A DNA stretch of 64,000 bases from Ancylobacter vacuolatus. GTDB lineage: Bacteria; Pseudomonadota; Alphaproteobacteria; Rhizobiales; Xanthobacteraceae. The notes below the pieces were generated by a model that saw only the letters and a program-made list of their open reading frames with translations, made no database searches and was not told the origin of the DNA. The first letter of the stretch is position 1; every line of letters begins with the position of its first letter. A program made the translations under genes and the position numbers. Below, one piece after another: positions 1 through 64,000 of the stretch. The stretch lies in contig NZ_JAUSUH010000004.1 of assembly GCF_030813595.1 (NCBI RefSeq), forward strand, positions 310,001 through 374,000, read 5' to 3'.

Positions 1-449
1 ACAACGACCATCACCCCTATTACGTGACCGTCGGCGACAGCTGGACCAAGATCGACTATTCGCAGCACCCCTCGACCTGGATGAAGCCCTATGTGCAGGG
101 CGAGGAAACCGACCTGATCGAGATCCCCGCCTCCTGGCACCTCGACGACCTGCCGCCGATGATGTTCATCAAGGCGGCGCCCAACAGCCATGGCTTCGTC
201 TCGCCGCGCGACATCGAGGACACCTGGCGCGACCAGTTCGACTGGGTCTACGAAAATTACGACTACGCCGTCTTTCCCATCACCATCCACCCCGACGTGT
301 CCGGCCGCCCGCATGTGCTGAAGATGCACGAGCGGCTGTTCGACTACATCAAGGGCCATGAGGGCGTGAAATTCGTCACCATGGAAGAGATCGCCGACGA
401 TTTCGCCCGGCGCTATCCGCGCAGCGGCGCCGCTCGGCCCACGCCCTGA
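1..449 (+). CDS. Polysaccharide deacetylase family protein, 3' part
   Basis: The reading frame is open to the left edge of the window, so the N-terminus lies outside; about 149 residues are visible, ending at TGA 447-449. The sequence resembles the C-terminal half of the cytosolic polysaccharide deacetylase (NodB-like) proteins found near hydantoin/amide catabolic genes. Recognisable parts are the [15 protein letters not shown] segment, the [13 protein letters not shown] segment and a late [14 protein letters not shown] stretch holding a conserved His. Such enzymes hydrolyse N-acyl or amide bonds with a metal held by Asp/His residues, but the N-terminal metal motif is not in view. It is followed after 9 bp by the next gene in the same direction, suggesting one operon with the MCGLCG protein and the CobW GTPase. 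The substrate is not deducible. Confidence 0.75.
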
Positions 450-458
450 GGCACGGCG

Positions 459-761
459 ATGTGCGGGCTTTGCGGCGCCTTCGCCGGCAGCGACCACTGG
501 ACCGCCGGCACCTCGACCGGCGGCAGCGTCACGCCGACGGCGGAGCGCCGCGCCCACGCCGCCTGCGCCAACGAGGTGTTGCGACTCTATGGGCTGCGGC
601 TCGACGAGTGGGCGGGCCGCTTCACCCTGCGCTCGCGCACCGGGCGCATGACGGTGGTCGAGCATCTCGGGGCCCTGTGGCCGGAGGCGGAAAAGCTCGC
701 CGGCCAGCCCTGCGATCCGCTCGACCCGGCCGTGATCGAGCGGATCGAACGTAGCCGATGA
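459..761 (+). CDS. Small conserved protein with N-terminal MCGLCG motif
   Basis: This is a 100-residue protein of unknown function. It begins MCGLCGAFAG, with two Cys in a CxxC arrangement that could bind a metal or be redox active. There is no signal peptide or membrane segment, and the remainder is Arg/Leu-rich and probably helical. Its TGA overlaps the ATG of the CobW gene (ATGA, 758-761), which implies translational coupling. The link to a metallochaperone GTPase downstream and a metal-dependent deacetylase upstream makes a role in metal handling for that enzyme plausible, but this is only inference from context. Confidence 0.6.
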   Translation: MCGLCGAFAGSDHWTAGTSTGGSVTPTAERRAHAACANEVLRLYGLRLDEWAGRFTLRSRTGRMTVVEHLGALWPEAEKLAGQPCDPLDPAVIERIERSR

Positions 762-1810
762 ACGTGCCGGAAGGTCCCGCCCGCAAGCTGCCGGTGCATG
801 TCCTCACCGGCTTTCTCGGCGCGGGAAAAACCTCGCTGCTGCGCCGGCTGCTCGCCTCGCCGGCGCTGGCCGACACCGCCGTGCTGATCAACGAATTCGG
901 CGAGGTGGGGCTTGATCATCTTCTGGTCGAGGCGGTGGACGAGGACATCGTGCTGCTGAAAAGCGGCTGCGTCTGCTGCACGGTGCGAACCGACCTGAAG
1001 GAAGGCCTCGTCAATCTGATGGAGCGCCGCCGGCACGGCACGCTGCCGCCCTTCGCGCGGGTGGTATTGGAGACCACCGGCATCGCCGATCCCGGCCCGA
1101 TCGTCGCCACGCTGACCGCCGACCCGATGCTGCGCCACCAGTTCCGACTCGGCGGGATCGTCACCGTCGTCGACGTGCCGAACGGCGTGGGCAATCTCGC
1201 CTCATTCCCGGAATCGCTGCGGCAGGTGGCGGCGGCGGACCGACTGGTGATCAGCAAAAGCGACCTTGCCTCCGCTGACGAGACCGCCGCGCTGGCCGCG
1301 CGCCTCTCGGCCCTCAACCCGAGCGCGGCGCTGGTCACGCTACTCCCGGACGCCGAGCCCGATATCGAGCTGCTGCTCGGCGACCCCGCCGATGAGGCGC
1401 ACCGGGCCGCCGAGGTGCAGCGCTGGATCGCGGCGGCGGCCGCGCGGGAGGGCGGCTGGCGCTTTCACGGCCATGCGGGGCATGAGCCGGACCGGCATGG
1501 CGACATCCGCGCCTTCGTCATTCGCGCCGAGGCGCCGCTGGCCTGGCCGCGCTTCGCGCTCTGGCTGTCCATGCTGCTGAACCGACATGGCGGCGAGATC
1601 CTGCGGCTCAAGGGCCTGCTGTCGATCGAGAACGTCGCCGAGCCGGTCGTCATCCAGGGGGTGCAGCACCTCGTCCACGCCCCCGAGCACCTGAAGGCGT
1701 GGCCCGAGGGCGCTTCCGGCACGCAGATCGTGATGATCGCGCGCGGGCTCGATCCCGCGCTGGTGCAGCGCTCCTTCGATGCCTTTGTCGGCTCAGGTAA
1801 GGCGCAGTAG
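758..1810 (+). CDS. CobW/HypB/UreG-type GTPase (COG0523 metallochaperone)
   Basis: A 350-residue P-loop GTPase of the CobW family, which delivers or inserts metals (Zn, Co, Ni, Fe) into client enzymes in the cytoplasm. The Walker A motif GFLGAGKT lies at residues 18-25 and the family's metal-binding CxCC motif (GCVCC) at 70-74. The switch/Walker B-like ETTG is at 105-108, and an SKSD variant of the NKxD guanine-specificity motif is near 166. A His-rich stretch (FHGHAGHEPDRHGD) precedes the C-terminal CobW_C domain. The start overlaps the upstream stop codon. The metal cannot be named, but its neighbours are a deacetylase-like hydrolase and an opposing operon with a metal-dependent hydantoinase, either of which could be the client. 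It converges on the SDR pseudogene and overlaps its 3' remnant. Confidence 0.88.
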   Translation: MNVPEGPARKLPVHVLTGFLGAGKTSLLRRLLASPALADTAVLINEFGEVGLDHLLVEAVDEDIVLLKSGCVCCTVRTDLKEGLVNLMERRRHGTLPPFARVVLETTGIADPGPIVATLTADPMLRHQFRLGGIVTVVDVPNGVGNLASFPESLRQVAAADRLVISKSDLASADETAALAARLSALNPSAALVTLLPDAEPDIELLLGDPADEAHRAAEVQRWIAAAAAREGGWRFHGHAGHEPDRHGDIRAFVIRAEAPLAWPRFALWLSMLLNRHGGEILRLKGLLSIENVAEPVVIQGVQHLVHAPEHLKAWPEGASGTQIVMIARGLDPALVQRSFDAFVGSGKAQ

Positions 1811-2326
1811 CGCCCGACCAGCAACCCGCCATCCACCGCGATCACCTGTCCGGTCATGCAGCGCGCCGCTGGCGAGGCAAGGAACAGGATGACGTCGGCG
1901 ATATCCTCGGGCTCGCCGACGCAGCCAAGCGGGATGAAGTCGGCCGCCTTTTCCAGCCCCTCGGGCCCGAGCGAATGCTCGCGCGAAAGCGGCTGGCGGT
2001 GCGGATATAGCCGGGCGCCACGCCGTTGACGGTGATGCCGTCGCGCGCCAGTTCCGCCGCCAGCCCGCGCACCAATTCCACCACGCCGGCCTTGGCGGCG
2101 GAATCGTGCACATGCTCGTCCCGGCCATAGGCGACGCTCATGATGGAGGAGAGCGCCACAACTGTCCCGGCCTTGCGCGCCCGCACGCCGGGGGCGGCGG
2201 CGCGGGCGAACCGCATGATTGCCTTCAGGTCGACATGATAGTCGGCACGGGCAAAGGCGAAGGAGGTCGGCCGCCTGATGCCGATGCCCGCCCCCCGGTG
2301 ACGAGGACGACCGGCGCGGCGCTCAC
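1801..2326 (-). pseudogene. Broken short-chain dehydrogenase/reductase (SDR)
   Basis: Pieces of one SDR occur in three frames. A GTG start at 2326, overlapping the hydantoinase stop as GTGA, opens SAAPVVLVTGG, the beta-1 strand and start of the nucleotide-binding glycine motif; the frame shifts immediately after. The next frame gives a RGIGI fragment and then jumps straight to the alpha-4 region (VDLKAIMRFARAA), so roughly 70 residues of the Rossmann fold are missing. It then runs through VVALSSIMSVAYG, the AAK of the active site and GITVNGVAPGYIRTA. A further frameshift near 1985 moves the C-terminus (IPLGCVGEPEDIADVILFLA, then MTGQVIAVDGGLL) into the third frame. It cannot make a functional enzyme. 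It probably once worked beside the hydantoinase. Confidence 0.8.
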
Positions 2327-3753
2327 GAGACCCCTCCCGCCGGCACGGCATAGGGTGATAGCTCGCGCTTGAGGAACCTGCCATCGCCGGGTGCACCGAC
2401 GATGCGCCCGTCCTCGGCCATCACCTTGCCGCGCAGCAGCGTCATAACAGGCCAGCCGGTGACGGCCATCCCCTCATAGGGCGTGTAGTCGGCCCCATGG
2501 TGCATCAGCTCCTGGCGGATAATTTCCTTGCGGTTCGGGTCCCACAGCACGATGTCGGCGTCGAAGCTGGGGGCGATCGAGCCCTTCTTCGGGTAAAGGC
2601 CGTACATTTTGGCGTGGTTGGTCGAGGTCAGCGCGACGAACTCGTTGAGCGTGATGCGCCCTTCCACCACGCCCTTGGAGAACAGGATCTGCATCCGCGT
2701 CTCGACGCCGGGAATGCCGTTCGGCACCCAGCGGAAGGAGGTGCGGGCCTTCGGGTTCAGCTTGCCCATCTCGCCCTCATAGAAGAAGGCGCAATGGTCG
2801 GACGAGAAGGTCTGGAACACGCCGGTGCGGATGCCTTCCCAGATGGCGTCCCAGCTCGCATGGTCGCGCGGCGGCGGCGAGCAGACATATTTGCCGCCGC
2901 TCTCGTCCATGTTGAGGCCCTTCATGTCGTCGGCGGTGAGCGCGACATATTGCGGGCAGGTCTCGCCATAGACCTTGAGGCCCTTCTGCTGCGCCCAGCG
3001 GATCTGCTCCATCGGCTCGCGCCCGGAGACATGCACCACCATGATCGGCACATCGGTCAGCTCGGCATGGCTGATGGCACGGTGGGTGGCCTCGCGCTCC
3101 ACCGATTGCGGGCGGGAGACGCCGTGATAATAGGGCGCGGTCTTGCCGGCGGCCTCCAGCTTCTGGGTCATGAAGCGGATGGCGTCATAGCCCTCGCAAT
3201 GGACCATGACCAGCGCGCCGCAACCGCGCGCGCAGTCGAACACTTCCAGCAGCTGGCGGTCGTTCAGCACCAGGTCGTCATAGGTCATGAACACCTTGAA
3301 CGAGGTGTAGCCGTCGCCCACCAGCGCCGACAGTTCCTGCCCCAGCACGCTGGCGGAAGGGTCGGAAATGATGAGGTGGAAGCCGTAGTCGCAATAGCAC
3401 TTGCCCTCGGCTTCCTTGTGATAGTCCATCACGCTCTGGCGCAGGCTGGCCCCGCGCGGCTGCAGCGCGAAGGGCAGCACCGTGGTGTTGCCGCCCGCAA
3501 TCGCCGAGCGCGTGCCGCTCTCGAAATCATCCGCCATGGCCGGGCCGCCAAAGGCCGGCTGGGCGAGGTGCACATGGCTGTCGATCCCGCCGGGCATGAC
3601 CAGCAGCCCGGAAGCGTCGATCACCTTGGCCCCATCGGTCAGGCTCTCGGCCACCGCCACGATGCGCCCGTCGCGGATGCCGACATCGGCGCGCACCGTG
3701 TCCGAGGCGGTGACCACTGTGCCACCGCGTATGACCGTATCGAATTCGCTCAT
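2323..3753 (-). CDS. hydA: Dihydropyrimidinase / D-hydantoinase
   Basis: A 476-residue amidohydrolase that hydrolyses cyclic ureides (dihydrouracil or 5-substituted hydantoins) to N-carbamoyl amino acids. The binuclear metal signature is complete: HVH in GGIDSHVHLAQP, the carboxylated Lys in SFKVFMTYDD, His in VHCEGYDAI, His in VVHVSGREP and Asp in SSDHCAF. Length and gap-free alignment with the family argue that it is intact. The frame is open for 31 codons upstream, but the start at 3753 (MSEFDTVIRGG) matches the family N-terminus. It is the only undamaged gene in the decayed 1.8-7.9 kb operon, so it may still be expressed and selected. Its natural substrate is unknown. Confidence 0.9.
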   Translation of the reverse strand: MSEFDTVIRGGTVVTASDTVRADVGIRDGRIVAVAESLTDGAKVIDASGLLVMPGGIDSHVHLAQPAFGGPAMADDFESGTRSAIAGGNTTVLPFALQPRGASLRQSVMDYHKEAEGKCYCDYGFHLIISDPSASVLGQELSALVGDGYTSFKVFMTYDDLVLNDRQLLEVFDCARGCGALVMVHCEGYDAIRFMTQKLEAAGKTAPYYHGVSRPQSVEREATHRAISHAELTDVPIMVVHVSGREPMEQIRWAQQKGLKVYGETCPQYVALTADDMKGLNMDESGGKYVCSPPPRDHASWDAIWEGIRTGVFQTFSSDHCAFFYEGEMGKLNPKARTSFRWVPNGIPGVETRMQILFSKGVVEGRITLNEFVALTSTNHAKMYGLYPKKGSIAPSFDADIVLWDPNRKEIIRQELMHHGADYTPYEGMAVTGWPVMTLLRGKVMAEDGRIVGAPGDGRFLKRELSPYAVPAGGVS

Positions 3754-3790
3754 GGGCGCCTCGCTGGATGCGTTGGGACAAGAAACGGGA

Positions 3791-4217
3791 TCAAAGCATG
3801 ATGTCGCCGCCATTGGGCGAAAGCGTCTGGCCAACATAGAAGGCACCCGCCTGCGAGGCGAGCATCAGGATGGCGGGGGCGATCTCCGACACCTGGCCGC
3901 AGCGGTCGAGTGGGATCTCGGTGAGCTTGCGCGCGCGCCATTCATCGGTGAGGCCTCCCGGCAGAACCGTCTCGTTGGCGCCGGGGGCGATGGCGTTGAC
4001 CGTCACCCCGTGCGGCGCGCCCTCATAGGCGAGCGCCCGGGTGAAGCCGACAATGCCGACCTTGGCGGCGCAGCAATGCGCCAGCGCCGGGGCGCCGCGA
4101 TAGGCGAGCTGCGAGGCACAGTTGATCACCCTTCCATAGCTACGCGCCAGCATGTCGGGGAAGAACTGCCGCGTGACAAGGAAATGCCCGCGCAGATGCA
4201 CCCCGATCATCCGGCCC
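3791..4217 (-). pseudogene. SDR fragment lacking its N-terminal half
   Basis: From about 4210 the frame encodes IGVHLRGHFLVTRQFFPDML, then VINCASQLAYRG, AAKVGIVGFTRALA, VTVNAIAPGANET and a C-terminal QTLSPNGGDIML ending at 3791. This is the second half of an SDR, from helix alpha-4 to the end. The nucleotide-binding half (about 90 residues with the TGxxxGIG motif) is missing. The upstream sequence belongs to the epimerase remnant, so a deletion has fused two genes. The residue four before the active-site Lys is Cys (HCCAAK), where SDRs normally have Tyr, so even this half may have been losing its function. It is not expected to be active. Confidence 0.8.
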
Positions 4218-4722
4218 CGCCTCCAGATCGAATTGCGGGGCGTAGCCGAGATCGCGGGCAATGGCGGAGATGTCGAAGCGCCGGTGCACCTCGTCCACCG
4301 GGTCGGGACCGGGTGCGAGGACGATGTCGGCCTGCGGCAGCACCCGCTTCACCATCTCGCCGATCTCGCCCAGCGTGACATGGGTGCCGCCTGTCGCGGT
4401 GCAGACGCGCCGGGCCGGTGCGGGGGCGTCGAGCGCCAGCAGCAGCGCGGCGACCGCATCCTCGACATGGATGCGCGCCAGCTCCAGCATGTTGATGGTA
4501 CCGACGTCATTCACCTGCACCATGGAATACGGGTTGTCACGCGCCACCATCGGCCCGGAATGGGCGCCGCAATGATCGCCTCAAGCGGATATTGCGCGGC
4601 GATGGCATGCAGGCGGTGAATGTCGGTGAGGTCGCATGCGAGGAGCGGCAAACCCTCACGGGCGCGCTCGACCAGATCGATGGCCACGACCTTGCGGCCC
4701 TGCCCCTCCAGCGTGCCGCGTA
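4218..4722 (-). pseudogene. NAD-dependent epimerase/dehydratase remnant
   Basis: Two frames carry an extended SDR. One gives the early part (LEGQGRKVVAIDLV, then LLACDLTDIHRLHAIAAQYP); a frameshift near 4555 leads to VARDNPYSMVQVNDVGTINM. The frame then jumps from the NMLELARIH helix directly to VEDAVAALLLALDAP of the C-terminal region, so about 130 residues with the catalytic YxxxK are gone. The extreme N-terminus with the GxxGxxG motif is also missing, where the fragment abuts the DppF remnant near 4722. The last residues are lost where it meets the SDR fragment near 4217. This looks like serial deletion, not a single event. Confidence 0.75.
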
Positions 4723-5284
4723 CCGCGCAGCATCCGTGTGTAATCCTGCGTGGGGTGGGCGAAGATCGCTTCGGTCTCGCCAAATTCGACGATCTTGCCG
4801 TGGCGCATCACCGCGACATTGTGGGCGAGCGAGCGCACCGAGTTGAGGTCGTGGGTGATGAACAGCGCCGACATGCCGATCTCGGCCTGAAGGTCGCGCA
4901 CTAGGTCGATGATCTGCGCCCGCACCCGGATGTCGAGCGCGGTGGTCGGCTCGTCGAACACCACGAAGTCCGGCCCGGTGGCCAGCGCACGGGCAATGCC
5001 GATGCGCTTCTGCTCGCCGGCGGTCAGTTCGTGCGGATAGGCGTCGGCAAGGCTGAGCGGCAGGTGGACCAGATCGAGCAGCTGCCGCACCCGGCGCTCC
5101 CGTCCCTTTCCATCGATGCCGGGGGTCGAGCCGCAGCGGCTGGGCGATCAGCGCGCGCACCGGCCAACGCGGGTTCGTCGATCGCCCGCACCACCTCGGT
5201 GCCGCCGGCTATGGGGAAGAACTTCTCCAGCCGACGCACGTCGAGCAGCGGCCTTGCATGCGCCGCCTCCGCCCGGCCCTGCAT
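4723..5284 (-). pseudogene. Oligopeptide ABC transporter ATPase remnant (DppF-like)
   Basis: A plausible start at 5284 follows a GAGGGG ribosome site and opens a DppF-type N-terminus (LLDVRRLEKFFPIAGG, then VVRAID). The following roughly 75 residues, including Walker A and the Q-loop, are absent. A second frame resumes at VRALIAQPLRLDPRHRWKG, and a further one-base shift near 5108 moves to the frame with RQLLDLVHLPLSLADAYPHE. The signature is LTAGEQKRIGIARAL, Walker B is FVVFDEPTTALD and the H-loop is ALFITHDLNSV. The C-terminus stops at YTRMLR where a deletion joins the epimerase remnant. Without Walker A it cannot hydrolyse ATP. Confidence 0.8.
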
Positions 5285-5944
5285 CGTCCCCTCGCTTTGC
5301 CCCGTCCTCGGCGTCGGGCGCACCCGCGCCGCATCCAGCAGCGTGCGGCTGTAGTCGTCGCGCGGACCTTGGAGGAAACGGCCGACCTCGCCCAGCTCGA
5401 CGATGCGCCCGCCCTTCATGATCGCCACGCGGTCGCAGCAATGGGCGATGATGCCGAGGTCATGGGTGATGAGCACCACCCCGGCACCGTGTTCGCGGCA
5501 GCGCTTCACCAGGAGATCGAGCACCTGCACCTGAATGGTGGCATCAAGGCCGAGCGTGGTGTCATCGGCCAGAACGATATCGGGATTGGCCACCATCGCC
5601 ATGGCGATGACCGCGCGCTGGGCCATGCCGCCGGAATGCTCGTGCCGATAGGCCTTGGCCCGGCGCTCGGGATTGACGATGCCGAATTTGGCCAGAAGAT
5701 CCGCCGCCGCCCACGCCCCCCGGTGGCCGCAGGCGCGATGCGCCCGCATCACCCGGGCGATCTGCCCCCCCACCGTCGCCACCGGGTCGAGCAGCGCCTT
5801 GGCGTTGGTGCCGATGAGGGCGATGCGGGCCCCGCGCAGCTTGCCCTGCTCCGCCGCGCTGAGCCCGAGCACCGTGGCGCCGTCGAGCCGGATGTCGCCC
5901 TCGACGATGCGCCCGCCCTCGGGCAGCAGGTCGAGCAGGCTGCG
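5285..5944 (-). pseudogene. Oligopeptide ABC transporter ATPase remnant (DppD-like)
   Basis: The frame starts abruptly at RSLLDLLPEGGRIVEGDI, a point normally just after Walker A, because it is fused in frame to the DppC remnant. It then shows a degraded Q-loop region (IALIGTNAKALLDPVATVG), the signature HSGGMAQRAVIAMAMVANP, a Walker B with an altered residue (DIVLADDTTLGLDA, where the family has DEPT) and the H-loop VVLITHDLGIIA. The C-terminal oligopeptide-transporter extension (DDYSRTLLDAARV) has no stop codon and reads into the DppF start. Walker A is lost and Walker B is mutated, so it is inactive. Confidence 0.8.
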
Positions 5945-6205
5945 CGCCACGGCGGTCAGCGAGATCAGCAGGTTGATGCGGGTGGCGTAGATGACGCGGG
6001 CACAGATATCCATGCCCGACACATCGGTGCCGAACCAGTGCGCCAGCGAGGGCGGCTCCAGCGAGGCCAGAGGATCGGCCTCGACAGGCGAATAGGAGGT
6101 GAGCCAAGGCGAGAAAAGGATGGCGATGACCTGCAGCGCCAGCAGCGCCAGCCCGACGACCGCGGCGGGATGGCGGCTGAGATAGCGCATGAACTCCGCC
6201 CTCAT
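5945..6205 (-). pseudogene. Oligopeptide ABC permease fragment (DppC-like, N-terminus only)
   Basis: The ATG at 6205 overlaps the DppB stop (ATGA, 6202-6205), the original operon arrangement. About 87 residues remain. They comprise the N-terminal cytoplasmic segment, the first membrane helix (VVGLALLALQVIAILF), the HWFGTDVSGMDICARVIYATR segment typical of DppC, and the start of helix two (INLLISLTAVA). The frame then passes without interruption into the DppD remnant. Around 200 residues holding the remaining helices and the EAA loop are deleted. Confidence 0.82.
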
Positions 6206-7254
6206 ACCCGGATCCTGGGATCGGCAAGTTCGTAGAGAATGTCGACCACGGTGCAGACGACCAGGATGAAGGCAGCGGCCACCAGCACGAAGCCCTGCAG
6301 CGCGGGATAGTCGCTGTTCACCACCGCCTGCACCGCATACTGCCCCAGCCCGCCCCAAGCGAAGATCGTCTCCACCAGCACCGCCGCCCCAAGCAGAAAG
6401 CCGACCATGAAGCCGACCAGGGTGATGATCGGCGGCAGGCAATTGCGCAGCGCGATCCGGCGGATGGATCGCTCCGGCAGGCCCGAGGCGCGGGCGTGGC
6501 GGATGAAATCGCTGCGGTAGACATCGGCAAACACCGTGTTGGTCATCTTCATCAGCGCGCTGGCATTGACGATGGCGAGCGTGAGCACCGGCAGCACGAG
6601 GCGGCCGACCGAGGAGAAGAAGGCCTGCGGGTTGCCGGCGATGACGCTGTCGATGGTGTAGAAGCCGGTGACAGTGGGGGGCGGCGTGACGAAGGTGTCG
6701 ATGCGCCCGAACGTCGCCGCCGCCCAGCCGAGCATTTAAAAGAAGAAGTGGATCAGCAGCAGGCCGATCCAGAAATCCGGGATGGCGCCGGCGGCGAGGC
6801 CGTAGATCCGGCTGCCGATATCTACCGCCCCGCCCGGCCGCGCCACCGAGACGATCGCCAGCGTCACGCCGATGAGGATGGTGTGGATCATGGCATAGGT
6901 GATCAGCTCCAGCGTCGCCGAGGCGCGTTCCAGAAGGTCGGAAACCACAGGCTGGGAGGTGAAGATCGAGGTGCGGAGATCGCCGTGCAGGGCGTTCCAG
7001 ACATAGCGCAGGAACTGGTCCCACACCGGCAGGTCTAGCCCCAGCCGATCGCGAAAGGCGGCGATGGTCTCGGGCGTCGCCATGTTGCCCAGCAGCAGCA
7101 GCGCCGGATTGCCCGCCAGCAGGCGTACCAGCAGGAACGTCACCATCATCACGCCGAAGAGCTGGGGCAACAGCATGAACAGGCGGCTGGCGACGATTTT
7201 CAGCGGGCGGGGAACGATGCCCCAGAACCCGGCGAGGCGGACGGCGACAGTCAT
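6202..7254 (-). pseudogene. Oligopeptide ABC permease with in-frame stop (DppB-like)
   Basis: The gene is nearly full length but interrupted by TAA at 6736-6738. The frame before the stop ends FWIGLLLIHFFF and the same frame resumes at once with MLGWAAATFGRIDTF, so a single base change could account for it. Before the stop are the first helix (FMLLPQLFGVMMVTFLLVRL) and the periplasmic region with LGLDLPVWDQFLRYV. After it come the permease loop HARASGLPERSIRRIALRN and the terminal helices, ending DPRIRV. The start at 7254 (MTVAVRLAG) is chosen because the frame upstream of it is not family-like. Apart from the stop codon it is the least damaged transporter gene here. Confidence 0.82.
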
Positions 7255-7306
7255 GCGGGGGTCGTTCAGGGCTCGTGCGACCTTGGGGGGAGAGGCGCGG
7301 CGGGGA

Positions 7307-7324
7307 GCCCGGCATCTGCCGGGC
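7307..7324. other. Hairpin between binding-protein and permease remnants
   Basis: A perfect 8-bp inverted repeat (GCCCGGCA / TGCCGGGC) with a 2-nt loop lies between the dppA-like and dppB-like pseudogenes. Such hairpins often follow the binding-protein gene in ABC operons and stabilise its message. No T-run follows, so it is not a clear terminator. Confidence 0.5.
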
Positions 7325-7346
7325 CCCTCGGGCGAGCGGCGGCGGC

Positions 7347-7902
7347 TCACTCCTTGTACATGTCGTAGGAAGCGTTGCCGTTCGGGGTGTACCAGGAGTA
7401 GCCCTTCACAGTGGCCCGCGTGGCCAGCTGGTAGGCGGGGTTCATCAGGAACACCCAGGGCGCGCCCTCCATGATGATCTGCTGCACCCGCTTCATGTCG
7501 ACCAGGCGCTTGGCCTCGTCGGTGCTGGTGAGACCGGCATTAATGAGAGCGTCGACCTCTTCGCTCTTGAACGTCGAGTCGTTGATCGCCGAGCCGCTGT
7601 TGAGCCAGAGATTGGCGACATAGGCCGCGTCCGGCATGGTCGCCAAGTCGTAGAGGATGCGACCGTCGCCCTTCTTCTGGGCGTAGCCGAGCAGGCGCTC
7701 ATTGACGTTGCGGCGCACCTCGTGGCCGGCCCGGTGGGCAGGTTTTCCTGGTCGAGCGATCCGGGGTGCCCGGGGCGGCGACCACCAGCGTGGTCTTGGC
7801 GTCCTGCGCCTGCGCCGGCAAAGGCGCGGCGAGCAGCGCCGCGAGGAGGCCGGCACCGACGCCGCCGGCCGGCCATTGTCCCTCGAAGAGGTCCAACCAC
7901 AA
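7347..7902 (-). pseudogene. Oligopeptide-binding protein remnant (SBP family 5)
   Basis: A signal-peptide-like segment (GLLAALLAAPLPAQAQ) followed by TTLVVAAPGTP is in one frame, and SLDQENLPTGPA continues in a second. EVRRNVNERLLGY is in a third and runs directly into AQKKGDGRILYDLATMPDA, which belongs near the C-terminus of this family. About 330 central residues, including most of the ligand-binding cleft, are therefore missing, with two further frameshifts near 7740-7790. The C-terminal 125 residues to SYDMYKE at 7347 are intact. This was the first gene of the decayed transporter operon. Confidence 0.8.
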
Positions 7903-7994
7903 TTGGAGATTGTTGATGTCGTGCGGCGCGCCTTCAGGTCGCCGGGGCCCCGCCAGGGGCTGCCGGCCGAAGGGAAGGCGGCGCCTCGATGGCC

Positions 7995-8711
7995 CTAGCC
8001 CTGTGCCACCGGATGGATGTGCGGGTGCGCGTGCGTATGGCTGTGCGGGTGGGTGTGCAGCGCGGCCGGGGCGAGATGGCCGTTTTCGATCGCCATCGCC
8101 CGTGTCGCCAGCTCGGCGATGAAGCCGTCATCATGCGACACCAGCAGCATGGCGCCAGGAAAAGCGTGCAGCGCCGCCCGCAGCCGCTTTCCGTTTTCGG
8201 TGTCGACGCCGTTAGTGGGCTCGTCCAGCAGCAGCACGTCCGGCTGCATCGCCAGCAGCCCGGCGAGGCAGACAAGGCGCTTCTCGCCACCGGAAAGCCG
8301 ATGGCTGATGCGCGGGGCGAGAGCGTGGATGCCGAGCATGGCCAGCACCTCCTCGGCCCGGCGAAAGGCCTCCGCCTGGGTACAGCCAAGATTGAGCGGG
8401 CCGAAGGCGACATCCTCGATCACGCTGGGGCAGAACAGCTGGTCGTCGCTGTCCTGGAACAGATAGCCGATGCGAGGGCGCAGGGCGCGGAAGTCGCGTT
8501 CGCTCCGGCAGGATGTGCCGAACAGCCGGACCTGCCCGGCGCTCGGATGTTCCAGCCCGACAAGGGTGCGCAGCAGCGTGGTCTTGCCCGCCCCGTTCGG
8601 GCCGACAATGGCCAGCCGCTCGCCTGCGGCAAGGGCAAGGTTGACCGTGCGCAGCACGGCGGCGCCGTCGCGGGCGACGGTGACACCCTCAAGGGCGAGC
8701 AGCGCGCTCAT
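7995..8711 (-). CDS. nikO: Nickel/cobalt ECF-type transporter ATPase NikO/CbiO
   Basis: A 238-residue cytoplasmic ATPase that energises the Nik/Cbi metal importer. It has Walker A GPNGAGKT at residues 37-44, the Q-loop in YLFQDSDDQLF (typical of CbiO), the signature LSGGEKR, Walker B VLLLDEPTNGVD and the switch His in LLVSHDDGF. The final 21 residues are strikingly His-rich (HTHPHSHTHAHPHIH), consistent with metal binding or storage at the cytoplasmic exit of the transporter. The start codon overlaps the nikQ stop (ATGA). Operator type and gene order favour nickel over cobalt. Confidence 0.92.
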   Translation of the reverse strand: MSALLALEGVTVARDGAAVLRTVNLALAAGERLAIVGPNGAGKTTLLRTLVGLEHPSAGQVRLFGTSCRSERDFRALRPRIGYLFQDSDDQLFCPSVIEDVAFGPLNLGCTQAEAFRRAEEVLAMLGIHALAPRISHRLSGGEKRLVCLAGLLAMQPDVLLLDEPTNGVDTENGKRLRAALHAFPGAMLLVSHDDGFIAELATRAMAIENGHLAPAALHTHPHSHTHAHPHIHPVAQG

Positions 8712-9439
8712 AGCCGGTCCGCCATCGTCACCGCGAGACCGAAGGCCAGCGCGGCGCAGAGGCCCGCCCAGTCCCGCGCCGTGGGGGAAGGCGGCGCCAG
8801 ATATGGAAAGCGGCCTTCATAGCCCCGGCAGCGCATCGCCTCCTCCACACGCTGCGCCCGCTCCAGTGCCCGCACCAGCAGCATGCCGAGCAGATGGCCA
8901 TAGCTGCGCCAGCTGTGGCGGTTCGTGCCGGGGCGGAAGCCGCGCATTCGCATCGCTTCCTGCAGCCGCCGCGCCTCGTCGCGGATCAGCGAGAGATAGC
9001 GCGCCGTGAGCACGAACAGGCGCACGAGAACCTCCGGCACATGAAGCGCGCGAAGCGCGGCGCCGAGCCGCACCGGCTCGACCGCGCCCAGCAGCGCCGT
9101 GAGCGCCAGCACTGAGGCGGAAACCTTGGCGGCGATCAGCAAAGCGCGCTCCACGCCCTCGACACTGGCGGTCAGCGGGCCGAGGGAAAACAGCGGCTGG
9201 CCCGCCATCGTGAAGGGAAGCGTCGCGAACAGCAGCAGCAGGAATCCCTCGACATGCAGCAGCCGCCGCCAGAGCCGGCCATCGGGCCGGCGCCAGGCGG
9301 CAACCAGCCCGGCCACGGCGAGCGCCGCCAGCGCCACGGGGAGCGTGCGCAGCTGCGACAGGCAGGCGATGGCGATAAAGGCGGCGACGAGGCGCAGGCG
9401 CAGGTCGCACACGGGAACCTGCGGGACCGCCACCGTCAT
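8708..9439 (-). CDS. nikQ: Nickel/cobalt transporter transmembrane protein NikQ/CbiQ
   Basis: A 243-residue integral membrane protein, the T component of the group II ECF transporter, with several hydrophobic helices. It has the coupling motifs expected for CbiQ: EAMRMRGFRPG near residue 167 and EEAMRCRGYEG near 205, the conserved A-R-G boxes that dock on the ATPase. The start at 9439 overlaps the nikL stop (ATGA), and its own stop overlaps the nikO start, so the genes are translationally coupled. Confidence 0.9.
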   Translation of the reverse strand: MTVAVPQVPVCDLRLRLVAAFIAIACLSQLRTLPVALAALAVAGLVAAWRRPDGRLWRRLLHVEGFLLLLFATLPFTMAGQPLFSLGPLTASVEGVERALLIAAKVSASVLALTALLGAVEPVRLGAALRALHVPEVLVRLFVLTARYLSLIRDEARRLQEAMRMRGFRPGTNRHSWRSYGHLLGMLLVRALERAQRVEEAMRCRGYEGRFPYLAPPSPTARDWAGLCAALAFGLAVTMADRL

Positions 9440-9990
9440 GAGCGGCGTCCGCGCGCCCACAGGCCGATGCCGGCGAGGCCCAGAATGAGGAAAACTCCGG
9501 AAAGGATGTCGGCATAGCGCAGGCGCGCATCCAGCTGCTCGATCCGCTCCATCAGCGGTGCCAGCTGCCGCTGCACCGCCGCCTCGACCAGTGCGGCAAG
9601 GCGCGCATCGGCCTCGCCGCCGGCCGGGGCCGATGCGTCCGTCGCAAGCACCGGCGGGGTCGCGCGCGCGGCCCCCCCGAAGCGTGCGGCCGGCAGCGTC
9701 ACCGAGGCCACATGCCCCTCGCGCGTGTCGACCGTCACCGTGGCGTCCGTGGGCGGCTGCGGCGCGGTGAAGGCGAAGCGCCCCTCCCCGTCCGTCGTGC
9801 CGGCAGCGATCGGCGCGCCGGCGGTGTCCTTCGCCACCCACGCGGTCTGCGCCGCGCGGCCGCCGCCGATGAAGAAGGCGTAGCCCTTCACCTCGCCGCC
9901 CTCCACCGTGGCGAAGACCTTCAGCTTGTGCGCCTGCGCCGGGCCGGAAAAGGCCAGCGCCAGCAGCAACACTGTCAGGAAACGGATCAT
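9436..9990 (-). CDS. nikL: NikL-type periplasmic/membrane accessory protein
   Basis: 184 residues. It has an N-terminal signal peptide (FLTVLLLALAFSGPAQA), then the mature start AHKLKVFATVEGGEVKGYAFF typical of NikL/CbiL-like proteins, a beta-rich domain, a short coiled segment and one C-terminal membrane helix (ADILSGVFLILGLAGIGLW). NikL replaces NikN in NikKMLQO importers and is needed for metal capture. The start at 9990 follows the signal-peptide logic and overlaps the nikM stop. Confidence 0.82.
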   Translation of the reverse strand: MIRFLTVLLLALAFSGPAQAHKLKVFATVEGGEVKGYAFFIGGGRAAQTAWVAKDTAGAPIAAGTTDGEGRFAFTAPQPPTDATVTVDTREGHVASVTLPAARFGGAARATPPVLATDASAPAGGEADARLAALVEAAVQRQLAPLMERIEQLDARLRYADILSGVFLILGLAGIGLWARGRRS

Positions 9991-10601
9991 GGCGCGACCG
10001 GACGCAGCGCCTCGGGCTGCACGCGGGCGAGGAAGGAGACGATCGCGGCGGTGATGAAGGCCTCCACGAGGGCGAGCGGCAGATAGGTGGCGATCACCAC
10101 ACGGGCCGCCGGCGTATAATCGCTCGACGACAGCCACAGCGACAGGGCGACGAGCCCTCCCGTTCCCAGCACCGCCAGCCCCCCGGCCAGCGCGCCGGCC
10201 GCCAGCCGCACCGAAGGCCGCGCGGTGGCGCGGATCAGCGGCCCCAGCAGCAGCCCGCACAACACCCCCGGCAGCGCGATATTCACCGTGTTCACCCCGA
10301 GCGTCGTGAGCCCGCCAAAACCGAACAGCAGCGCTTGCAACAACAGGGCCACCAGCACGGCGAGAAAGGCGGCGGTGCCGAGCATTACCCCCATCAGCCC
10401 CGCCAGCAGCAGGTGCACGCTCGACGGCCCCACCGGCACGGCCACCAGCGACCCCGCGAAGAATGCCGCCGCCAGGATGGCGGTGCGCGGGATCATCCGG
10501 TCGTCGAGCCGCCGCAGCCCCAGCGCCACGCCGGCGGCGGCCAGGACGCCGCCACTGACGAGCACCGGCGCGGAGAGGAGGCCGTCGGGAATATGCGCCA
10601 T
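9987..10601 (-). CDS. nikM: Nickel/cobalt substrate-capture membrane protein NikM/CbiM
   Basis: 204 residues, multi-spanning. This is the S component that binds the metal ion. The N-terminus MAHIPDG is the hallmark metal site of CbiM/NikM, in which the N-terminal amine and His coordinate nickel or cobalt; the loop VGPSSVHLLLAGL carries further conserved residues. It lies 4 bp after nikK and overlaps nikL. The His sits at position 3 (M-A-H), as the family requires for square-planar Ni coordination. Confidence 0.9.
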   Translation of the reverse strand: MAHIPDGLLSAPVLVSGGVLAAAGVALGLRRLDDRMIPRTAILAAAFFAGSLVAVPVGPSSVHLLLAGLMGVMLGTAAFLAVLVALLLQALLFGFGGLTTLGVNTVNIALPGVLCGLLLGPLIRATARPSVRLAAGALAGGLAVLGTGGLVALSLWLSSSDYTPAARVVIATYLPLALVEAFITAAIVSFLARVQPEALRPVAP

Positions 10602-10605
10602 TCGC

Positions 10606-11409
10606 CTACTTCCCGGCGCCCATGTTGTTCCCCGCGCTCATGTCAGTCGCCTTCACCCAGATCAGCGCGCCGTCTTCCACCGGCACCTCTTTGCCCTCGG
10701 GCGAGGTCATCGGCGTGTCGCCGTCCAGCAGCGCGGCGAAGCCCCACCAGCCGGCGCGCGGCATGGCATAGGTGAAGGTGCCATTGGCGTCAGCCTTGAT
10801 CACCTGCGTCACGAAAGCGTCGTTCGGCGGCGTCACCGTGCCGTCATTGATGAACTCGACCTCCACCTCGGCGAAGGGCACCGGCTTGCCGCCCTTCAGC
10901 ACGACGCCGGAGAAGAGATTGCCCGTCCACAGCCCGGTCGGGCGGGTGAGCGGCTGGATCTCCACCGGCAGCCCGACCAGTTCGTCCCAGCCCTCGCCCG
11001 AGGCGTAGCTGTCGACGATCACCTTGGAGTAGTGGACGATGTACTTGCCTTCCGAAGGCTCCCAATAGGGCTGCGGCTCGACATAGAAGATCGCCGCGCC
11101 CGGCTCCTTCAGCTCATAGGCGAGCGTCCAGGCGCTCTTGCCGTCGACCGGCTTTTCGCTGATCTGGCCGAGCAGGTCGGTGGTGGTGCCGCCCGCCAAC
11201 ACACCCACCTTGGCCGGCTTCTTCATCTCCATCACCGGCCCGCCCTCGACCGGATGGGTGAACACCATATCGATATTCACCGTCCCGCCCTCCGGCAGCA
11301 CGTCGGCAGAGGGGATGATCTCCTGGAAATGCGCCAGCGCCGGCCCCGCCCCGAGCGGCAGGACAAGGGCAGCGAAAACGACGAGACGGGCCGGAAAGCA
11401 GGTGGGCAT
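10606..11409 (-). CDS. nikK: NikK-type DUF4198 periplasmic protein
   Basis: 267 residues with a clear signal peptide (VVFAALVLPLGAGPALA) and a mature N-terminus beginning AHFQEIIPSADVL. His at the second mature position is conserved in DUF4198/NikK proteins and is presumed to bind nickel in the periplasm. The remainder is two beta-sandwich-like regions. It is the first gene of the nikKMLQO operon, and the NikR operator lies 15 bp upstream of its ATG, so it is probably repressed directly. Confidence 0.88.
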   Translation of the reverse strand: MPTCFPARLVVFAALVLPLGAGPALAHFQEIIPSADVLPEGGTVNIDMVFTHPVEGGPVMEMKKPAKVGVLAGGTTTDLLGQISEKPVDGKSAWTLAYELKEPGAAIFYVEPQPYWEPSEGKYIVHYSKVIVDSYASGEGWDELVGLPVEIQPLTRPTGLWTGNLFSGVVLKGGKPVPFAEVEVEFINDGTVTPPNDAFVTQVIKADANGTFTYAMPRAGWWGFAALLDGDTPMTSPEGKEVPVEDGALIWVKATDMSAGNNMGAGK

Positions 11410-11423
11410 GCGGCACCCCTTTT

Positions 11424-11451
11424 GTATGAATTAAGTGAATAAAAATCATAC
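11424..11451. promoter_or_regulatory. Perfect NikR operator between nikK and nikR
   Basis: GTATGA (11424-11429), 16 bases, then TCATAC (11446-11451): an exact match to the operator GTATGA-N16-TCATAC described for E. coli NikR. It lies upstream of nikK (start 11409) and about 105 bp from the divergent nikR, in an AT-rich patch that would hold the nikK promoter. Binding here should block nikK transcription. Confidence 0.92.
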
Positions 11452-11555
11452 AAAGTCCGCCCAGTCTCCGGCAAGGGCAAAAAACCATCCCTGGGGAAAT
11501 TCTTGCCGGGATCAAGGTGATAACCTAACCTCACCACATTCGGCCGGGGGCTCTC

Positions 11556-12029
11556 ATGCAGCGGATCACCATCGCCATCGACGACGATCTGGCCGCGCAG
11601 CTGGATGGCTTCATCCAGGAGAGCGGTGCCGCGAACCGCTCCGAGGCGATACGCGATCTGGTGCGTCGGGGCCTTTCCGCGCGTTCGGACGGACCGGCAC
11701 AGGCCTCCTGCTTCGGCGTCATCAGCTGCGCCATCGACCAGTCGGTGCGCAATCTCGCGGCACGGGTGCCCCAGGGCCGGCTCGACCGGCACGACCAGAC
11801 CGTCGCCGCCCTCTCGGTGCCGCTCGATCACTCGACCTCGGTCGATGTAACGGTGATGCGCGGGCAGGTCGGCGACATCGCCACCTATGCGCAGGCGCTG
11901 TTTCTGGAACGCGGCGTCATGCATGGCGCGCTCAGCCTCATCCCGGTGGCCGAGGACAAGGCCCATCACGTCCACAACCAGGGCTCCCCGCACGCGCACA
12001 CGCATCTGCGGGTGAAGAGCGGATTCTAG
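11556..12029 (+). CDS. nikR: NikR-family ribbon-helix-helix regulator lacking canonical Ni ligands
   Basis: 157 residues that align with E. coli NikR without gaps from residue 1 to about 130. The DNA-binding strand MQRITIA keeps Arg3 and Thr5, while Thr7 is Ala. In E. coli the square-planar nickel site is His76, His87, His89 and Cys95; here these positions are Leu76, Ser87, Pro89 and Ser95. A C-terminal tail absent from E. coli NikR is His-rich (HHVHNQGSPHAHTH) and may supply a different metal site. It diverges from nikKMLQO and has a perfect operator. It is therefore an intact NikR by fold and target, but its metal sensing must differ. Its stop codon lies at the edge of a dispersed repeat. 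Confidence 0.88.
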   Translation: MQRITIAIDDDLAAQLDGFIQESGAANRSEAIRDLVRRGLSARSDGPAQASCFGVISCAIDQSVRNLAARVPQGRLDRHDQTVAALSVPLDHSTSVDVTVMRGQVGDIATYAQALFLERGVMHGALSLIPVAEDKAHHVHNQGSPHAHTHLRVKSGF

Positions 12030-12090
12030 AGCATTTTCGAGCGAAGTGGATTCCGGTTCGCGTGAAGAAAATGCGTAAAGACAAGAATCC
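12027..12090. repeat. Dispersed palindromic intergenic repeat
   Basis: The element begins TAGAGCATTTTCGAGCGAAG and contains inverted arms GCATTTTC (12031-12038) and GAAAATGC (12067-12074). I recognise it as a very common intergenic repeat of Hyphomicrobiales genomes. It supplies the nikR stop codon. Only one copy is seen in this window. Confidence 0.65.
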
Positions 12091-12136
12091 AGGGCACGCC
12101 TGGTGAACCGGCTTTCACCGGGCGCGCTCCAGAAAC

Positions 12137-12165
12137 GAAAAAGGCGCGCTCGGCCGGAGCGCGCC
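12137..12165 (-). terminator. Rho-independent terminator of the GlsB-like gene
   Basis: Stem GGCGCGCTC (12143-12151) / GAGCGCGCC (12157-12165) with a 5-nt loop. On the minus strand it is followed by a T-run (12142-12138). It lies just after the stop of the minus-strand gene at 12203. The + side lacks a T-run, so it mainly serves the minus strand. Confidence 0.8.
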
Positions 12166-12202
12166 CTCTTCGCTGTGGTGACGGCAGCTGTCGGCCGCTG
12201 CC

Positions 12203-12454
12203 TCAGTTTCGTATCGCCCGCACCAGCCCGATCAATATGCAGGCGCCGATGACGCCGGCGACGAGATAGCCGATCCAGCCGCCAAAGCCGACGCCGATCA
12301 GGCCGAAGAGGAAGCTGGCAATCGCCGCGCCGATGATGCCGAGCACGATATTGAGGAAGATCCCCGTACCGGTCTTCATGATGGCGGAGGCGATCCACCC
12401 CGCCAGACCGCCGATGATGATGGCGGCGATCCAGCCAATCTGTGCGTCTTCCAT
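12203..12454 (-). CDS. GlsB/YeaQ/YmgE-family membrane protein
   Basis: An 83-residue hydrophobic protein with three predicted membrane helices rich in Gly (IGWIAAIIIGGLAGWIASAI, then IVLGIIGAAIASFLFGLIG, then IGYLVAGVIGACILIGLVRA). This matches the transglycosylase-associated/GlsB stress-response family of the inner membrane. The start at 12454 is preceded by GGGAGAAA; the frame continues a few codons upstream without family likeness. Function in the cell is poorly known; the family is induced by stress. It is monocistronic with a terminator. Confidence 0.85.
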   Translation of the reverse strand: MEDAQIGWIAAIIIGGLAGWIASAIMKTGTGIFLNIVLGIIGAAIASFLFGLIGVGFGGWIGYLVAGVIGACILIGLVRAIRN

Positions 12455-12559
12455 GCTATTTCTCCCAGAGCCCCAGTTGGATGCCGGGGATAAACGCACG
12501 GGCCCGTGCGCTGTTCCCGCAACAGGGTACGCCGCGACGGTATTTTTGGCGACGCCTCC

Positions 12560-14086
12560 TCACGCCGCCGGCGCGGGCGCTTTGAGGCCGATGGCACGCC
12601 CGGCCACAAGGGGGCGCTCCAGCCCCGCATGGGCTCCAGCGAGAACGTCAAGGGCGGCGCGCACAGGCGGAGCAGCGGGGCAGGCCCGGCCGGCCTTGCT
12701 GTCGACATGCAGCAGCATGTGCTCGCCGGTGGCGATCTCGCGGTGCTCGGGGCCGGCATAGAGCCGGTGGAACACATGCAGCCGCTTCTCGTCCGTGCCG
12801 AGGATCTGGGTGGTGCAGACCAGCGCCTCGCCCAGCTTTGCCTCGTCGAGATGCCGCAGGTGGGTTTCCACCGTGTAGTAGCTGTGGCAGCCCTCGACAT
12901 AGGCGAGATCGACGCCGATCAGCCGCAGCAGCGCGTCGGTGGCGTCGCCGAACACCTGGAGATAGCGGTGCTCGGTCATGTGGCCATTATAGTCGATCCA
13001 GGCCGGGGAGACCCGTGTTTCCACCAGCGCCAGCGGCTCGGAGGGGTCGGGGGCCGGGACGGTACCCGCCTGCGCCCATAGTCGCTGCTCGAACTCCTTC
13101 AAAAGCTTGCCCGCGCCCCAGCCATCCCCGCCCCGGCCCGCCTTCAGCGCCTGCACGATGCCGACGAGGTTCTCGTCGCGGATGCGCTCCAATTCGCGGA
13201 TGGAGAGGCCCGCCGCCTGCGCGTCGGATTGCGCGCCGATTTTCTCCACCAGCGCGTCGTCGAGGTCGACCACGTCGGTCAGCTTGGTCCACGGCCAAGC
13301 GAGGCACGGGCCGAACTGGGCAAGGAAATGCCTCATGCCGGCCTCGCCGCCAGCGATGCGGTAGGTCTGGAACAGCCCCATCTGCGCCCAGCGCAGGCCG
13401 AAGGAATAGCGGATCACGTCGTCGAGCGTCTCGACGTCGCAAATGTCGTCCTTGATCAGCCACAGCGCCTCGCGCCACAGCGCCTCCAGCAGCCGGTCAC
13501 CGACAAAGGCCTCGATCTCGCGGGCAATCACCACCCCCTTCATGCCGATGGCGTCGAGCACCGCCTTGGCCCGCGCCACCGTCTCCGGCGTCGTCGCCCT
13601 GCCACCGACGATCTCGACCAGCGGCAGCAGATAGACCGGGTTGTAGGGGTGGGCGACAAACAGCCGGCCGGGATGGGCGAGCCCCTCCTGCAGATCGGTC
13701 GGCTTGAGGCCGGAGGTGGACGAACCGAGCAGCGCTTCGGCTGGCGCGGCCGCGTCGATCTCCGCCAGCACGCGGCGCTTGAGGTCGAGTCGCTCGGGCA
13801 CGCTCTCCTGCACCCATTCTGCGCCCGCCACCGCCTCTTCGAGGCTTGCGCAGAAGGTCAGCCGGCCACGCTTGGGCAGCGGCGCGCCGGTGAGCAGGCC
13901 ATAGGCGCGCTCGGCATTGGCCAGCACCTCGGCGACGATGCGCTGCGCGTCGGGGTGCGGGTCGAACACATTGACGTCGATGCCGGCGAGCAGGAAGCGG
14001 GCGATCCAGCCGCCGCCGATGACGCCGCCGCCGATGCAGGCCGCGCGGGAGATGGGGGCAAGGCCCCCGGGAAGGGTCGCCGTCAT
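12560..14086 (-). CDS. lcdH: L-carnitine 3-dehydrogenase fused to betainyl-CoA thioesterase
   Basis: 508 residues in two parts. Residues 1 to about 320 are a 3-hydroxyacyl-CoA-dehydrogenase-like NAD enzyme with the nucleotide motif GGGVIGGGW (19-27) and the conserved HPYNPVYLLPLVEIVGG segment. Residues about 355-490 form a hot-dog thioesterase (WIDYNGHMTEHRYLQVFGDA). This fusion is characteristic of carnitine dehydrogenases of rhizobia. The dehydrogenase makes 3-dehydrocarnitine, and the thioesterase would release betaine from betainyl-CoA. The adjacent BKACE enzyme supplies the intermediate step, so the three activities of the carnitine-to-glycine-betaine route sit in two genes. RBS GAGGAG precedes ATG 14086. 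Confidence 0.9.
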   Translation of the reverse strand: MTATLPGGLAPISRAACIGGGVIGGGWIARFLLAGIDVNVFDPHPDAQRIVAEVLANAERAYGLLTGAPLPKRGRLTFCASLEEAVAGAEWVQESVPERLDLKRRVLAEIDAAAPAEALLGSSTSGLKPTDLQEGLAHPGRLFVAHPYNPVYLLPLVEIVGGRATTPETVARAKAVLDAIGMKGVVIAREIEAFVGDRLLEALWREALWLIKDDICDVETLDDVIRYSFGLRWAQMGLFQTYRIAGGEAGMRHFLAQFGPCLAWPWTKLTDVVDLDDALVEKIGAQSDAQAAGLSIRELERIRDENLVGIVQALKAGRGGDGWGAGKLLKEFEQRLWAQAGTVPAPDPSEPLALVETRVSPAWIDYNGHMTEHRYLQVFGDATDALLRLIGVDLAYVEGCHSYYTVETHLRHLDEAKLGEALVCTTQILGTDEKRLHVFHRLYAGPEHREIATGEHMLLHVDSKAGRACPAAPPVRAALDVLAGAHAGLERPLVAGRAIGLKAPAPAA

Positions 14087-14096
14087 CGTCGTCTCC

Positions 14097-14999
14097 TCAG
14101 CGCTTCACCAGCTTCAGCTTCTCGCGCACCTCGGCCGGGCCGATGATCCGCGCGCCCATATTCGTCACCACGTTGGCGGCCTTCTCGACCAGCTGGGCGT
14201 TGGTGGCGAGCTGGCCCTTGCCGACATAGAGGTTGTCTTCCAGCCCGACGCGCACATTGCCGCCCGCCAGCACCGCCGCCGCGGGATAGGCCATGGCGTT
14301 GCGGCCGATGGAGAAGGCGGAGAAGGTCCACCCTGCCGGCACATTATTGACCATCGCCATAAAGGTGTTGAGATCGTCAGGCGCGCCCCAGGGAATGCCC
14401 ATGCACAGCTGGATCAGCACCGGGTTCTCGATCAGCCCTTCCTCGGCGAGCTGCTTGGCAAACCAGAGGTGCCCGGTGTCGAACGCCTCGATTTCGGGGC
14501 GCACGCCCAGCGCCGTCATTTGCCGCGCCATCTCGCGCAGCATGGACGGCGTGTTGGTCATGACATAGTCGCCGAGATTGAAGTTCATCGTGCCGCAATC
14601 GAGCGTGCAGATTTCCGGCAGGCATTGCGCGACATGGGCGACGCGCTCGGTGGCGCCGGCCATGTCGGTGGCTTTCTCGTTGAGCGGAAACGGCGCCTCG
14701 ACGCCGCCGAAAACGAGATCGCCCCCCATGCCGGCGGTCAGGTTCAGCACCACGTCCACCTCGGCCGAGCGGATGCGGTCAGTGACCTCGCGATAGAGCT
14801 CGAGGCGGCGCGAGGCGGCGCCGGTCTCGGGATCGCGCACATGGCAGTGCACCACCGCCGCGCCGGCCTTGGCGGCGTCGATCGCACTGTCGGCGATCTC
14901 TCGCGGGGTGATCGGCACATGGGCGGAGCGCCCGGTCGTGTCGCCGGCACCGGTGACGGCGCAGGTGATGAAGACATCGCGATTCATCTGCAAAGGCAT
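14097..14999 (-). CDS. Dehydrocarnitine cleavage enzyme (BKACE / DUF849 family)
   Basis: 300 residues of the beta-keto acid cleavage family, which uses acetyl-CoA to cleave a beta-keto acid to acetoacetate and a CoA ester. Here the expected reaction is 3-dehydrocarnitine to betainyl-CoA. The zinc motif is visible in AAVVHCHVRDPETG (His-x-His), and the glycine-rich VRVGLEDNLYVGKGQLA segment near residue 245 is typical. The start at 14999 has AGGAG upstream; an alternative Met lies four codons downstream. It is followed after 10 bp by the carnitine dehydrogenase gene, forming one operon, with the regulator divergent. Confidence 0.88.
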   Translation of the reverse strand: MPLQMNRDVFITCAVTGAGDTTGRSAHVPITPREIADSAIDAAKAGAAVVHCHVRDPETGAASRRLELYREVTDRIRSAEVDVVLNLTAGMGGDLVFGGVEAPFPLNEKATDMAGATERVAHVAQCLPEICTLDCGTMNFNLGDYVMTNTPSMLREMARQMTALGVRPEIEAFDTGHLWFAKQLAEEGLIENPVLIQLCMGIPWGAPDDLNTFMAMVNNVPAGWTFSAFSIGRNAMAYPAAAVLAGGNVRVGLEDNLYVGKGQLATNAQLVEKAANVVTNMGARIIGPAEVREKLKLVKR

Positions 15000-15091
15000 G
15001 GCGTGGCTCCTGAAAGCATGCGCGGAGCTTGACGGCAAAGCGAAGTCGTGACGCAACTATTTACGCAATCCATTTTTCATTCTGCGAAGCG

Positions 15092-16057
15092 ATGATCTTT
15101 ACCCCTTCCGACGACGCGCTCGACGTCACGCTACTGCTGTTTCCCGGCCTGTCGCTGCTCTCGCTCGCGGCGACGCTGGACCCGATGCGCGGCGCCAACC
15201 GCGTGCTCGGACGGCCGGCCTTTCGCTGGAAGCTGGTGTCGATGGACGGCCAGATGCCGACAGCGAGCTGCGGCCTGCCGATCCCGGTGGACGGCGCCTT
15301 CGATGCCGGCACGCGGCAGGATGTGCTGATGGTGGTCGCCGCCTTCGAGGCGGCCCGCTTCGCCACGCCACCGATCCTCAAGGCGATCCGCGCCGGCGCC
15401 AAGCGCTCGGTCGCCACGGGGGGCATCGAGTCCGGCTCATGGCTGATGGGCTTCGCCGGGCTGCTGGAGGGGCGGCGCGCCACCACCCATTGGGAGGACC
15501 TGGAGGACTTCGCCGCCCGCTTCCCCGAAACCGACGTGCAGCCCGACCGCTTCGTGATCGACGAGCCGGTATTCACGACAGGCGGCGCCACCCCGGCGCT
15601 CGACTGCATGCTGGCGCTGATCCGCGCCCGGCACGGCTATTCCGCCGCGCTCGATGTCGCCAGCCTCTATATCTATGAGGAAGTGCGCGCGGGCTCGGAC
15701 GTGCAGCCCATCGTCTCGCTCGGGCGCATTCGCCAGCATGAGCCGCGCGTGGCCGAGGCGATCCGGCTGATGGAAACCCATATTGACCGCCCGCTCACCG
15801 TCGCCGCCATCGCCCGTCGGGTGGGGGTGTCGACGCGGGGGCTGGAGACGCTGTTCACCAAGACGGTGGATGTGCCGCCCGGCGCCTATTACGTCACGCT
15901 GCGGCTGAAGGCGGCGCGGCGGCTGGTGCTCGACACCAACCTGCCGATCGCCGACATCGCCGAGCGCACCGGCTTTTCCGCCATCGCCTCGCTGTCGCGG
16001 GCGTTCCGGCGGCAGTTCGGCGCGCCACCGTCGGCGGCGCGCCGTCAGCGTTTGTAG
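15092..16057 (+). CDS. GlxA/AraC-family regulator, CdhR-like (carnitine catabolism)
   Basis: 321 residues. An N-terminal DJ-1/PfpI-like sensor domain (DVTLLLFPGLSLLSLAATLDP ... ATGGIESGSWLMGFAGLL) is joined to a C-terminal AraC helix-turn-helix (VAAIARRVGVSTRGLETLF, then IADIAERTGFSAIASLSRAF). It is transcribed divergently from the carnitine operon with 92 bp between, the arrangement seen for CdhR in Pseudomonas. It likely activates carnitine catabolism in response to carnitine or a breakdown product. The frame extends 21 codons upstream into the promoter, so the internal ATG at 15092 is preferred. Confidence 0.85.
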   Translation: MIFTPSDDALDVTLLLFPGLSLLSLAATLDPMRGANRVLGRPAFRWKLVSMDGQMPTASCGLPIPVDGAFDAGTRQDVLMVVAAFEAARFATPPILKAIRAGAKRSVATGGIESGSWLMGFAGLLEGRRATTHWEDLEDFAARFPETDVQPDRFVIDEPVFTTGGATPALDCMLALIRARHGYSAALDVASLYIYEEVRAGSDVQPIVSLGRIRQHEPRVAEAIRLMETHIDRPLTVAAIARRVGVSTRGLETLFTKTVDVPPGAYYVTLRLKAARRLVLDTNLPIADIAERTGFSAIASLSRAFRRQFGAPPSAARRQRL

Positions 16058-16062
16058 CAGCC

Positions 16063-17007
16063 TCAGAGGCCGAGGCCGGCTTTCACCGCCGCCGCGCCGG
16101 GCTTGCCGTCGAGCGTGGTGACGCCGGCGAGCCATGTCTCCACCGTCGCCGGGTTCTGCTTCATCCACGCCGTCACCGCCGCCTCGGGCTGCATCCCCTT
16201 GTCGAGAATGTCGCTCATCAGCCGGTCTTCCATCGCCACGTCGAAGACGAGGTTGGTGAGCAGCTTGCCGACATTCGGGCAGTCCTTGACATAGCCCGGC
16301 CGGGTAAGGGTCAGCACGCTGGCGCCGCCATCCTTGGGCCCGAACACATCATTTCCCTTGGTGAGATACTCGATCGGCAGGTTGACGTTCATCGGGTGCG
16401 GCCGCCAGCCGAAGAACACCACCGGCTCGCCCTGCTTGATGCGATGGCCGACCTGGGTGAGCATCGCCTGCTCGCTGGATTCCACGAGGTCGAAGCCCTT
16501 CAGTCCGAACGTGTCCTCGGTGATCATCTTGGAGATGGTGGCGTTGGCGCCGCTGCCGGCCTCGATGCCGTAGATCTTGCCCTGCAGCTTGTCCTTGAAC
16601 TTGGCGATGTCGGCATAGGTCTTCAGCCCGGCATCATAGGCCGCCTTGGAGGTGGCGAAACCGATGCGCGCGCCGTCGAGATTGGTGGCGACCACGTCGA
16701 TCTTGCCGGCCTTCACAAGAGGAACCTGTGTCGGCTCCTGCAGCGGCATCCAGTTGCCGAGGAAGATGTCGCGGTCCCCATTCTCCAGTGCCTTGAAGGT
16801 GATGGCGACGGAGAGCACCGCGACGTCCGGCTTGTAGCCGAGATGGGTGAGCAGTTCATCGGCCACCGCCGTGGTGGCGGTGATGTCGGTCCAGCCGACA
16901 TCGGAGAAGCGCGGCTTGGCGCAGGCGGCCGGGTCGACGGCGAAGGCCGGGGACGACAGGAGCGTGGCGGACAAGGCGATGCAAGTCACGAGATGGCGTG
17001 AAATCAT
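16063..17007 (-). CDS. Carnitine/betaine-type ABC binding protein (CaiX/ChoX-like)
   Basis: 314 residues with a signal peptide (IALSATLLSSPAFA) and the OpuAC fold. Aromatic-cage candidates are visible in the segments FSDVGWTDITATTA, IFLGNWMPLQEP and VVFFGWRPHPMN, typical of quaternary-amine binders such as ChoX and CaiX. It converges on the regulator gene with 5 bp between. No permease or ATPase gene accompanies it, so it probably feeds a shared betaine/carnitine transporter elsewhere, as known for Pseudomonas CaiX. Ligand assignment to carnitine rests on context. Confidence 0.85.
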   Translation of the reverse strand: MISRHLVTCIALSATLLSSPAFAVDPAACAKPRFSDVGWTDITATTAVADELLTHLGYKPDVAVLSVAITFKALENGDRDIFLGNWMPLQEPTQVPLVKAGKIDVVATNLDGARIGFATSKAAYDAGLKTYADIAKFKDKLQGKIYGIEAGSGANATISKMITEDTFGLKGFDLVESSEQAMLTQVGHRIKQGEPVVFFGWRPHPMNVNLPIEYLTKGNDVFGPKDGGASVLTLTRPGYVKDCPNVGKLLTNLVFDVAMEDRLMSDILDKGMQPEAAVTAWMKQNPATVETWLAGVTTLDGKPGAAAVKAGLGL

Positions 17008-17141
17008 TGCTGTTCCCTCTGTTGGCGATCATGCCGCACAACGGCATCGCAAGGGAAAGCCTATCGACAGGTGCGCCGGTTGATTGACCTTGTTCGAAGT
17101 ACAGATGACCGAATGCGCAACCCGGTCATCCCCGCCCTTGC

Positions 17142-17942
17142 CTAGTCGCGCCCGCTTAGCCGCCGCAGCGCGGCGTGGACGGTGGCGTTGCCGGCCCACA
17201 TGGCGCCGGGCCGGGTGAAATCGCCGTCAAAACTCACCAGCCCGCCGGCTTCGCGCACCAGCACCATGCCGGCCCAGCAATCCCAGCAATGCAGCGTCGG
17301 GTCGTAATAGCCGGCGAGGCGGTTGGCGGCGACATAGGCCAGCATCAGCGCCCCCGAGCCGACGCGGAACAGCACGCCGCCTTCGCGATAGAGCCCCTCG
17401 ACAAAGGCGCCGACCTCGGCGGGCAAGGCCTTTTGCGTGGCGCCGAAGCCGATGGTGGTGGAGGCGATGGTCCAGTCCGGGTTCATCGCCAGCGACCGCC
17501 CGTTGAGCCGGGCGCCCCCGCCCGCGACGGCGGAATAAAGCTCGCGCAGCATCGGGGCATAGATGACGCCGGCCACCGGCTCGCCCCCGCAGGCGAGGCC
17601 GATCGACACCGTCCAGTTCGGCTGTCCCACCAGGAATGGCATGGTGCCGTCGATCGGGTCGATCACCCAGACGAAGCCGGACGTGCCCTCCGTCGCCGCC
17701 TCTTCCTCGCCGACAATGCCATCGCCGGGGAAATGCCGGCGGATCGCCCGACGCAGCCAGGCCTCGATGCTGCGGTCCGCTTCGCTGACGAGGTCCTGCG
17801 AATCGGACTTCAACTCCGGATGCAGCGTGTCACGCTGCAGAAAGAACTTGCGCGCCCGCGCCCCCGCCCCGCGCGCCAGCGCCTCGGCGACGGCCTGCCG
17901 GGCACGGAGCGGCTCCATTCCATCGTCATGCTCCGCTGCCAT
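17142..17942 (-). CDS. Inositol-monophosphatase family phosphatase
   Basis: 266 residues. The Mg-dependent phosphatase motifs are present: GEEEAATEG, WVIDPIDGTMPFLVGQPNW (metal Asp residues, start of the active site) and a late CWDCWAG (the WDxxAG motif). The family includes inositol, histidinol and fructose phosphatases acting on cytosolic sugar or polyol phosphates. It is divergent from the pentitol operon with a shared 297-bp upstream region, which hints at a link to polyol phosphates, but the substrate is unknown. The start at 17942 is an internal ATG; a GTG five codons upstream is the alternative. Confidence 0.85.
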   Translation of the reverse strand: MAAEHDDGMEPLRARQAVAEALARGAGARARKFFLQRDTLHPELKSDSQDLVSEADRSIEAWLRRAIRRHFPGDGIVGEEEAATEGTSGFVWVIDPIDGTMPFLVGQPNWTVSIGLACGGEPVAGVIYAPMLRELYSAVAGGGARLNGRSLAMNPDWTIASTTIGFGATQKALPAEVGAFVEGLYREGGVLFRVGSGALMLAYVAANRLAGYYDPTLHCWDCWAGMVLVREAGGLVSFDGDFTRPGAMWAGNATVHAALRRLSGRD

Positions 17943-18239
17943 CCTGCCCGTCTCCACACTTGTTGACTGCCACGCACCGGCCACCGTGCCAGCTCCTGAT
18001 GCTATTGCATATTTCAGATTACAAATGTATCGGTTTCCCGTCGACGACAGTGCTGTTGTCGCGGCCGGGCTTCTCGAAAAGCGCCGGCACGGGTTGAGGC
18101 CGGCACGTCCGGCGGAACTGCGGAAGGAAGCGGCGCCGGCGACGGCTCCACGCCCCCGCCAATGATGAGAGACGGTTTTCAACCGTCCGCATGTCGGCCT
18201 CGCCCGAACCGTGGCGCTGCGCCATTTCAGGAGGAAACC
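17943..18239. promoter_or_regulatory. Divergent upstream region of phosphatase and pentitol operon
   Basis: 297 bp without a gene. An AT-rich core at about 17999-18031 contains CATATTTCAGATTACAAATG, an imperfect inverted repeat that could be the operator of the SorC-family regulator encoded downstream. A strong AGGAGG ribosome site lies just before the binding-protein ATG. No experimental motif for this regulator is known to me, so the operator call is tentative. Confidence 0.4.
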
Positions 18240-19589
18240 ATGAAGCGTGCATTGAAAATCTGCGCCAGCGTCGTCGCCCTCGCGGCGGCAACGGCGGCCA
18301 TGCCGGTGGCGGCGATGGCGGACTGGCTCGAAGAGGCGGCCAAGCCCCTCAAGGGCACTGAAGTCAACGGCATCTTCCTCGACCGTCCGGGCTACCGCGC
18401 CATCATCAAGCTGCTGCCCGAATTCGAGAAGAAGACCGGCATCAAGGTCAATTACGAAATCGTTCCCTATGAGAACGCGCGCGAGAAGGAAGTGCTGAAC
18501 TTCACCTCGCGTGGCGACCTTACCATGGCGCTGGTCGATCTGGTGTGGATCGGCGAGTTCGCCGAGAATGGCTGGCTGGTGCCGGTGGACGATCTCGCCA
18601 AGGACAAGGCGATTACCGACCCCAACCTCAAGCTCGACGGCTTCTTCCCGCTGCTGCTGGAAGCGTTCGGCTCCTGGGGTGGCACGGTCTATGGCCTGCC
18701 CTTCGACAATTATTCCGGCCTGCTGTTCTATAATTCCTGCAAGCTCAAGGAAGCGGGCTTCGACAAGCCGCCGGCGACCTGGGAAGAGGTGATGACCGTC
18801 TACGGTCCCAAGCTCACCGACAAGTCGAAGAACGAGTTCGCCTATGCGCTGCAGTCGCGCCGCGGCGAGACCCAGTCGGCCGACAGCTTCATGCGCTTCC
18901 TCTGGCCCTTCGGCGGTTCGCTGCTGAACAAGGAGTTCAAGTCGAACCTGCTCAGCAAGGAGAGCCAGGCCGGCCTGCAGTTCCGCCAGGACCTGATGAA
19001 GTACCAGCCGCCCGGCGTTGTCTCCTTCGATCACGCGGAATCGGTGAACGCGCTGGCCCAGGGCCAGGTGGCGATGATCACCGAATGGTCGGCCTTCTAT
19101 TCCACCCTCGCCGACCCCGCGACCTCCAAGCTCGGCGATTGCCTCGCCGTGGCGCCGGAGCCCGCCGGTCCCGCCGGCCGCCTGCCCGCGCTGGGTGGCT
19201 TCTCGCTCGCCGTCGCCGCGCAGGCGACTCCCGAGCAGCAGAAGGCCACCTGGCTGTTCATCCAGTGGGCAACGTCGGAAGACATCGCCAAGGCCTATGT
19301 CGAGGCCGGTGGCGTGTCGGGCCGCATGGCCGTCTACAACGACCCGGCGATCAAGGCGAAGTACAAGTTCGTCGAGCCGATGGTCGCCTCCTGGCAGGCC
19401 GGCGTTCCCGAATATCGCCCGCGCTTCCCGGCCTGGCCGGCGATCTCCGAGATCGTCGCCGAGTGGGGCTCCAAGATGATGCTGGGTGAAGTCACCGTCG
19501 AGGGCGGGTCCAAGGAGATCGGCACCCGCATGGAAGCCATCCTCGGCAAGGAAGGCTATTACGACGGAAAGAAGAAGCTCCTTCAGTGA
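18240..19589 (+). CDS. Sugar/polyol ABC transporter binding protein (SBP family 1)
   Basis: 449 residues with a signal peptide ([21 protein letters not shown]) and a family 1 periplasmic binding fold. Aromatic residues likely to stack on sugar are seen in [20 protein letters not shown] and YRPRFPAWP. The start at 18240 has AGGAGG seven bases upstream. It is the first gene of an operon with two permeases, an ATPase and polyol enzymes, so the ligand is probably a pentitol such as ribitol. Two strong hairpins follow the stop codon. Confidence 0.88.
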
Positions 19590-19595
19590 GTTGAA

Positions 19596-19669
19596 GCCGG
19601 CGGCGGGGCCTCTCTCCCGCGCCGCCGGCCTCCGGGCGGATGCCGCAACCCGCGAAGCGGCATCCGCCC
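19596..19669 (+). other. Tandem hairpins after the binding-protein gene
   Basis: The first stem pairs GCCGGCGGCG (19596-19605) with CGCCGCCGGC (19620-19629). The second is a perfect 13-bp stem, GGGCGGATGCCGC (19634-19646) with GCGGCATCCGCCC (19657-19669), followed by ATTTTC. They may stabilise the binding-protein mRNA and partly terminate transcription before the downstream genes, the usual way to make excess binding protein. Confidence 0.65.
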
Positions 19670-19702
19670 ATTTTCATTCAGAACGGTGCCGGGATTTACA
19701 AT

Positions 19703-20257
19703 ATGAGCACGCTCCACGGCCGGGCGCTGGACGAGATCCGCGCCTGCCTCGACAAGGTGCGCGGCGACGAGCTGGACGGTGCCATTGCCGAACTGGCGGG
19801 TGCCGGCCGCATCGCGCTCTACGGCGTTGGCCGCGAAGGCCTGCAGATCAAGGGCCTCGCCATGCGCCTCTACCATCTCGGCTGCAAGGCGGCCGTGGTG
19901 GGCGACATGACCACGCCGCCGGTGGGACCGGGCGACCTTCTGGTGGTCTCCGCCGGGCCGGGCGACTTCTCCACCGTTTCCGCCCTGATGGCCGAGGCCC
20001 GCGCCGCCGGCGCCCGCACGCTTCTCGTCACCGCCGAGCCGAACGGCACTGCGGCCGCCCGTGCCGACCGCGTGCTCACCGTGCCGGCGCAGACCATGGC
20101 CAGCGACCAAGGCGCGGCCGCCACCTCCGTACTGCCCATGGGCTCGCTCTATGAGGGCGCGCTTTATGTGCTGTTCGAGATCCTGATCCTCGGCCTGCGC
20201 GAGCGGCTGGGCGTGACGCCGGCGCAGATGCGCGCCAATCATACGAATCTGGAGTGA
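19703..20257 (+). CDS. SIS-domain sugar-phosphate isomerase (6-phospho-3-hexuloisomerase-like)
   Basis: 184 residues consisting of a single SIS fold: GRIALYGVGREGLQIKGLAMRL (phosphate-binding start), GDMTTPPVGPGDLLVVSAGPGD and TLLVTAEPNGTAAARADRVL. A C-terminal segment MGSLYEGALYVLFEILILGL matches the PHI/Hxi family (about 180 residues). PHI interconverts 3-hexulose 6-phosphate and fructose 6-phosphate. No hexulose-phosphate synthase partner is present, so here it may act on another ketose phosphate. It lies between the binding-protein and permease genes. The frame begins 21 codons earlier, but ATG 19703 fits the family. Confidence 0.75.
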   Translation: MSTLHGRALDEIRACLDKVRGDELDGAIAELAGAGRIALYGVGREGLQIKGLAMRLYHLGCKAAVVGDMTTPPVGPGDLLVVSAGPGDFSTVSALMAEARAAGARTLLVTAEPNGTAAARADRVLTVPAQTMASDQGAAATSVLPMGSLYEGALYVLFEILILGLRERLGVTPAQMRANHTNLE

Positions 20258-20309
20258 CCGGAGAGGTTCTCCGCACACCGCCCCAGCAAGACGCGACAGG
20301 GAAGACGCC

Positions 20310-21227
20310 ATGAGCGAGGCCGCGACATCCGCCGCACGACGCAAGCCCAACCGGGGCTATGGCCGCTGGACGCCGCTGTGGTTCCTCGCCCCGGCCGTGC
20401 TGACGCTGCTGCTGATCGGCATCTACCCGACGATCTTCGCGCTCGTCACCTCGTTCCGCCGCTACAATATCACCCGCCCGCGCGAGGGCTTTCCATTTGT
20501 CGGCTTCGAGAACTATGTGAACGTGCTGACGGACAGCACCTTCTGGTCCTCGCTGTTCCTCACCGCGAAGTTCTATGTGGCCGTGCTGCCGATCCAGGTG
20601 GTGCTCGGTCTCGCCATCGCGCTGCTGCTGCACAAGCCGGGCATGGGGCTGTTGAAGTCGCTCGCACGGGTCACACTGGTCGTCCCACTGGCCACCACCT
20701 ACGCCGTGGTCGGCCTTGTCGGCCGCCTGATTTTCAACCGCGATTTCGGCGTGGCAAATCAGTTCCTGTCCTTTGCCGGCTTTGGCCCCATCGACTGGCT
20801 GTCAACGCAGGACGGCGCCTTCGCGGCCATCGTCATCATGGATGTGTGGCAGTGGACGCCCTTCTGCGCGCTCATCTTTCTCGCCGGCCTGTCCATGGTG
20901 CCCGGCGAGATCGAGGAAGCGGCGCGGCTGGAAACCTCATCCAAACTGGCCCTGCTGCGCCATGTGCAGCTGCCCTATCTGCTGCCCGGCCTCACTGCCG
21001 TGATGATCCTGCGCTCGGCCGACGTGCTGAAGCTGTTCGACATGGTGTTCGTGATGACCCGCGGCGGCCCCGGCTCGGCCACCGACCTGATCTCGATCTA
21101 CATCCAGCGCGTGGGCTTCCGCATCTTCGATCTCGGCACCGCCTCGGCGCAGGCGATCCTCTTGCTGATCCTCACCATCATCATCAGCCGGCTCTATATC
21201 CGCCTGCTCTACCGCGAGGTTCACTGA
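20310..21227 (+). CDS. Sugar/polyol ABC permease 1
   Basis: 305 residues with six membrane helices expected, beginning LWFLAPAVLTLLLIGIYP. The cytoplasmic coupling loop EEAARLETSSKLALLRHVQLP matches the EAA motif of MalF-type carbohydrate permeases. The stop overlaps the ATG of the second permease by one base (TGATG). Works with the neighbouring permease, binding protein and UgpC-like ATPase. Confidence 0.88.
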   Translation: MSEAATSAARRKPNRGYGRWTPLWFLAPAVLTLLLIGIYPTIFALVTSFRRYNITRPREGFPFVGFENYVNVLTDSTFWSSLFLTAKFYVAVLPIQVVLGLAIALLLHKPGMGLLKSLARVTLVVPLATTYAVVGLVGRLIFNRDFGVANQFLSFAGFGPIDWLSTQDGAFAAIVIMDVWQWTPFCALIFLAGLSMVPGEIEEAARLETSSKLALLRHVQLPYLLPGLTAVMILRSADVLKLFDMVFVMTRGGPGSATDLISIYIQRVGFRIFDLGTASAQAILLLILTIIISRLYIRLLYREVH

Positions 21228-22045
21228 TGCGTATCTCGTCCGGCAAGCTGCTTCACGCCCTCGGCCTGACCGCCGTCGTCATCTTCACGCTGTTTCCGTT
21301 CTTCTGGATGGTGTCGGCCAGCTTCAAGACGCAGGCCGACATCCTGTCCTCGCCGCCGGTGTGGTTCTTCACCCCGACGCTGCAGAACTATGCCGAGATC
21401 TTCGCCGACACCAAGGTCAGCGGGGCGATCATCAACTCGCTGATCGTCGCCACATGCTCGACCCTGCTCGCCGTGATCCTCGGTGCGCCCGCGGCCTTCG
21501 CGCTGGCCCGCTACGAGTTCCGCGGCAAGTCGGACCTGTGGTTCTGGTTCATCTCCAACCGCATGATCAGCCCGATCGTGCTGGCGCTGCCGGTCTATCT
21601 GCTGGCGATCCAGACCGGGCTGCTCGACACCCATCTGGTGCTGATCCTCATCTACCTCACCTTCCAGCTGCCGATCGTGGTGTGGATCGTCACCGACCAG
21701 TTCAAGTCGATCCCGGCCGATCTCGAACAGGCCGCGCGGCTCGATGGCGCCGACCAGTTCACCATCTTCCGCAAGATCTACCTGCCGCTCGGTGCCCCCG
21801 GCATCGCGGTGTCGGCGATCTTCTCCTTCATCTTCTCCTGGAACGAGCTGCTCTATGCGCTGGTGCTGACGCGCCGCGCCGTGCAGACCGCCCCGGTCGT
21901 CGCCACCAGCTTCATGTCCGGCTATGAGCTGCCCTGGGGCAAGATCATGGCCACCGGCACGGTGATCGTGCTGCCGGTGACGATCTTCGCGCTCATCGTC
22001 TCCCGCCACATGGTGCGCGGCCTGACCATGGGAGCGACCAAGTGA
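21227..22045 (+). CDS. Sugar/polyol ABC permease 2
   Basis: 272 residues of the MalG type: an N-terminal helix (GLTAVVIFTLFPFFWMV), SFKTQADI, the alternating central helices, and the EAA loop LEQAARLDGADQFTIFRKIYLP. It is coupled to permease 1 by a one-base overlap and to the next gene by GTGA overlap, so it is within a tight operon. Confidence 0.88.
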   Translation: MRISSGKLLHALGLTAVVIFTLFPFFWMVSASFKTQADILSSPPVWFFTPTLQNYAEIFADTKVSGAIINSLIVATCSTLLAVILGAPAAFALARYEFRGKSDLWFWFISNRMISPIVLALPVYLLAIQTGLLDTHLVLILIYLTFQLPIVVWIVTDQFKSIPADLEQAARLDGADQFTIFRKIYLPLGAPGIAVSAIFSFIFSWNELLYALVLTRRAVQTAPVVATSFMSGYELPWGKIMATGTVIVLPVTIFALIVSRHMVRGLTMGATK

Positions 22046-22956
22046 CGGGCACTTCAACATCGATCCGCTTCGGCATCAATCTCGGCTTCTGCACCAAGCG
22101 CTGGGTGACGCCGGAGCTGTGGACGCGGGTCGTGCGCGAGCGGCTCGGGCTCGACCTCGTGCAGTTCTCCTTCGACCTCGTCGACCCGATGTGGCCGGAC
22201 GCCATCGTCGACCGCCACGCCGCCGACATAAGGCGCGCGGCGGAGGCGGCGGGCATCACCATCCACAGCGCCTTCATCGGCTTGGCCCATTACAGCTTCA
22301 ACCAGCTGCTGCACCCCGACCCGGCGGTGCGCAACTATGCCGAATACTGGCTCGGGCGGGCCTATCGCTTCGCCGCGCTGGCCGGCATTCCCCGCGTCGG
22401 CGGCCCGCTTGGCGCCATTCCCGCCACGCTCGACGGCAGCGAGGCAGATGCGCTGGATCCGGCCGACTACGCCGAACTGATCACCCGCCTGCACCGGCTC
22501 GGCGAGCGCGCCGCCGCCGAGGGGCTCACCGAACTCTATGTCGAGCCGACGCCGCTGCGCCGGGAATGGCCGTGGAGCATCGACCAGGCCCGGCAGATGA
22601 TGAACGACGTGGCCGGCAGTGCCGTGCCGTGGCGGCTCTGCGTCGATTGGGGGCACGGTACCTTCGCCCCCCTCTATGGCGAGGACCATGGCGGCATGGA
22701 ACCCTGGTTCCGCGCGCTCGCCGACGTCATCACCGCCGTCCATATCCAGCAGACCGATTTCACGCTCGACCGCCACTGGGACTTCACCGTGCCGGGCCAG
22801 GTCGATCCGGTGGAAGCCGCGGCGCTGCTGCGGCGCACCGGCGTCGACGCCTGCCCGGTTTTCCTCGAAGTGTTCTATCCCTTCGAACACGATAGCCGGG
22901 CGATCCTCGGCGCGCTGGAAACGACCTGCGCGCGCCTCACGCAGGCTCTGGCCTGA
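22042..22956 (+). CDS. TIM-barrel sugar (phosphate) isomerase/epimerase
   Basis: 304 residues of the xylose-isomerase-like / AP endonuclease 2 barrel. Metal-ligand candidates follow the family pattern: Glu in LYVEPTPLRR, Asp in LCVDWGHG, His in AVHIQQTDF and Glu in VFLEVFYPFE. Such enzymes epimerise or isomerise ketoses or ketose phosphates. The start is a GTG at 22042 overlapping the permease stop. In a pentitol operon it could interconvert pentuloses (for example at C3). The substrate is not proven. Confidence 0.78.
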   Translation: MTGTSTSIRFGINLGFCTKRWVTPELWTRVVRERLGLDLVQFSFDLVDPMWPDAIVDRHAADIRRAAEAAGITIHSAFIGLAHYSFNQLLHPDPAVRNYAEYWLGRAYRFAALAGIPRVGGPLGAIPATLDGSEADALDPADYAELITRLHRLGERAAAEGLTELYVEPTPLRREWPWSIDQARQMMNDVAGSAVPWRLCVDWGHGTFAPLYGEDHGGMEPWFRALADVITAVHIQQTDFTLDRHWDFTVPGQVDPVEAAALLRRTGVDACPVFLEVFYPFEHDSRAILGALETTCARLTQALA

Positions 22957-22966
22957 GGGGGATGGG

Positions 22967-23941
22967 ATGAACGGGAGCGGGCGGGAGCGCGGCAGGCTGG
23001 TGGGCACCCAGGAGATGGAGGCGGCGCAGACCCGTGCGCGGGTCGCCTGGCTCTATTTCATCGGCGGCCTCACCCAGCAGGAGATTGCCGACCAGCTCGG
23101 CCTCACCCGGCTGCGCACCAACAAGATCCTGGGCCAGGTGCGCTCGGACGGCTCGGTCTTCATCGACATCCGCCTGCCCATGGCCGATTGCATCGAGGCC
23201 GAGGAGCGGCTGAAGGCGAAATTCGGGCTGGCCGATGTCAGCGTCGTCCCTTCCCTGCCTGACGAGGCCGAGCAGCAGCGCGTGATCGGCGAGGCCGCCG
23301 GCGGGATGCTCGACAGCCTGCTGGAGAACGGCATGGGCCTCGGCGTCGGCTGGGGCAAGACACTCGCTGCCGGGCTCAAGCGCATCACCGCCCGCCCGAT
23401 GACGGAGAGTTGGGTGACATCGGTGATGGGCGGGCTCACGCGGGGCTCGGGGTCGAGCACCTTCGAGGTCGCCACCGGCTATGCCCGCGCGATCTCGGCG
23501 GAGTGCTATTATCTCGCCGCCCCGCTGTATTTTCCCACCCCGGAGAGCCGCACCATGCTGCTCTCCCATCATGGGATCAGCGAGACCATGCGCCGCGCGC
23601 GCACCGTGGACGTGGCGCTGCTCTCCTGCGGCGACATGACGACCCGCTCGTTGCTGGTGCAGACGCAGACCGTTTCGGAAAACCTCGACAGCCTGCGGGC
23701 CGCCGGCGCGGTGGGCGACCTGCTCGGCATGTTCCTCGATGCCGACGGGCGCCCGGTGGATCACCCGCTGAACGAGCGGGTGCTCTCGCTGGCGCCGCAC
23801 GAGTTGAACCCGGTGCGCCATTCGATCCTCGCTTCGGGCGGCCTCTACAAGGTGCCGATCGTGCGGGCGATCCTGCGTGCGGGCTATGTAAACCGACTGG
23901 TAACGGACGAACGCTGCGCCGACGCGCTGCTCACGAGCTGA
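22967..23941 (+). CDS. SorC-family sugar-binding transcriptional regulator
   Basis: 324 residues. The N-terminal helix-turn-helix ([20 protein letters not shown], then [18 protein letters not shown]) is followed by the sugar-phosphate-binding domain ([25 protein letters not shown]). SorC-family proteins sense a phosphorylated pathway intermediate. It sits inside the pentitol operon, so it probably regulates it, with the AT-rich repeat near 18000 as candidate operator. The start at 22967 is one of two ATGs behind a GGGG-rich ribosome site. Confidence 0.85.
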
Positions 23942-23988
23942 TGGACGGCCGCCGGACCCTCGCGGCCGGCCTATCTGGAGACGACACG

Positions 23989-25071
<1,083 letters not shown>

Positions 25072-25109
25072 GCGGCCCGGCGACGGCACACTCCAGCAGG
25101 ACACGCCCC

Positions 25110-26147
25110 ATGGTGCAGGCACTGGTTCTCGAAAAGAAGGGCGAGCTTTCCCTTCGCGACATCGACCTCCCGCTCGAGGTCGGCCCGGACGACGTGAAGA
25201 TTTCCATCCACACGGTCGGCGTCTGCGGCAGCGACGTGCATTACTACACGCATGGCGCCATCGGCTCCTTCGTGGTGCGCGAGCCCATGGTGCTCGGCCA
25301 TGAGGCGGCGGGCGTCGTCACGGCGGTCGGCGCGAATGTGAAGAACCTCAAGGTCGGCGACCGGGTCTGCATGGAGCCGGGCGTGCCGAACATGAATTCG
25401 CGCGCCACCAAGCTCGGCATCTACAATGTCGATCCGGATGTGCGCTTCTGGGCGACGCCGCCGATCCATGGCGTGCTCACCCCCGAGGTCGTCCACCCCG
25501 CCGCCTTCACCTACAAGCTGCCCGGCAACGTCTCCTTCGCCGAGGGCGCGATGGTGGAACCCTTCGCGGTCGGCCTGCAGGCGGCGACCCGCGCCCGCAT
25601 CACCCCCGGCGATGTCGGCGTGGTGATCGGCTGCGGCCCGATCGGCATCATGACGGCGCTGGCGGCGCTGGCGGGCGGCTGCTCGCGCGTCTACATCTCC
25701 GATCTCTCGGCGCCTAAGCTCGCCATTGCCGGCCAGTATCCAGGCATCCACCCGGTTAACATCACCGAGCGCCCGCTGGCTGAGGTGGTCGCCGAGGAAA
25801 CCGAGGGCTGGGGCGCCGATGTGGTGTTCGAGGCCAGCGGCAGCCCGCGCGCCTATGAGGGCATTTTCGACATTGTCCGCCCCGGCGGGACGCTGGTGCT
25901 GATCGGCATGCCGGTGGAGCCGACGAAGTTCGACGTGGCGGCGGCCATCATCAAGGAAGCGCGGATCGAGACCGTGTTCCGCTACGCCAATAATTTCGAC
26001 CGCGCGGTCAACCTTATCGCCTCCGGCAAGGTCGATCTCAAGCCGCTGATCTCGGAGACCTTCGACTTCGCGCGCAGCATCGAGGCGTTCGACCGCGCCG
26101 CCAAGGGTCTGCCGACCGACGTGAAGCTGCAGATCGTGATGCCTTAA
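25110..26147 (+). CDS. Zinc-dependent polyol dehydrogenase (xylitol/sorbitol DH type, MDR)
   Basis: 345 residues of the medium-chain dehydrogenase family. Catalytic zinc ligands are seen in [10 protein letters not shown] (Cys), VLGHEAAG (His-Glu) and the later Glu of MVEPFAVG. The nucleotide motif is [19 protein letters not shown]. The structural-zinc four-Cys loop is absent: the region [16 protein letters not shown] lacks the Cys cluster, as in many sorbitol dehydrogenases. It oxidises a polyol to a ketose with NAD. Together with ribitol dehydrogenase it would widen the range of pentitols used. ATG 25110 follows the ATPase by 38 bp. Confidence 0.88.
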
Positions 26148-26170
26148 GCCGCATCTAGGCAATACCGTCA

Positions 26171-26266
26171 TCCTGAGGCGCCCGCGCAGCGGGCCTCGAA
26201 GGATGGTTCTCGAAGCGCACCCAACAACATCCTTCGAGGGCCGGCCTATGGCCGGGCACCTCAGGA
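26171..26266. repeat. Large dispersed inverted repeat in the pentitol operon
   Basis: TCCTGAGG (26171-26178) and CCTCGAAGGATG (26194-26205) are mirrored by CATCCTTCGAGG (26228-26239) and CCTCAGGA (26259-26266), giving a long cruciform-capable palindrome. The sequence resembles a repeat widespread in intergenic regions of Hyphomicrobiales. It sits between two operon genes, where it could act as an mRNA processing or attenuation hairpin. Confidence 0.7.
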
Positions 26267-26311
26267 GGACCGTGCAGCGAGTGGCTAACGTCAACCCCAT
26301 CGGAGTCTCAC

Positions 26312-27040
26312 ATGGCAAACCGGCTTGAAGGCAAGGTCGCCGCCATAACAGGCGCGGCGTCAGGCATCGGGCTCGAATGCGCCCGCGCCATGCTGGCCGA
26401 AGGCGCCACCGTCGCCCTGGTCGACCGCGCCGCCGACACGCTCGCCGCGCTCTGCACTGAGCTCGGCCCGAAGGCGGTGCCGGTCGTGGTCGACCTGCTC
26501 GACCCCAAGAGCGTCGCCACCATGCTGCCGCAGATCCTGGAAAAATGCGGTTCGCTCGACATCTTCCACGCCAATGCTGGCGCTTATATCGGCGGCGATG
26601 TTGTGGAGGGTGATCCCGATGTGTGGGACCGGGTGCTGAACCTCAACATCAACGCGGCCTTCCGCACCGTGCAGGCCGTGCTGCCGCACATGGTCGAGCG
26701 CAAGACCGGCGATATCCTGTTCACTTCCTCCATCGCCGGCGTGGTGCCTGTGGTGTGGGAGCCGATCTACACCGCCTCGAAATTCGCCGTGCAGGCCTTC
26801 GTCCACACCACGCGGCGGCAGGTGGCCAAGCATGGCATCCGCGTCGGCGCGGTTCTGCCCGGGCCTGTCGTCACCGCCCTCATCAAGGACTGGCCGCAGG
26901 CCAAGCTTGACGAGGCCCTTGCTTCCGGCGCCCTGATGGAAGCAAAGGAAGTGGCGGACTGCGTCATCTTCATGCTGACGCGGCCGCGTAACGTGACCAT
27001 ACGCGATCTGGTGATCGTGCCGAACGGAACGGACCTCTAG
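26312..27040 (+). CDS. rbtD: Ribitol 2-dehydrogenase
   Basis: 242 residues of the SDR family, very close in sequence to Klebsiella ribitol dehydrogenase as I recall it: [56 protein letters not shown] and [18 protein letters not shown]. The SDR catalytic set is complete, with Ser in LFTSSIAG and YTASK as the YxxxK. It oxidises ribitol to D-ribulose with NAD. The kinase gene begins 3 bp after its stop, giving a two-step route to D-ribulose 5-phosphate. Confidence 0.9.
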
Positions 27041-27043
27041 GCC

Positions 27044-28648
27044 ATGGGCGGATGCTTCGCGGGAATCGATGTCGGCACGGGCAGCGTGCGCGCCGGCATT
27101 TTCGATGCGGACGGACGGCAGCTCGCCGTCGCCAAGCGCGACATCCGCATGTGGAAGGAAGCGGGCGATATCGTCGAGCAATCGAGCGATGATATCTGGG
27201 CCTGCGTCTGCGCCTGCGTGAAGGAGGCCTTGGCCGGCGCCGGGCTTGCGCCGACCGACATTGCTGGCATCGGCTTCGACGCCACCTGCTCGCTGGTCGT
27301 GCTTGGCGAGGGCGGGCATCCCCTCCCCGTCGGCCGGCAAGGCGACCCCGCCCGCAACGTCATCGTGTGGATGGACCACCGCGCCACCGGCCAGGCCGAC
27401 CGCATCAACGCGCTCGGCAGCCCGGTGCTCGATTATGTTGGCGGCACCATCTCGCCGGAGATGGAAACGCCCAAGCTGCTCTGGCTGCACGAGGAACTTC
27501 CCGCCACCTTCGACGGCGCGTGGCAGTTCCTCGACCTCGCCGATTTCCTCACCTGGAAGGCCACCGGCAGCCTCGCCCGCTCGGTCTGCACGGTCACCTG
27601 CAAATGGACCTATCTCGCCCACGAGCAGCGCTGGGACGAGAGCTATTTCCGCAAGATCGGCCTTGGTGCGCTGGCCGATGAGGGCTTTTCCCGCATCGGC
27701 ACTGAGATCGTCGCCGCCGGCACGCCGCTTGGCGCCGGGCTGACGGATGAGGCGGCGAACGAACTCGGCCTCGCCCCCGGCACGGCGGTGGCGGCCGGGC
27801 TGATCGACGCCCATGCCGGCGGCATCGGCACGGTGGGCGCGCGTGGCGGCAGTGGCGACGTGCTCAGCCGCATGGCCTATGTGTTCGGCACCTCGGCCTG
27901 CACCCTGCTCACCACCGCCGAGCCCGCCTTCGTGCCCGGCGTCTGGGGCCCCTATTTCTCGGCCATGGTGCCGGATGTCTGGCTGAACGAGGGCGGCCAG
28001 TCCGCCGCTGGCGCGGCCATCGACCGGCTGGTGCGGATGCATCCCGCCGCGCCCCAGGCCGCCGAGCTCGCACGGGGCGCGGGGCAGAGCCTCAATGTCT
28101 GGCTCGCCCGGCGCGCCGAGGCGGCAGGCGGTGCCGGCGCCATCGCCGAGATCGCCGGCACGCTGCATGTGGTGCCGGAGTTCCTCGGCAACCGCGCCCC
28201 CTTCGCCGACCATCTGGCGCGCGGCATCATTGCCGGGCTCGGCATGGATGAGGGCCTCGACAGCCTGGTCGGGCTCTACATGGCCGGGCTGGCGGGCATC
28301 GGCTATGGGCTGCGGCAGATTCTCGACGCGCAGGCCGCCAAGGGCGCGCGCACGGAGATGGTCGTCATCTCCGGCGGCGCCGGCCAAAGCGCGCTGGTAC
28401 GCCAGGTGCTGGCGGATGCGGCGCAGGTGAACGTCGCCGCCACCGCCGCGCCCGAGCCGGTGCTGCTCGGCTCGGCGATTCTCGGCGCCGTCGCCGCCGG
28501 CCGCTATGCCAGCTTCACCGATGCCATGGCCTCCATGTCGCAGATCGAGGTGGTCTATCCGCCGGGGGCGCAGACGCGCGACTGGCACGCGCGCCGCTTC
28601 AAGGCGTTCGAGACCCTGCAGGCGGCCTATCGCAGCCTGCGGGACTGA
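27044..28648 (+). CDS. FGGY-family D-ribulokinase
   Basis: 534 residues. Domain I begins GIDVGTGSVRAGIFD (ATP phosphate-binding loop), and the subfamily motifs VIVWMDHRA, LDYVGGTISPEMETPKLLWL and TCKWTYL match the YDR109c/FGGY D-ribulokinase group. The domain II ATP motif is VVISGGAGQSALVRQVLAD. It phosphorylates D-ribulose to D-ribulose 5-phosphate, the last step of ribitol breakdown before the pentose phosphate pathway. It directly follows rbtD. It is probably the last gene of the operon. Confidence 0.88.
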   Translation: MGGCFAGIDVGTGSVRAGIFDADGRQLAVAKRDIRMWKEAGDIVEQSSDDIWACVCACVKEALAGAGLAPTDIAGIGFDATCSLVVLGEGGHPLPVGRQGDPARNVIVWMDHRATGQADRINALGSPVLDYVGGTISPEMETPKLLWLHEELPATFDGAWQFLDLADFLTWKATGSLARSVCTVTCKWTYLAHEQRWDESYFRKIGLGALADEGFSRIGTEIVAAGTPLGAGLTDEAANELGLAPGTAVAAGLIDAHAGGIGTVGARGGSGDVLSRMAYVFGTSACTLLTTAEPAFVPGVWGPYFSAMVPDVWLNEGGQSAAGAAIDRLVRMHPAAPQAAELARGAGQSLNVWLARRAEAAGGAGAIAEIAGTLHVVPEFLGNRAPFADHLARGIIAGLGMDEGLDSLVGLYMAGLAGIGYGLRQILDAQAAKGARTEMVVISGGAGQSALVRQVLADAAQVNVAATAAPEPVLLGSAILGAVAAGRYASFTDAMASMSQIEVVYPPGAQTRDWHARRFKAFETLQAAYRSLRD

Positions 28649-28789
28649 GGCGCGCCGCTTCAACTCACCGCGACGAAGCGTCCGTACGTCGTCTTCCGTC
28701 TTCTGCTTTTCATCGGAGTGGGGCACGTTGGCCGGAGCGCAGCGGTGCCGAACGGTTCTCGCTGGAACATCTGTTGCAGGGGACCCGCC

Positions 28790-29152
28790 ATGAACGAGCG
28801 AGAGATGCGTATCCGTGAATGGGCCTACCGGCTTTGGGAAGAAGAGGGATATCCCCATGGCCGCGACGCAGAGCACTGGTTCCGCGCCGTCGCGATCGTA
28901 ACGGAGGAGGAGGGCCTGCCCGAGGCTGGGAGTGAGGCTGAGGCTGAGGCCGCTGCCGACACCACTCCCGCGACCGAATCGGAAGCCGCGACCGAATTGG
29001 AAGCCGCTCCCGAAACGGCGGTCGAGCCGGAGCCCGCACCGGCAGCCGCAAAGCCGAAGGCGGCCCGGCCCAAGAAGGCCAGCGCGGAATCGACCATCAC
29101 CCAGGCGCCGGCGCCCGCACCGGTGTCGCCCAGCCGCCGCAAGCGGTCCTGA
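28790..29152 (+). CDS. DUF2934 protein with Ala/Glu/Pro-rich tail
   Basis: 120 residues. The first 35 are a DUF2934 domain (REWAYRLWEEEGYPHGRDAEHWFRA). The rest is low complexity: a Glu/Ala-rich acidic stretch, then a basic Lys/Arg/Pro-rich end finishing SRRKRS. No signal or membrane segment is seen. DUF2934 proteins are common in alphaproteobacteria and have no assigned function; the basic end could bind nucleic acid. ATG 28790 is the first Met that fits the domain. Confidence 0.75.
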   Translation: MNEREMRIREWAYRLWEEEGYPHGRDAEHWFRAVAIVTEEEGLPEAGSEAEAEAAADTTPATESEAATELEAAPETAVEPEPAPAAAKPKAARPKKASAESTITQAPAPAPVSPSRRKRS

Positions 29153-29248
29153 CCCCGGCCCTGCCATCTTCCTGGCGGGCGATGGAACGCCCGCTGGTCC
29201 TCATTCGTTCTCGACACGATCAAGCGAGAGCGAATGGGGAGCATGGGA

Positions 29249-30388
29249 ATGGCCAAGAGCGCAGCGCAGACCAAGAGCGCGGAGCACAAGACCAAAGAGA
29301 CACCGCCCAATGTGGCGGTGCACGGCGCCGCCACATTGACCGGCGTGACGGTGGATGCGTTCAATGCCCAGCTGCGCGACGAGGATGGCTTTGTCGGCGA
29401 CCGCGCGCGCCGCGCTGCCTTCTTCGAGATCTTCGACCGCTGGCGCGATCTCGGTGACCGCAAGCTGTCAGTTCTCGGCGATACGCCGACGGCCGAACTG
29501 TCGAAAACGGTGATCGACGATGCCCTGGCCAATGGCAAGCCGCATGAGCAGGCCATCATCCACAGCGCCATCGAGGAATACGCCAACGAGCTGTTCGCCG
29601 TGCTCCGCCGTCTGCTGCGCAGCAAGGAATGGCGCGATACCCAGCGCGTCGTCATCGGTGGCGGGCTGAAGGCCGGCCGCTTCGCCGAGATCGCGGTGGC
29701 GCGGACCGAACTGCTGGCGCGGGCCGAGGGCATCGATATCGAACTGCGCCCGATCCGTCACGAGCCCGACGAAGCCGGGCTGATCGGCGCGGCGCATCTC
29801 GCCCCGAGCTGGATGTTCGCCAGCTTCGACAATATTCTCGCCATCGACATTGGCGGCACCAACATTCGCTGCGGCATCGTCCGGCTCAATCTCGACAAGG
29901 CGGAAGACCTGTCCAAGGCGCGCGTGCGCAGCTTCGAGCTGTGGCGCCATGGCGATGAGGAGCCCAGCCGCGAAGAGGCCGTCGCAACGCTGGTCGGCAT
30001 GCTGGAAAAGCTGATCGCGCAGGCGAAGAAGGACGATCTGCACCTCGCACCCTTCATCGGCGTCGGCTGCCCCGGTTCGATCGCCGGCGACGGCACCATC
30101 GAGAATGGTGCCCAGAACCTTCCCGGCAATTGGCAGAGCTCGCGCTTCAACCTGCCCTCGGCGCTGTGGGAGGCCATTCCCTCGATCGCCGGCAACGAGA
30201 CCACGGTGGTGATGCACAATGACGCCGTGGTGCAGGGGTTGAGCGAGGTGCCCTTCATGCAGGATGTCGAGCATTGGGGCGTGCTGACCATCGGCACCGG
30301 CCTCGGCAATGCCCGCTATACCAATCGCAAGCGCTCCACCGGGAAGGACAGGAGCGGGGGCGGCAAGATGTCGGACGCGAAGGACTGA
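29249..30388 (+). CDS. ROK-like sugar kinase fold, apparently circularly permuted
   Basis: 379 residues from ATG 29249, which has GGGGAG eight bases upstream; ATG 29234 is an alternative. Numbered from 29234, the order of ROK motifs is unusual. The C-terminal ROK motifs VVIGGGLKAGRF (139-150) and AGLIGAAHLA (181-190) come first. Then come the N-terminal phosphate motif AIDIGGTNIRCGIV (203-216), GVGCPGS (276-282), the catalytic HNDAVVQG (328-335) and GTGLGNA (354-360), close to the end. The ROK zinc-finger Cys cluster and GExGH motif are not found. This order suggests circular permutation. The active Asp and ATP loops are kept, so kinase activity is possible. Substrate unknown. Confidence 0.7.
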   Translation: MAKSAAQTKSAEHKTKETPPNVAVHGAATLTGVTVDAFNAQLRDEDGFVGDRARRAAFFEIFDRWRDLGDRKLSVLGDTPTAELSKTVIDDALANGKPHEQAIIHSAIEEYANELFAVLRRLLRSKEWRDTQRVVIGGGLKAGRFAEIAVARTELLARAEGIDIELRPIRHEPDEAGLIGAAHLAPSWMFASFDNILAIDIGGTNIRCGIVRLNLDKAEDLSKARVRSFELWRHGDEEPSREEAVATLVGMLEKLIAQAKKDDLHLAPFIGVGCPGSIAGDGTIENGAQNLPGNWQSSRFNLPSALWEAIPSIAGNETTVVMHNDAVVQGLSEVPFMQDVEHWGVLTIGTGLGNARYTNRKRSTGKDRSGGGKMSDAKD

Positions 30389-30396
30389 GGCCGGCC

Positions 30397-30885
30397 TCAG
30401 CCCGGGGTGGGCGCCGGCCGCGGGCCGCGCTCCGCCTCGGACGGGCCTGCGCGGCCGGAGGTGCGCCCGGCCGGCGCATCCGCTTCGTCCTCGCCGCCTT
30501 CGCGTTCCCGGCGGGCGAGTTCTTCATATTCGCCGCGAATCTTCTCCAGCGCCCCATCGTCCAGCTCCTCCAGATCGAGCAGCACCCGCCGGGTCCCTTC
30601 GGTCCGGGCGATCAGCTCGTCGATCTTGATGTGAAGCGCGGCGGTGTCGCGGTTCTGGCTGTTCTGGATCACGAACACCATCAGGAAGGTGATGATCGTG
30701 GTGGAGGTGTTGATGATGAGCTGCCAGGTATCGCCGAAGCCGACAAATGGCCCGGTGAGGGCCCACAGGACGATCAGACCCGCCGCGCCGGCGAAGGTCA
30801 CGGGCTTACCGGCCTGGGTCGATATCCATTGGGCGAAGCGGGTGAAATAGGAACGTGTCGGCTTGCCGCCGCTGCTGAGTGCCAT
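30397..30885 (-). CDS. Low-affinity iron permease family protein
   Basis: 162 residues with two membrane helices (AGAAGLIVLWALTGPFVGF and LIINTSTTIITFLMVFVIQN), followed by NSQNRDTAALHIKIDELI, the hallmark of the PF04120 family. A charged Glu/Arg-rich and Pro-rich tail of about 60 residues follows. Bacterial members are named after fungal Fet4 by weak similarity; iron transport is unproven. The start at 30885 fits the family N-terminus. It converges with the ROK-like gene. Confidence 0.82.
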   Translation of the reverse strand: MALSSGGKPTRSYFTRFAQWISTQAGKPVTFAGAAGLIVLWALTGPFVGFGDTWQLIINTSTTIITFLMVFVIQNSQNRDTAALHIKIDELIARTEGTRRVLLDLEELDDGALEKIRGEYEELARREREGGEDEADAPAGRTSGRAGPSEAERGPRPAPTPG

Positions 30886-30980
30886 GTCGACCTCTGTGGG
30901 ACTGTGCGGGAGCGCCCCGCGAAGACACACTCACACACGCGCGTGCGGCGGCGCACGCCGCGCCGCCAGTTCACCGGCAC

Positions 30981-31166
30981 TCAGTCTTCGACGTGCTCGG
31001 GCTTGCCCTTGCGTTTCGTGCTGGCCAACTCTTCCAGCTCCTTCTCGGTCATGGATTTCTCCATCGACTTCGATGCGCCCTTGAGTTCGCTCTTCTCTGT
31101 ATCGCCGCGTTTGGCGGAGAGCGCCGCGCCGGCGGCCTTCTGCTGGGCTTTCGATTTGGCAGGCAT
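30981..31166 (-). CDS. DUF3008 small basic protein
   Basis: 61 residues, highly charged: MPAKSKAQQKAAGAALSAKR at the start and STKRKGKPEHVED at the end, the signature of DUF3008. It is soluble, Lys-rich and lacks hydrophobic segments. The family is small and stress-associated by neighbourhood, with no known activity. A GAGGGAGGAGGC ribosome site precedes it. It lies between other stress-type genes on the minus strand. Confidence 0.8.
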   Translation of the reverse strand: MPAKSKAQQKAAGAALSAKRGDTEKSELKGASKSMEKSMTEKELEELASTKRKGKPEHVED

Positions 31167-31241
31167 GCAGCCTCCTCCCTCGTCTCTCGCCGCACCGCGC
31201 CGTTGCCGGCCTCGCAGAGGGCGAGGCCTGCAACGTGCGTC

Positions 31242-31748
31242 TTATTCGGCGGCGTGCAGGTTGACGCGGGCTTCCGCCAGCCTGGTCAGCGTGGCGTCCG
31301 TGGCCTTTTCCTCTTCGAGGTTCTTCGCCAGCACGCTGGCGCAGTCCGGTCGTCCCAGCAGTCTTGCCCAGGCGATGAGCGTGCCGTAGCGCGTTATCTC
31401 ATAATGCTCGACCGCCTGCGCCGCCGCGATCAGCGCGGCGTCCAGAACCTGCTTGTCGGCGACCTCGCCGGAGATTTCCTCGGCCTCGTCGATGATGCCG
31501 TCGATCGCCGGGCAGGTGACCGCCTTGGCTTCCACGCCATGCATCTTGAACACTTCCTCGACGCGAAGGATGTGACCCTCGGTCTCCGACAGATGCTTCT
31601 GGAAATCAGCCTTCAGCTGAGGATCGCTCGCCTTCTCGATCATGTCCGGCAGCGATCTGGCGATCTTCTTCTCTGCATAGTAGATGTCGCGAAGCGTGTG
31701 GACGAAGAGATCGTCCATCGTCTTGATGTCCTTGGAGAACAGACCCAT
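31242..31748 (-). CDS. YciE/YciF ferroxidase-like protein (DUF892)
   Basis: 168 residues of the ferritin-like DUF892 fold: TMDDLFVHTLRDIYYAEKKI, HLSETEGHILRVEEVFKMHG and AAAQAVEHYEITRYGTLIAW. The Glu and ExxH residues form a predicted di-iron site. The family is induced by general stress in many bacteria. An AGGA ribosome site precedes ATG 31748. Confidence 0.88.
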   Translation of the reverse strand: MGLFSKDIKTMDDLFVHTLRDIYYAEKKIARSLPDMIEKASDPQLKADFQKHLSETEGHILRVEEVFKMHGVEAKAVTCPAIDGIIDEAEEISGEVADKQVLDAALIAAAQAVEHYEITRYGTLIAWARLLGRPDCASVLAKNLEEEKATDATLTRLAEARVNLHAAE

Positions 31749-31889
31749 GGTAAATTCCTCCGTGCGGAATGGATTTATGGGCAGTTTCTGTTGTTCGGCA
31801 CCGTGCGCAGCTGATTCCGGCCGACGCTTTGTCAGGTGAACAACGGAACCGGGGATGTCGTTCCAGGATTTCTAACGCGTCCGGCGCGC

Positions 31890-32297
31890 TTACATCGGCG
31901 CTGGCACCGGTTCGCGCGGGGGAAGGTCGATCGGCGGCGCGGTCGGCTCGTCGAGCGGCTCCTCCACCTCGGGCGTGATGTCCGGGTCCTGGTCGGGCGG
32001 CATCGTTGGCTCATCAATTCCCGGCTGCGGCCGATCCGGCGGCGGCTCGCGCGGCGGCGCCGCCAGAGTTGGCGTGGCGCCCTCCCCCTGCTGGGGCGGG
32101 GGCGGCGCGGGCCAGGGATCGCTGACAGTGGGGGGAATGGGATCGCGAATTTCCGGCACGTCCGGATCGTGCACCGGCGGCTGCACCGGATCGTGAATCG
32201 GGGCTGGGTCAGGGGTGGGCGGCGTGTCCGGAGTTGGCTGGACATCCGGCATCGGCAGCACGCCGGGCGTCGTGGGGTCGGCCTGGCTGGGGGTCAT
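31890..32297 (-). CDS. Proline/aspartate-rich low-complexity protein
   Basis: 135 residues composed almost wholly of Pro, Asp, Glu, Thr and Val in loose repeats such as PTPDTPPTPDPAP and HDPVQPPVHDPDVPEIRDP. No signal peptide, membrane segment or known domain is visible, and it is expected to be disordered. A good ribosome site (GGAGGAG) precedes ATG 32297 and the composition is non-random, which supports it being real. Function unknown. Confidence 0.6.
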   Translation of the reverse strand: MTPSQADPTTPGVLPMPDVQPTPDTPPTPDPAPIHDPVQPPVHDPDVPEIRDPIPPTVSDPWPAPPPPQQGEGATPTLAAPPREPPPDRPQPGIDEPTMPPDQDPDITPEVEEPLDEPTAPPIDLPPREPVPAPM

Positions 32298-32374
32298 GGC
32301 GAACTCTCCTCCCGTTTTGCCTGTCAGGCTCAACGCCGCCCGCAGGCGGGGGGTTCCGGAGAGACGACCCGGCT

Positions 32375-33340
32375 TCAGCCCGCCGCCACCTCGTTTCGCC
32401 AGGGCGGGTTGGCGCCGGCGCGCGTGACCGAGATCGCCGCCGCGCGGCTGGCGAAATCGAGGCTCGCGCCGAGCACGGCTTCCGACATTTCCGAGAGCGC
32501 CTGCGGCGTCGCCAGTTCGCGCTCGACCAGCGCGCAGAGGAAAGCCGCGTTGAAGGTATCGCCGGCCCCCACCGTGTCGGCGACCGTCACCGCCTGCCCC
32601 GGCACCGCCACGTCCAGCCCCTCGCCGAACGCGCGGGCACCCTTGGCTCCGAGCGTAATGAGAACAAGCCGCGGGCCCATGGCGCGGATACGCTCCGCCT
32701 GGGTGGCGATCTCGCCCGGCCCGGTCAGCCAGAACAAGTCCTCGTCGGACAGCTTCACCACATGGCTAAGGCCGATCAGCCGGAAGAGGCGGGCCCGATA
32801 GGTCGCCTCGTGACGGATAAAGCCGGGGCGGATATTGGGATCGAGCATGATGAGCCGCCCGTGCCCATCGACCGCCGTGCGCGCCGCCAGCGCCTCCATG
32901 GCCGAGCCGACCGGCTCGTTCACCAGGCTGAGGCCACCGAAAAAGAGCACCCCGACCTCGTCAGGGAGATTGGGTAGATCGGCCGGGGTGAGCATGCGGC
33001 CAGCGGTGTTCTCGTCGAGGAAGAGATAGCGCGCCTGCCCCTCCGCCAGCGTGACGAAGGCCAGGGTCGAGGGACGGTCGATCGGCGGGCACAGGCTGGC
33101 ATCGGCGCCGGCGGCATCGAGCGCGGCGCGCAACTGCACGCCGAACATGTCGCTCGACAGGCCGTACCAGAAGCGTGTCGACACACCGAGCCGGGCGGCG
33201 GCGATGGCCGTGTTGAACACCGCCCCGCCCGGCAGCGGCAGGAAGGCCTGCCCTTCCGGCGTCGGACGCGGCACCATGTCGATCAGCGCCTCACCGGCAC
33301 AGAGCAGGACCGGCGCGGCGGGTTTGGCGGGGGCGGACAT
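32375..33340 (-). CDS. PfkB-family fructokinase
   Basis: 321 residues of the ribokinase fold. The N-terminal LLCAGEALIDMVPRPTPEG and GGAVFNTAIAAARLG (substrate site), and the C-terminal signature VADTVGAGDTFNAAFLCAL with catalytic Asp, are intact. As the last gene after mtlK it would phosphorylate the fructose formed from mannitol or sorbitol. The gap to the mtlK stop is 26 bp. Confidence 0.88.
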   Translation of the reverse strand: MSAPAKPAAPVLLCAGEALIDMVPRPTPEGQAFLPLPGGAVFNTAIAAARLGVSTRFWYGLSSDMFGVQLRAALDAAGADASLCPPIDRPSTLAFVTLAEGQARYLFLDENTAGRMLTPADLPNLPDEVGVLFFGGLSLVNEPVGSAMEALAARTAVDGHGRLIMLDPNIRPGFIRHEATYRARLFRLIGLSHVVKLSDEDLFWLTGPGEIATQAERIRAMGPRLVLITLGAKGARAFGEGLDVAVPGQAVTVADTVGAGDTFNAAFLCALVERELATPQALSEMSEAVLGASLDFASRAAAISVTRAGANPPWRNEVAAG

Positions 33341-33366
33341 GGCGGGAATCTCCGGGATGCTCGGTC

Positions 33367-34803
33367 TCAGCCCGCGAGATAGTCGGTGAGGACCGCGCGG
33401 GCGCCTTTCGCCCATAGCGCGCGCAGCGCCTGCGCGAAAGCCACCACGACCTCCGAATCGCTGCCGAGCTCGCCATAGACCTCGCTCATGGCGAGCCACA
33501 CCGCCGGATCGTCCTTGGCTGCGCGGGCACGGACGGTGAGTTCGTCCCAATTGGGATCGTTCGGCTCGATCACCGCGCCGCTGTCGCTCACCCCGGCGCA
33601 GTAGCAGCACCACAGGGCGGATTCGAGTATCAGCCCCTTCGGCAGGCGGCCGGCGGCGCGGTTGTCGCGGATCGAGGGGACGATGAATTTCGGCTGGCGG
33701 TTGGAGCCGTCGAGGCAGAGCCGGCGCACCGTATCCGCCACATCAGGGTTGGCGAAGCGCTCGCGGATGACGGCGTAATAGGCCTCGAGGTCGGTGTCCG
33801 GCACCGGCGGCACGATCGGGATGATCTCCTCGCGCTCCACCTTGTCGAGAAAGACGGAGATCAGGGGATCCTCCATCGCCTCGTGCACCAGATCGACATC
33901 CATCAGCCCGCCGGGATAGGCGATGATGGCATGGCCGCCATTTAGGATGCGGATCTTCATCGCCTCATAGGCGTGCACCTGCTCGGTGAAGACGACGCCG
34001 ACTTTTTCAAGCGCCGGCCGGCCGGCGGGGAAACGGTCCTCCAGCACCCATTGGCGGAAGGGCTCGCAGGTGACAGGCACCGGATCCATCAGCCCGAAGG
34101 CCGCCGCCATGGCGCGCTCGCGCTCTCCGGTCGCCGGAGTGATGCGGTCGACCATGCCGTTTGGGAAAGCGACATGTGCCTCGACCCAGGCGGCGAAGTC
34201 CGGGTCGGACAGCCGGGCGAGCCCCACCACCACCTGCTGCGTCACATGGCCATTGCCGGGAAGGTTGTCGCAGGACATCACGGTGAAGGGCGGCACGCCC
34301 GCCGCGCGACGCAGCCTCAGCGCGGCGAGAATGGCGCCGAACGCCGTCTTCGGCGCGTCGGGAGTGGCGGCATCGGCCTTGATGTCAGGGGCGCCGGTGT
34401 CGAGCCGCCCGGCCGAATCCATGAAATAGCCGCCCTCGGTCACGGTGAGGCTGACGATGCGGATTTCCGGCCGCGCCATGGTAGCGATCAGCGCGCCATT
34501 GCCCGGCTCGACCGGGAGAAAGTCGATCATTGCGCCGATGCGGCGGGCGCGCCGGCCGGTGGGATCGAGTTCGATCACGGTGGAGAGGCAGTCCTGCGCC
34601 TTCAGGGCGTCGCGCATCGCCGCGTCGGCCGGGCGCACGCCGGCGCCGATGATGGCCCAGTCATGCCCCTCGCCGAGGGCGAACAGGTCGTCGAGATAGA
34701 CCGCTTGATGGGCCCGGTGGAAATTGCCGAGGCCGATATGGACGATGCCCGGCGTCAGGCGGGCGCGGTCATAGGCGGGAAGCGCGGGGGCGGGGGTCGT
34801 CAT
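33367..34803 (-). CDS. mtlK: Mannitol 2-dehydrogenase (polyol long-chain dehydrogenase)
   Basis: 478 residues. The N-terminal nucleotide region GIVHIGLGNFHRAHQAVYLDD and the FTVMSCDNLPGNG segment are conserved. The catalytic helix is visible as EQVHAYEAMKIRILNGGHA (Lys with the Asn and His of the family), all typical of the family that converts D-mannitol, D-arabitol or sorbitol to ketoses with NAD. It follows the ABC transporter genes of the same operon. Confidence 0.9.
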   Translation of the reverse strand: MTTPAPALPAYDRARLTPGIVHIGLGNFHRAHQAVYLDDLFALGEGHDWAIIGAGVRPADAAMRDALKAQDCLSTVIELDPTGRRARRIGAMIDFLPVEPGNGALIATMARPEIRIVSLTVTEGGYFMDSAGRLDTGAPDIKADAATPDAPKTAFGAILAALRLRRAAGVPPFTVMSCDNLPGNGHVTQQVVVGLARLSDPDFAAWVEAHVAFPNGMVDRITPATGERERAMAAAFGLMDPVPVTCEPFRQWVLEDRFPAGRPALEKVGVVFTEQVHAYEAMKIRILNGGHAIIAYPGGLMDVDLVHEAMEDPLISVFLDKVEREEIIPIVPPVPDTDLEAYYAVIRERFANPDVADTVRRLCLDGSNRQPKFIVPSIRDNRAAGRLPKGLILESALWCCYCAGVSDSGAVIEPNDPNWDELTVRARAAKDDPAVWLAMSEVYGELGSDSEVVVAFAQALRALWAKGARAVLTDYLAG

Positions 34804-34908
34804 CTCTCAGGTCTTCCGGTTGTCGCACATGCAGGCACGGGCGACGTTGAAGGCGCGGCCCGGCGGGCACGCGCCCTATCTCAGGCGAGGCAGGCGGGAG
34901 CGCGGGTG

Positions 34909-35907
34909 TTACGCCATCGCCTTGCCGGCGGCATCGAAGCGATGGAGCTTGTCCGCCTGCGGGGCGAGGCTGACCTGCGATCCGTGGCGCAAGGGCACGT
35001 CGCCGCCGACGCGGACATTGATCTGGCCGACGCCCTCGACCTCGACCTTGAGGAACGTGTCGGAGCCGAGGTGCTCACACAGCCCGACCATGCCCTTCCA
35101 CGGACCATCCTCGGCGATGTCGATATGCTCAGGGCGAACACCCAGCGTATGGGCGCCGTGCCTGGCCGCTTCCGCGCCCTCGACGAGGTTCATCTTCGGG
35201 CTGCCGATGAAGCCGGCGACGAACAGGTTGGCCGGGGAACGGTAGAGCTCCAGCGGGCTGCCCACCTGCTCGATGCGGCCGGCATTCAGCACCACGATGC
35301 GGTCGGCCATGGTCATGGCCTCCACCTGGTCGTGGGTGACGTAGACCATCGTGGTCTTGAGCGTGTGGTGCAGCTCTGAAATCTCCTGCCGCATCGAGAC
35401 GCGCAGCGCGGCGTCGAGATTGGACAGCGGCTCGTCGAACAGGAACGCCGCCGGCTCGCGCACGATGGCCCGGCCGATGGCGACGCGCTGGCGCTGGCCG
35501 CCGGAAAGCTGGCTCGGCTTGCGGTCGAGATAGGGGGTGAGGTTCAGCACCTTCGCCGCCGCCTCCACCTTGCGCTGCTGCTCCTCGGCCGGCAGGCCGG
35601 CCATGCGCAGCGGGAAGGCGATGTTCTTGCGCACGCTCATATGCGGGTAGAGCGCGTAGCTCTGGAACACCATCGCGAGGCCACGTTTTGCTGGCGGCAG
35701 CCGTGTTGCGTCCTTGCCGTCGATGGAGATGGTGCCGGAGCTTGTGTCCTCCAGCCCGGCGATGAGGCGCAGCAAGGTGGACTTGCCGCAGCCCGAGGGG
35801 CCGACGAACACCACGAACTCGCCCTCAGGGATGACGAGGTCGATCCCTTGAATGATCGACACGCCGCCGAAGGACTTGCGGACCTCGGAAAGAACGATCT
35901 CGCCCAT
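34909..35907 (-). CDS. smoK: Mannitol/sorbitol ABC transporter ATPase
   Basis: 332 residues with Walker [10 protein letters not shown]-loop [10 protein letters not shown], signature [15 protein letters not shown], Walker [13 protein letters not shown] and H-loop [11 protein letters not shown], then a C-terminal TOBE domain. It resembles the pentitol ATPase at 23989 but is not identical; the two probably arose as paralogues. It works with the permeases upstream in the operon. Confidence 0.9.
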
Positions 35908-35917
35908 AAGTCTCTCC

Positions 35918-36748
35918 CTATTTCACGGCGCCGAAGGTCAGCCCGCGCACGAGCTGCTTCTGGCTGAACCAGCCCAGGATCATGATTGGCGCGATGGCCA
36001 TGGTGCTCGCGGCTGAAAGCTTGGCGTAGAACAGCCCTTCCGGGCTGGAATAGCTGGCGATGAAGGCGGTGAGCGGCGCGGCGCTGGCCGCCGTCAGGTT
36101 CAGCGTCCAGAAACTCTCGTTCCAGGCCAGGATGACGTTGAGCAGCAGCGTCGAGGCGATGCCCGGCACGGCCATGGGCGTCAGCACATAGAGGATCTCC
36201 GACGACAGGGTGGCCCCGTCCATGCGCGCGGCTTCAAGGATCTCGCCGGGGATTTCCTTGAAGTAGGTGTAGAGCATCCACACGATGATCGGCAGGTTCA
36301 CCATGGTGAGCACGATGACGAGACCGGTCTTGGTGTCGAGCAGGCCGGCGTCGCGGGCCAGCAGGTAGATCGGCACGAGCACGCCCACCGCCGGCAGCAT
36401 CTTGGTGGAGAGCATCCACATCAGGATGTCCTTGGTGCGCTTGCCGGGCACGAAGGCCATCGACCACGCCGCCGGTACGGCGATGATGAGCCCGAGCACG
36501 GTCGAGCCGACCGAGATCACCACCGAATTCCAGAAATGCGCGAGATAGTCGGAGCGCTGGTTCACCGTCTCGTAGTTCTCCAGCGTCCAGTCGAAGAACA
36601 GGAAGGACGGGTGCGAGTTGATCGCCTCGCCCTCGGTCTTGAACGAGGTGAGGAACGTCCAAAGAATGGGGAAGAAGATCAGCAGCGCCACGCCCCAGGC
36701 GAGCACCGTGACGGCGGCCTTGTGGCCCTTGGAAGCCTCGCGTGCCAT
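35918..36748 (-). CDS. smoG: Mannitol/sorbitol ABC permease (SmoG-like)
   Basis: 276 residues of the MalG type: an N-terminal helix ([18 protein letters not shown]), SFKTEGEAI, and the coupling loop [20 protein letters not shown]. It starts 1 bp after the smoF stop, so the genes are tightly coupled. Confidence 0.88.
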
Positions 36749-36749
36749 C

Positions 36750-37622
36750 TCATGCCTCCAGGTTCTTGCCGATCATCCGCATCAGGAAGATCGCGACGAT
36801 GTTGGCGAGGATGACCGCGACGATCCCGCCCGCCGAACCCAGGCCGACGTCGAACTGCAGCATGGACTGCATGTAGACGAGGAAGGTCAGCGTGGTGGAA
36901 GCCGTGCCCGGACCGCCATTGGTGGTGACGAGGATTTCGGCGAAGACCGACAGCAGGAAGATGGTCTGGATCAGCACCACCACTGTCATCGCCCGCATCA
37001 GATGCGGAAGGGTGAGGTGCACGAAGCGCCAGATCGGGCCAGCGCCGTCCATCTCGGCCGCTTCCATCTGCTCACGGTCGAGGCTCTGCATCGCGGTGAA
37101 CAGGATCAGCGTCGCGAAGGGCAGCCACTGCCAGGCAACGATGGCGGTGATGGAAGCAAGCGGCGCACTGGCGAAGAAGTCGATCGGTTGCAGCCCCAGC
37201 GCTCGCGCCAGCGCGGCGAACAGCCCGTTGACCGGGTTCATCAGCATGTTCTTCCACACCAGCGCGGACACGCTCGGCATGACGAAGAAGGGGGCGATGA
37301 CGAGGATGCGCACGATCCCCTGCCCCCACATGGGCTGGTCGAGCAGCACCGCCAGCGCCACCCCGCCGACAACGGTGATGACAAGCACGCCGAGGACGAG
37401 GGTGAGCGTGTTTACCAGAGCCGGCCAGAAGGCCGGGTCGGTGAAGAAATAGCTGTAATTCTCGAAGCCGGTGAACTCTTCGGTGCCCGGCATCAACAGG
37501 TTGAAGCGCAGGAAGGAGAAGTAGATGGTCATGCCCAGCGGCACGATCATCCAGAGGAACAGCAGCACAACCGCCGGGGAGAGCATCAGCCGGCCGGCAA
37601 TGCGTGAGGCTTGCGTCGCCAT
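36750..37622 (-). CDS. smoF: Mannitol/sorbitol ABC permease (SmoF-like)
   Basis: 290 residues of the MalF type: a first helix (LMLSPAVVLLFLWMIVPLGM), FTGFENYSYFF, and the coupling loop MEAAEMDGAGPIWRFVHLTLP. The start at 37622 has GGGAGG upstream; the open frame extends about 58 codons further without family likeness. Hairpins separate it from the binding-protein gene. Confidence 0.88.
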   Translation of the reverse strand: MATQASRIAGRLMLSPAVVLLFLWMIVPLGMTIYFSFLRFNLLMPGTEEFTGFENYSYFFTDPAFWPALVNTLTLVLGVLVITVVGGVALAVLLDQPMWGQGIVRILVIAPFFVMPSVSALVWKNMLMNPVNGLFAALARALGLQPIDFFASAPLASITAIVAWQWLPFATLILFTAMQSLDREQMEAAEMDGAGPIWRFVHLTLPHLMRAMTVVVLIQTIFLLSVFAEILVTTNGGPGTASTTLTFLVYMQSMLQFDVGLGSAGGIVAVILANIVAIFLMRMIGKNLEA

Positions 37623-37761
37623 GGAGGGCCTCCCTGGCCAAGGCGCACCGCTGGCGACGCGCGCCGCGGGCTCGGAGAAACGGAACGGATCGGGTTCGAC
37701 GGCGCCGCGGCACCGGGAGTCGCCGGCGTGAGCGCGAGGTTTCACCCCTCTCAGGGGGAGG

Positions 37762-37865
37762 TCCCGACACGGCGCGGGAGCGGGAGACACCCGCACCGTG
37801 TCGGGAAACAGCCCGGCGCGGGCGGGCGCCGGGCGGACCGATCGGCCTTCGCAGCGCGAAGGCCG
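37762..37865 (-). other. Two hairpins between smoE and smoF
   Basis: TCCCGACACGG (37762-37772) pairs with CCGTGTCGGGA (37796-37806). CGGCCTTCG (37843-37851) pairs with CGAAGGCCG (37857-37865) across a 5-nt loop, directly after the smoE stop. As after the other binding-protein genes, these probably protect the smoE message and reduce read-through. Confidence 0.6.
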
Positions 37866-37875
37866 GCAGAAGCGC

Positions 37876-39198
<1,323 letters not shown>

Positions 39199-39222
39199 AG
39201 CTCTCCTCCCTTCGGCGTTTTT

Positions 39223-39253
39223 GAGCAAATAATCGCCGTATGGGCAAATACTC
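39223..39253. promoter_or_regulatory. Candidate tandem half-sites upstream of smoE
   Basis: GAGCAAATAATC (39223-39234) and GGGCAAATACTC (39242-39253) form a direct repeat spaced 19 bp, close to two helical turns, just upstream of smoE. The SorC-family regulator next door is the natural candidate to bind. No consensus for it is known to me. Confidence 0.4.
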
Positions 39254-39465
39254 ACGCGCACCCCTGCGGGCGTCAAGTGAATTCGATGCTGCAGGCGCGA
39301 GCATCCCGCCCGCCTTTTGTCGAAAGCGCGGCATTATGTGGTATTATATTCAGCATTCCGGCCACTTAGTGTGCACCCCACGCGTCGCGCCGGCACGCTG
39401 CCGATGCGTCACAGGCCTCACATGCACGTGTGGCGGGGTCCCTGGGCGGAGGCTTGGGCGGAGGC

Positions 39466-40425
39466 TCAGCCCGCCAGAATGCCGGCGGCGGTGGGCTCGT
39501 CGGTGACGAGGCCGTTAATAATGCCGGAGGTCAGCGCCGCCCGGAGTGCCACGATCTTGGCCTCCCCGGCGGCGATGCCGATGACCGGGCGCTCGCGCGT
39601 CGCAATCTCCACCCGCACGCCGGTAAGGCGGGCATTGAGCGCGAGGTCGAGATAGCGCCCCTGCCCGTCATAGATCCAGCCGGCCACCTCGCCAGCCGCG
39701 CCGACGCGCTGGATCTCGTGCAGTTCGTCCGCAGTGAGGAAGCCGTCGGTCATCAACGGCGCGTCCTCGCTCATCTGGCCGACGCCGACAAAGGTCACAT
39801 CCGCCGCCTGCGCCAGCCCGCGCACCTTGCGCACCGCGCCCAGCGACTGGAGCGTGCGGTTCTCCTCGACCGTATCGACCAGCACCGGAACCGGCATCGG
39901 GTAATGCGGCGCCCGCACCTTCTCGGCCAGGCGCATGATGACCTCGAAATAGGAGGCGGAGCCGTCCAGCGCGATATTGCCGAGCAGCGAGACGAGGCGG
40001 TGCTGCGGCGCCTCCACCGGGCTCAGCGCATCCACCATGCCGCGCAGCGCCCGGCCGGTGCCGAGCGCGATGACGCGCGAGCCGCTCTCCGCCAGCACCC
40101 GCTCCATCTCCTCGGCGGCAGCGGGGGCGATGGAGCGCACCGGGTCGCGCGACGGGCCGAGGCCCGGCATCACCCGGCAGCGCACCAGCCCGAAGCGTTC
40201 GCGCAGCGCCGCTTCCAGTTCGACGCAACGGGCAAGGTGATGGTTCAGCCGCACATGGATGAGGCCCGCCGCCACCGCCCGGCTGACGAGGCGCTGCGCC
40301 CTCTGGCGCGACAGCCCCATCTCGCTGGCGATCTGGTCCTGCGTCAGGCCCCCGACATAATAGAGCCAAGCCGCGCGGGCAGCCTGGTCGTCGATCGAAG
40401 CGTCCATGTCGGGGGGCAGGCTCAT
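39466..40425 (-). CDS. SorC-family regulator of the mannitol/sorbitol operon
   Basis: 319 residues: the N-terminal helix-turn-helix (AAWLYYVGGLTQDQIASEMG, then LSRQRAQRLVSRAV) followed by the sugar-phosphate-binding domain (VIALGTGRALRGMVDAL, DVTFVGVGQMSED). It is the second SorC protein in this window, similar in layout to the pentitol regulator. It lies upstream of smoE on the same strand and overlaps the HAD gene by 4 bp. Confidence 0.85.
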   Translation of the reverse strand: MSLPPDMDASIDDQAARAAWLYYVGGLTQDQIASEMGLSRQRAQRLVSRAVAAGLIHVRLNHHLARCVELEAALRERFGLVRCRVMPGLGPSRDPVRSIAPAAAEEMERVLAESGSRVIALGTGRALRGMVDALSPVEAPQHRLVSLLGNIALDGSASYFEVIMRLAEKVRAPHYPMPVPVLVDTVEENRTLQSLGAVRKVRGLAQAADVTFVGVGQMSEDAPLMTDGFLTADELHEIQRVGAAGEVAGWIYDGQGRYLDLALNARLTGVRVEIATRERPVIGIAAGEAKIVALRAALTSGIINGLVTDEPTAAGILAG

Positions 40426-41114
40426 GTCGGGTCTGCTATGTCGGGCGGGGCGTAAAAGAGTGAGGGCATCGCTGCCCGGATCTCCGAGAAACCGGCGAAG
40501 CGCCGGTGCGGACTTACGTCAGCGGGCAGCGGCATGTCCATGCCCGCGAAATGCGCGCCGCCGACGAAATGCCAGACCTCCATGCCGGCGGCCAGTCCGG
40601 CGGCGATCCCCGCCGCGCTGTCCTCCACCACCACGCATGCGGCCGGATCGACCCCCATCTGCGCGGCGGCGTACAGGAAAAGGTCCGGCGCCGGCTTGCC
40701 GCGCGCCACCTGCGAGGCAGTGAAGGCGCGGCCGGAGAACACCTCCGCCAACCCGACGATCCGCAGTGAGGCGGCCAGGCGCGGCGGGCTGGATGAAGTG
40801 GCGAGGCAGAACGGCACGGTGAGCGCCGCCAGTACCTCCACCGCCCCCTCCATGGGGGCAAGACCCGCCTCGAACCCGGCAAGCAACCGGCTGCGGTAGT
40901 CATCCTCGAACGAGGCCGGCAGATCCCTGCCGAAACGCGCCTTCACCTCGGTGCGGATGACGTTATGGGCGCGGCCGATGAAATGGCGTGCCACAAAACC
41001 CAAGTCGACGGCGACGCCGTGACAGGCAAGCTCGTCGATCAGCGCGCGGGCAGCGAGCATCTCGCTGTCGATCAGCACGCCGTCGCAATCGAAGATGATG
41101 AGCCCGGGCCGCAT
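40422..41114 (-). CDS. HAD-superfamily sugar phosphatase / phosphoglucomutase-like
   Basis: 230 residues. The catalytic IIFDCDGVLIDSE (Asp nucleophile and second Asp), LATSSSPP (motif II Ser), GKPAPDLFLYAA (motif III Lys) and VVVEDSAAGI (motif IV) are intact, with a helical cap. It overlaps the SorC regulator start by 4 bp. HAD phosphatases accompany smo/mtl operons and may relieve polyol-phosphate build-up; the substrate is unproven. Confidence 0.82.
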   Translation of the reverse strand: MRPGLIIFDCDGVLIDSEMLAARALIDELACHGVAVDLGFVARHFIGRAHNVIRTEVKARFGRDLPASFEDDYRSRLLAGFEAGLAPMEGAVEVLAALTVPFCLATSSSPPRLAASLRIVGLAEVFSGRAFTASQVARGKPAPDLFLYAAAQMGVDPAACVVVEDSAAGIAAGLAAGMEVWHFVGGAHFAGMDMPLPADVSPHRRFAGFSEIRAAMPSLFYAPPDIADPT

Positions 41115-41180
41115 GCGAGCGGTCTAGCTCTCAAGGCGCCCGCCGTCCAGCCGCACCGGCAACGATGCCGCGCCCTCTCC

Positions 41181-42149
41181 TCACCCGCGCTTTTGCGGCG
41201 GCAGCAGCCGGCCGCTCGCCAGCTGCCAGAGGCTGTGGGCGGAAGCGAGGGCGACGACGCCGGTGGCAAGGGCGAGCAGGAACGGCGCCAGCATCGCCAG
41301 CACGCCCGTCTCGCCCCGCGCCACCAGAAGCAGGGTCGCGGTCGCCAGCGCGGTCAGGCCGAAGGTGAAGGCCCAATAGGCCGGCGAGAGCGGCTGGCGC
41401 AGGATCCAGGGCAGCAGCCGGGCGATCAGCAGCAGCTGGAGCAGCCCATAGCCCAGCAAGGCCCGGGCGAAGATATCAGGCCCGCCCGAGGTCAGGCTGA
41501 GATAGGTCACGGCCCCGACCACCGGCGGCGCGAGCTGGATGCCCAGCGTCGGGCGCTGCGCCGGTGGCAAGGCGGAGCCGTGCTGGAAGCGGTTCAGCAG
41601 CACCGATTCCATGGCGAGCCAGGAGAAGAGGCCGGCGCCGAACGCCAGTTGCCCCCAGTCCTGGAAGCCGAGCACGCCGCAGGCGGTGCCGGTGACGAAG
41701 CTCCCGGCCACCAGCGGCAGGTACATCACCGGCGTCGCCGCTTCCGGGTCGCGCTCGCCGCGCCACATGCCACCGGTGCGCCAGACACCGAAGCCGAGCG
41801 TGAACAGGGCGCCGGCCAGCAGAAGCCCCTCGGCGATGGCGCGGGAATAGGGCGCCGCGCCGATGCTGACCAGCAACGTCGCCACGCCAGCCAGCCCGAC
41901 GAAACCTGATTGTACCGGGTGGTGAAGCTCCTCCAGCGCCGCCGGGCGGGCCAGCAGCCATTTGAGGACATAGAGCAGCAGGACCAACGCCCAGACGAGG
42001 GCGCCCGCCGCCATAATCGACTCGCCGAGGACCGCCGGCACGCCCCAGAGCGCATGGGCGGCGCGCCAGCTTCCGCCCAGCCCGCAAAGGCCCAGCACCA
42101 TGCCGAAGAAGGAGACCGGCACGATCGGCAACCCGCTGTTTTCCCGCAC
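41181..42149 (-). CDS. TDT/SLAC1-family transporter (TehA-like)
   Basis: 322 residues with about ten membrane helices, beginning VPVSFFGMVLGLCGLGGSW, the tellurite-resistance/dicarboxylate transporter hallmark. The GTG start at 42149 has GGGAG upstream; no ATG fits. In BigR operons of Xylella and Agrobacterium a protein of this family accompanies the sulfide genes and is thought to export sulfite; the context here is the same. It ends the operon. Confidence 0.82.
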   Translation of the reverse strand: MRENSGLPIVPVSFFGMVLGLCGLGGSWRAAHALWGVPAVLGESIMAAGALVWALVLLLYVLKWLLARPAALEELHHPVQSGFVGLAGVATLLVSIGAAPYSRAIAEGLLLAGALFTLGFGVWRTGGMWRGERDPEAATPVMYLPLVAGSFVTGTACGVLGFQDWGQLAFGAGLFSWLAMESVLLNRFQHGSALPPAQRPTLGIQLAPPVVGAVTYLSLTSGGPDIFARALLGYGLLQLLLIARLLPWILRQPLSPAYWAFTFGLTALATATLLLVARGETGVLAMLAPFLLALATGVVALASAHSLWQLASGRLLPPQKRG

Positions 42150-42199
42150 GCGGCACTCCCTATTTACGGCTCGACACTGACAGCTGGACGTTCCGGCGC

Positions 42200-42616
42200 C
42201 TAGGCCCGGCGCTCCGCGAGGGCGCGCGCCGCCCACATGCCCGCCAGCATGGCAGGAATGAAGGCCAGCGTCCCCGGCGCGGCGAGGCCGAGCGCGGTGA
42301 AGGCGGGGCCGGGACAGAAGCCGCCCAGCCCCCAGCCTATGCCAAACAGCGCCGGCCCGACGATCAGCCTTGCGTCGATATCGCTGCGGGTCGGCAGCTG
42401 GAAGCGCGGCGCCATCAGCGGCGTGTCGCGCCTCAGCACCAGTCGGAAGCCGATGAAGGCGACCACCACCGCGCCGCCCATCACAAAGGCGAGCGAGGGA
42501 TCGAACGTGCCGGCGAGGTCGAGGAAGTTCAGCACCTTGGCCGGGTTGCTCATGCCGGAGACGATGAGGCCGAGGCCGAACAGCACGCCCAGGCCGAGAT
42601 TGACGAGGATCGACAT
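42200..42616 (-). CDS. YeeE/YedE-family (DUF6691-type) membrane protein
   Basis: 138 residues with four helices: VNLGLGVLFGLGLIVSGMSNP, a middle pair, and GIGWGLGGFCPGPAFTALG with the conserved Cys used for sulfur-group transfer in TsuA-like channels. It pairs with the adjacent half-size homologue to form a two-part sulfur transporter. Starts 4 bp after that gene. Confidence 0.82.
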   Translation of the reverse strand: MSILVNLGLGVLFGLGLIVSGMSNPAKVLNFLDLAGTFDPSLAFVMGGAVVVAFIGFRLVLRRDTPLMAPRFQLPTRSDIDARLIVGPALFGIGWGLGGFCPGPAFTALGLAAPGTLAFIPAMLAGMWAARALAERRA

Positions 42617-42620
42617 CGCC

Positions 42621-43049
42621 TCAACCTCCGATCACATGACGCACGACATAGACGGTGGCGAAACCTGCCGCCATGAACACCCCGGTCGCCGCAAAAGAGC
42701 GCCGCGACAGCCGCGCCAGCCCGCACACGCCATGGCCCGAGGTGCAGCCCGAGCCCCAGACCGAGCCGAAGCCGACCAGCAGGCCGGCCACCACCATCAG
42801 CACGAGGTTCGACGACACCGTCTGCACCACCGATGCGCCGGTGACGGCGGCATAGAGCAGGGGCGCGCCGACCAGCCCGGCGATGAACGCCAGCCGGCCG
42901 GGAAAGAGCCTGTCTCCATAAGGAGGAAACAGCCGGCTGGCGATGCCGCTGATGCCGGCGATGCGGCCTTCCGCCAGCATCATCAGCACGGCGCTGAGCC
43001 CGATCAGGGCGCCGCCGATGAGGGAGGCAAAGGGGGTGAAGTCCGTCAT
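42621..43049 (-). CDS. YeeE/YedE-family sulfur transport membrane protein
   Basis: 142 residues with four helices and the motif [20 protein letters not shown], whose Cys residues are the presumed persulfide/thiosulfate relay. ATG 43049 follows the bigR stop by 4 bp and has weak ribosome-site support; an upstream in-frame extension lies in bigR sequence. Forms a pair with the gene at 42200. Confidence 0.85.
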
Positions 43050-43053
43050 GATC

Positions 43054-43389
43054 CTATCGCGTGGTTTCGGCCGCGTGCGGCGCGCAGAACAGGGCGTGCA
43101 TGGTGGCGATGAAGGCTTCAACGCGCGGATCGGCCAGCCGGTAGAACACCTGCTTGCCCTCCTTGCGGCCGACGATCAGCCCCGCTTCGCGCAGCCCGGC
43201 GATCTGCTGCGACAGGCCGGGCTGGCGGATGCCGAGCAGATCCTCCAGCTCGCGCACGGAGCGTTCGCCCTGCACCAGCGCGCAGGCCACCATCAGCCGG
43301 TCGGGATTGGACAGGGTCTTCAGGAAGGCCGAGGCCTCCCCCACCCGGGACTTCATGTCGGCGATGTCACTGGTGGGCGTGTCGAGCAT
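43054..43389 (-). CDS. bigR: BigR/SqrR-type ArsR-family persulfide-sensing repressor
   Basis: 111 residues. The winged helix-turn-helix is visible as VRELEDLLGIRQPGLSQQIA and VGRKEGKQVFYRLADPRV. The two Cys of the persulfide switch are in place: Cys36 (VACALVQ) and Cys102 (LFCAP), which form a polysulfide bridge when sulfide rises. It should repress its own operon through the palindrome at 44578-44609. Lies between blh and the YeeE genes. Confidence 0.9.
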   Translation of the reverse strand: MLDTPTSDIADMKSRVGEASAFLKTLSNPDRLMVACALVQGERSVRELEDLLGIRQPGLSQQIAGLREAGLIVGRKEGKQVFYRLADPRVEAFIATMHALFCAPHAAETTR

Positions 43390-43409
43390 CGTGTCTTCCC
43401 CGGATGGCG

Positions 43410-44291
43410 TCAGTCCCAGACGGCGCTCTTGAGCAGGTCGAGCGGAATCTTGAGATAGCGCACCCCGTTCGATTCCGGCACTGGGAGCCGGCCTCCATTG
43501 GTGTTGATCTGCAAGGACTGCAGGATCAGCTTGGGCATGGCGAGGCTGCGATCGCGCGCCTCGCGGATGGCGACGAAGGCGTCCTCGTTCCGGCAGCGCG
43601 CCATGTGGATACTGCTCGCCTTCTGTTCAGCGACAGTGGATTCCCACATCGGCGCGCGTCCGCCCGGCTGGTAGTCATGGCCGGTGAAGAGGCGGGTCTC
43701 GTCGGGAAGCGCCAGAATGGCCTGGATCGAATTCCACAGCACCCTGGCGCTGCCGCCGGGGAAATCGGCTCGCGCAGTGCCACTGTCAGGCATGAACAGC
43801 GTGTCGTGGACGAAAGCGGCATCGCCGATGACATAGGTGATCGAGGCCAGCGTGTGCCCGGGCGAGAACATTACCCGGGCCTCGATGTCGCCGATCTTGA
43901 AGCTGTCGCCGTCTGCGAACAGCCGGTCCCATTGCGAGCCGTCGGCGGGGAAGTCCGGCCAGTTGTAGAAGCCCTTCCAGAGCCTCTGCACGTCCTTCAC
44001 CCGTTCGCCGATCGCTGTTGGCGCGCCGGTCTTCTCCTTGAGATAGGACGCGGCGGAGAAGTGGTCGGCGTGGGGGTGGGTGTCGAGAATCCACTCGACC
44101 GTGTAGCCCCGCTCGCGCACGAAGGCGAGAATGCGGTCGGCATTGAGCGAGGCGGTCTGACCCGACTTCTCGTCGAAATCATAGACCGGGTCGATGATCG
44201 CGCACCCCTTCGTCGCCGGGTCGGCGACGACATACTGGATCGACCAGGTGCGCGGATCGAAGAACCCAGTCACTTCGGGCGGGTGCGTCAT
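43410..44291 (-). CDS. blh: Blh persulfide dioxygenase (ETHE1-like metallo-beta-lactamase fold)
   Basis: 293 residues. The metal motif LDTHPHADHFSAA (HxHxDH), then FSPGHTLASITY, FVHDTLFMPDSGTARADFPGG and LFTGHDYQPGG, give the complete iron site and glutathione-persulfide features of the Blh/ETHE1 group. It oxidises glutathione persulfide to sulfite. ATG 44291 is favoured over a Met nine codons upstream. It precedes bigR. Confidence 0.9.
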   Translation of the reverse strand: MTHPPEVTGFFDPRTWSIQYVVADPATKGCAIIDPVYDFDEKSGQTASLNADRILAFVRERGYTVEWILDTHPHADHFSAASYLKEKTGAPTAIGERVKDVQRLWKGFYNWPDFPADGSQWDRLFADGDSFKIGDIEARVMFSPGHTLASITYVIGDAAFVHDTLFMPDSGTARADFPGGSARVLWNSIQAILALPDETRLFTGHDYQPGGRAPMWESTVAEQKASSIHMARCRNEDAFVAIREARDRSLAMPKLILQSLQINTNGGRLPVPESNGVRYLKIPLDLLKSAVWD

Positions 44292-44327
44292 GGCTTGCTC
44301 CTTGACGTCAGCCGGCATCGGCCATCC

Positions 44328-44531
44328 TCACTTGCGCGCGGCCACCGGGCAGGTGGAAAGGCCGAAGACGGAATAAAGCGGGCAATTGCCCATCAGCGCG
44401 GTGAGCAGCGGCACGACGCCGACGAGGCCGATCCAGCGCAGATCGCCTTCCAGCACAAAAATCAGCGAGAGCAGGACGAGGCCGAGGACGATGCGAACGG
44501 CCTTGTCGATGGGTCCGACGTTGCGGGTCAT
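44328..44531 (-). CDS. DUF2892 small membrane protein
   Basis: 67 residues with two helices: RNVGPIDKAVRIVLGLVLLS at the start and WIGLVGVVPLLTALMGNCPLYSVFG truncated to its core (LVGVVPLLTALMGNCPLYS), ending STCPVAARK. It matches DUF2892, also found as the membrane part of YgaP rhodanese. Two conserved Cys (NCPLY and TCP) could carry sulfur. First gene after the BigR palindrome. Confidence 0.85.
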   Translation of the reverse strand: MTRNVGPIDKAVRIVLGLVLLSLIFVLEGDLRWIGLVGVVPLLTALMGNCPLYSVFGLSTCPVAARK

Positions 44532-44577
44532 GGCGGGTTTCCTGAGCGCGGCAGGTCCGTTCCTGCCACTCTCCATT

Positions 44578-44609
44578 TACAACGATTGCATTAAATTGCA
44601 ATCGTTGTA
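44578..44609. promoter_or_regulatory. 32-bp palindrome, probable BigR operator
   Basis: TACAACGATTGCA (44578-44590) and TGCAATCGTTGTA (44597-44609) are perfect 13-bp arms with a 6-bp spacer. It lies 47 bp upstream of the first gene of the sulfide operon, where its promoter should be. ArsR-type BigR proteins repress by covering such a palindrome. Confidence 0.85.
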
Positions 44610-44659
44610 TCGCAAGTATAAATGCGTAAGTCACCCCCCGCGCTGCGGCCTCTCTCTTG

Positions 44660-45817
44660 TCAGCGGGCGGCGGGGGGCTCCAGCAGCGGCTCCAGCCGCT
44701 GGTCGGTCAGCGTCTTCAGGAACGCGACCAGCGCGTCGATGCGGCGGTCGTCGAGGGCGGGGCCGCTCTCAAGCTTCTTGAGCGACAACGTGCCGGCAAC
44801 CTCTGGCGGGGTCCATGGCGCGCCGGTCTCAGGGTTGATCTGCCGCCCCGACGCAGCCGAATTGTACTTGTTGTAGAACAGGATCACCGTCCTCAGATCC
44901 TTGAAGACGCCATTGTGCATATAGGGGCCCGTCACCGCGACATTGCGCAGGCTCGGGACCTTGAACTGGCCGTCATGGGCGCGAGCCGACGCCAGCTTGC
45001 CCTTGCTGCGCCGCTTCATGTCGGCCCGCGCAGCCAGGCCCCGATCGGCCGGCACGGCGAGCTCCGGGTTGGCCGGCGTGCCGATATTGTGGAAGCGGTA
45101 ATTTGAGAAGGTCTCGCCCTCCCCGCCATTCGGGGTGAGCTTGTGGCACTGGCCGCAATTGGTGAACTGGTTGGAGAGGAACAGCACCCGGCCCAGCTCC
45201 TCCTGCGGGGTGAGAGTGAGGGTGCCGCGCAGAAAGCGGTCGTAGCGGGAATCGAAGGGCGAAACGGCGGGGCTCCGCTCATAGGCCGCCAGTGCTTGCT
45301 CCAGCGCGGCGAAGGCGCGGGCGTCATCGTCGAAGACGTCCGGGCCGAAGGCGGCGCGGAAGGCATCGACATAGGCGGGCTTCTCCTTCACCCGGGCGAC
45401 GACGCTTGCCTTGTCGGGCATCGCCATCTCAACCGGGTTGAGCAGCGGCTGCCCCGCCTGTTCGGCCAGCGTCGCGGCGCGCCCGTCCCAGAACTGGCCG
45501 CCGACCGGGTTGCCCTTGGCATCGGTGCCGAAGGCGGGCGCGTAGCCGGCATAGCTGACGCTCGGCGCGTTGCGGACCCCACGCGAGACCCCGTCATCGC
45601 CCAGCGACACCGGCCCGCCGCGCGGATCAGCGAAGCCATGGGCGGGATCGTGGCAGGTGGCGCAGGATTGGGTGCGGTGGCGCGAGAGATCGACATCGAA
45701 GAACAGTGCCTCCCCCAGCCGCACCCGGGCGGCGGGATCCGGCCCGCGCTCCGGCGCGGCGCGGCCCGTCGCGGCGAGCGGCAGCAGCACAAAAAGGGCT
45801 GCCAGCACAGGTTTCAT
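44660..45817 (-). CDS. Di-haem cytochrome c peroxidase / MauG-family protein
   Basis: 385 residues with a signal peptide (VLAALFVLLPLAATGRA) and two haem motifs: SCATCHDPAHGFADP near residue 52 and NCGQCHKLTPNGGEG near 220. The family reduces hydrogen peroxide in the periplasm or, in MauG types, modifies proteins. PYMHNGVFKDLRTVILFYN near residue 315 carries the distal Met/His region. ATG 45817 is chosen for the signal peptide. Its 3' end is 128 bp from the sulfide operon start, on the same strand. Confidence 0.88.
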   Translation of the reverse strand: MKPVLAALFVLLPLAATGRAAPERGPDPAARVRLGEALFFDVDLSRHRTQSCATCHDPAHGFADPRGGPVSLGDDGVSRGVRNAPSVSYAGYAPAFGTDAKGNPVGGQFWDGRAATLAEQAGQPLLNPVEMAMPDKASVVARVKEKPAYVDAFRAAFGPDVFDDDARAFAALEQALAAYERSPAVSPFDSRYDRFLRGTLTLTPQEELGRVLFLSNQFTNCGQCHKLTPNGGEGETFSNYRFHNIGTPANPELAVPADRGLAARADMKRRSKGKLASARAHDGQFKVPSLRNVAVTGPYMHNGVFKDLRTVILFYNKYNSAASGRQINPETGAPWTPPEVAGTLSLKKLESGPALDDRRIDALVAFLKTLTDQRLEPLLEPPAAR

Positions 45818-46122
45818 GATCGGCCACCATGCCGGAGGGAATGTCACGCCCGCCGCTTGTCCTGCCAGACGAGGCCCCGCACGATTGGACATTCTGACCT
45901 ACCGGCCCGCCGGCCTCGCCGTCATCCGTAGGAGTGCTGGGGCGACATGGAAGGGCGCGCCGCTCGTTGGATAGGCGCCCGCGTGGTCGACAATCTGAAC
46001 CTTGCCATCAGTTCGCCGGCGAATTGGCGCTGTCTGCGCAATGCCCTTGCCTTTCGCAGCCATATTGTTGACAGTTGGCACAATGCGGACAGTGAAGTCC
46101 GACCCATGCGAGGAGGCGCCCG
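45818..46122. promoter_or_regulatory. Divergent upstream region with TTGTTGACA motif
   Basis: 305 bp without a gene. TTGTTGACAGTTGGC (46065-46079) lies about 45 bp before the dehalogenase ATG and matches the motif shared by the GntR block at 52-61 kb. It also contains TTGACA, which may simply be a -35 box. GCGAGGAGG precedes the ATG at 46123. Confidence 0.45.
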
Positions 46123-47052
46123 ATGGACGTTGCAGAAGCCGTTCCCGAACTCGTTCAGACCACCCGGCTGATGGAGGGGTTCACCTTCCAGCGCATCAAG
46201 ACGCGCGGGGCCGAGATCAATGTCGCCACCGCCGGCGAAGGCCCGCCGCTGCTGCTCATCCATGGCAACCCTCTGACGCTGGTCAGTTGGCACAAGGTCG
46301 CCCCCTCGCTCGCCCGCGACTTCACTGTCGTCGCTATCGACATGCGCGGCTATGGCGACAGCTCCAAGCCCGAGGGCGGCGAGGACCATTCCGGCTATTC
46401 CTTCCGGGCGCTGGGCGAGGATGCGTTCGAGGTGATGGACGCGCTCGGCCACGAGCACTTCGCCGTCGCCGGCCATGACCGCGGCGCCCGCGTCGGATTC
46501 CGCATGTGCCTCGACCGGCCCGAGCGCATCACCCGCTATGCCGCACTCGACATCGTGCCGACGCACCATGTGCTGAACAACATCACGCTCGGCTGGGCGC
46601 GCGAGAGCTATCACTGGTTCTTCATGGCGCAGAAGGCGCCGTTTCCGGAGAACCTGCTCGGCGCCGACCTCGACTATTACATGCGTTACAAGCTCAACAA
46701 GAAAGGCGTGGGTCTGGAGATCTTTACACCGGAGGCGATGGAAGAATATATACGCTGCGCCACCAAGGAACAGATCCACGCTGTCTGCGAGGATTACCGC
46801 GCCACCATCACCGTCGACCTCGACATGGACACGGCGGACTACGGCAAGCGCAAGATCGCCTGCCCGACCCTGGTGATCTGGGGCACCAACAGCCATTGCG
46901 GCCGCCACTTCAAGCCGGTGGAAGCCTGGTCGGAATGGGCGGACGATCTTGTCGGCCTGCCGGTGCCCACCGGGCATTACCCGGCCGAGCACCGTCCCGA
47001 TCTCATCTACGCCGCCTTCCACCGCTTCTTCCGTGGTGAGCCCGTGACATGA
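46123..47052 (+). CDS. Haloacetate-dehalogenase-like alpha/beta hydrolase
   Basis: 309 residues. Nucleophile Asp119 in GHDRGARVGF is followed by Arg120 and Arg123 (carboxylate binders), acid Asp143 (LDIVP), His164-Trp165 (YHWFF, the halide pocket of fluoroacetate dehalogenase) and base His285 (TGHYPAEH). This set matches FAcD-type enzymes, which hydrolyse haloacetates to glycolate. The oxyanion motif is HGNP where FAcD has HGFP. The stop overlaps the rhodanese start (ATGA), an unusual partner. A different 2-substituted acid as substrate is possible. Confidence 0.82.
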   Translation: MDVAEAVPELVQTTRLMEGFTFQRIKTRGAEINVATAGEGPPLLLIHGNPLTLVSWHKVAPSLARDFTVVAIDMRGYGDSSKPEGGEDHSGYSFRALGEDAFEVMDALGHEHFAVAGHDRGARVGFRMCLDRPERITRYAALDIVPTHHVLNNITLGWARESYHWFFMAQKAPFPENLLGADLDYYMRYKLNKKGVGLEIFTPEAMEEYIRCATKEQIHAVCEDYRATITVDLDMDTADYGKRKIACPTLVIWGTNSHCGRHFKPVEAWSEWADDLVGLPVPTGHYPAEHRPDLIYAAFHRFFRGEPVT

Positions 47053-48635
47053 GCGTCGCTTCGGTGACGGCGGCGGCAGCGAAGGCCCGCCTGCATGAAG
47101 GTGAGGAGATCGCCTTTCTCGATGTGCGCGAGGCGGCAGCGTTCGGCCAGGGGCATCCGCTCTTCGCCGTCCCCTGCCCGTTCAGCCGGCTGGAAGCGGC
47201 GGCCCTCGCGCTGGTGCCGCGCGCCGACTGCCCGGTGCTGCTCATCGACGATGGCGACGGCCTCGCCGAGAAGGCGGCGCGGCGGCTGGCGGCCTGCGGC
47301 TATACCGAGATCGTCCTCATCGCGGGCGGGCTTCCCGCCTGGGATGCGGCAGGCTTTGGCGTGTTCGCCGGGGTCAATGTGCCGAGCAAGACGCTGGGCG
47401 AACTTCTGGAGCACGACCATCACCCCGCGATGATCGACGCCGCCACGCTGGCACGCTGGCAGCGCGAAGGGCGCGCGCATGCCTTCTTCGATGCCCGTCC
47501 GCCGGCGGAATACGCCAAGATGCGGATCGAGGGCGCGCGCTGCGTACCCAATGGCGAGCTCGCCCATCGGGTCGGCGCCGCCGTGCCGGACACGGCAACG
47601 CCGATCGTCATCACTTGCGCCGGGCGCACGCGCGGCATTGTCGGGGCGCTGACGCTGCGGGCGATCGGCGTGCCCAACCCGGTCTATGCGCTGGAAAACG
47701 GTACGCAGGGCTGGGCGCTCGCCGGCCTGCAACTGGATCGTGGCGCGCAGGCCGATCCGCTCCCGGAGCTGGACCCAAGCCAAGCGCAGGCCAGCCGGGA
47801 CGGCGCGGCGCGCCTCATCGCCGCCGCGCAGCTCTCCACGCTCACGCCTCGCGCGGCGCAAACGCTGCTGCAGGAGGCCGGCCGCACCACCTTTCTGTTC
47901 GATCTGCGCAACGAGGCGGAACGGGCGGCGCGGCCGGTGCCGGGCGCCATCCCAGCCCTCGCCGGTCAGCTGATCCAGGCGACGGACCAGTATGTCGGCG
48001 TCCGCCATGGCCGGCTGATCCTGATCGACGACACCGGGCTTCGAGCCGCGCTGGCGGCGCTGTTCCTGCGCGCGCTCGGCTTCGAGCCCCATGTGCTGGC
48101 GCTTGATAACGCCGAGGAAATCGACATCCCCGCCGTTCCCACGCCCGCGCTCAAGGCCCCCGCGCCGCCTCCCGCGATTGACGCCCGCGCGGCCTGGAGC
48201 CTCGCCCAGAGCGGCGTGCCGGTGTTGGATCTGCGCGCTTCCAGCGACTGGGAGTCCTGGCGGCTTGACGGGGCGCGCTGGGTGCTGCGCGGCGACCTGC
48301 CCGGCGCGCTCGCGAAGGGCACGCGGCGGGCGATCCTGCTTGGTGACGCAACTGCCGTCGCTGCTGCTACCTGCGAACTGCAGGCTGCCGGCATCGCAAG
48401 CTGCTGGCTGCAGCCTGACCTCGATTCCTGCGCGCAGGCGGGATGGCCGGTCGATCGCGTGCGCCGGCGCATGGGCCGCGAGGCGGCGCGCGACCGGGTC
48501 TGGTTCGTCCATGACCGCCATGACGGCAATGCGGAAGCTTCCCGGCAATATCTCGCCTGGGAGATGGGCCTGATCGACCAGCTGGACGAGTCCGAGCGCG
48601 CCGCCTTCGGCTGGGTCCCCATCGCCCCGGCCTGA
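47049..48635 (+). CDS. Four-domain rhodanese-like protein
   Basis: 528 residues with four rhodanese folds in tandem (about 1-105, 115-235, 260-370 and 385-490). Only the second has the catalytic Cys: Cys190 in VITCAGRTRG. The equivalent loops of the others are LLIDDGDG, LILIDDTG and AILLGDA. Rhodaneses move sulfane sulfur between donors and thiols. It is translationally coupled to the dehalogenase-like gene and ends before a strong terminator. Confidence 0.88.
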   Translation: MSVASVTAAAAKARLHEGEEIAFLDVREAAAFGQGHPLFAVPCPFSRLEAAALALVPRADCPVLLIDDGDGLAEKAARRLAACGYTEIVLIAGGLPAWDAAGFGVFAGVNVPSKTLGELLEHDHHPAMIDAATLARWQREGRAHAFFDARPPAEYAKMRIEGARCVPNGELAHRVGAAVPDTATPIVITCAGRTRGIVGALTLRAIGVPNPVYALENGTQGWALAGLQLDRGAQADPLPELDPSQAQASRDGAARLIAAAQLSTLTPRAAQTLLQEAGRTTFLFDLRNEAERAARPVPGAIPALAGQLIQATDQYVGVRHGRLILIDDTGLRAALAALFLRALGFEPHVLALDNAEEIDIPAVPTPALKAPAPPPAIDARAAWSLAQSGVPVLDLRASSDWESWRLDGARWVLRGDLPGALAKGTRRAILLGDATAVAAATCELQAAGIASCWLQPDLDSCAQAGWPVDRVRRRMGREAARDRVWFVHDRHDGNAEASRQYLAWEMGLIDQLDESERAAFGWVPIAPA

Positions 48636-48666
48636 CGGCCGCACGGGCGCCTCGCTCCGCCCTCAG

Positions 48667-48700
48667 CCCCTTCCGCCAGCGGTGGAAGGGGTTTTTCTTT
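48667..48700 (+). terminator. Terminator of the dehalogenase-rhodanese operon
   Basis: CCCCTTCC (48667-48674) pairs with GGAAGGGG (48684-48691), with further pairing inside, followed by TTTTTCTTT. It lies 31 bp after the rhodanese stop. Confidence 0.9.
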
Positions 48701-48729
48701 GGTCGACATCAGGCGGGGCATCGCGCAAC

Positions 48730-48754
48730 AAAAAGGGCGGGTTCACACCCGCCC
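48730..48754 (-). terminator. Terminator of the tctCBA operon
   Basis: GGGCGGGT (48735-48742) pairs with ACCCGCCC (48747-48754) around a 4-nt loop. On the minus strand a T-run follows (48734-48730). It lies 30 bp after the tctA stop; T residues on both sides may make it bidirectional. Confidence 0.88.
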
Positions 48755-48784
48755 TTTTCCAAATCTGCCGATCGAGGAAAACGC

Positions 48785-50353
48785 TCAGCCCTTGCTCGGC
48801 GTCGTGTGCGCGGCGCGGGTCTCTTCCTGAATCTGCCGCAGCGCCAGCGCCTCGGCCGCCTCCGCCCGGTTCTGCTTGCGCTTGCCCCAGGCCGTCATTC
48901 CCAGCGAGATGAACATCACCGCGAAGATCGCCATGGCGCCGGGCCGCTCCAGCACATAGAGCGGGTTGCCGCCGGAGAGCTGGTAGGAGCGCAGGAACTC
49001 GGTCTCCAGCATGCGCCCGAGCAGGATGCCGACCACCACCGCCGAGACCGGGTACTGGTAGCGGTTGAGGGCATAGCCGAGCAGGGCGAACACGAACAGC
49101 GTGATCGGTCCGGCCGCCTCGCCCGTCACCGCGAAGGTGCCGAGCGTGGCGATGACGAGGATCGCCGGCAGCACGTAGCGGGTCCGCACCTTCATGATGT
49201 TGGAGGCGACATAGATGAAGCCGATGCCCACCGCCAGCAGCACGATGGCCTGGACGATGTTGTTGAGGATGATGGCGTAGACCATCGGCTTCTGCGTTTC
49301 GATGAAGCTCGGGCCGGGCACAATGTTGTGCATCATGAAGGCCGCGATCAGGATCGCGGTGGCGCCGCCGCCGGGAATGCCGAGCGCCAGCATGGTGGCC
49401 ATGGAGCCGCCCTCGCCGCTCGCCACCGCCGATTCCGCCGCGATCACGCCCTTGGGGTTGCCCTTGCCGAAGGTGGCGCTGTCCTTGGCGGTGCGCTTGG
49501 TCTCGGCATAGGCGATAAGGTTGCCGATGGAGGAGCCGACGCCCGGCACCGCGCCGATGATGATGCCGATGATCGAGCCGCGCAGCAGAACGCCGGGGTA
49601 TTTCAGCGTGCCCCAGCAGCCCTTGAGGATCTTGCGCAGGCTGACCTCGCGCGAGCCTTCGGCCTCGATGATGTAGTCGCGGCTGGCCAGGCTGAGCAGC
49701 TGGCTCGCCGCCAGCAGGCCGATCATCGCCGGGATCGGCGCGATGCCGTCGAGCAGCACCGGCAGGCCCAGCGTCCCACGGGTGAAGCCGGCGGTGTTCA
49801 TGCCCACCGTGCCGAGCAGGATGCCCAGCGCAGCCGCCAGCAGGCCACGGCTGATATAGGTGGAGCCGAGCGAGCCCAGCAGCATCATGCCCCAGATCGC
49901 CACCGCGAACATTTCCACCGGCCCGATCCGCAGCACGATGTCGGCCAGCGGCTCGATGACCAGCAGCAGCAGCACATAGCCGGCGATGCCGCACAGGGTG
50001 GAAGCGAACAGCGCATAGCCGAGCGCCTCGTTATGCTCGCCCTTCTGCGACATGGCGTAGCCGTCGAAGGTGGTCGCGAAGGAGGAGGGCGAGCCCGGTA
50101 TGTTCATCAGGATCGCCGGCACCGATCCGCCGAACCCCGCCCCGGTATAGACCGAGGTGAGGAACACGATGGCCGAGAAGAAATCCATGTAGAGCGACAT
50201 CGGCAGCACGATCGCCATCGCCATGGTGATCGAAATGCCGGGAATGGCGCTGAAGACGAGGCCGACGATCAGGCCGGGGACAATCCATCCCCAAGACCCG
50301 ACCGACGAGAACATGATGCCCAGTGCCTCATTGAAGGCGGAAACGTCGATCAT
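48785..50353 (-). CDS. tctA: Tripartite tricarboxylate transporter large membrane subunit TctA
   Basis: 522 residues with about twelve helices. Two copies of the conserved glycine motif are seen: VFSAIPGISITMAMAIVLP with TGAGFGGSVPAILMNIPGSP in the first half, and GAVPGVGSSIGNLIAY with LALGIPGGGATAILIAAFM in the second. The solute is a di/tricarboxylate or related acid. It ends the operon tctC-tctB-tctA. Confidence 0.92.
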   Translation of the reverse strand: MIDVSAFNEALGIMFSSVGSWGWIVPGLIVGLVFSAIPGISITMAMAIVLPMSLYMDFFSAIVFLTSVYTGAGFGGSVPAILMNIPGSPSSFATTFDGYAMSQKGEHNEALGYALFASTLCGIAGYVLLLLVIEPLADIVLRIGPVEMFAVAIWGMMLLGSLGSTYISRGLLAAALGILLGTVGMNTAGFTRGTLGLPVLLDGIAPIPAMIGLLAASQLLSLASRDYIIEAEGSREVSLRKILKGCWGTLKYPGVLLRGSIIGIIIGAVPGVGSSIGNLIAYAETKRTAKDSATFGKGNPKGVIAAESAVASGEGGSMATMLALGIPGGGATAILIAAFMMHNIVPGPSFIETQKPMVYAIILNNIVQAIVLLAVGIGFIYVASNIMKVRTRYVLPAILVIATLGTFAVTGEAAGPITLFVFALLGYALNRYQYPVSAVVVGILLGRMLETEFLRSYQLSGGNPLYVLERPGAMAIFAVMFISLGMTAWGKRKQNRAEAAEALALRQIQEETRAAHTTPSKG

Positions 50354-50363
50354 CGGGCGCGCC

Positions 50364-50876
50364 TCACAGCAGGGTCGTGTGCATGGGATAGGAGATCAGG
50401 GCGCGGAAGCCGTAGATCGTGACCAGTGTCACGGCGAGCGAGAAGAACAGCAGATGCAGCGGTCGCCGCTCGCCGCAGATGGCCATGGCCGCGGCGGCGA
50501 ACAGGAAGATGGCGATGTCGAAGCCGATGACGTCGAGCAGGAACACCATCAGCCCGAGCGACACCCCGAGCGCCGCCATGCGCATCACGTCCGCGCGGTC
50601 CGTGGACAGGCTCACGGCGAACGGGTCGTTTTCGGATGAGGGCTTGGCCGCCTCGCGCGCCTCCACCTTGTGGAAGCATTGCGGCACGATGAACAGGTAC
50701 ATCGCCAGCGCGAAGATCGCCACCGGCTGCACCAGAAGCAGATTGTTCACGCTCAGCGAAACACTGCGGGCATCGAGAAGATACCAGAAGACGAGCGCCG
50801 CGATGAACGTGATGAGCGCGAGATGGCCATAGTCGATGGCATAGCTGTGCCGACCGATGCGCATCTTCATCTCCAT
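50364..50876 (-). CDS. tctB: Tripartite tricarboxylate transporter small subunit TctB
   Basis: 170 residues with four helices (HLALITFIAALVFWYLLDA, VQPVAIFALAMYLFIVP, MAALGVSLGLMVFLLDVIGF and LLFFSLAVTLVTIYGF), as usual for TctB, which is poorly conserved in sequence. Its position between tctC and tctA is typical. AGGAGG precedes the ATG region. Confidence 0.85.
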   Translation of the reverse strand: MEMKMRIGRHSYAIDYGHLALITFIAALVFWYLLDARSVSLSVNNLLLVQPVAIFALAMYLFIVPQCFHKVEAREAAKPSSENDPFAVSLSTDRADVMRMAALGVSLGLMVFLLDVIGFDIAIFLFAAAAMAICGERRPLHLLFFSLAVTLVTIYGFRALISYPMHTTLL

Positions 50877-50895
50877 ACGTCAGAGGAGGGAGAAT

Positions 50896-50929
50896 GAAGG
50901 CGGGCGCGCCGCGCCGGCGGCCCGCCTTC
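50896..50929 (-). other. Hairpin between tctC and tctB
   Basis: GAAGGCGGGC (50896-50905) pairs perfectly with GCCCGCCTTC (50920-50929). As with other binding-protein genes here, it lies directly after the binding-protein stop on the transcribed strand and probably stabilises its mRNA. Confidence 0.6.
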
Positions 50930-50941
50930 CATTGATGCGGC

Positions 50942-51934
50942 CTACTTCAGCAGGTCGACGTATTTCGCCATCTTGGCGGCGTTGTCGAGATAGGCCTTGT
51001 TGGAGGCATCCGGCCCGTACCAGGTGGTGGCCAGTTCCTGCAGCTTCAGCGCCTCGATCGCCTTCGGGTTCTTGCTCGCCTTCTCGACCGCCGCGACGAT
51101 GATCTTGAAGATCTCCGGCTGCTCGTTCTTCAGCTTGGTGGAAACCGCCCAGCCGCGCTGCGAGCCTTCGACGAAATCGGTCTTCAGGGTAGCGCCGATC
51201 AGCGGCGCGTCGGGATACCAGTCCACCTTCTCGGCGGCGAAGATGGCCAGCGGGCGGACCTTCGACTTCAGCGGCAGAAAGCCTTCGCCGCCGACGAAGC
51301 CGACATCGACCTGGGCGCCGGCGGTGGCGTTGCGGGCCGGGCCGCCGCCATCATAGGTGACGATGCGCAGCTTGCTGGCATCGATTCCGGCGGCCTGGAA
51401 GGCCAGCACCATGTTGGCATAGTCGGCCGAAGCCGGCTGCACGCCGATGCTGAGGCTGGTCGGGTCCTTCTTCAGCTTGTCGATCACCTCGGCGAAGGTC
51501 TTCACCGGCCCGCCGGACGAGGTCGCCGCCAGCGTGTAGTCACGCGACGGCAGGTTGATCATCGAGAAATCCTCGATCTTGTAGGGCGCGTTCTGCAGCA
51601 GCACGGTCAGCGGGATATAGGGCGCCGCCGAGGTGCACAGGATGGAATAGCCGTCGGCCGGCTGGTTCAGCGCGTAGGAATTGCCGAGCTGGGTGCCGGC
51701 GCCGGGCTTGTTGACGATGACAAGGGGCTGGCCGAGCTCCTGCTCCAGATAGGGTATGAAGGCACGGGAGAGACGATCATTGTAACCGCCGGTGGCGAAG
51801 GGCACGATCACGTTGATCGGACGCGAGGGATAGGTCGCGGCGCGCAGGATGGACGGCATGGCGACCATGCCGGAGGCGACGGCAACGCCGCCTGCCGAAA
51901 TCTTGAAGACGTCTCTGCGTGTGAAATGGGTCAT
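50942..51934 (-). CDS. tctC: Tripartite tricarboxylate transporter binding protein (TctC/Bug)
   Basis: 330 residues with a twin-arginine-like signal (TRRDVFKISAGGVAVASG), the mature YPSRPINVIVPFATGGYND, then NKPGAGTQLGNSYALNQPAD, the Bug-family carboxylate-binding loops. The ATG 51934 is preceded by GGAGGAAAA. It captures an organic acid for TctAB. It is divergent from the AbrB-type transporter, and a GntR-type site lies about 95 bp upstream. Confidence 0.9.
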   Translation of the reverse strand: MTHFTRRDVFKISAGGVAVASGMVAMPSILRAATYPSRPINVIVPFATGGYNDRLSRAFIPYLEQELGQPLVIVNKPGAGTQLGNSYALNQPADGYSILCTSAAPYIPLTVLLQNAPYKIEDFSMINLPSRDYTLAATSSGGPVKTFAEVIDKLKKDPTSLSIGVQPASADYANMVLAFQAAGIDASKLRIVTYDGGGPARNATAGAQVDVGFVGGEGFLPLKSKVRPLAIFAAEKVDWYPDAPLIGATLKTDFVEGSQRGWAVSTKLKNEQPEIFKIIVAAVEKASKNPKAIEALKLQELATTWYGPDASNKAYLDNAAKMAKYVDLLK

Positions 51935-52442
51935 GTTTTCCTCCCGCCGTTCCATCTGGGTCCTTCGGCCGGCGGCCATGAAGCGGCCGGCCCGTGTGGA
52001 TTAGGCACGGCAAGACTGTCCCGCTGTCCGTCAACTGTCAACACATTTGCAAACGGGTTTGCCACCCGGGATCACCCGTATTGACGGCAGGCAAGGACCA
52101 CGCTGCGCTGCCATAAGGGCTTACTTGACTTGAGAGTCGTTTAAACACGGCGCGCCGCCCCCAACCACCCCTCTTTCGACCGCTTGTGGGAGGGCATGAC
52201 GGGCTTCATCAATCTGTTGACAGTTTTCATTCCAGCTGTCTCTATCGCCCATGCCCTGCCGGCGGGAAACCTGCCCGCTGCGAGACAGGCGCCAACAAAC
52301 CGCCGCGCCTTTGCGAAAAGTTGCGGCACATTGGGGAGGCCGTCATGTCCGAACGCCCGCGCCACCGCCGGATGCCGGCCTCCCGCCTTATCCCGAATGT
52401 CGTGGCGGAAAAGCAGGCGCGTGCCGGGCGGGCGAACGGGTG
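51935..52442. promoter_or_regulatory. Divergent regulatory region of tctCBA and the AbrB-type gene
   Basis: 508 bp without a convincing gene. Two copies of the shared motif are present: GTCAACTGTCAACAC (52030-52044; on the minus strand GTGTTGACAGTTGAC) towards tctC, and CTGTTGACAGTT (52214-52225) towards the AbrB-type gene. A 32-codon frame at 52344 is probably chance. The length and the paired sites suggest controlled expression of both transporters together. Confidence 0.55.
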
Positions 52443-53585
52443 ATGGCGGCGCGTCCCGCACCGCCGGATCCGGCGGGCGAAGGGGAGGAATCACCCGTCT
52501 CCTCGCCGAGCCCCGCGCCGAAACCATCCTGGCCCGCCGCCGGGCTGCGCCTCGTCGGCACCTATGCCGTTGCAACCGCCGCCGGCTACGTGGCCTCGTT
52601 GATCCATGTCCCCCTGCCCTGGATGCTCGGCCCGCTCTTCGTCTGCGGCCTGCTCAATGTCTCGGGCGTGCCGCTGCGGGCCGGGCCGCATCTGCGCGAG
52701 ATCGGGCAGGTCATTGTCGGCCTCGCCATCGGCATGCGCTTCACCCCGCATCTGCTTCTGGTATCGCTGGAGCTTCTGCCGGCCATGCTGGTGGCGACGC
52801 TCTATATCATCATCGCCACCTTCATCGGCGCGCTGATCATGCGTCCGCTGGCGCGTATCGACCCCACCACCGCCTTCTTCGCCACCGCTGCCGGCGGCAT
52901 GGCCGACATGGCGGTGGTGGCAGCGGCGCGCGGGGGCGACACCAATGCCGTCTCCATCGTCCACGCGCTGCGGGTAACGACGGTGGTGAGCCTCGTGCCG
53001 TTCATGGTGTTCGCCTTCGGCGAGGCCGGAAACGTCAACACGGTCGATCCCGCCGCCTCGCATGATCTGCTGCTGCTCGCGCTCGGCCTCGTCATCGCCT
53101 ATCTCGGCGCGCAGGCGCTGCGCCCGACGGTCATCCCCAATCCCTGGCTGCTCGGCTCGCTGCTGCCGAGCGCGGCGCTCGGCGCCTCCGGCCTCATGAA
53201 TGTCGCGGTGCCGGGCATCCTCATCATCGCCGCGCAGGTGATGATCGGCGTCTGGCTCAGCATGCGTTTCCGCCGCGACCTGTTCGTGCGCCTGCCGCGC
53301 GTCGCCGCGTCCGGCCTGCTGATCGGCGTGCTGCTGATCGCCGCCGCCGCTATCGGGGCGGAGGTGCTCTCGCTCGCCACTGGCCTGCCGCTCACCACCA
53401 GCTTCCTCGCCCTCGCCCCGGCGGCGATCACTGAAATGGTGCTCACCGCCAAGGCGATGCACGCCGATGCCGAGCTGGTCACCGCCTTCCACATCGTCCG
53501 CATCGCGGTGATCTCGTCGACCATCCTGATCGTCTTCCGCGTCTACCGCTTCGTGCTGAGGAGCCATTATGAATCTGGGGTTTGA
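52443..53585 (+). CDS. AbrB-family (COG3180) membrane transporter
   Basis: 380 residues with about ten helices and two AbrB duplication units (AATAAGYVASLIHVPLPWML with GPLFVCGLLNVSGVPL; later PNPWLLGSLLPSAALGASGL). The family is annotated as ammonia-monooxygenase or AbrB proteins and is found beside organic-acid catabolic genes, where it probably transports or exports acids. The ATG 52443 lacks a strong ribosome site. Its end overlaps the SDR start by 17 bp. Confidence 0.82.
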   Translation: MAARPAPPDPAGEGEESPVSSPSPAPKPSWPAAGLRLVGTYAVATAAGYVASLIHVPLPWMLGPLFVCGLLNVSGVPLRAGPHLREIGQVIVGLAIGMRFTPHLLLVSLELLPAMLVATLYIIIATFIGALIMRPLARIDPTTAFFATAAGGMADMAVVAAARGGDTNAVSIVHALRVTTVVSLVPFMVFAFGEAGNVNTVDPAASHDLLLLALGLVIAYLGAQALRPTVIPNPWLLGSLLPSAALGASGLMNVAVPGILIIAAQVMIGVWLSMRFRRDLFVRLPRVAASGLLIGVLLIAAAAIGAEVLSLATGLPLTTSFLALAPAAITEMVLTAKAMHADAELVTAFHIVRIAVISSTILIVFRVYRFVLRSHYESGV

Positions 53586-54363
53586 CGGCCGCCGCGCCGT
53601 CATCGTCGGCGGCAGCTACGGCATTGGCGAGGCCACCGCCGCCATTCTGCTGCGCGAGGGCGCGCAGGTGATCATCGCCTCGCGCAGCCGGGACAATCTG
53701 GAGGCCGCCCGCGCCCGTCTCGCGCAGTCCACAGGGCGCGCGCCTGACGTGTTCGTTGCCGACGTGGTGAAGGACGCTTCCTCGGCGTCCGCGCTGATGG
53801 ACGAGGTGCACAGAAGCTGGGGCGCGCTCGACATTCTCGTCAGCGCCGTCGGCGGCAGCGTGCGGGCGGATTTCGACACGCTGAGCGATGCCGACTGGCT
53901 CGCCAGCTACGAGTTCAACGTGCTCTCTACCGTGCGTACCATCCGGGCCGGCCTGCCCCTGCTCACGGCAGGCGACGCCCCCGCCATCGTCACCCTGGGC
54001 GCGGCGGCGGCCAAGATGCCCTATGCCCACCAGATCATGACCAATGTCCACAAGGCCGGCCTGCTCGGCCTGGTGAAGACGCTGGCGCTGGAACTCGGCG
54101 AGAAGGGCATCCGCATCAACTCGGTCGGCCCCGGGCGCACCAAGACCGCGCTCTGGATCAACCGCGCCACCAAAATGGCGGCCGAACGCGGCGTGCCGGT
54201 GGACGACATTTACACGGAATTCTCGGAAGAAATCCCGCTGAAGCGCTTCGCCGAGCCGGCCGAGATCGCGGTCATGGTTGCCTGGCTCGCCAGCCCGCTC
54301 GCCAGCTACGTCACCGGCCAATCCATCAATGTCGACGGCGGCATCGCGCGCGGCCTCGTTTAA
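53569..54363 (+). CDS. Atypical SDR lacking catalytic Ser and Tyr
   Basis: 264 residues. The nucleotide part is normal: VIVGGSYGIGEATAAILLRE and later LVSAVGGSV. The active-site region is IVTLGAAAAKMPYAHQIMTN then VHKAGLLGLVKTLALELG. The Lys of YxxxK is kept, but the Tyr position is Thr (TNVHK) and the Ser position 13 residues before is Ala. The C-terminal VDGGIA is normal. It is therefore a divergent or non-classical SDR; another Tyr six residues away (MPYAHQ) might substitute. The family is normally NAD(P)-dependent on hydroxy acids or ketones. Tight spacing with neighbours implies an operon. Confidence 0.85.
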   Translation: MNLGFDGRRAVIVGGSYGIGEATAAILLREGAQVIIASRSRDNLEAARARLAQSTGRAPDVFVADVVKDASSASALMDEVHRSWGALDILVSAVGGSVRADFDTLSDADWLASYEFNVLSTVRTIRAGLPLLTAGDAPAIVTLGAAAAKMPYAHQIMTNVHKAGLLGLVKTLALELGEKGIRINSVGPGRTKTALWINRATKMAAERGVPVDDIYTEFSEEIPLKRFAEPAEIAVMVAWLASPLASYVTGQSINVDGGIARGLV

Positions 54364-54374
54364 AGGAGAACAGA

Positions 54375-55742
54375 ATGTCCCATCAAGACGTCACCCGCCA
54401 GCTCGCCGCCTGGATCGTCGGCTGCAGGCTCGCCGACATTCCCGCCTCAGTACAGACGGAGGGCGTGCGCACCTTCTTCAACTGGATGGGCTGCGCCGTC
54501 GGCGGCGCCCGCCACGAGACGGTGGACCGGGCGCTGGCCGGCATCTCGCCCTTTGCCGGCAAGCCGCAGGCGACCATCATCGGGCGCGGAGAGCGGCTGG
54601 ACGTGCCGAACGCGGCGCTGATCAACGGCATCTCCTCGCATGTGCTCGACTATGACGACACTCATCTGAAGACCATCATCCACCCCGCCGGCCCGGTCGC
54701 TTCCGCTTTGCTGGCGGCGGCCGAGTATCAGCCGATGTCCGGCGCCGACTTCCTCAACGCGCTGATCGTGGGCGTCGAGGTGGAATGCCGGATCGGCAAC
54801 AGCGTCTACCCCGCCCATTATGATCGCGGCTGGCACATCACCGGCACCACAGGGGTGTTCGGTGCTGCCGCCGCCGTCGGCCATATGCTGAAGCTGGACG
54901 AGACCCAGATGACCTGGGCGCTCGGCATCGCCGCGACGCAGGCCTCGGGGCTGCGCGAAATGTTCGGCACCATGTGCAAGAGCCTGCACCCCGGCGCCGC
55001 CGCCCGCAACGGCGGGCTGGCCGCCTTCCTCGCCAAGGCCGGCTTCGACAGCTCGCTGCAGGCGATCGAGGCGCCGCGCGGCTTCGCCAACGTGCTCTCC
55101 ACCAAGCAGGATTATAACGAGATCCTCGGCGGGCTCGGCCAGACCTGGGAAGCCGGGCTCAATTCCTACAAGCCCTTCGCCTGCGGCATTGTCATCCACC
55201 CCACCATCGATGGCTGCCAGCAGCTGCGCGAGGAGCTGGGCGACGCGGTGAACAGCATCGCCGCCGTGCGCCTGCGCACCCATCCGCTGGTGCTGGAACT
55301 CACCGGCAAGCGCACGCCGAAGACCGGGCTGGAAACCAAGTTCAGCGTGTTCCACGCCGCCGCCTGTGCGCTGCTGCGCGGCGATGGCTCGCCCACAGCC
55401 TTCACCGACGAAGCCGCCAACGCGCCCGAGATCATCGCCCTGCGCGACAAGGTGGACGCCACCTCAGACACCTCGATCCATGAGGCATCCGTGGTGATCG
55501 AGGTGCGGTTCGACGACGGGCGGGTGATCGAGAAGACGATCGAGCGCGCCATTGGCAGCCATGACAAGCCGCTGAGCAACGCCCATCTCGAGCGCAAATT
55601 CGCCCATCAGTCGGGACTGGTTGTCGGCGAGGAGGTGACGCAGGCGCTGATGGCGCTGTGCTGGCGCCTGCCGGAGCTGGCTGACGCCGGCGAGATCGCC
55701 CGCGCCTCGGTGCCGGCCGGACTGCGCGACGCGGCGGAGTGA
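54375..55742 (+). CDS. MmgE/PrpD family protein (1)
   Basis: 455 residues. The family signature is visible as NGISSHVLDYDDTHLKTIIH (residues about 83-102), followed by the helical ATQASGLREMFGTMCKSLHP and later the lid domain. PrpD-type enzymes dehydrate 2-methylcitrate; others decarboxylate cis-aconitate or epimerise iminodisuccinate. Here it stands beside dehydrogenases that act on hydroxy acids, so it may dehydrate or epimerise a substituted malate/citrate. ATG has AGGAG upstream. Confidence 0.85.
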   Translation: MSHQDVTRQLAAWIVGCRLADIPASVQTEGVRTFFNWMGCAVGGARHETVDRALAGISPFAGKPQATIIGRGERLDVPNAALINGISSHVLDYDDTHLKTIIHPAGPVASALLAAAEYQPMSGADFLNALIVGVEVECRIGNSVYPAHYDRGWHITGTTGVFGAAAAVGHMLKLDETQMTWALGIAATQASGLREMFGTMCKSLHPGAAARNGGLAAFLAKAGFDSSLQAIEAPRGFANVLSTKQDYNEILGGLGQTWEAGLNSYKPFACGIVIHPTIDGCQQLREELGDAVNSIAAVRLRTHPLVLELTGKRTPKTGLETKFSVFHAAACALLRGDGSPTAFTDEAANAPEIIALRDKVDATSDTSIHEASVVIEVRFDDGRVIEKTIERAIGSHDKPLSNAHLERKFAHQSGLVVGEEVTQALMALCWRLPELADAGEIARASVPAGLRDAAE

Positions 55743-55752
55743 GGGAGACGAC

Positions 55753-56850
55753 ATGACCGCCCATCCCCCTCTGCGCATCGGCGTCCTCAATGGCGACGAT
55801 ATCGGCCATGAGATCGTGCCCGCCGCCCATGCCATCGCGGCTGCGGCGGCGCAGGCCTGCGGGCTCGCCATCGACTGGCGCCCGATGCCGCTCGGCCGCA
55901 AGGCGCTGGACGAGCTCGGCCACACCATGCCGCCGGGCACGCTGGAGACGCTCGGCACGCTCGACGGCTTCATCCTCGGCCCGATCGGCCATCAGGCCTA
56001 TCCGAAGGTGCCGGAGGCGATCAATCCGCACCCGATCCTGCGCAAGAGCTTCGACCTGTTCGCCAATGTGCGCCCCACCCGCTCCTATCCCGGGCTGGGC
56101 TGCCTCTATGACGACATCGACCTCGTGATCGTGCGCGAGAACAATGAGGGCTTCCAGCCCGACCGCAACGTGGTGGCCGGCTGCGGCGAGTTCCGCCCGA
56201 CCCATGACACCACCATCTCGGTGCGCGTCATCACCCGCGAGGGCAGCCGCAAGGTCGCCCGCGCCGCCTTCGAGATCGCCCGCGCCCGCAAGAAGCGGCT
56301 CACCGTCGTGCACAAGAACACGGTGTTCAAGCTCGGCTGCGGCATGTTCGTGGAGGAGTGCTACGAGGCCGGCAAGGAATTTCCCGATGTCGCCATCGAG
56401 GAAGTCATCGTCGACACCTTCGCGATGAAGCTGGTGCGCGAGCCGCAGCGCTTCGACACGGTCGTGACTACCAACATGTTCGGCGACATTCTCACCGACG
56501 AGGCGGCCGGGCTGGTCGGCGGGCTCGGCATGGCGCCGGGCCTGTGCATCGGGCGCGGCGACATCGCCATGGCGCAGGCCACCCACGGCTCGGCGCCCGA
56601 CATTGCCGGCAAGGGGCTGGCCAATCCCTATGCGATGATCGAATCCACCCGGATGCTGATCGAGTGGCTCGGCCGCCGGCGCGGCATTCCGGCCGCCGCC
56701 GAGGCCAGCGCGCTGATGAAGGCGGGCATCGACGCCGCGTTGGCCAACCCCGCCACCCGCACCCCCGACATTCGCGGCACCGGCACCCAGGCCGACATGA
56801 CCAACGCCATTCTTTCCTACATGGAGACCCACGCTCATGCGCCGGCATAA
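55753..56850 (+). CDS. Isocitrate/isopropylmalate dehydrogenase family protein (1)
   Basis: 365 residues. Family motifs: GVLNGDDIGHEI, RKSFDLFANVRPTRSYPG (substrate Arg), the Lys of VVHKNTVFKLGCG, DTFAMKL, TTNMFGDILTDEAAGL (metal Asp) and HGSAPDIAGKGLANP (NAD pocket). The usual REN-EG-Y catalytic Tyr region reads VRENNEGFQPDRN, with Gln in the Tyr position. It should oxidise and decarboxylate a 2-hydroxy-3-carboxy acid with NAD; which one is not clear. It overlaps the next homologue by 14 bp. Confidence 0.88.
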   Translation: MTAHPPLRIGVLNGDDIGHEIVPAAHAIAAAAAQACGLAIDWRPMPLGRKALDELGHTMPPGTLETLGTLDGFILGPIGHQAYPKVPEAINPHPILRKSFDLFANVRPTRSYPGLGCLYDDIDLVIVRENNEGFQPDRNVVAGCGEFRPTHDTTISVRVITREGSRKVARAAFEIARARKKRLTVVHKNTVFKLGCGMFVEECYEAGKEFPDVAIEEVIVDTFAMKLVREPQRFDTVVTTNMFGDILTDEAAGLVGGLGMAPGLCIGRGDIAMAQATHGSAPDIAGKGLANPYAMIESTRMLIEWLGRRRGIPAAAEASALMKAGIDAALANPATRTPDIRGTGTQADMTNAILSYMETHAHAPA

Positions 56851-57943
56851 AATCGCGCTCATTCCCGGAGACGGCATCGGCTCCGACGTCATCAATGCCG
56901 GCCGCGAGGTGCTGGATGCGCTCGCCGCCAGCGATGGCAGCTTCGGCTTCGATTTCGAGAGCTTCGACTGGGGCTCCGACCGCTACCGCCGCGTCGGCAC
57001 GATGATGCCGGAAGACGGCGTCGACACGCTGCGCGGCTTCGACGCCATCTATTTCGGTGCCGTCGGCGACCCCAAGATCCCGGATCACATCACCCTGTGG
57101 GAACTGCGCCTCGCCATCTGCCAGGGGCTCGACCAGTACGCCAATGTCCGGCCCTCGCGCCTGCTGCCGAACATCATCGGCCCGCTGCGGCCAGAACTGG
57201 GCCGCGAGATCGACTGGGTGATCGTGCGCGAGAACAGCGAGGGCGAATATGCCGGCGCGGGCGGTCGGGCGCATCGCGGCCTGCCGATCGAGGTCGGCAT
57301 CGACGTTTCGGTGTTCACCCGCACCGGTATCGAGCGCGTCTGCCGCTTCGCCTGCGAGCTCGCCATGTCGCGCCCGCGCAAGAAACTCACCATCGTCACC
57401 AAGTCGAACGCCCAGCGCCACGGCATGGTGCTGTGGGACGAGGTGTGCAAGGGCGTGATCAAGGACTTCCCCGAGCTGGATGTCGACTGGATGCTGGTCG
57501 ACGCCATGACCATGCGCCTCGTGCTGCGGCCGGGCACAGTCGACACGGTGCTCGCCACCAATCTGCATGCCGATGTGCTTTCCGACCTCGCCTCGGCGCT
57601 GAGCGGCAGCCTCGGCATCGGCGCCACCGCGAACCTCGCGCCGGACCGTTCTACCCCCTCGATGTTCGAGCCGATCCATGGCTCCGGCTTCGACCTGATC
57701 GGCAAGGGCATCGCCAACCCGATCGGCGCCTTCTGGAGCGCGGTGATGATGCTGGAACATCTGGGCGAGACCGCCGCCGCCACGCGGCTGATGGCGGCCA
57801 TTGAGCAAGTGACGGCCGAGGGCACCGCCCTGACCCCGGATCTCGGCGGAACGGCCGGCACAAGCGACATAACGGCGGCTGTGATCGCCCTTCTTCAACG
57901 TCAAAGTGTCGCAGAAGCCGACACAACCCGCCGCATCGCGTAG
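56837..57943 (+). CDS. Tartrate/D-malate dehydrogenase-like protein (2)
   Basis: 368 residues, closer to TtuC/DmlA: ALIPGDGIGSDVINAGREVL, DHITLWELRL, YANVRPSRLLP, VRENSEGEYAGAG (catalytic Tyr present), IVTKSNAQRHGMVLWDE (Lys) and ATNLHADVLSDLASAL. The NAD-loop motif normally reading HGSAPDIAGKG is HGSGFDLIGKG, an unusual change that may alter cofactor binding. It overlaps the preceding homologue by 14 bp; the two may form one heteromeric enzyme. Confidence 0.85.
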   Translation: MRRHKIALIPGDGIGSDVINAGREVLDALAASDGSFGFDFESFDWGSDRYRRVGTMMPEDGVDTLRGFDAIYFGAVGDPKIPDHITLWELRLAICQGLDQYANVRPSRLLPNIIGPLRPELGREIDWVIVRENSEGEYAGAGGRAHRGLPIEVGIDVSVFTRTGIERVCRFACELAMSRPRKKLTIVTKSNAQRHGMVLWDEVCKGVIKDFPELDVDWMLVDAMTMRLVLRPGTVDTVLATNLHADVLSDLASALSGSLGIGATANLAPDRSTPSMFEPIHGSGFDLIGKGIANPIGAFWSAVMMLEHLGETAAATRLMAAIEQVTAEGTALTPDLGGTAGTSDITAAVIALLQRQSVAEADTTRRIA

Positions 57944-57968
57944 AAACTGGAAGCCTTCCAACGCGAAA

Positions 57969-57985
57969 CTGTTTACAATTGACGG
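57969..57985. promoter_or_regulatory. GntR-type site at the start of the regulator gene
   Basis: CTGTTTACAATTGACGG (57969-57985), ending at the base before ATG 57986, matches the TGTTGACAGTTGaCGG motif. Binding here would block translation initiation or transcription of the regulator (autoregulation). Confidence 0.55.
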
Positions 57986-58687
57986 ATGAGCATCATCAGC
58001 GATTCCGCTCATTTGAGCGACCTGTCCGTTGTGAAGAGCGTCTCCCTCACGAGCGCGCTCGAAAAGGAACTCGAGCGCCTCATTCTCACCGGCGAGCTGG
58101 AGCCGGGGGTTCGGATCAACGAGATCCACCTCTCGAACCGCTTCGGCACCAGCCGCGGCCCGATCCGCGAGGCCACCCGCAGCCTTGAGGCGAAGGGGCT
58201 GGTCGAGGTGGTGCGCAACCGGGGCGTCTTCGTCCGGCGGCTGTCGGTCGAGGACGCGATCGAGATCTATGACGTGCGCGCGGCTTTGTTCGGCCAGGCC
58301 GGTCGCCTGCTGGCCGAGCGGATGACCGACGGGCTGCTGGCCGAGTTGACCCGCATGGTCGACGAGATGGACGCGGTGGCCGAGCGCGGCAGCTTCGACG
58401 ACTATTACCCGCTCAATCTCGGCTTCCATAACCTCATCGTCAGCTCCTGCGGCAACCGCACGCTGCTGGCCGAGTACCACCGCTTCGTCAACAAGCTGCA
58501 CCTGTTCCGTGCCCGTGCGCTGGTGCAGGGCGGCGGCCTCGCCGTGTCGAACCGCGAGCACCGGGCGATGCTGGAGGCGCTGGCCTCCGGCGATGGCGAG
58601 CGGGCGCAGGTGACACATTGGCGCCATGTGGCGCTGGCCAAGCGCCGGCTCATCGCCGCCGTCGACGGCCACGCCCGCAACGACTGA
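57986..58687 (+). CDS. GntR-family regulator with FCD domain (1)
   Basis: 233 residues. The winged helix-turn-helix is ALEKELERLILTGELEPGVR followed by INEIHLSNRFGTSRGPIREA. The C-terminal FCD domain has metal-ligand His residues in NLGFHNLIV, NREHRAML and HWRHVAL. The FadR-like subfamily binds TNGTNNACNA-type sites and responds to organic acids. It closes the plus-strand catabolic operon and is convergent with pdxA2. Confidence 0.88.
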   Translation: MSIISDSAHLSDLSVVKSVSLTSALEKELERLILTGELEPGVRINEIHLSNRFGTSRGPIREATRSLEAKGLVEVVRNRGVFVRRLSVEDAIEIYDVRAALFGQAGRLLAERMTDGLLAELTRMVDEMDAVAERGSFDDYYPLNLGFHNLIVSSCGNRTLLAEYHRFVNKLHLFRARALVQGGGLAVSNREHRAMLEALASGDGERAQVTHWRHVALAKRRLIAAVDGHARND

Positions 58688-58715
58688 AGGCACCGGCCTC
58701 TCTCGAGGGCCGCGC

Positions 58716-58740
58716 TCCCTCTCCCCGACGGGGAGAGGGA
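58716..58740. terminator. Perfect hairpin between convergent genes
   Basis: TCCCTCTCCCC (58716-58726) and GGGGAGAGGGA (58730-58740) with a 3-nt loop lie between the converging GntR and pdxA2 genes. No T-run follows, so it is either a Rho-assisted bidirectional stop or a dispersed hairpin common in this group. Confidence 0.6.
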
Positions 58741-58758
58741 AGTCGGAAGGCGCGTCCC

Positions 58759-59787
58759 TCACGCGGCGGCGGCGCGCGCCTCGATCTTGCGCGAGGCCAC
58801 GCGGGCGGCGAGGCGGATGGCGGACTGGAAGGCGCCGATATCGGCCACGCCCTTGCCGACGATGTCGAAGGCCGTGCCATGCGCCGGGGTGGTGAACACC
58901 ACCTCCAGCCCGGCGGTGATGGTCACGCCCTTGTTGAAGCCCTTGAGCTTGGTCGCGATCTGGCCCTGATCGTGATACATCGCCAGCACGCTGTCATAGG
59001 CACCGGCAAACGCCTTGAGATAGACGGTGTCGGACGGATAGGGCCCTTCGCAGGCGATGCCCTCCCGCGCCATCGCCTCCACCGCCGGGCGGATGATCTC
59101 AATCTCCTCCATGCCGAACAGCCCGCCCTCGCCGCCATGCGGGTTGAGCGCCGCCACCGCGATGCGGGGGCGGTCGATGCCGGCCTTGCGCATCGTCTCA
59201 TCGGCAAGGCGCAACGCGCCGCACACGCTGTCGAACGTCACCTGGTCCAGCGCCGTGCGCAGCGAGACATGCGACGTGACGCGCGTCATCCACTGGCCTT
59301 CCAGCACGTTCATCTCGCTGAACGGGCCCTTATGGTCGAGCAGATGGGCGAACATCTTGTGCTCGTCCGGGAAGCGCCAGCCGCCTTTGAACATCGCCTG
59401 CTTGTTCAGCGGGGCGAAGCACACGCCGTCCACCTCCGCCGCCTTGGCGAAGTCGATGGCGCGGGCCAGCGTGTCGCCGGTCAGCCGGCCGGAATCGGGG
59501 TTGGCGACGCCGAGCGGGAAGGCGTCCGGGTCGGTATTGCCGAGGTCAACCAGCGGGATTTCAGGCGCGCTCCAGTCCACCACGCCGGGTGACTCATAGC
59601 GCTGAAAGGTCAGCGTCACCCCGGCATGGCGCGCGCCCATCTCAAGCACACGGGCATCGCCCACCACGACCAGCCGCGCCACCTCGTCGAGGCCGCCCTG
59701 GCTCAGCAGGCGCGCGGTCTGCTCGGGGCCGATGCCGGTGCAGTCGCCAGGGGTGAGGGCGAGAATGGGGAGCGGGTGCGCGGTCAT
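58759..59787 (-). CDS. PdxA2-type 4-hydroxythreonate/threonate/erythronate phosphate dehydrogenase
   Basis: 342 residues of the PdxA family: LALTPGDCTGIGPEQTARLL, FAPLNKQAMFKGG, metal His in TRVTSHVSL, AALNPHGGEGGLFG, AMYHDQGQIATKL and TTPAHGTAFDIVGKG. PdxA2 enzymes oxidise and decarboxylate 4-phospho-D-threonate or -erythronate to dihydroxyacetone phosphate. The DUF1537 acid kinase that normally accompanies them is absent here. It follows a GntR gene by 4 bp. Confidence 0.85.
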   Translation of the reverse strand: MTAHPLPILALTPGDCTGIGPEQTARLLSQGGLDEVARLVVVGDARVLEMGARHAGVTLTFQRYESPGVVDWSAPEIPLVDLGNTDPDAFPLGVANPDSGRLTGDTLARAIDFAKAAEVDGVCFAPLNKQAMFKGGWRFPDEHKMFAHLLDHKGPFSEMNVLEGQWMTRVTSHVSLRTALDQVTFDSVCGALRLADETMRKAGIDRPRIAVAALNPHGGEGGLFGMEEIEIIRPAVEAMAREGIACEGPYPSDTVYLKAFAGAYDSVLAMYHDQGQIATKLKGFNKGVTITAGLEVVFTTPAHGTAFDIVGKGVADIGAFQSAIRLAARVASRKIEARAAAA

Positions 59788-59791
59788 GAAA

Positions 59792-60529
59792 CTACCTGTC
59801 CTTGGAACGTGACTGTCGGGGATCGAGCGGGCCAGGGCGCGCCTCGGTGGCGCTGTCATCCTCCAGCGTGCGCAGGAAGCGCGCCTTGCCGGCGAGGATG
59901 TGCCGCTCCAGAAGGCGGGCCGCGCCGGTGCCGTCGCTTTGGCGCAGCGCGTCGAGGATCGCCTTGTGCTCGTCATTGGAGGTGCGCATCGAGCCGGGCA
60001 GCACCAGGCCGCGCCGGCGGAACAGATGCAGCTCCGCCTCCAGCAGCGGGTAGAGCTCGATCAGCTTGTCATTGTCGGAGGCGACGACGACCTGGCGGTG
60101 GAACTCGTTGTTCAGCGTGTAGAAGGTGGCGATGTCGGGCGCCTCGATCGCCGCGTCCATCGCCCCGATCAGCTCTTCCAGCCCGCGCAGCTGCACTGTG
60201 GTGATGATGGCGGCCGAAAGCCGCCCGGCGGTGCCGAACAGGCCGGCGCGGATGTCGTAGAGGTCGAGCGCCTCCTTGGTAGAGACCTCGCGCACGAAGA
60301 AGCCGCGATTGAGTTCGCTGCGCAGCAGGCCGATCTGCTCCAGCGCCCGGCAGGCCTCGCGCACCGGGCCGCGGCTGATGCCGAGCCGAAGCGCCAGCGT
60401 GCTCTCATTGATGCGGGTGCCGCCGGTGAGTTCGCCGGTGCCGATCATGCGCTCGATCTCGCGCTGGATCAGCGGCACGAAAGAGGCGGTGCGCGGGGTG
60501 CGGGCGGGGTTTGCAGCGGGGCGGAGCAT
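59792..60529 (-). CDS. GntR-family regulator with FCD domain (2)
   Basis: 245 residues. The helix-turn-helix is IQREIERMIGTGELTGGTRI and NESTLALRLGISRGPVREAC; the FCD domain has TLNNEFHRQVV, SNDEHKAILDAL and LLERHILAG as metal ligands. It precedes pdxA2 with 4 bp between and has a perfect TTGTTGACAA site 28 bp upstream, so autoregulation is likely. The start at 60529 is chosen over an upstream Met in the promoter. Confidence 0.88.
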   Translation of the reverse strand: MLRPAANPARTPRTASFVPLIQREIERMIGTGELTGGTRINESTLALRLGISRGPVREACRALEQIGLLRSELNRGFFVREVSTKEALDLYDIRAGLFGTAGRLSAAIITTVQLRGLEELIGAMDAAIEAPDIATFYTLNNEFHRQVVVASDNDKLIELYPLLEAELHLFRRRGLVLPGSMRTSNDEHKAILDALRQSDGTGAARLLERHILAGKARFLRTLEDDSATEARPGPLDPRQSRSKDR

Positions 60530-60840
60530 GGCGCCATCTGGCCCGCATAATCGCCGATTGTCAACAATGCTGCGCCAAAACGACACTATTCGCCTAAACC
60601 GGCAGCGCCGGCGCCCTCACCCACCGTAACAACGCTCCGCGGTGACATACGCCGTAAATGCAAGCGCCTCCGCGTCTTCCGCCCGTCTAACCGACGACGG
60701 GCAGTCGAGCGAGCTGTCCGGAAGTGCGCTGTCACTGCCATTAAGTGTTGACAGTTGTCGGTTCGTTGAACACTGTCGCCTGCACCAGCGCTGCGGTGCC
60801 GCCGCCCCAATAGGCCGCACCCCGATTTCCAGGAGTTTCC
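60530..60840. promoter_or_regulatory. Divergent control region with two GntR-type sites
   Basis: 311 bp without a gene. TTGTCAACAA (60558-60567), a perfect TTGT-N2-ACAA palindrome, faces the GntR gene. GTGTTGACAGTTGTCG (60745-60760) faces the plus-strand dehydrogenase at 60841. A CCAGGAG ribosome site precedes ATG 60841. I see nothing else in the middle. Confidence 0.6.
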
Positions 60841-61926
60841 ATGACGACCTATTCGATAGCGGTCATTCCCGGCGACGGGATCGGCAATGAGGTGGTGCCG
60901 GAGGCGCAGCGCGTTCTGGAGGCGGCCAGCCGCATCGGCGGCTTCTCCTTCGATTGGACCCATTATGACTGGAGCTGCGAGCGCTTCGCCAAGACCGGGG
61001 CGATGATGCCGGCGGACGGCCTGCAGCAGATCCGCGACAAGGACGCCATCTTCCTCGGCGCCGTCGGCTTTCCCGGCGTGCCGGATCATGTCTCGCTGTG
61101 GGGCCTGCTGATCCCGATCCGCCGCAGCTTCCATCAATATGTGAATCTGCGCCCGGTGAAGCTGCTCGCCGGCGTCGAGAGCCCGCTCAAGGGCCGCGAG
61201 GCCGGCTCGATCGACTTCTATGTCGTGCGTGAAAACAATGAGGGCGAATATTCCTCCATTGGCGGCCGGCTCTATGAGGGGCTGGAGGACGAGCTAGTGA
61301 TGCAGCAGTCCATCTTCACCCGCCGCGGCTGCGACCGGGTGATGCGCTACGCCTTCGAACTCGCCAAGGGCCGCAAGCAGCACGTCACCTCGGCCACCAA
61401 GTCGAACGGCATCAGCCACACCATGCCGTACTGGGACGAGCGCTTCGCCGCGATCTCCAAGGAATATCCCGGCTTCACCACCGACCAGTATCATATCGAC
61501 ATCCTGACCGCGCATTTCGTGCGCAACCCGGACTGGTTCGACGTGGTGGTCGCCTCCAATCTGTTCGGCGACATCCTGTCCGATCTCGGCCCGGCGGTGG
61601 TCGGCTCCATCGGCATCGCGCCGGGCGCCAACATCAATCCCGAGAAGGACTACCCCTCGATGTTCGAGCCGGTGCACGGCTCGGCGCCTGACATTGCCGG
61701 CAAGGGCGTCGCCAATCCGATCGGCCAGATCTGGTCGGGGGCGATGATGCTGCGCCATCTCGGCGAGGAAGCCACCGCGCGCGCCATCGAGCAGGCGATC
61801 GAGGACGTGCTCGCCCGTCGCGACAGCCTCACCCGCGACCTCGGCGGCACCGCCGGCACACGCGAACTGACCGACGCCATCATCGGCGCCCTGCCCTCCT
61901 CCGCCGCCCGCGCCCCGGCGGCCTGA
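60841..61926 (+). CDS. Tartrate/D-malate dehydrogenase (TtuC/DmlA family) (3)
   Basis: 361 residues. All TtuC/DmlA motifs are present: VIPGDGIGNEVVPEAQRVLE, DHVSLWG, YVNLRPVKLL, VRENNEGEYSSIGG (catalytic Tyr), TSATKSNGISHTMPYWDER (Lys), ASNLFGDILSDLGPA (metal Asp) and HGSAPDIAGKGVANP. It likely oxidises D-malate, tartrate or a close 2-hydroxy acid with NAD and decarboxylation. It is the most canonical of the three homologues and is followed by a PrpD-family gene. Confidence 0.88.
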   Translation: MTTYSIAVIPGDGIGNEVVPEAQRVLEAASRIGGFSFDWTHYDWSCERFAKTGAMMPADGLQQIRDKDAIFLGAVGFPGVPDHVSLWGLLIPIRRSFHQYVNLRPVKLLAGVESPLKGREAGSIDFYVVRENNEGEYSSIGGRLYEGLEDELVMQQSIFTRRGCDRVMRYAFELAKGRKQHVTSATKSNGISHTMPYWDERFAAISKEYPGFTTDQYHIDILTAHFVRNPDWFDVVVASNLFGDILSDLGPAVVGSIGIAPGANINPEKDYPSMFEPVHGSAPDIAGKGVANPIGQIWSGAMMLRHLGEEATARAIEQAIEDVLARRDSLTRDLGGTAGTRELTDAIIGALPSSAARAPAA

Positions 61927-61952
61927 CGCCCGATAAAACGAGGAAACGTTCC

Positions 61953-63380
61953 ATGACGCTGCACCAGACCAACCCCGCCCAGGCCCAGCCCATCGTCGAG
62001 GGCCTCACCCAGGAGGTGGCGGAATTCGTCGTCGGCACGAGCTATGCCGATTTGCCGGCCGAGGTGGTCGAGCTCGGCAAGAAGTCGATCCTCGACGGCA
62101 TCGGCCTCGCCCTTTCCGGCTCGGTGGCCAAGAGCGGCGAGCATATCCAGGCCTATCTGACCGGGCTCGGCATCAAGGAAGGGCCGGCAACCGTGATCGG
62201 CACCGCGCTGAAGGTGCCGACCCGCTTTGCCGCCTTCGCCAACGGCGTCGGCATCCATGCCGACGATTATGACGACACCCAGCTCGCCGTCGGCAAGGAC
62301 CGCGTCTACGGCCTGCTCACCCACCCGACCGCGCCAGCGCTGCCGGCCGCGCTCGCGGTTGCCGAGGCGGATGGCCGTTCGGGGCCGGACATGATGCTGG
62401 CCTATCATCTCGGCGTCGAGGTGGAGTGCAAGATCGCCGAGGCGATCAACCCGCGCCACTACCAGCACGGCTTCCACGCCACCGCCACCTGCGGCACCTA
62501 TGCCGCCGCCGCCGCCGCCGGCAAGCTCAAGGGGCTGGATGTCGAGCAGATGGTGCGCGCATTCGGCTGCGCCGGCAGCCAGTCGGCCGGCCTGCGGGAG
62601 AATTTCGGCACCATGATGAAGCCCTTCCACGCCGGCCGCTCCTCCGAGAGCGGCGTGGTGGCGGCGGACTTCGCCGCGCTGGGCTGGACCACCACCGACA
62701 AGATCCTGGAAGCGCCGCGCGGCTTCTTCCAGGCGGCGGGCGGCGGTTTTGATCCCACCGCCATCGTCGGCAAGCTCGGCCAGCCCTGGACCTTCGCCTT
62801 CCCCGGCGTCTCCATCAAGCCGCATCCGTCGGGCTCGCTCACCCATCCCGGCATGACCAAGATGCTGGAGCTGATCCGCACCCACTCCATCAAGGCCGAG
62901 GATGTCGAGCGCGTGGATGTCGGCACCAACCAGAACATGCCGAACGCGCTGATCCATCACCGCCCGAAGAACGAACTTCAGGCCAAGTTCTCGATGGAAT
63001 TCTGCATGGCGATCCTGCTGCTCGACGGGCGCGGCAGCCTCCCCGAGTTCACCGACGAGACGGTGGAGCGGGAGGACGTGAAGGCGATGATCGAGCGGGT
63101 GAACTTCCATGTCCATCCGGAGGCGGAAGCCGCGGGCTACGACAAGATGACCACGATCATCGACATCCACATGAAGGACGGGCGTACCCTGTCCGGTCGC
63201 TCCGACTTCGGCAAGGGCAGCCCGGCCAACCCGATGACCTATGACGAGGCCGCCGACAAGTTCCGCGGCTGCGCCGAATTCGCCCGCTGGGACAAGGCCA
63301 AGACCGAGTCCATCGTCGAGACGGTGCGCCGGCTGGAACAGCTGGGCGACATCCGGGAGCTCACGCGCCTCTGCGCCTGA
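61953..63380 (+). CDS. MmgE/PrpD family protein (2)
   Basis: 475 residues. The signature region reads NGVGIHADDYDDTQLAVGKD then LLTHPTAPALPAALAVAEA; the first MmgE copy has DYDDTH where this has DYDDTQ. The central SQSAGLRENFGTMMKPFHAG and the lid region SIKPHPSGSLTHPGM are conserved. It pairs with the third dehydrogenase as copy 1 pairs with dehydrogenases 1 and 2. ATG 61953 has GAGGAAA upstream. Confidence 0.85.
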   Translation: MTLHQTNPAQAQPIVEGLTQEVAEFVVGTSYADLPAEVVELGKKSILDGIGLALSGSVAKSGEHIQAYLTGLGIKEGPATVIGTALKVPTRFAAFANGVGIHADDYDDTQLAVGKDRVYGLLTHPTAPALPAALAVAEADGRSGPDMMLAYHLGVEVECKIAEAINPRHYQHGFHATATCGTYAAAAAAGKLKGLDVEQMVRAFGCAGSQSAGLRENFGTMMKPFHAGRSSESGVVAADFAALGWTTTDKILEAPRGFFQAAGGGFDPTAIVGKLGQPWTFAFPGVSIKPHPSGSLTHPGMTKMLELIRTHSIKAEDVERVDVGTNQNMPNALIHHRPKNELQAKFSMEFCMAILLLDGRGSLPEFTDETVEREDVKAMIERVNFHVHPEAEAAGYDKMTTIIDIHMKDGRTLSGRSDFGKGSPANPMTYDEAADKFRGCAEFARWDKAKTESIVETVRRLEQLGDIRELTRLCA

Positions 63381-63400
63381 GGCCATTCCCACAAAGCGAA

Positions 63401-63430
63401 GGGCGCCCCTGCCCCGGGGCGCCCTTTTTT
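63401..63430 (+). terminator. Terminator of the third dehydrogenase/PrpD operon
   Basis: GGGCGCCCC (63401-63409) pairs with GGGGCGCCC (63416-63424) around a 6-nt loop, followed by TTTTTT (63425-63430). It ends the operon 21 bp after the MmgE stop. Confidence 0.92.
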
Positions 63431-63463
63431 ATGTCCGCGCGTCAGCCGGTGGATTGCAGCGTG

Positions 63464-64000
63464 TCAGCCCTCCAGCTTGTCCTGGGTGCGCGTGTCGAAA
63501 TCGCGCGCGTCATGTCGTTCGCGCAGCTGCTCATGCGGCTCGCCGGTCATGCGGTTGACCATGCGCCCGCGTTTCACCGCCGGCCGGGCGAACAGCTCGT
63601 CGGCCCAGCGCAGCACGTGGGTGTATTCATGCGCGGAAAGGAAGGTGCCGGCATCGCCATAGGTCCAGCCCTTCACCACCGCGCCATACCAGGGCAGCAC
63701 CGCGATGTCGGCGATGGTGTAGTCGTCGCCGGCGAGATAGCGGCTCTCCGCCAGCCGCCGGTCCAGCACATCGAGCTGGCGCTTGGCCTCCATGGCGAAA
63801 CGGTCGATGGCATATTCGATCTTGACAGGCGCATAGGCGTAGAAATGGCCGAAGCCGCCGCCGAGATAGGGCGCGCTGCCCATCTGCCAGAACAGCCAGG
63901 ACAGGCATTCGGCGCGCTTGGCCGGATCGGCCGGCAGGAAGGCGCCGAACTTTTCCGCGAGATGGAGCAGGATGGCGCCGGATTCGAACACCCGGATCGG
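63464..64000 (-). CDS. yghU: YghU-type glutathione S-transferase, 3' part
   Basis: The frame is open to the right edge, with about 178 residues visible. PIRVFESGAILLHLAEKFG, the LSWLFWQMGSAPYLGGGFGH segment and YTIADIAVLPWYGAVVKGW are typical of YghU/YfcG disulfide-bond reductases that use glutathione. The N-terminal thioredoxin part with the catalytic Thr/Asn lies outside the window. Convergent with the PrpD-family operon. Confidence 0.88.
   Translation of the reverse strand, partial: PIRVFESGAILLHLAEKFGAFLPADPAKRAECLSWLFWQMGSAPYLGGGFGHFYAYAPVKIEYAIDRFAMEAKRQLDVLDRRLAESRYLAGDDYTIADIAVLPWYGAVVKGWTYGDAGTFLSAHEYTHVLRWADELFARPAVKRGRMVNRMTGEPHEQLRERHDARDFDTRTQDKLEG

Follow-up and report, generated by a model that had tools for sequence, protein, structure and literature searches.

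The closest described relative of the protein analysed in this work is NikR of Escherichia coli (structures 1q5v and 2hza), in which nickel is coordinated by three residues from one monomer (His87, His89 and Cys95) and by His76 from another, as described in PMC7055735. In the same paper, the selectivity of NikR is attributed to coordination number together with geometry, namely to four-coordinate planar nickel in a His3Cys site, and the operator, located beside a nickel importer, is given as GTATGA-N16-TCATAC (PMC7055735). NikR of Helicobacter pylori has the same fold and, unlike the protein described here, keeps His3Cys; extra metal sites are present in its crystals, and their relevance is unclear according to PMC9860126. 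In Paracoccus yeei, nikR insertion mutants lose urease activity (PMC11578231), but the NikR of this bacterium (L162, from a plasmid record) is HHHC (residues at positions 76, 87, 89 and 95, a notation used from here on), so that this report provides no functional evidence for the proteins described below. No account of such a NikR was found among the titles and abstracts listed in searches of an open-access collection, a scope outside of which most subscription papers lie.

The window, i.e. the whole stretch of 64,000 nucleotides of Ancylobacter vacuolatus DNA that was analysed (contig NZ_JAUSUH010000004.1, positions 310,001 to 374,000), contains at 11556..12029 (plus strand) an intact open reading frame with an ATG start that encodes a NikR of 157 amino acids, the one NikR match in this genome. 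The protein passed the cut-off of the NikR equivalog NF002815 (123.8 bits, cut-off 83) and, in Pfam, those of RHH_1 (31.8 bits against 20.5) and NikR_C (55.5 against 22), and fell below those of TIGR02793 (119.9 against 175.45) and NF003381 (81.4 against 105). With phmmer, a gap-free alignment to E. coli NikR (1q5v, E=1.5e-24) was obtained over its residues 1-131, including the ribbon-helix-helix DNA-binding part (approximately residues 1-45, 11556..11690, with RHH_1 matching residues 3-39) and two residues of the low-affinity/K+ site defined in PMC7055735, E30 (11643-11645) and D34 (11655-11657), which are retained. At the four ligand positions, however, the protein has Leu76 (11781..11783), Ser87 (11814..11816), Pro89 (11820..11822) and Ser95 (11838..11840), according to both the phmmer alignment and a multiple alignment. 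These replacements had been reported in a preliminary description of this DNA, and both the residues and the ligand numbering, which agrees with that of PMC7055735, were borne out. A misalignment of the ligand positions was ruled out by the gap-free alignment, and a lone pseudogene or a sequencing error by the presence of the same state in relatives whose identity to the window protein ranges from 97% to 46%. The top Foldseek matches of a predicted model were NikR chains, and most of the isolated C-terminal domains from E. coli gave rmsd values of 1.9-2.5 Å. The protein is thus a NikR by its domains (RHH plus NikR_C), fold, operator and likely role, but lacks the square-planar His3Cys ligands that define the family.

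Divergent from nikR, and where E. coli has nikABCDE, the window holds on the minus strand the genes of a NikKMLQO ECF transporter, complete and in order: nikK (DUF4198, 10606..11409; PF10670, E=3e-58), nikM (CbiM family, 9987..10601; PF01891, E=2.9e-56), nikL (9436..9990, start approximate; NF058648 NikL family, E=1e-53, over residues 98-273 of a longer open reading frame), nikQ (8708..9442, start approximate; PF02361 CbiQ, E=1.3e-32, and TIGR02454, E=3.2e-39) and the ATPase gene nikO (7995..8711; PF00005, E=3e-33, and TIGR01166 cbiO, E=9.6e-53 although below its cut-off). By inference, the substrate of this transporter would be nickel; matches to urease alpha and NiFe hydrogenase are present in the same genome. 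Adjoining nikO, the region 5024-7856 (minus strand) contains pieces of a peptide/nickel-type ABC transporter, probably decayed, comprising permease parts, an OppC_N domain and part of an ATPase in one frame, and a partial frame with no Pfam match. The possibility of a cobalamin riboswitch acting on nikKMLQO was discarded, the window having zero Rfam matches. Elsewhere in this genome, a CbiM-family gene (L147:2290-2997, minus strand) lies directly behind a cobalamin riboswitch and likely represents a separate cobalt route; an outer-membrane-receptor-like gene was seen by eye further on from it.

The perfect operator that the preliminary description had noted is indeed an exact GTATGA-N16-TCATAC, located at 11424..11451 between the two divergent genes, 14 bases from nikK and 104 from nikR. 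It is the single exact site in the 5.02-Mb genome, with approximately 0.03 expected by chance according to the base composition of the window. When up to three mismatches were permitted, the window gave three matches with 5.7 expected, so that only the exactness of the operator counts. In a promoter-like match ahead of nikK, the -10-like hexamer TATGAT falls within the operator, an overlap that is consistent with repression, a promoter-like match not being proof of it.

A survey of NikR homologues revealed a whole clade of such proteins. Among 30 genomes of the genus, 15 had the variant NikR and nine a canonical one (G012 has both), with no match in seven. When GTDB contigs were scanned with the window protein, 27 loci were retrieved, each of them in the variant state; they come from Ancylobacter, Kaistia, Methylorubrum/Methylobacterium, Mesorhizobium, Breoghania, Afifella and Pseudoroseomonas, as well as from several Rhodobacterales and other alphaproteobacteria. 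At the level of the order (397 genomes, 119 matches), 26 variants were found among the 70 matches whose residues were read, the other 49 scoring below 97 bits each; the variants had at least 46% identity and at least 148 bits, and the rest at most 44% (except for a 41-residue piece) and at most 111 bits. With a profile of the clade, 17 of the 385 genomes of a class sample had matches, corresponding to the source genome, 12 HHHC proteins, one RQPY and one RHHT (G145, L168), plus those of G064 and G799, which lie outside the residue counts; in both the order and the class profile scans at most nine candidates were scored per genome, and some may have been missed. No relative was confirmed in a scan of viral_contigs with the alignment of the clade.

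In a tree of 98 rows, from which near-copies had been omitted and which was built after excluding columns 76, 79, 87, 89, 92, 95 and 123 and the tail, the 38 variant rows formed a single group with 100/100 support and a long stem, nested among the canonical rows under midpoint rooting. Judging from these comparisons, the loss of the ligands is a clade-wide alphaproteobacterial state and not the oddity of a single strain; the initial observation is therefore confirmed, and is broader than first stated.

The association between this clade and the operator was analysed at several levels. Within the genus, the exact operator was found in 13 of the 15 genomes with a variant NikR, as opposed to 0 of the 15 that lack it (Fisher p=1.8e-6, with kinship uncorrected), while four genomes with a canonical NikR (G004, G018, G022, G023) had a site with one mismatch, whose spacer was different and more palindromic. 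In the order, where the scan covered the variant genomes with the reversed pattern as control, 21 of 24 had the exact operator, two a one-mismatch site only, and one had none; one-mismatch matches elsewhere were approximately at the level of the control and hence uninformative. Of the 57 variants, 31 had an exact site in the 400 bases upstream of nikR, five had a site with one mismatch and three a site with two, and in the remaining 18, some of which have a site on the importer side, there was none with fewer than three mismatches; an exact site was present in the same interval in 4 of 54 canonical nikR genes. Where nikR is located away from the importer (G001, G029, G253, G158), the exact site still precedes nikKMLQO. 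Additional exact operators precede NikA-like genes in G112, G225 and G301, and others, in G006, G177, G344, G358 and one in G301, have no recognised nickel gene close by. The second exact operator of G006 (L128:5001-5028) lies between two divergent gene groups, again with no recognised nickel gene. The Roseomonas and Pseudoroseomonas variant loci have degenerate operators only (two and three mismatches, respectively), and in the locus DNA examined from Methylorubrum/Methylobacterium, Kaistia and L052 neither nikK nor an operator with fewer than two mismatches was found.

With respect to gene neighbourhood, NikK matches were present near 44 of 66 variant loci, some genomes being counted twice. 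In three genomes of the genus (G006, G012 and G025), nikR-nikKMLQO continues directly into a urease cluster, a layout established by eye in which urease alpha was confirmed with PF00449; in G006, Pfam identified urease alpha, UreF, a CobW/HypB/UreG-type GTPase and an ammonium transporter. A fourth case is plasmid p1318-3 of Roseomonas marmotae, with urease a few genes away from the variant nikR and the two-mismatch operator mentioned above. The annotated order in this plasmid is ABC ATPase, cbiQ, a hypothetical gene, cbiM, DUF4198 and the variant nikR, followed by an SLC13 permease, an ammonium transporter, a urea transporter, ureD, ureG, ureF, a hypothetical gene, two CrcB genes, and urease alpha, beta and gamma. 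The same strain has on p1318-4 an HHHC NikR beside nikABC. The protein from R. marmotae (WP_336512714.1) carries the annotation "nickel-responsive transcriptional regulator NikR", which therefore covers proteins without the known site. CrcB-type genes immediately follow urease alpha in urease clusters linked to this NikR, two being annotated as such (L160:19353-20129) and similar frames having been noted by eye in L143-L145. In four further loci (L155, L156, L157 and L159), the variant nikR adjoins a gene for a solute-binding protein of family 5; four such proteins compared with NCBIfam had NikA as their top match, with 95-116 bits, far below the cut-off of 393. Since urease matches were found in all 30 genomes of the genus, the presence of urease does not discriminate, and the argument is physical linkage. 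The nikKMLQO genes, the four urease-linked loci, the E. coli-type operator and the existence of a separate riboswitch-linked CbiM favour nickel as the signal. That the variant NikR regulates nickel uptake is well supported by this context, and it is likely that nickel is also what it senses.

Residue conservation was evaluated in 113 rows (57 variant, 44 canonical including E. coli, and 12 other), after merging identical proteins and dropping rows shorter than 110 amino acids, L025 among them. H87, H89 and C95 were absent from all 57 variants, which had been defined by Ser/Thr87, Pro89 and Ser/Ala/Thr/Val95, so that only other residues constitute independent support; His76 was kept in nine and gone in 48. 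The second shell was also altered, with residue 58 being Cys in 41 variants and Tyr in 16, residue 60 being Val, Ile, Leu or Cys in all 57, H62 replaced by Gln in 44, and E63 by Ser or Thr in 55; the canonical Y60, H62 and E63 are thus mostly changed. Thirteen residues were invariant in the 57 variants (E30, D34, C52, S57, R75, H79, H92, E118, R119, G120, H123, G124 and P130), with E30 and D34 being present in the 44 canonical rows as well. Three of them are candidates for a relocated site: His79 (11790..11792) and His92 (11829..11831), found in 36 and 28 of the 44 canonical rows, respectively, and His123 (11922..11924), a candidate ligand or structural residue found in 23 of the 44.

The C-terminal tail of the window protein (residues 132-157, 11949..12026) contains H138, H140, H148 and H150, invariant in 28 of 28 aligned rows. 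These were the sole four invariant tail columns in that alignment, and the probability that all of them would be His by chance is approximately 0.001; together with those of the core, seven of the nine His of the window protein are invariant in it. The arrangement H-x-H, 3-12 residues, H-x-H was found in the tails of 57 of 57 variants versus 5 of 44 canonical rows, and the length after residue 131 was 24-38 residues in the variants (mode 26) and 0 to 45 in the canonical proteins. The His-rich tail had been described as new. Its presence is clear, but it is not new in itself, since at least two tail His occur in 38 of the 44 canonical rows (the E. coli row, cut at residue 131, counting as none), and the number of tail His was discarded as a mark of the clade because canonical tails reach 16. 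In the sequences compared, what appears peculiar to the variants is the fixed spacing of the His and the near-fixed length. Modelling with AlphaFold predicted the tail as a beta hairpin both in the window protein and in L052, which is 50% identical to it, with the last core strand prolonged to residues 138 and 139, respectively, and the second strand starting at 146 and 147. Both models are shallow and monomeric, with mean pLDDT of 72 and 76, and derive from overlapping alignments, so that they are not independent; in that of the window protein, residues 68-76 had pLDDT below 50. Compared with E. coli NikR, therefore, the variant has, besides the four replaced ligands, seven invariant His elsewhere and a tail predicted as a hairpin.

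In canonical NikR, nickel bridges two subunits, being bound by His76 in helix 3 of one and by His87, His89 and Cys95 in the strand pair of the next. His79, at the end of helix 3, would lie one turn beyond His76, and His92 would be in the turn that follows the strand where His87 and His89 were located, just past His89. This shift of about three residues on both sides means that a new site could use the same subunit interface. We presume from the topology of the beta-alpha-beta-beta-alpha-beta fold that the turn of the tail and the end of helix 3 are at one end of the subunit, and, by the same reasoning, that His92 and His123 are at the other, facing the neighbour. On this basis, an explanation can be proposed in which one ancestor of the alphaproteobacterial clade would have lost the square-planar His3Cys site and its surroundings while keeping the ordinary DNA-binding half and the operator. 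The replacement would be all-His or mainly His, built with His79, His92, probably His123 and the four tail His on the hairpin, and probably five- or six-coordinate instead of square planar. By binding at this new site, nickel would order helix 3 and fix the DNA-binding domains in position, with the repressor covering the -10 region of nikK.

We regard it as evenly balanced whether the window protein is, in this way, a nickel-responsive repressor of nikKMLQO with a sensor rebuilt from H79, H92, H123 and the tail His. The evolutionary counterpart, that the sensor site moved within the NikR fold, with a His-rich interface site taking over from the abandoned His3Cys while target, neighbours and role stayed unchanged, and with the RQPV and RQPY lineages described below having lost the site separately, is put forward tentatively, as something that may or may not hold. 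The preliminary description had left two options, a different sensor site formed by the tail or a response to something else. The first is preferred as the more probable of the two, since the neighbourhood favours nickel; the tail, however, is unlikely to act alone, given that H79, H92 and H123 of the core are invariant in the 57 members of the clade. It counts against the relocated sensor that H79, H92 and tail His are, in the rows aligned, common in canonical NikR too.

Ligand loss in other lineages has also to be considered. An RQPV NikR without H87, H89 and C95 and without a His tail was found beside nikL, nikQ and nikO (L177) and beside a NikL match (L172), and an RQPY protein with the same absences (L229) has an exact operator and lies beside a HupE-type gene. 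They branch in the tree separately from the variant clade, and look like a second and a third independent loss of the nickel site. Their persistence beside nickel genes without a His tail indicates that ligand loss need not be compensated by a tail. For these proteins there are three options: sensing by some other means, a low-affinity site that is sufficient, or no sensing at all.

The second of these options can be extended to the variant clade, with nickel being detected nowhere but at the low-affinity site between the domains (E30, D34 and the backbone of residues 116, 118 and 121) and the tail storing or delivering metal. Octahedral nickel occupies that site in E. coli (PMC7055735), and E30 and D34 are conserved throughout the variant and canonical rows and kept in the tail-less ligand-less sequences inspected. 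Precisely because they are kept in every class examined, they are silent on the switch, and this explanation, which we consider unlikely, gives no strong reason for the invariance of H79, H92, H123 and the tail His. Alternatively, the variant could sense no metal and act constitutively, or in response to some other trigger, as a repressor that caps the expression of nikKMLQO. The complete disappearance of H87, H89 and C95, the loss of H76 in most variants, the changes in Y60, H62 and E63, and the ligand-less, tail-less relatives beside nickel genes, one of them with an exact operator, would fit such a role; yet it offers no evident reason for seven invariant His across so diverged a clade, and seems rather unlikely to us.

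A response to another metal, cobalt or zinc, carried by the transporter as well, appears improbable. Sites made up of His alone are suitable for Co(II) or Zn(II). In addition, NikK1ML1QO systems have been tied to B12 genes in five proteobacteria (PMC2667541). Against this stand the urease linkage in four loci, the lack of a cobalamin riboswitch in the window and the separate riboswitch-linked CbiM of the same genome. Finally, a role of the tail as a buffer or chaperone for intracellular nickel, attached to the regulator but taking no part in DNA binding, is very improbable, for variable His-rich tails are indeed frequent in canonical NikRs, but the tail of the variant has a near-fixed length and fixed His spacing, and in the models it extends the core sheet in the form of a predicted hairpin.

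Returning to the relocated sensor, a clade that keeps the operator and the neighbours but lacks H87, H89 and C95 offers a direct test of the need for planar geometry, and also a chance to see a metal site move inside a fold. The canonical proteins of the same genus (L016-L024) are a close term of comparison, being HHHC, with 38-43% identity to the window NikR in the eight recovered whole (the ninth was in two pieces). Some canonical alphaproteobacterial NikRs (L085, L091, L092, L094 and L095) adjoin nikK or nikM, as the variants do. In L131-L137, the canonical nikR of the genus adjoins a HupE/UreJ gene (by Pfam in L132, by eye in the others), and the neighbours seen by eye are presumably a GTP-cyclohydrolase-II/DUF1688 pair.

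A partial loss of the canonical site was observed in another family, with HQHC, HQYC or QRPC (L163-L166 and L101), which has Gln or Arg at position 87. These proteins occupy branches separate from the variant clade and have a His-rich tail of more than 110 amino acids, for a total of 261-267; NikK matches are close by, except in L165, whose contig ends nearby. Lastly, a set of distant NikR-like proteins (L167-L171) keeps HVH, with Thr95 and with Arg or Ala at position 76. No recognised nickel gene was found near L167, L168 and L170, the last of which has an exact operator-like site.
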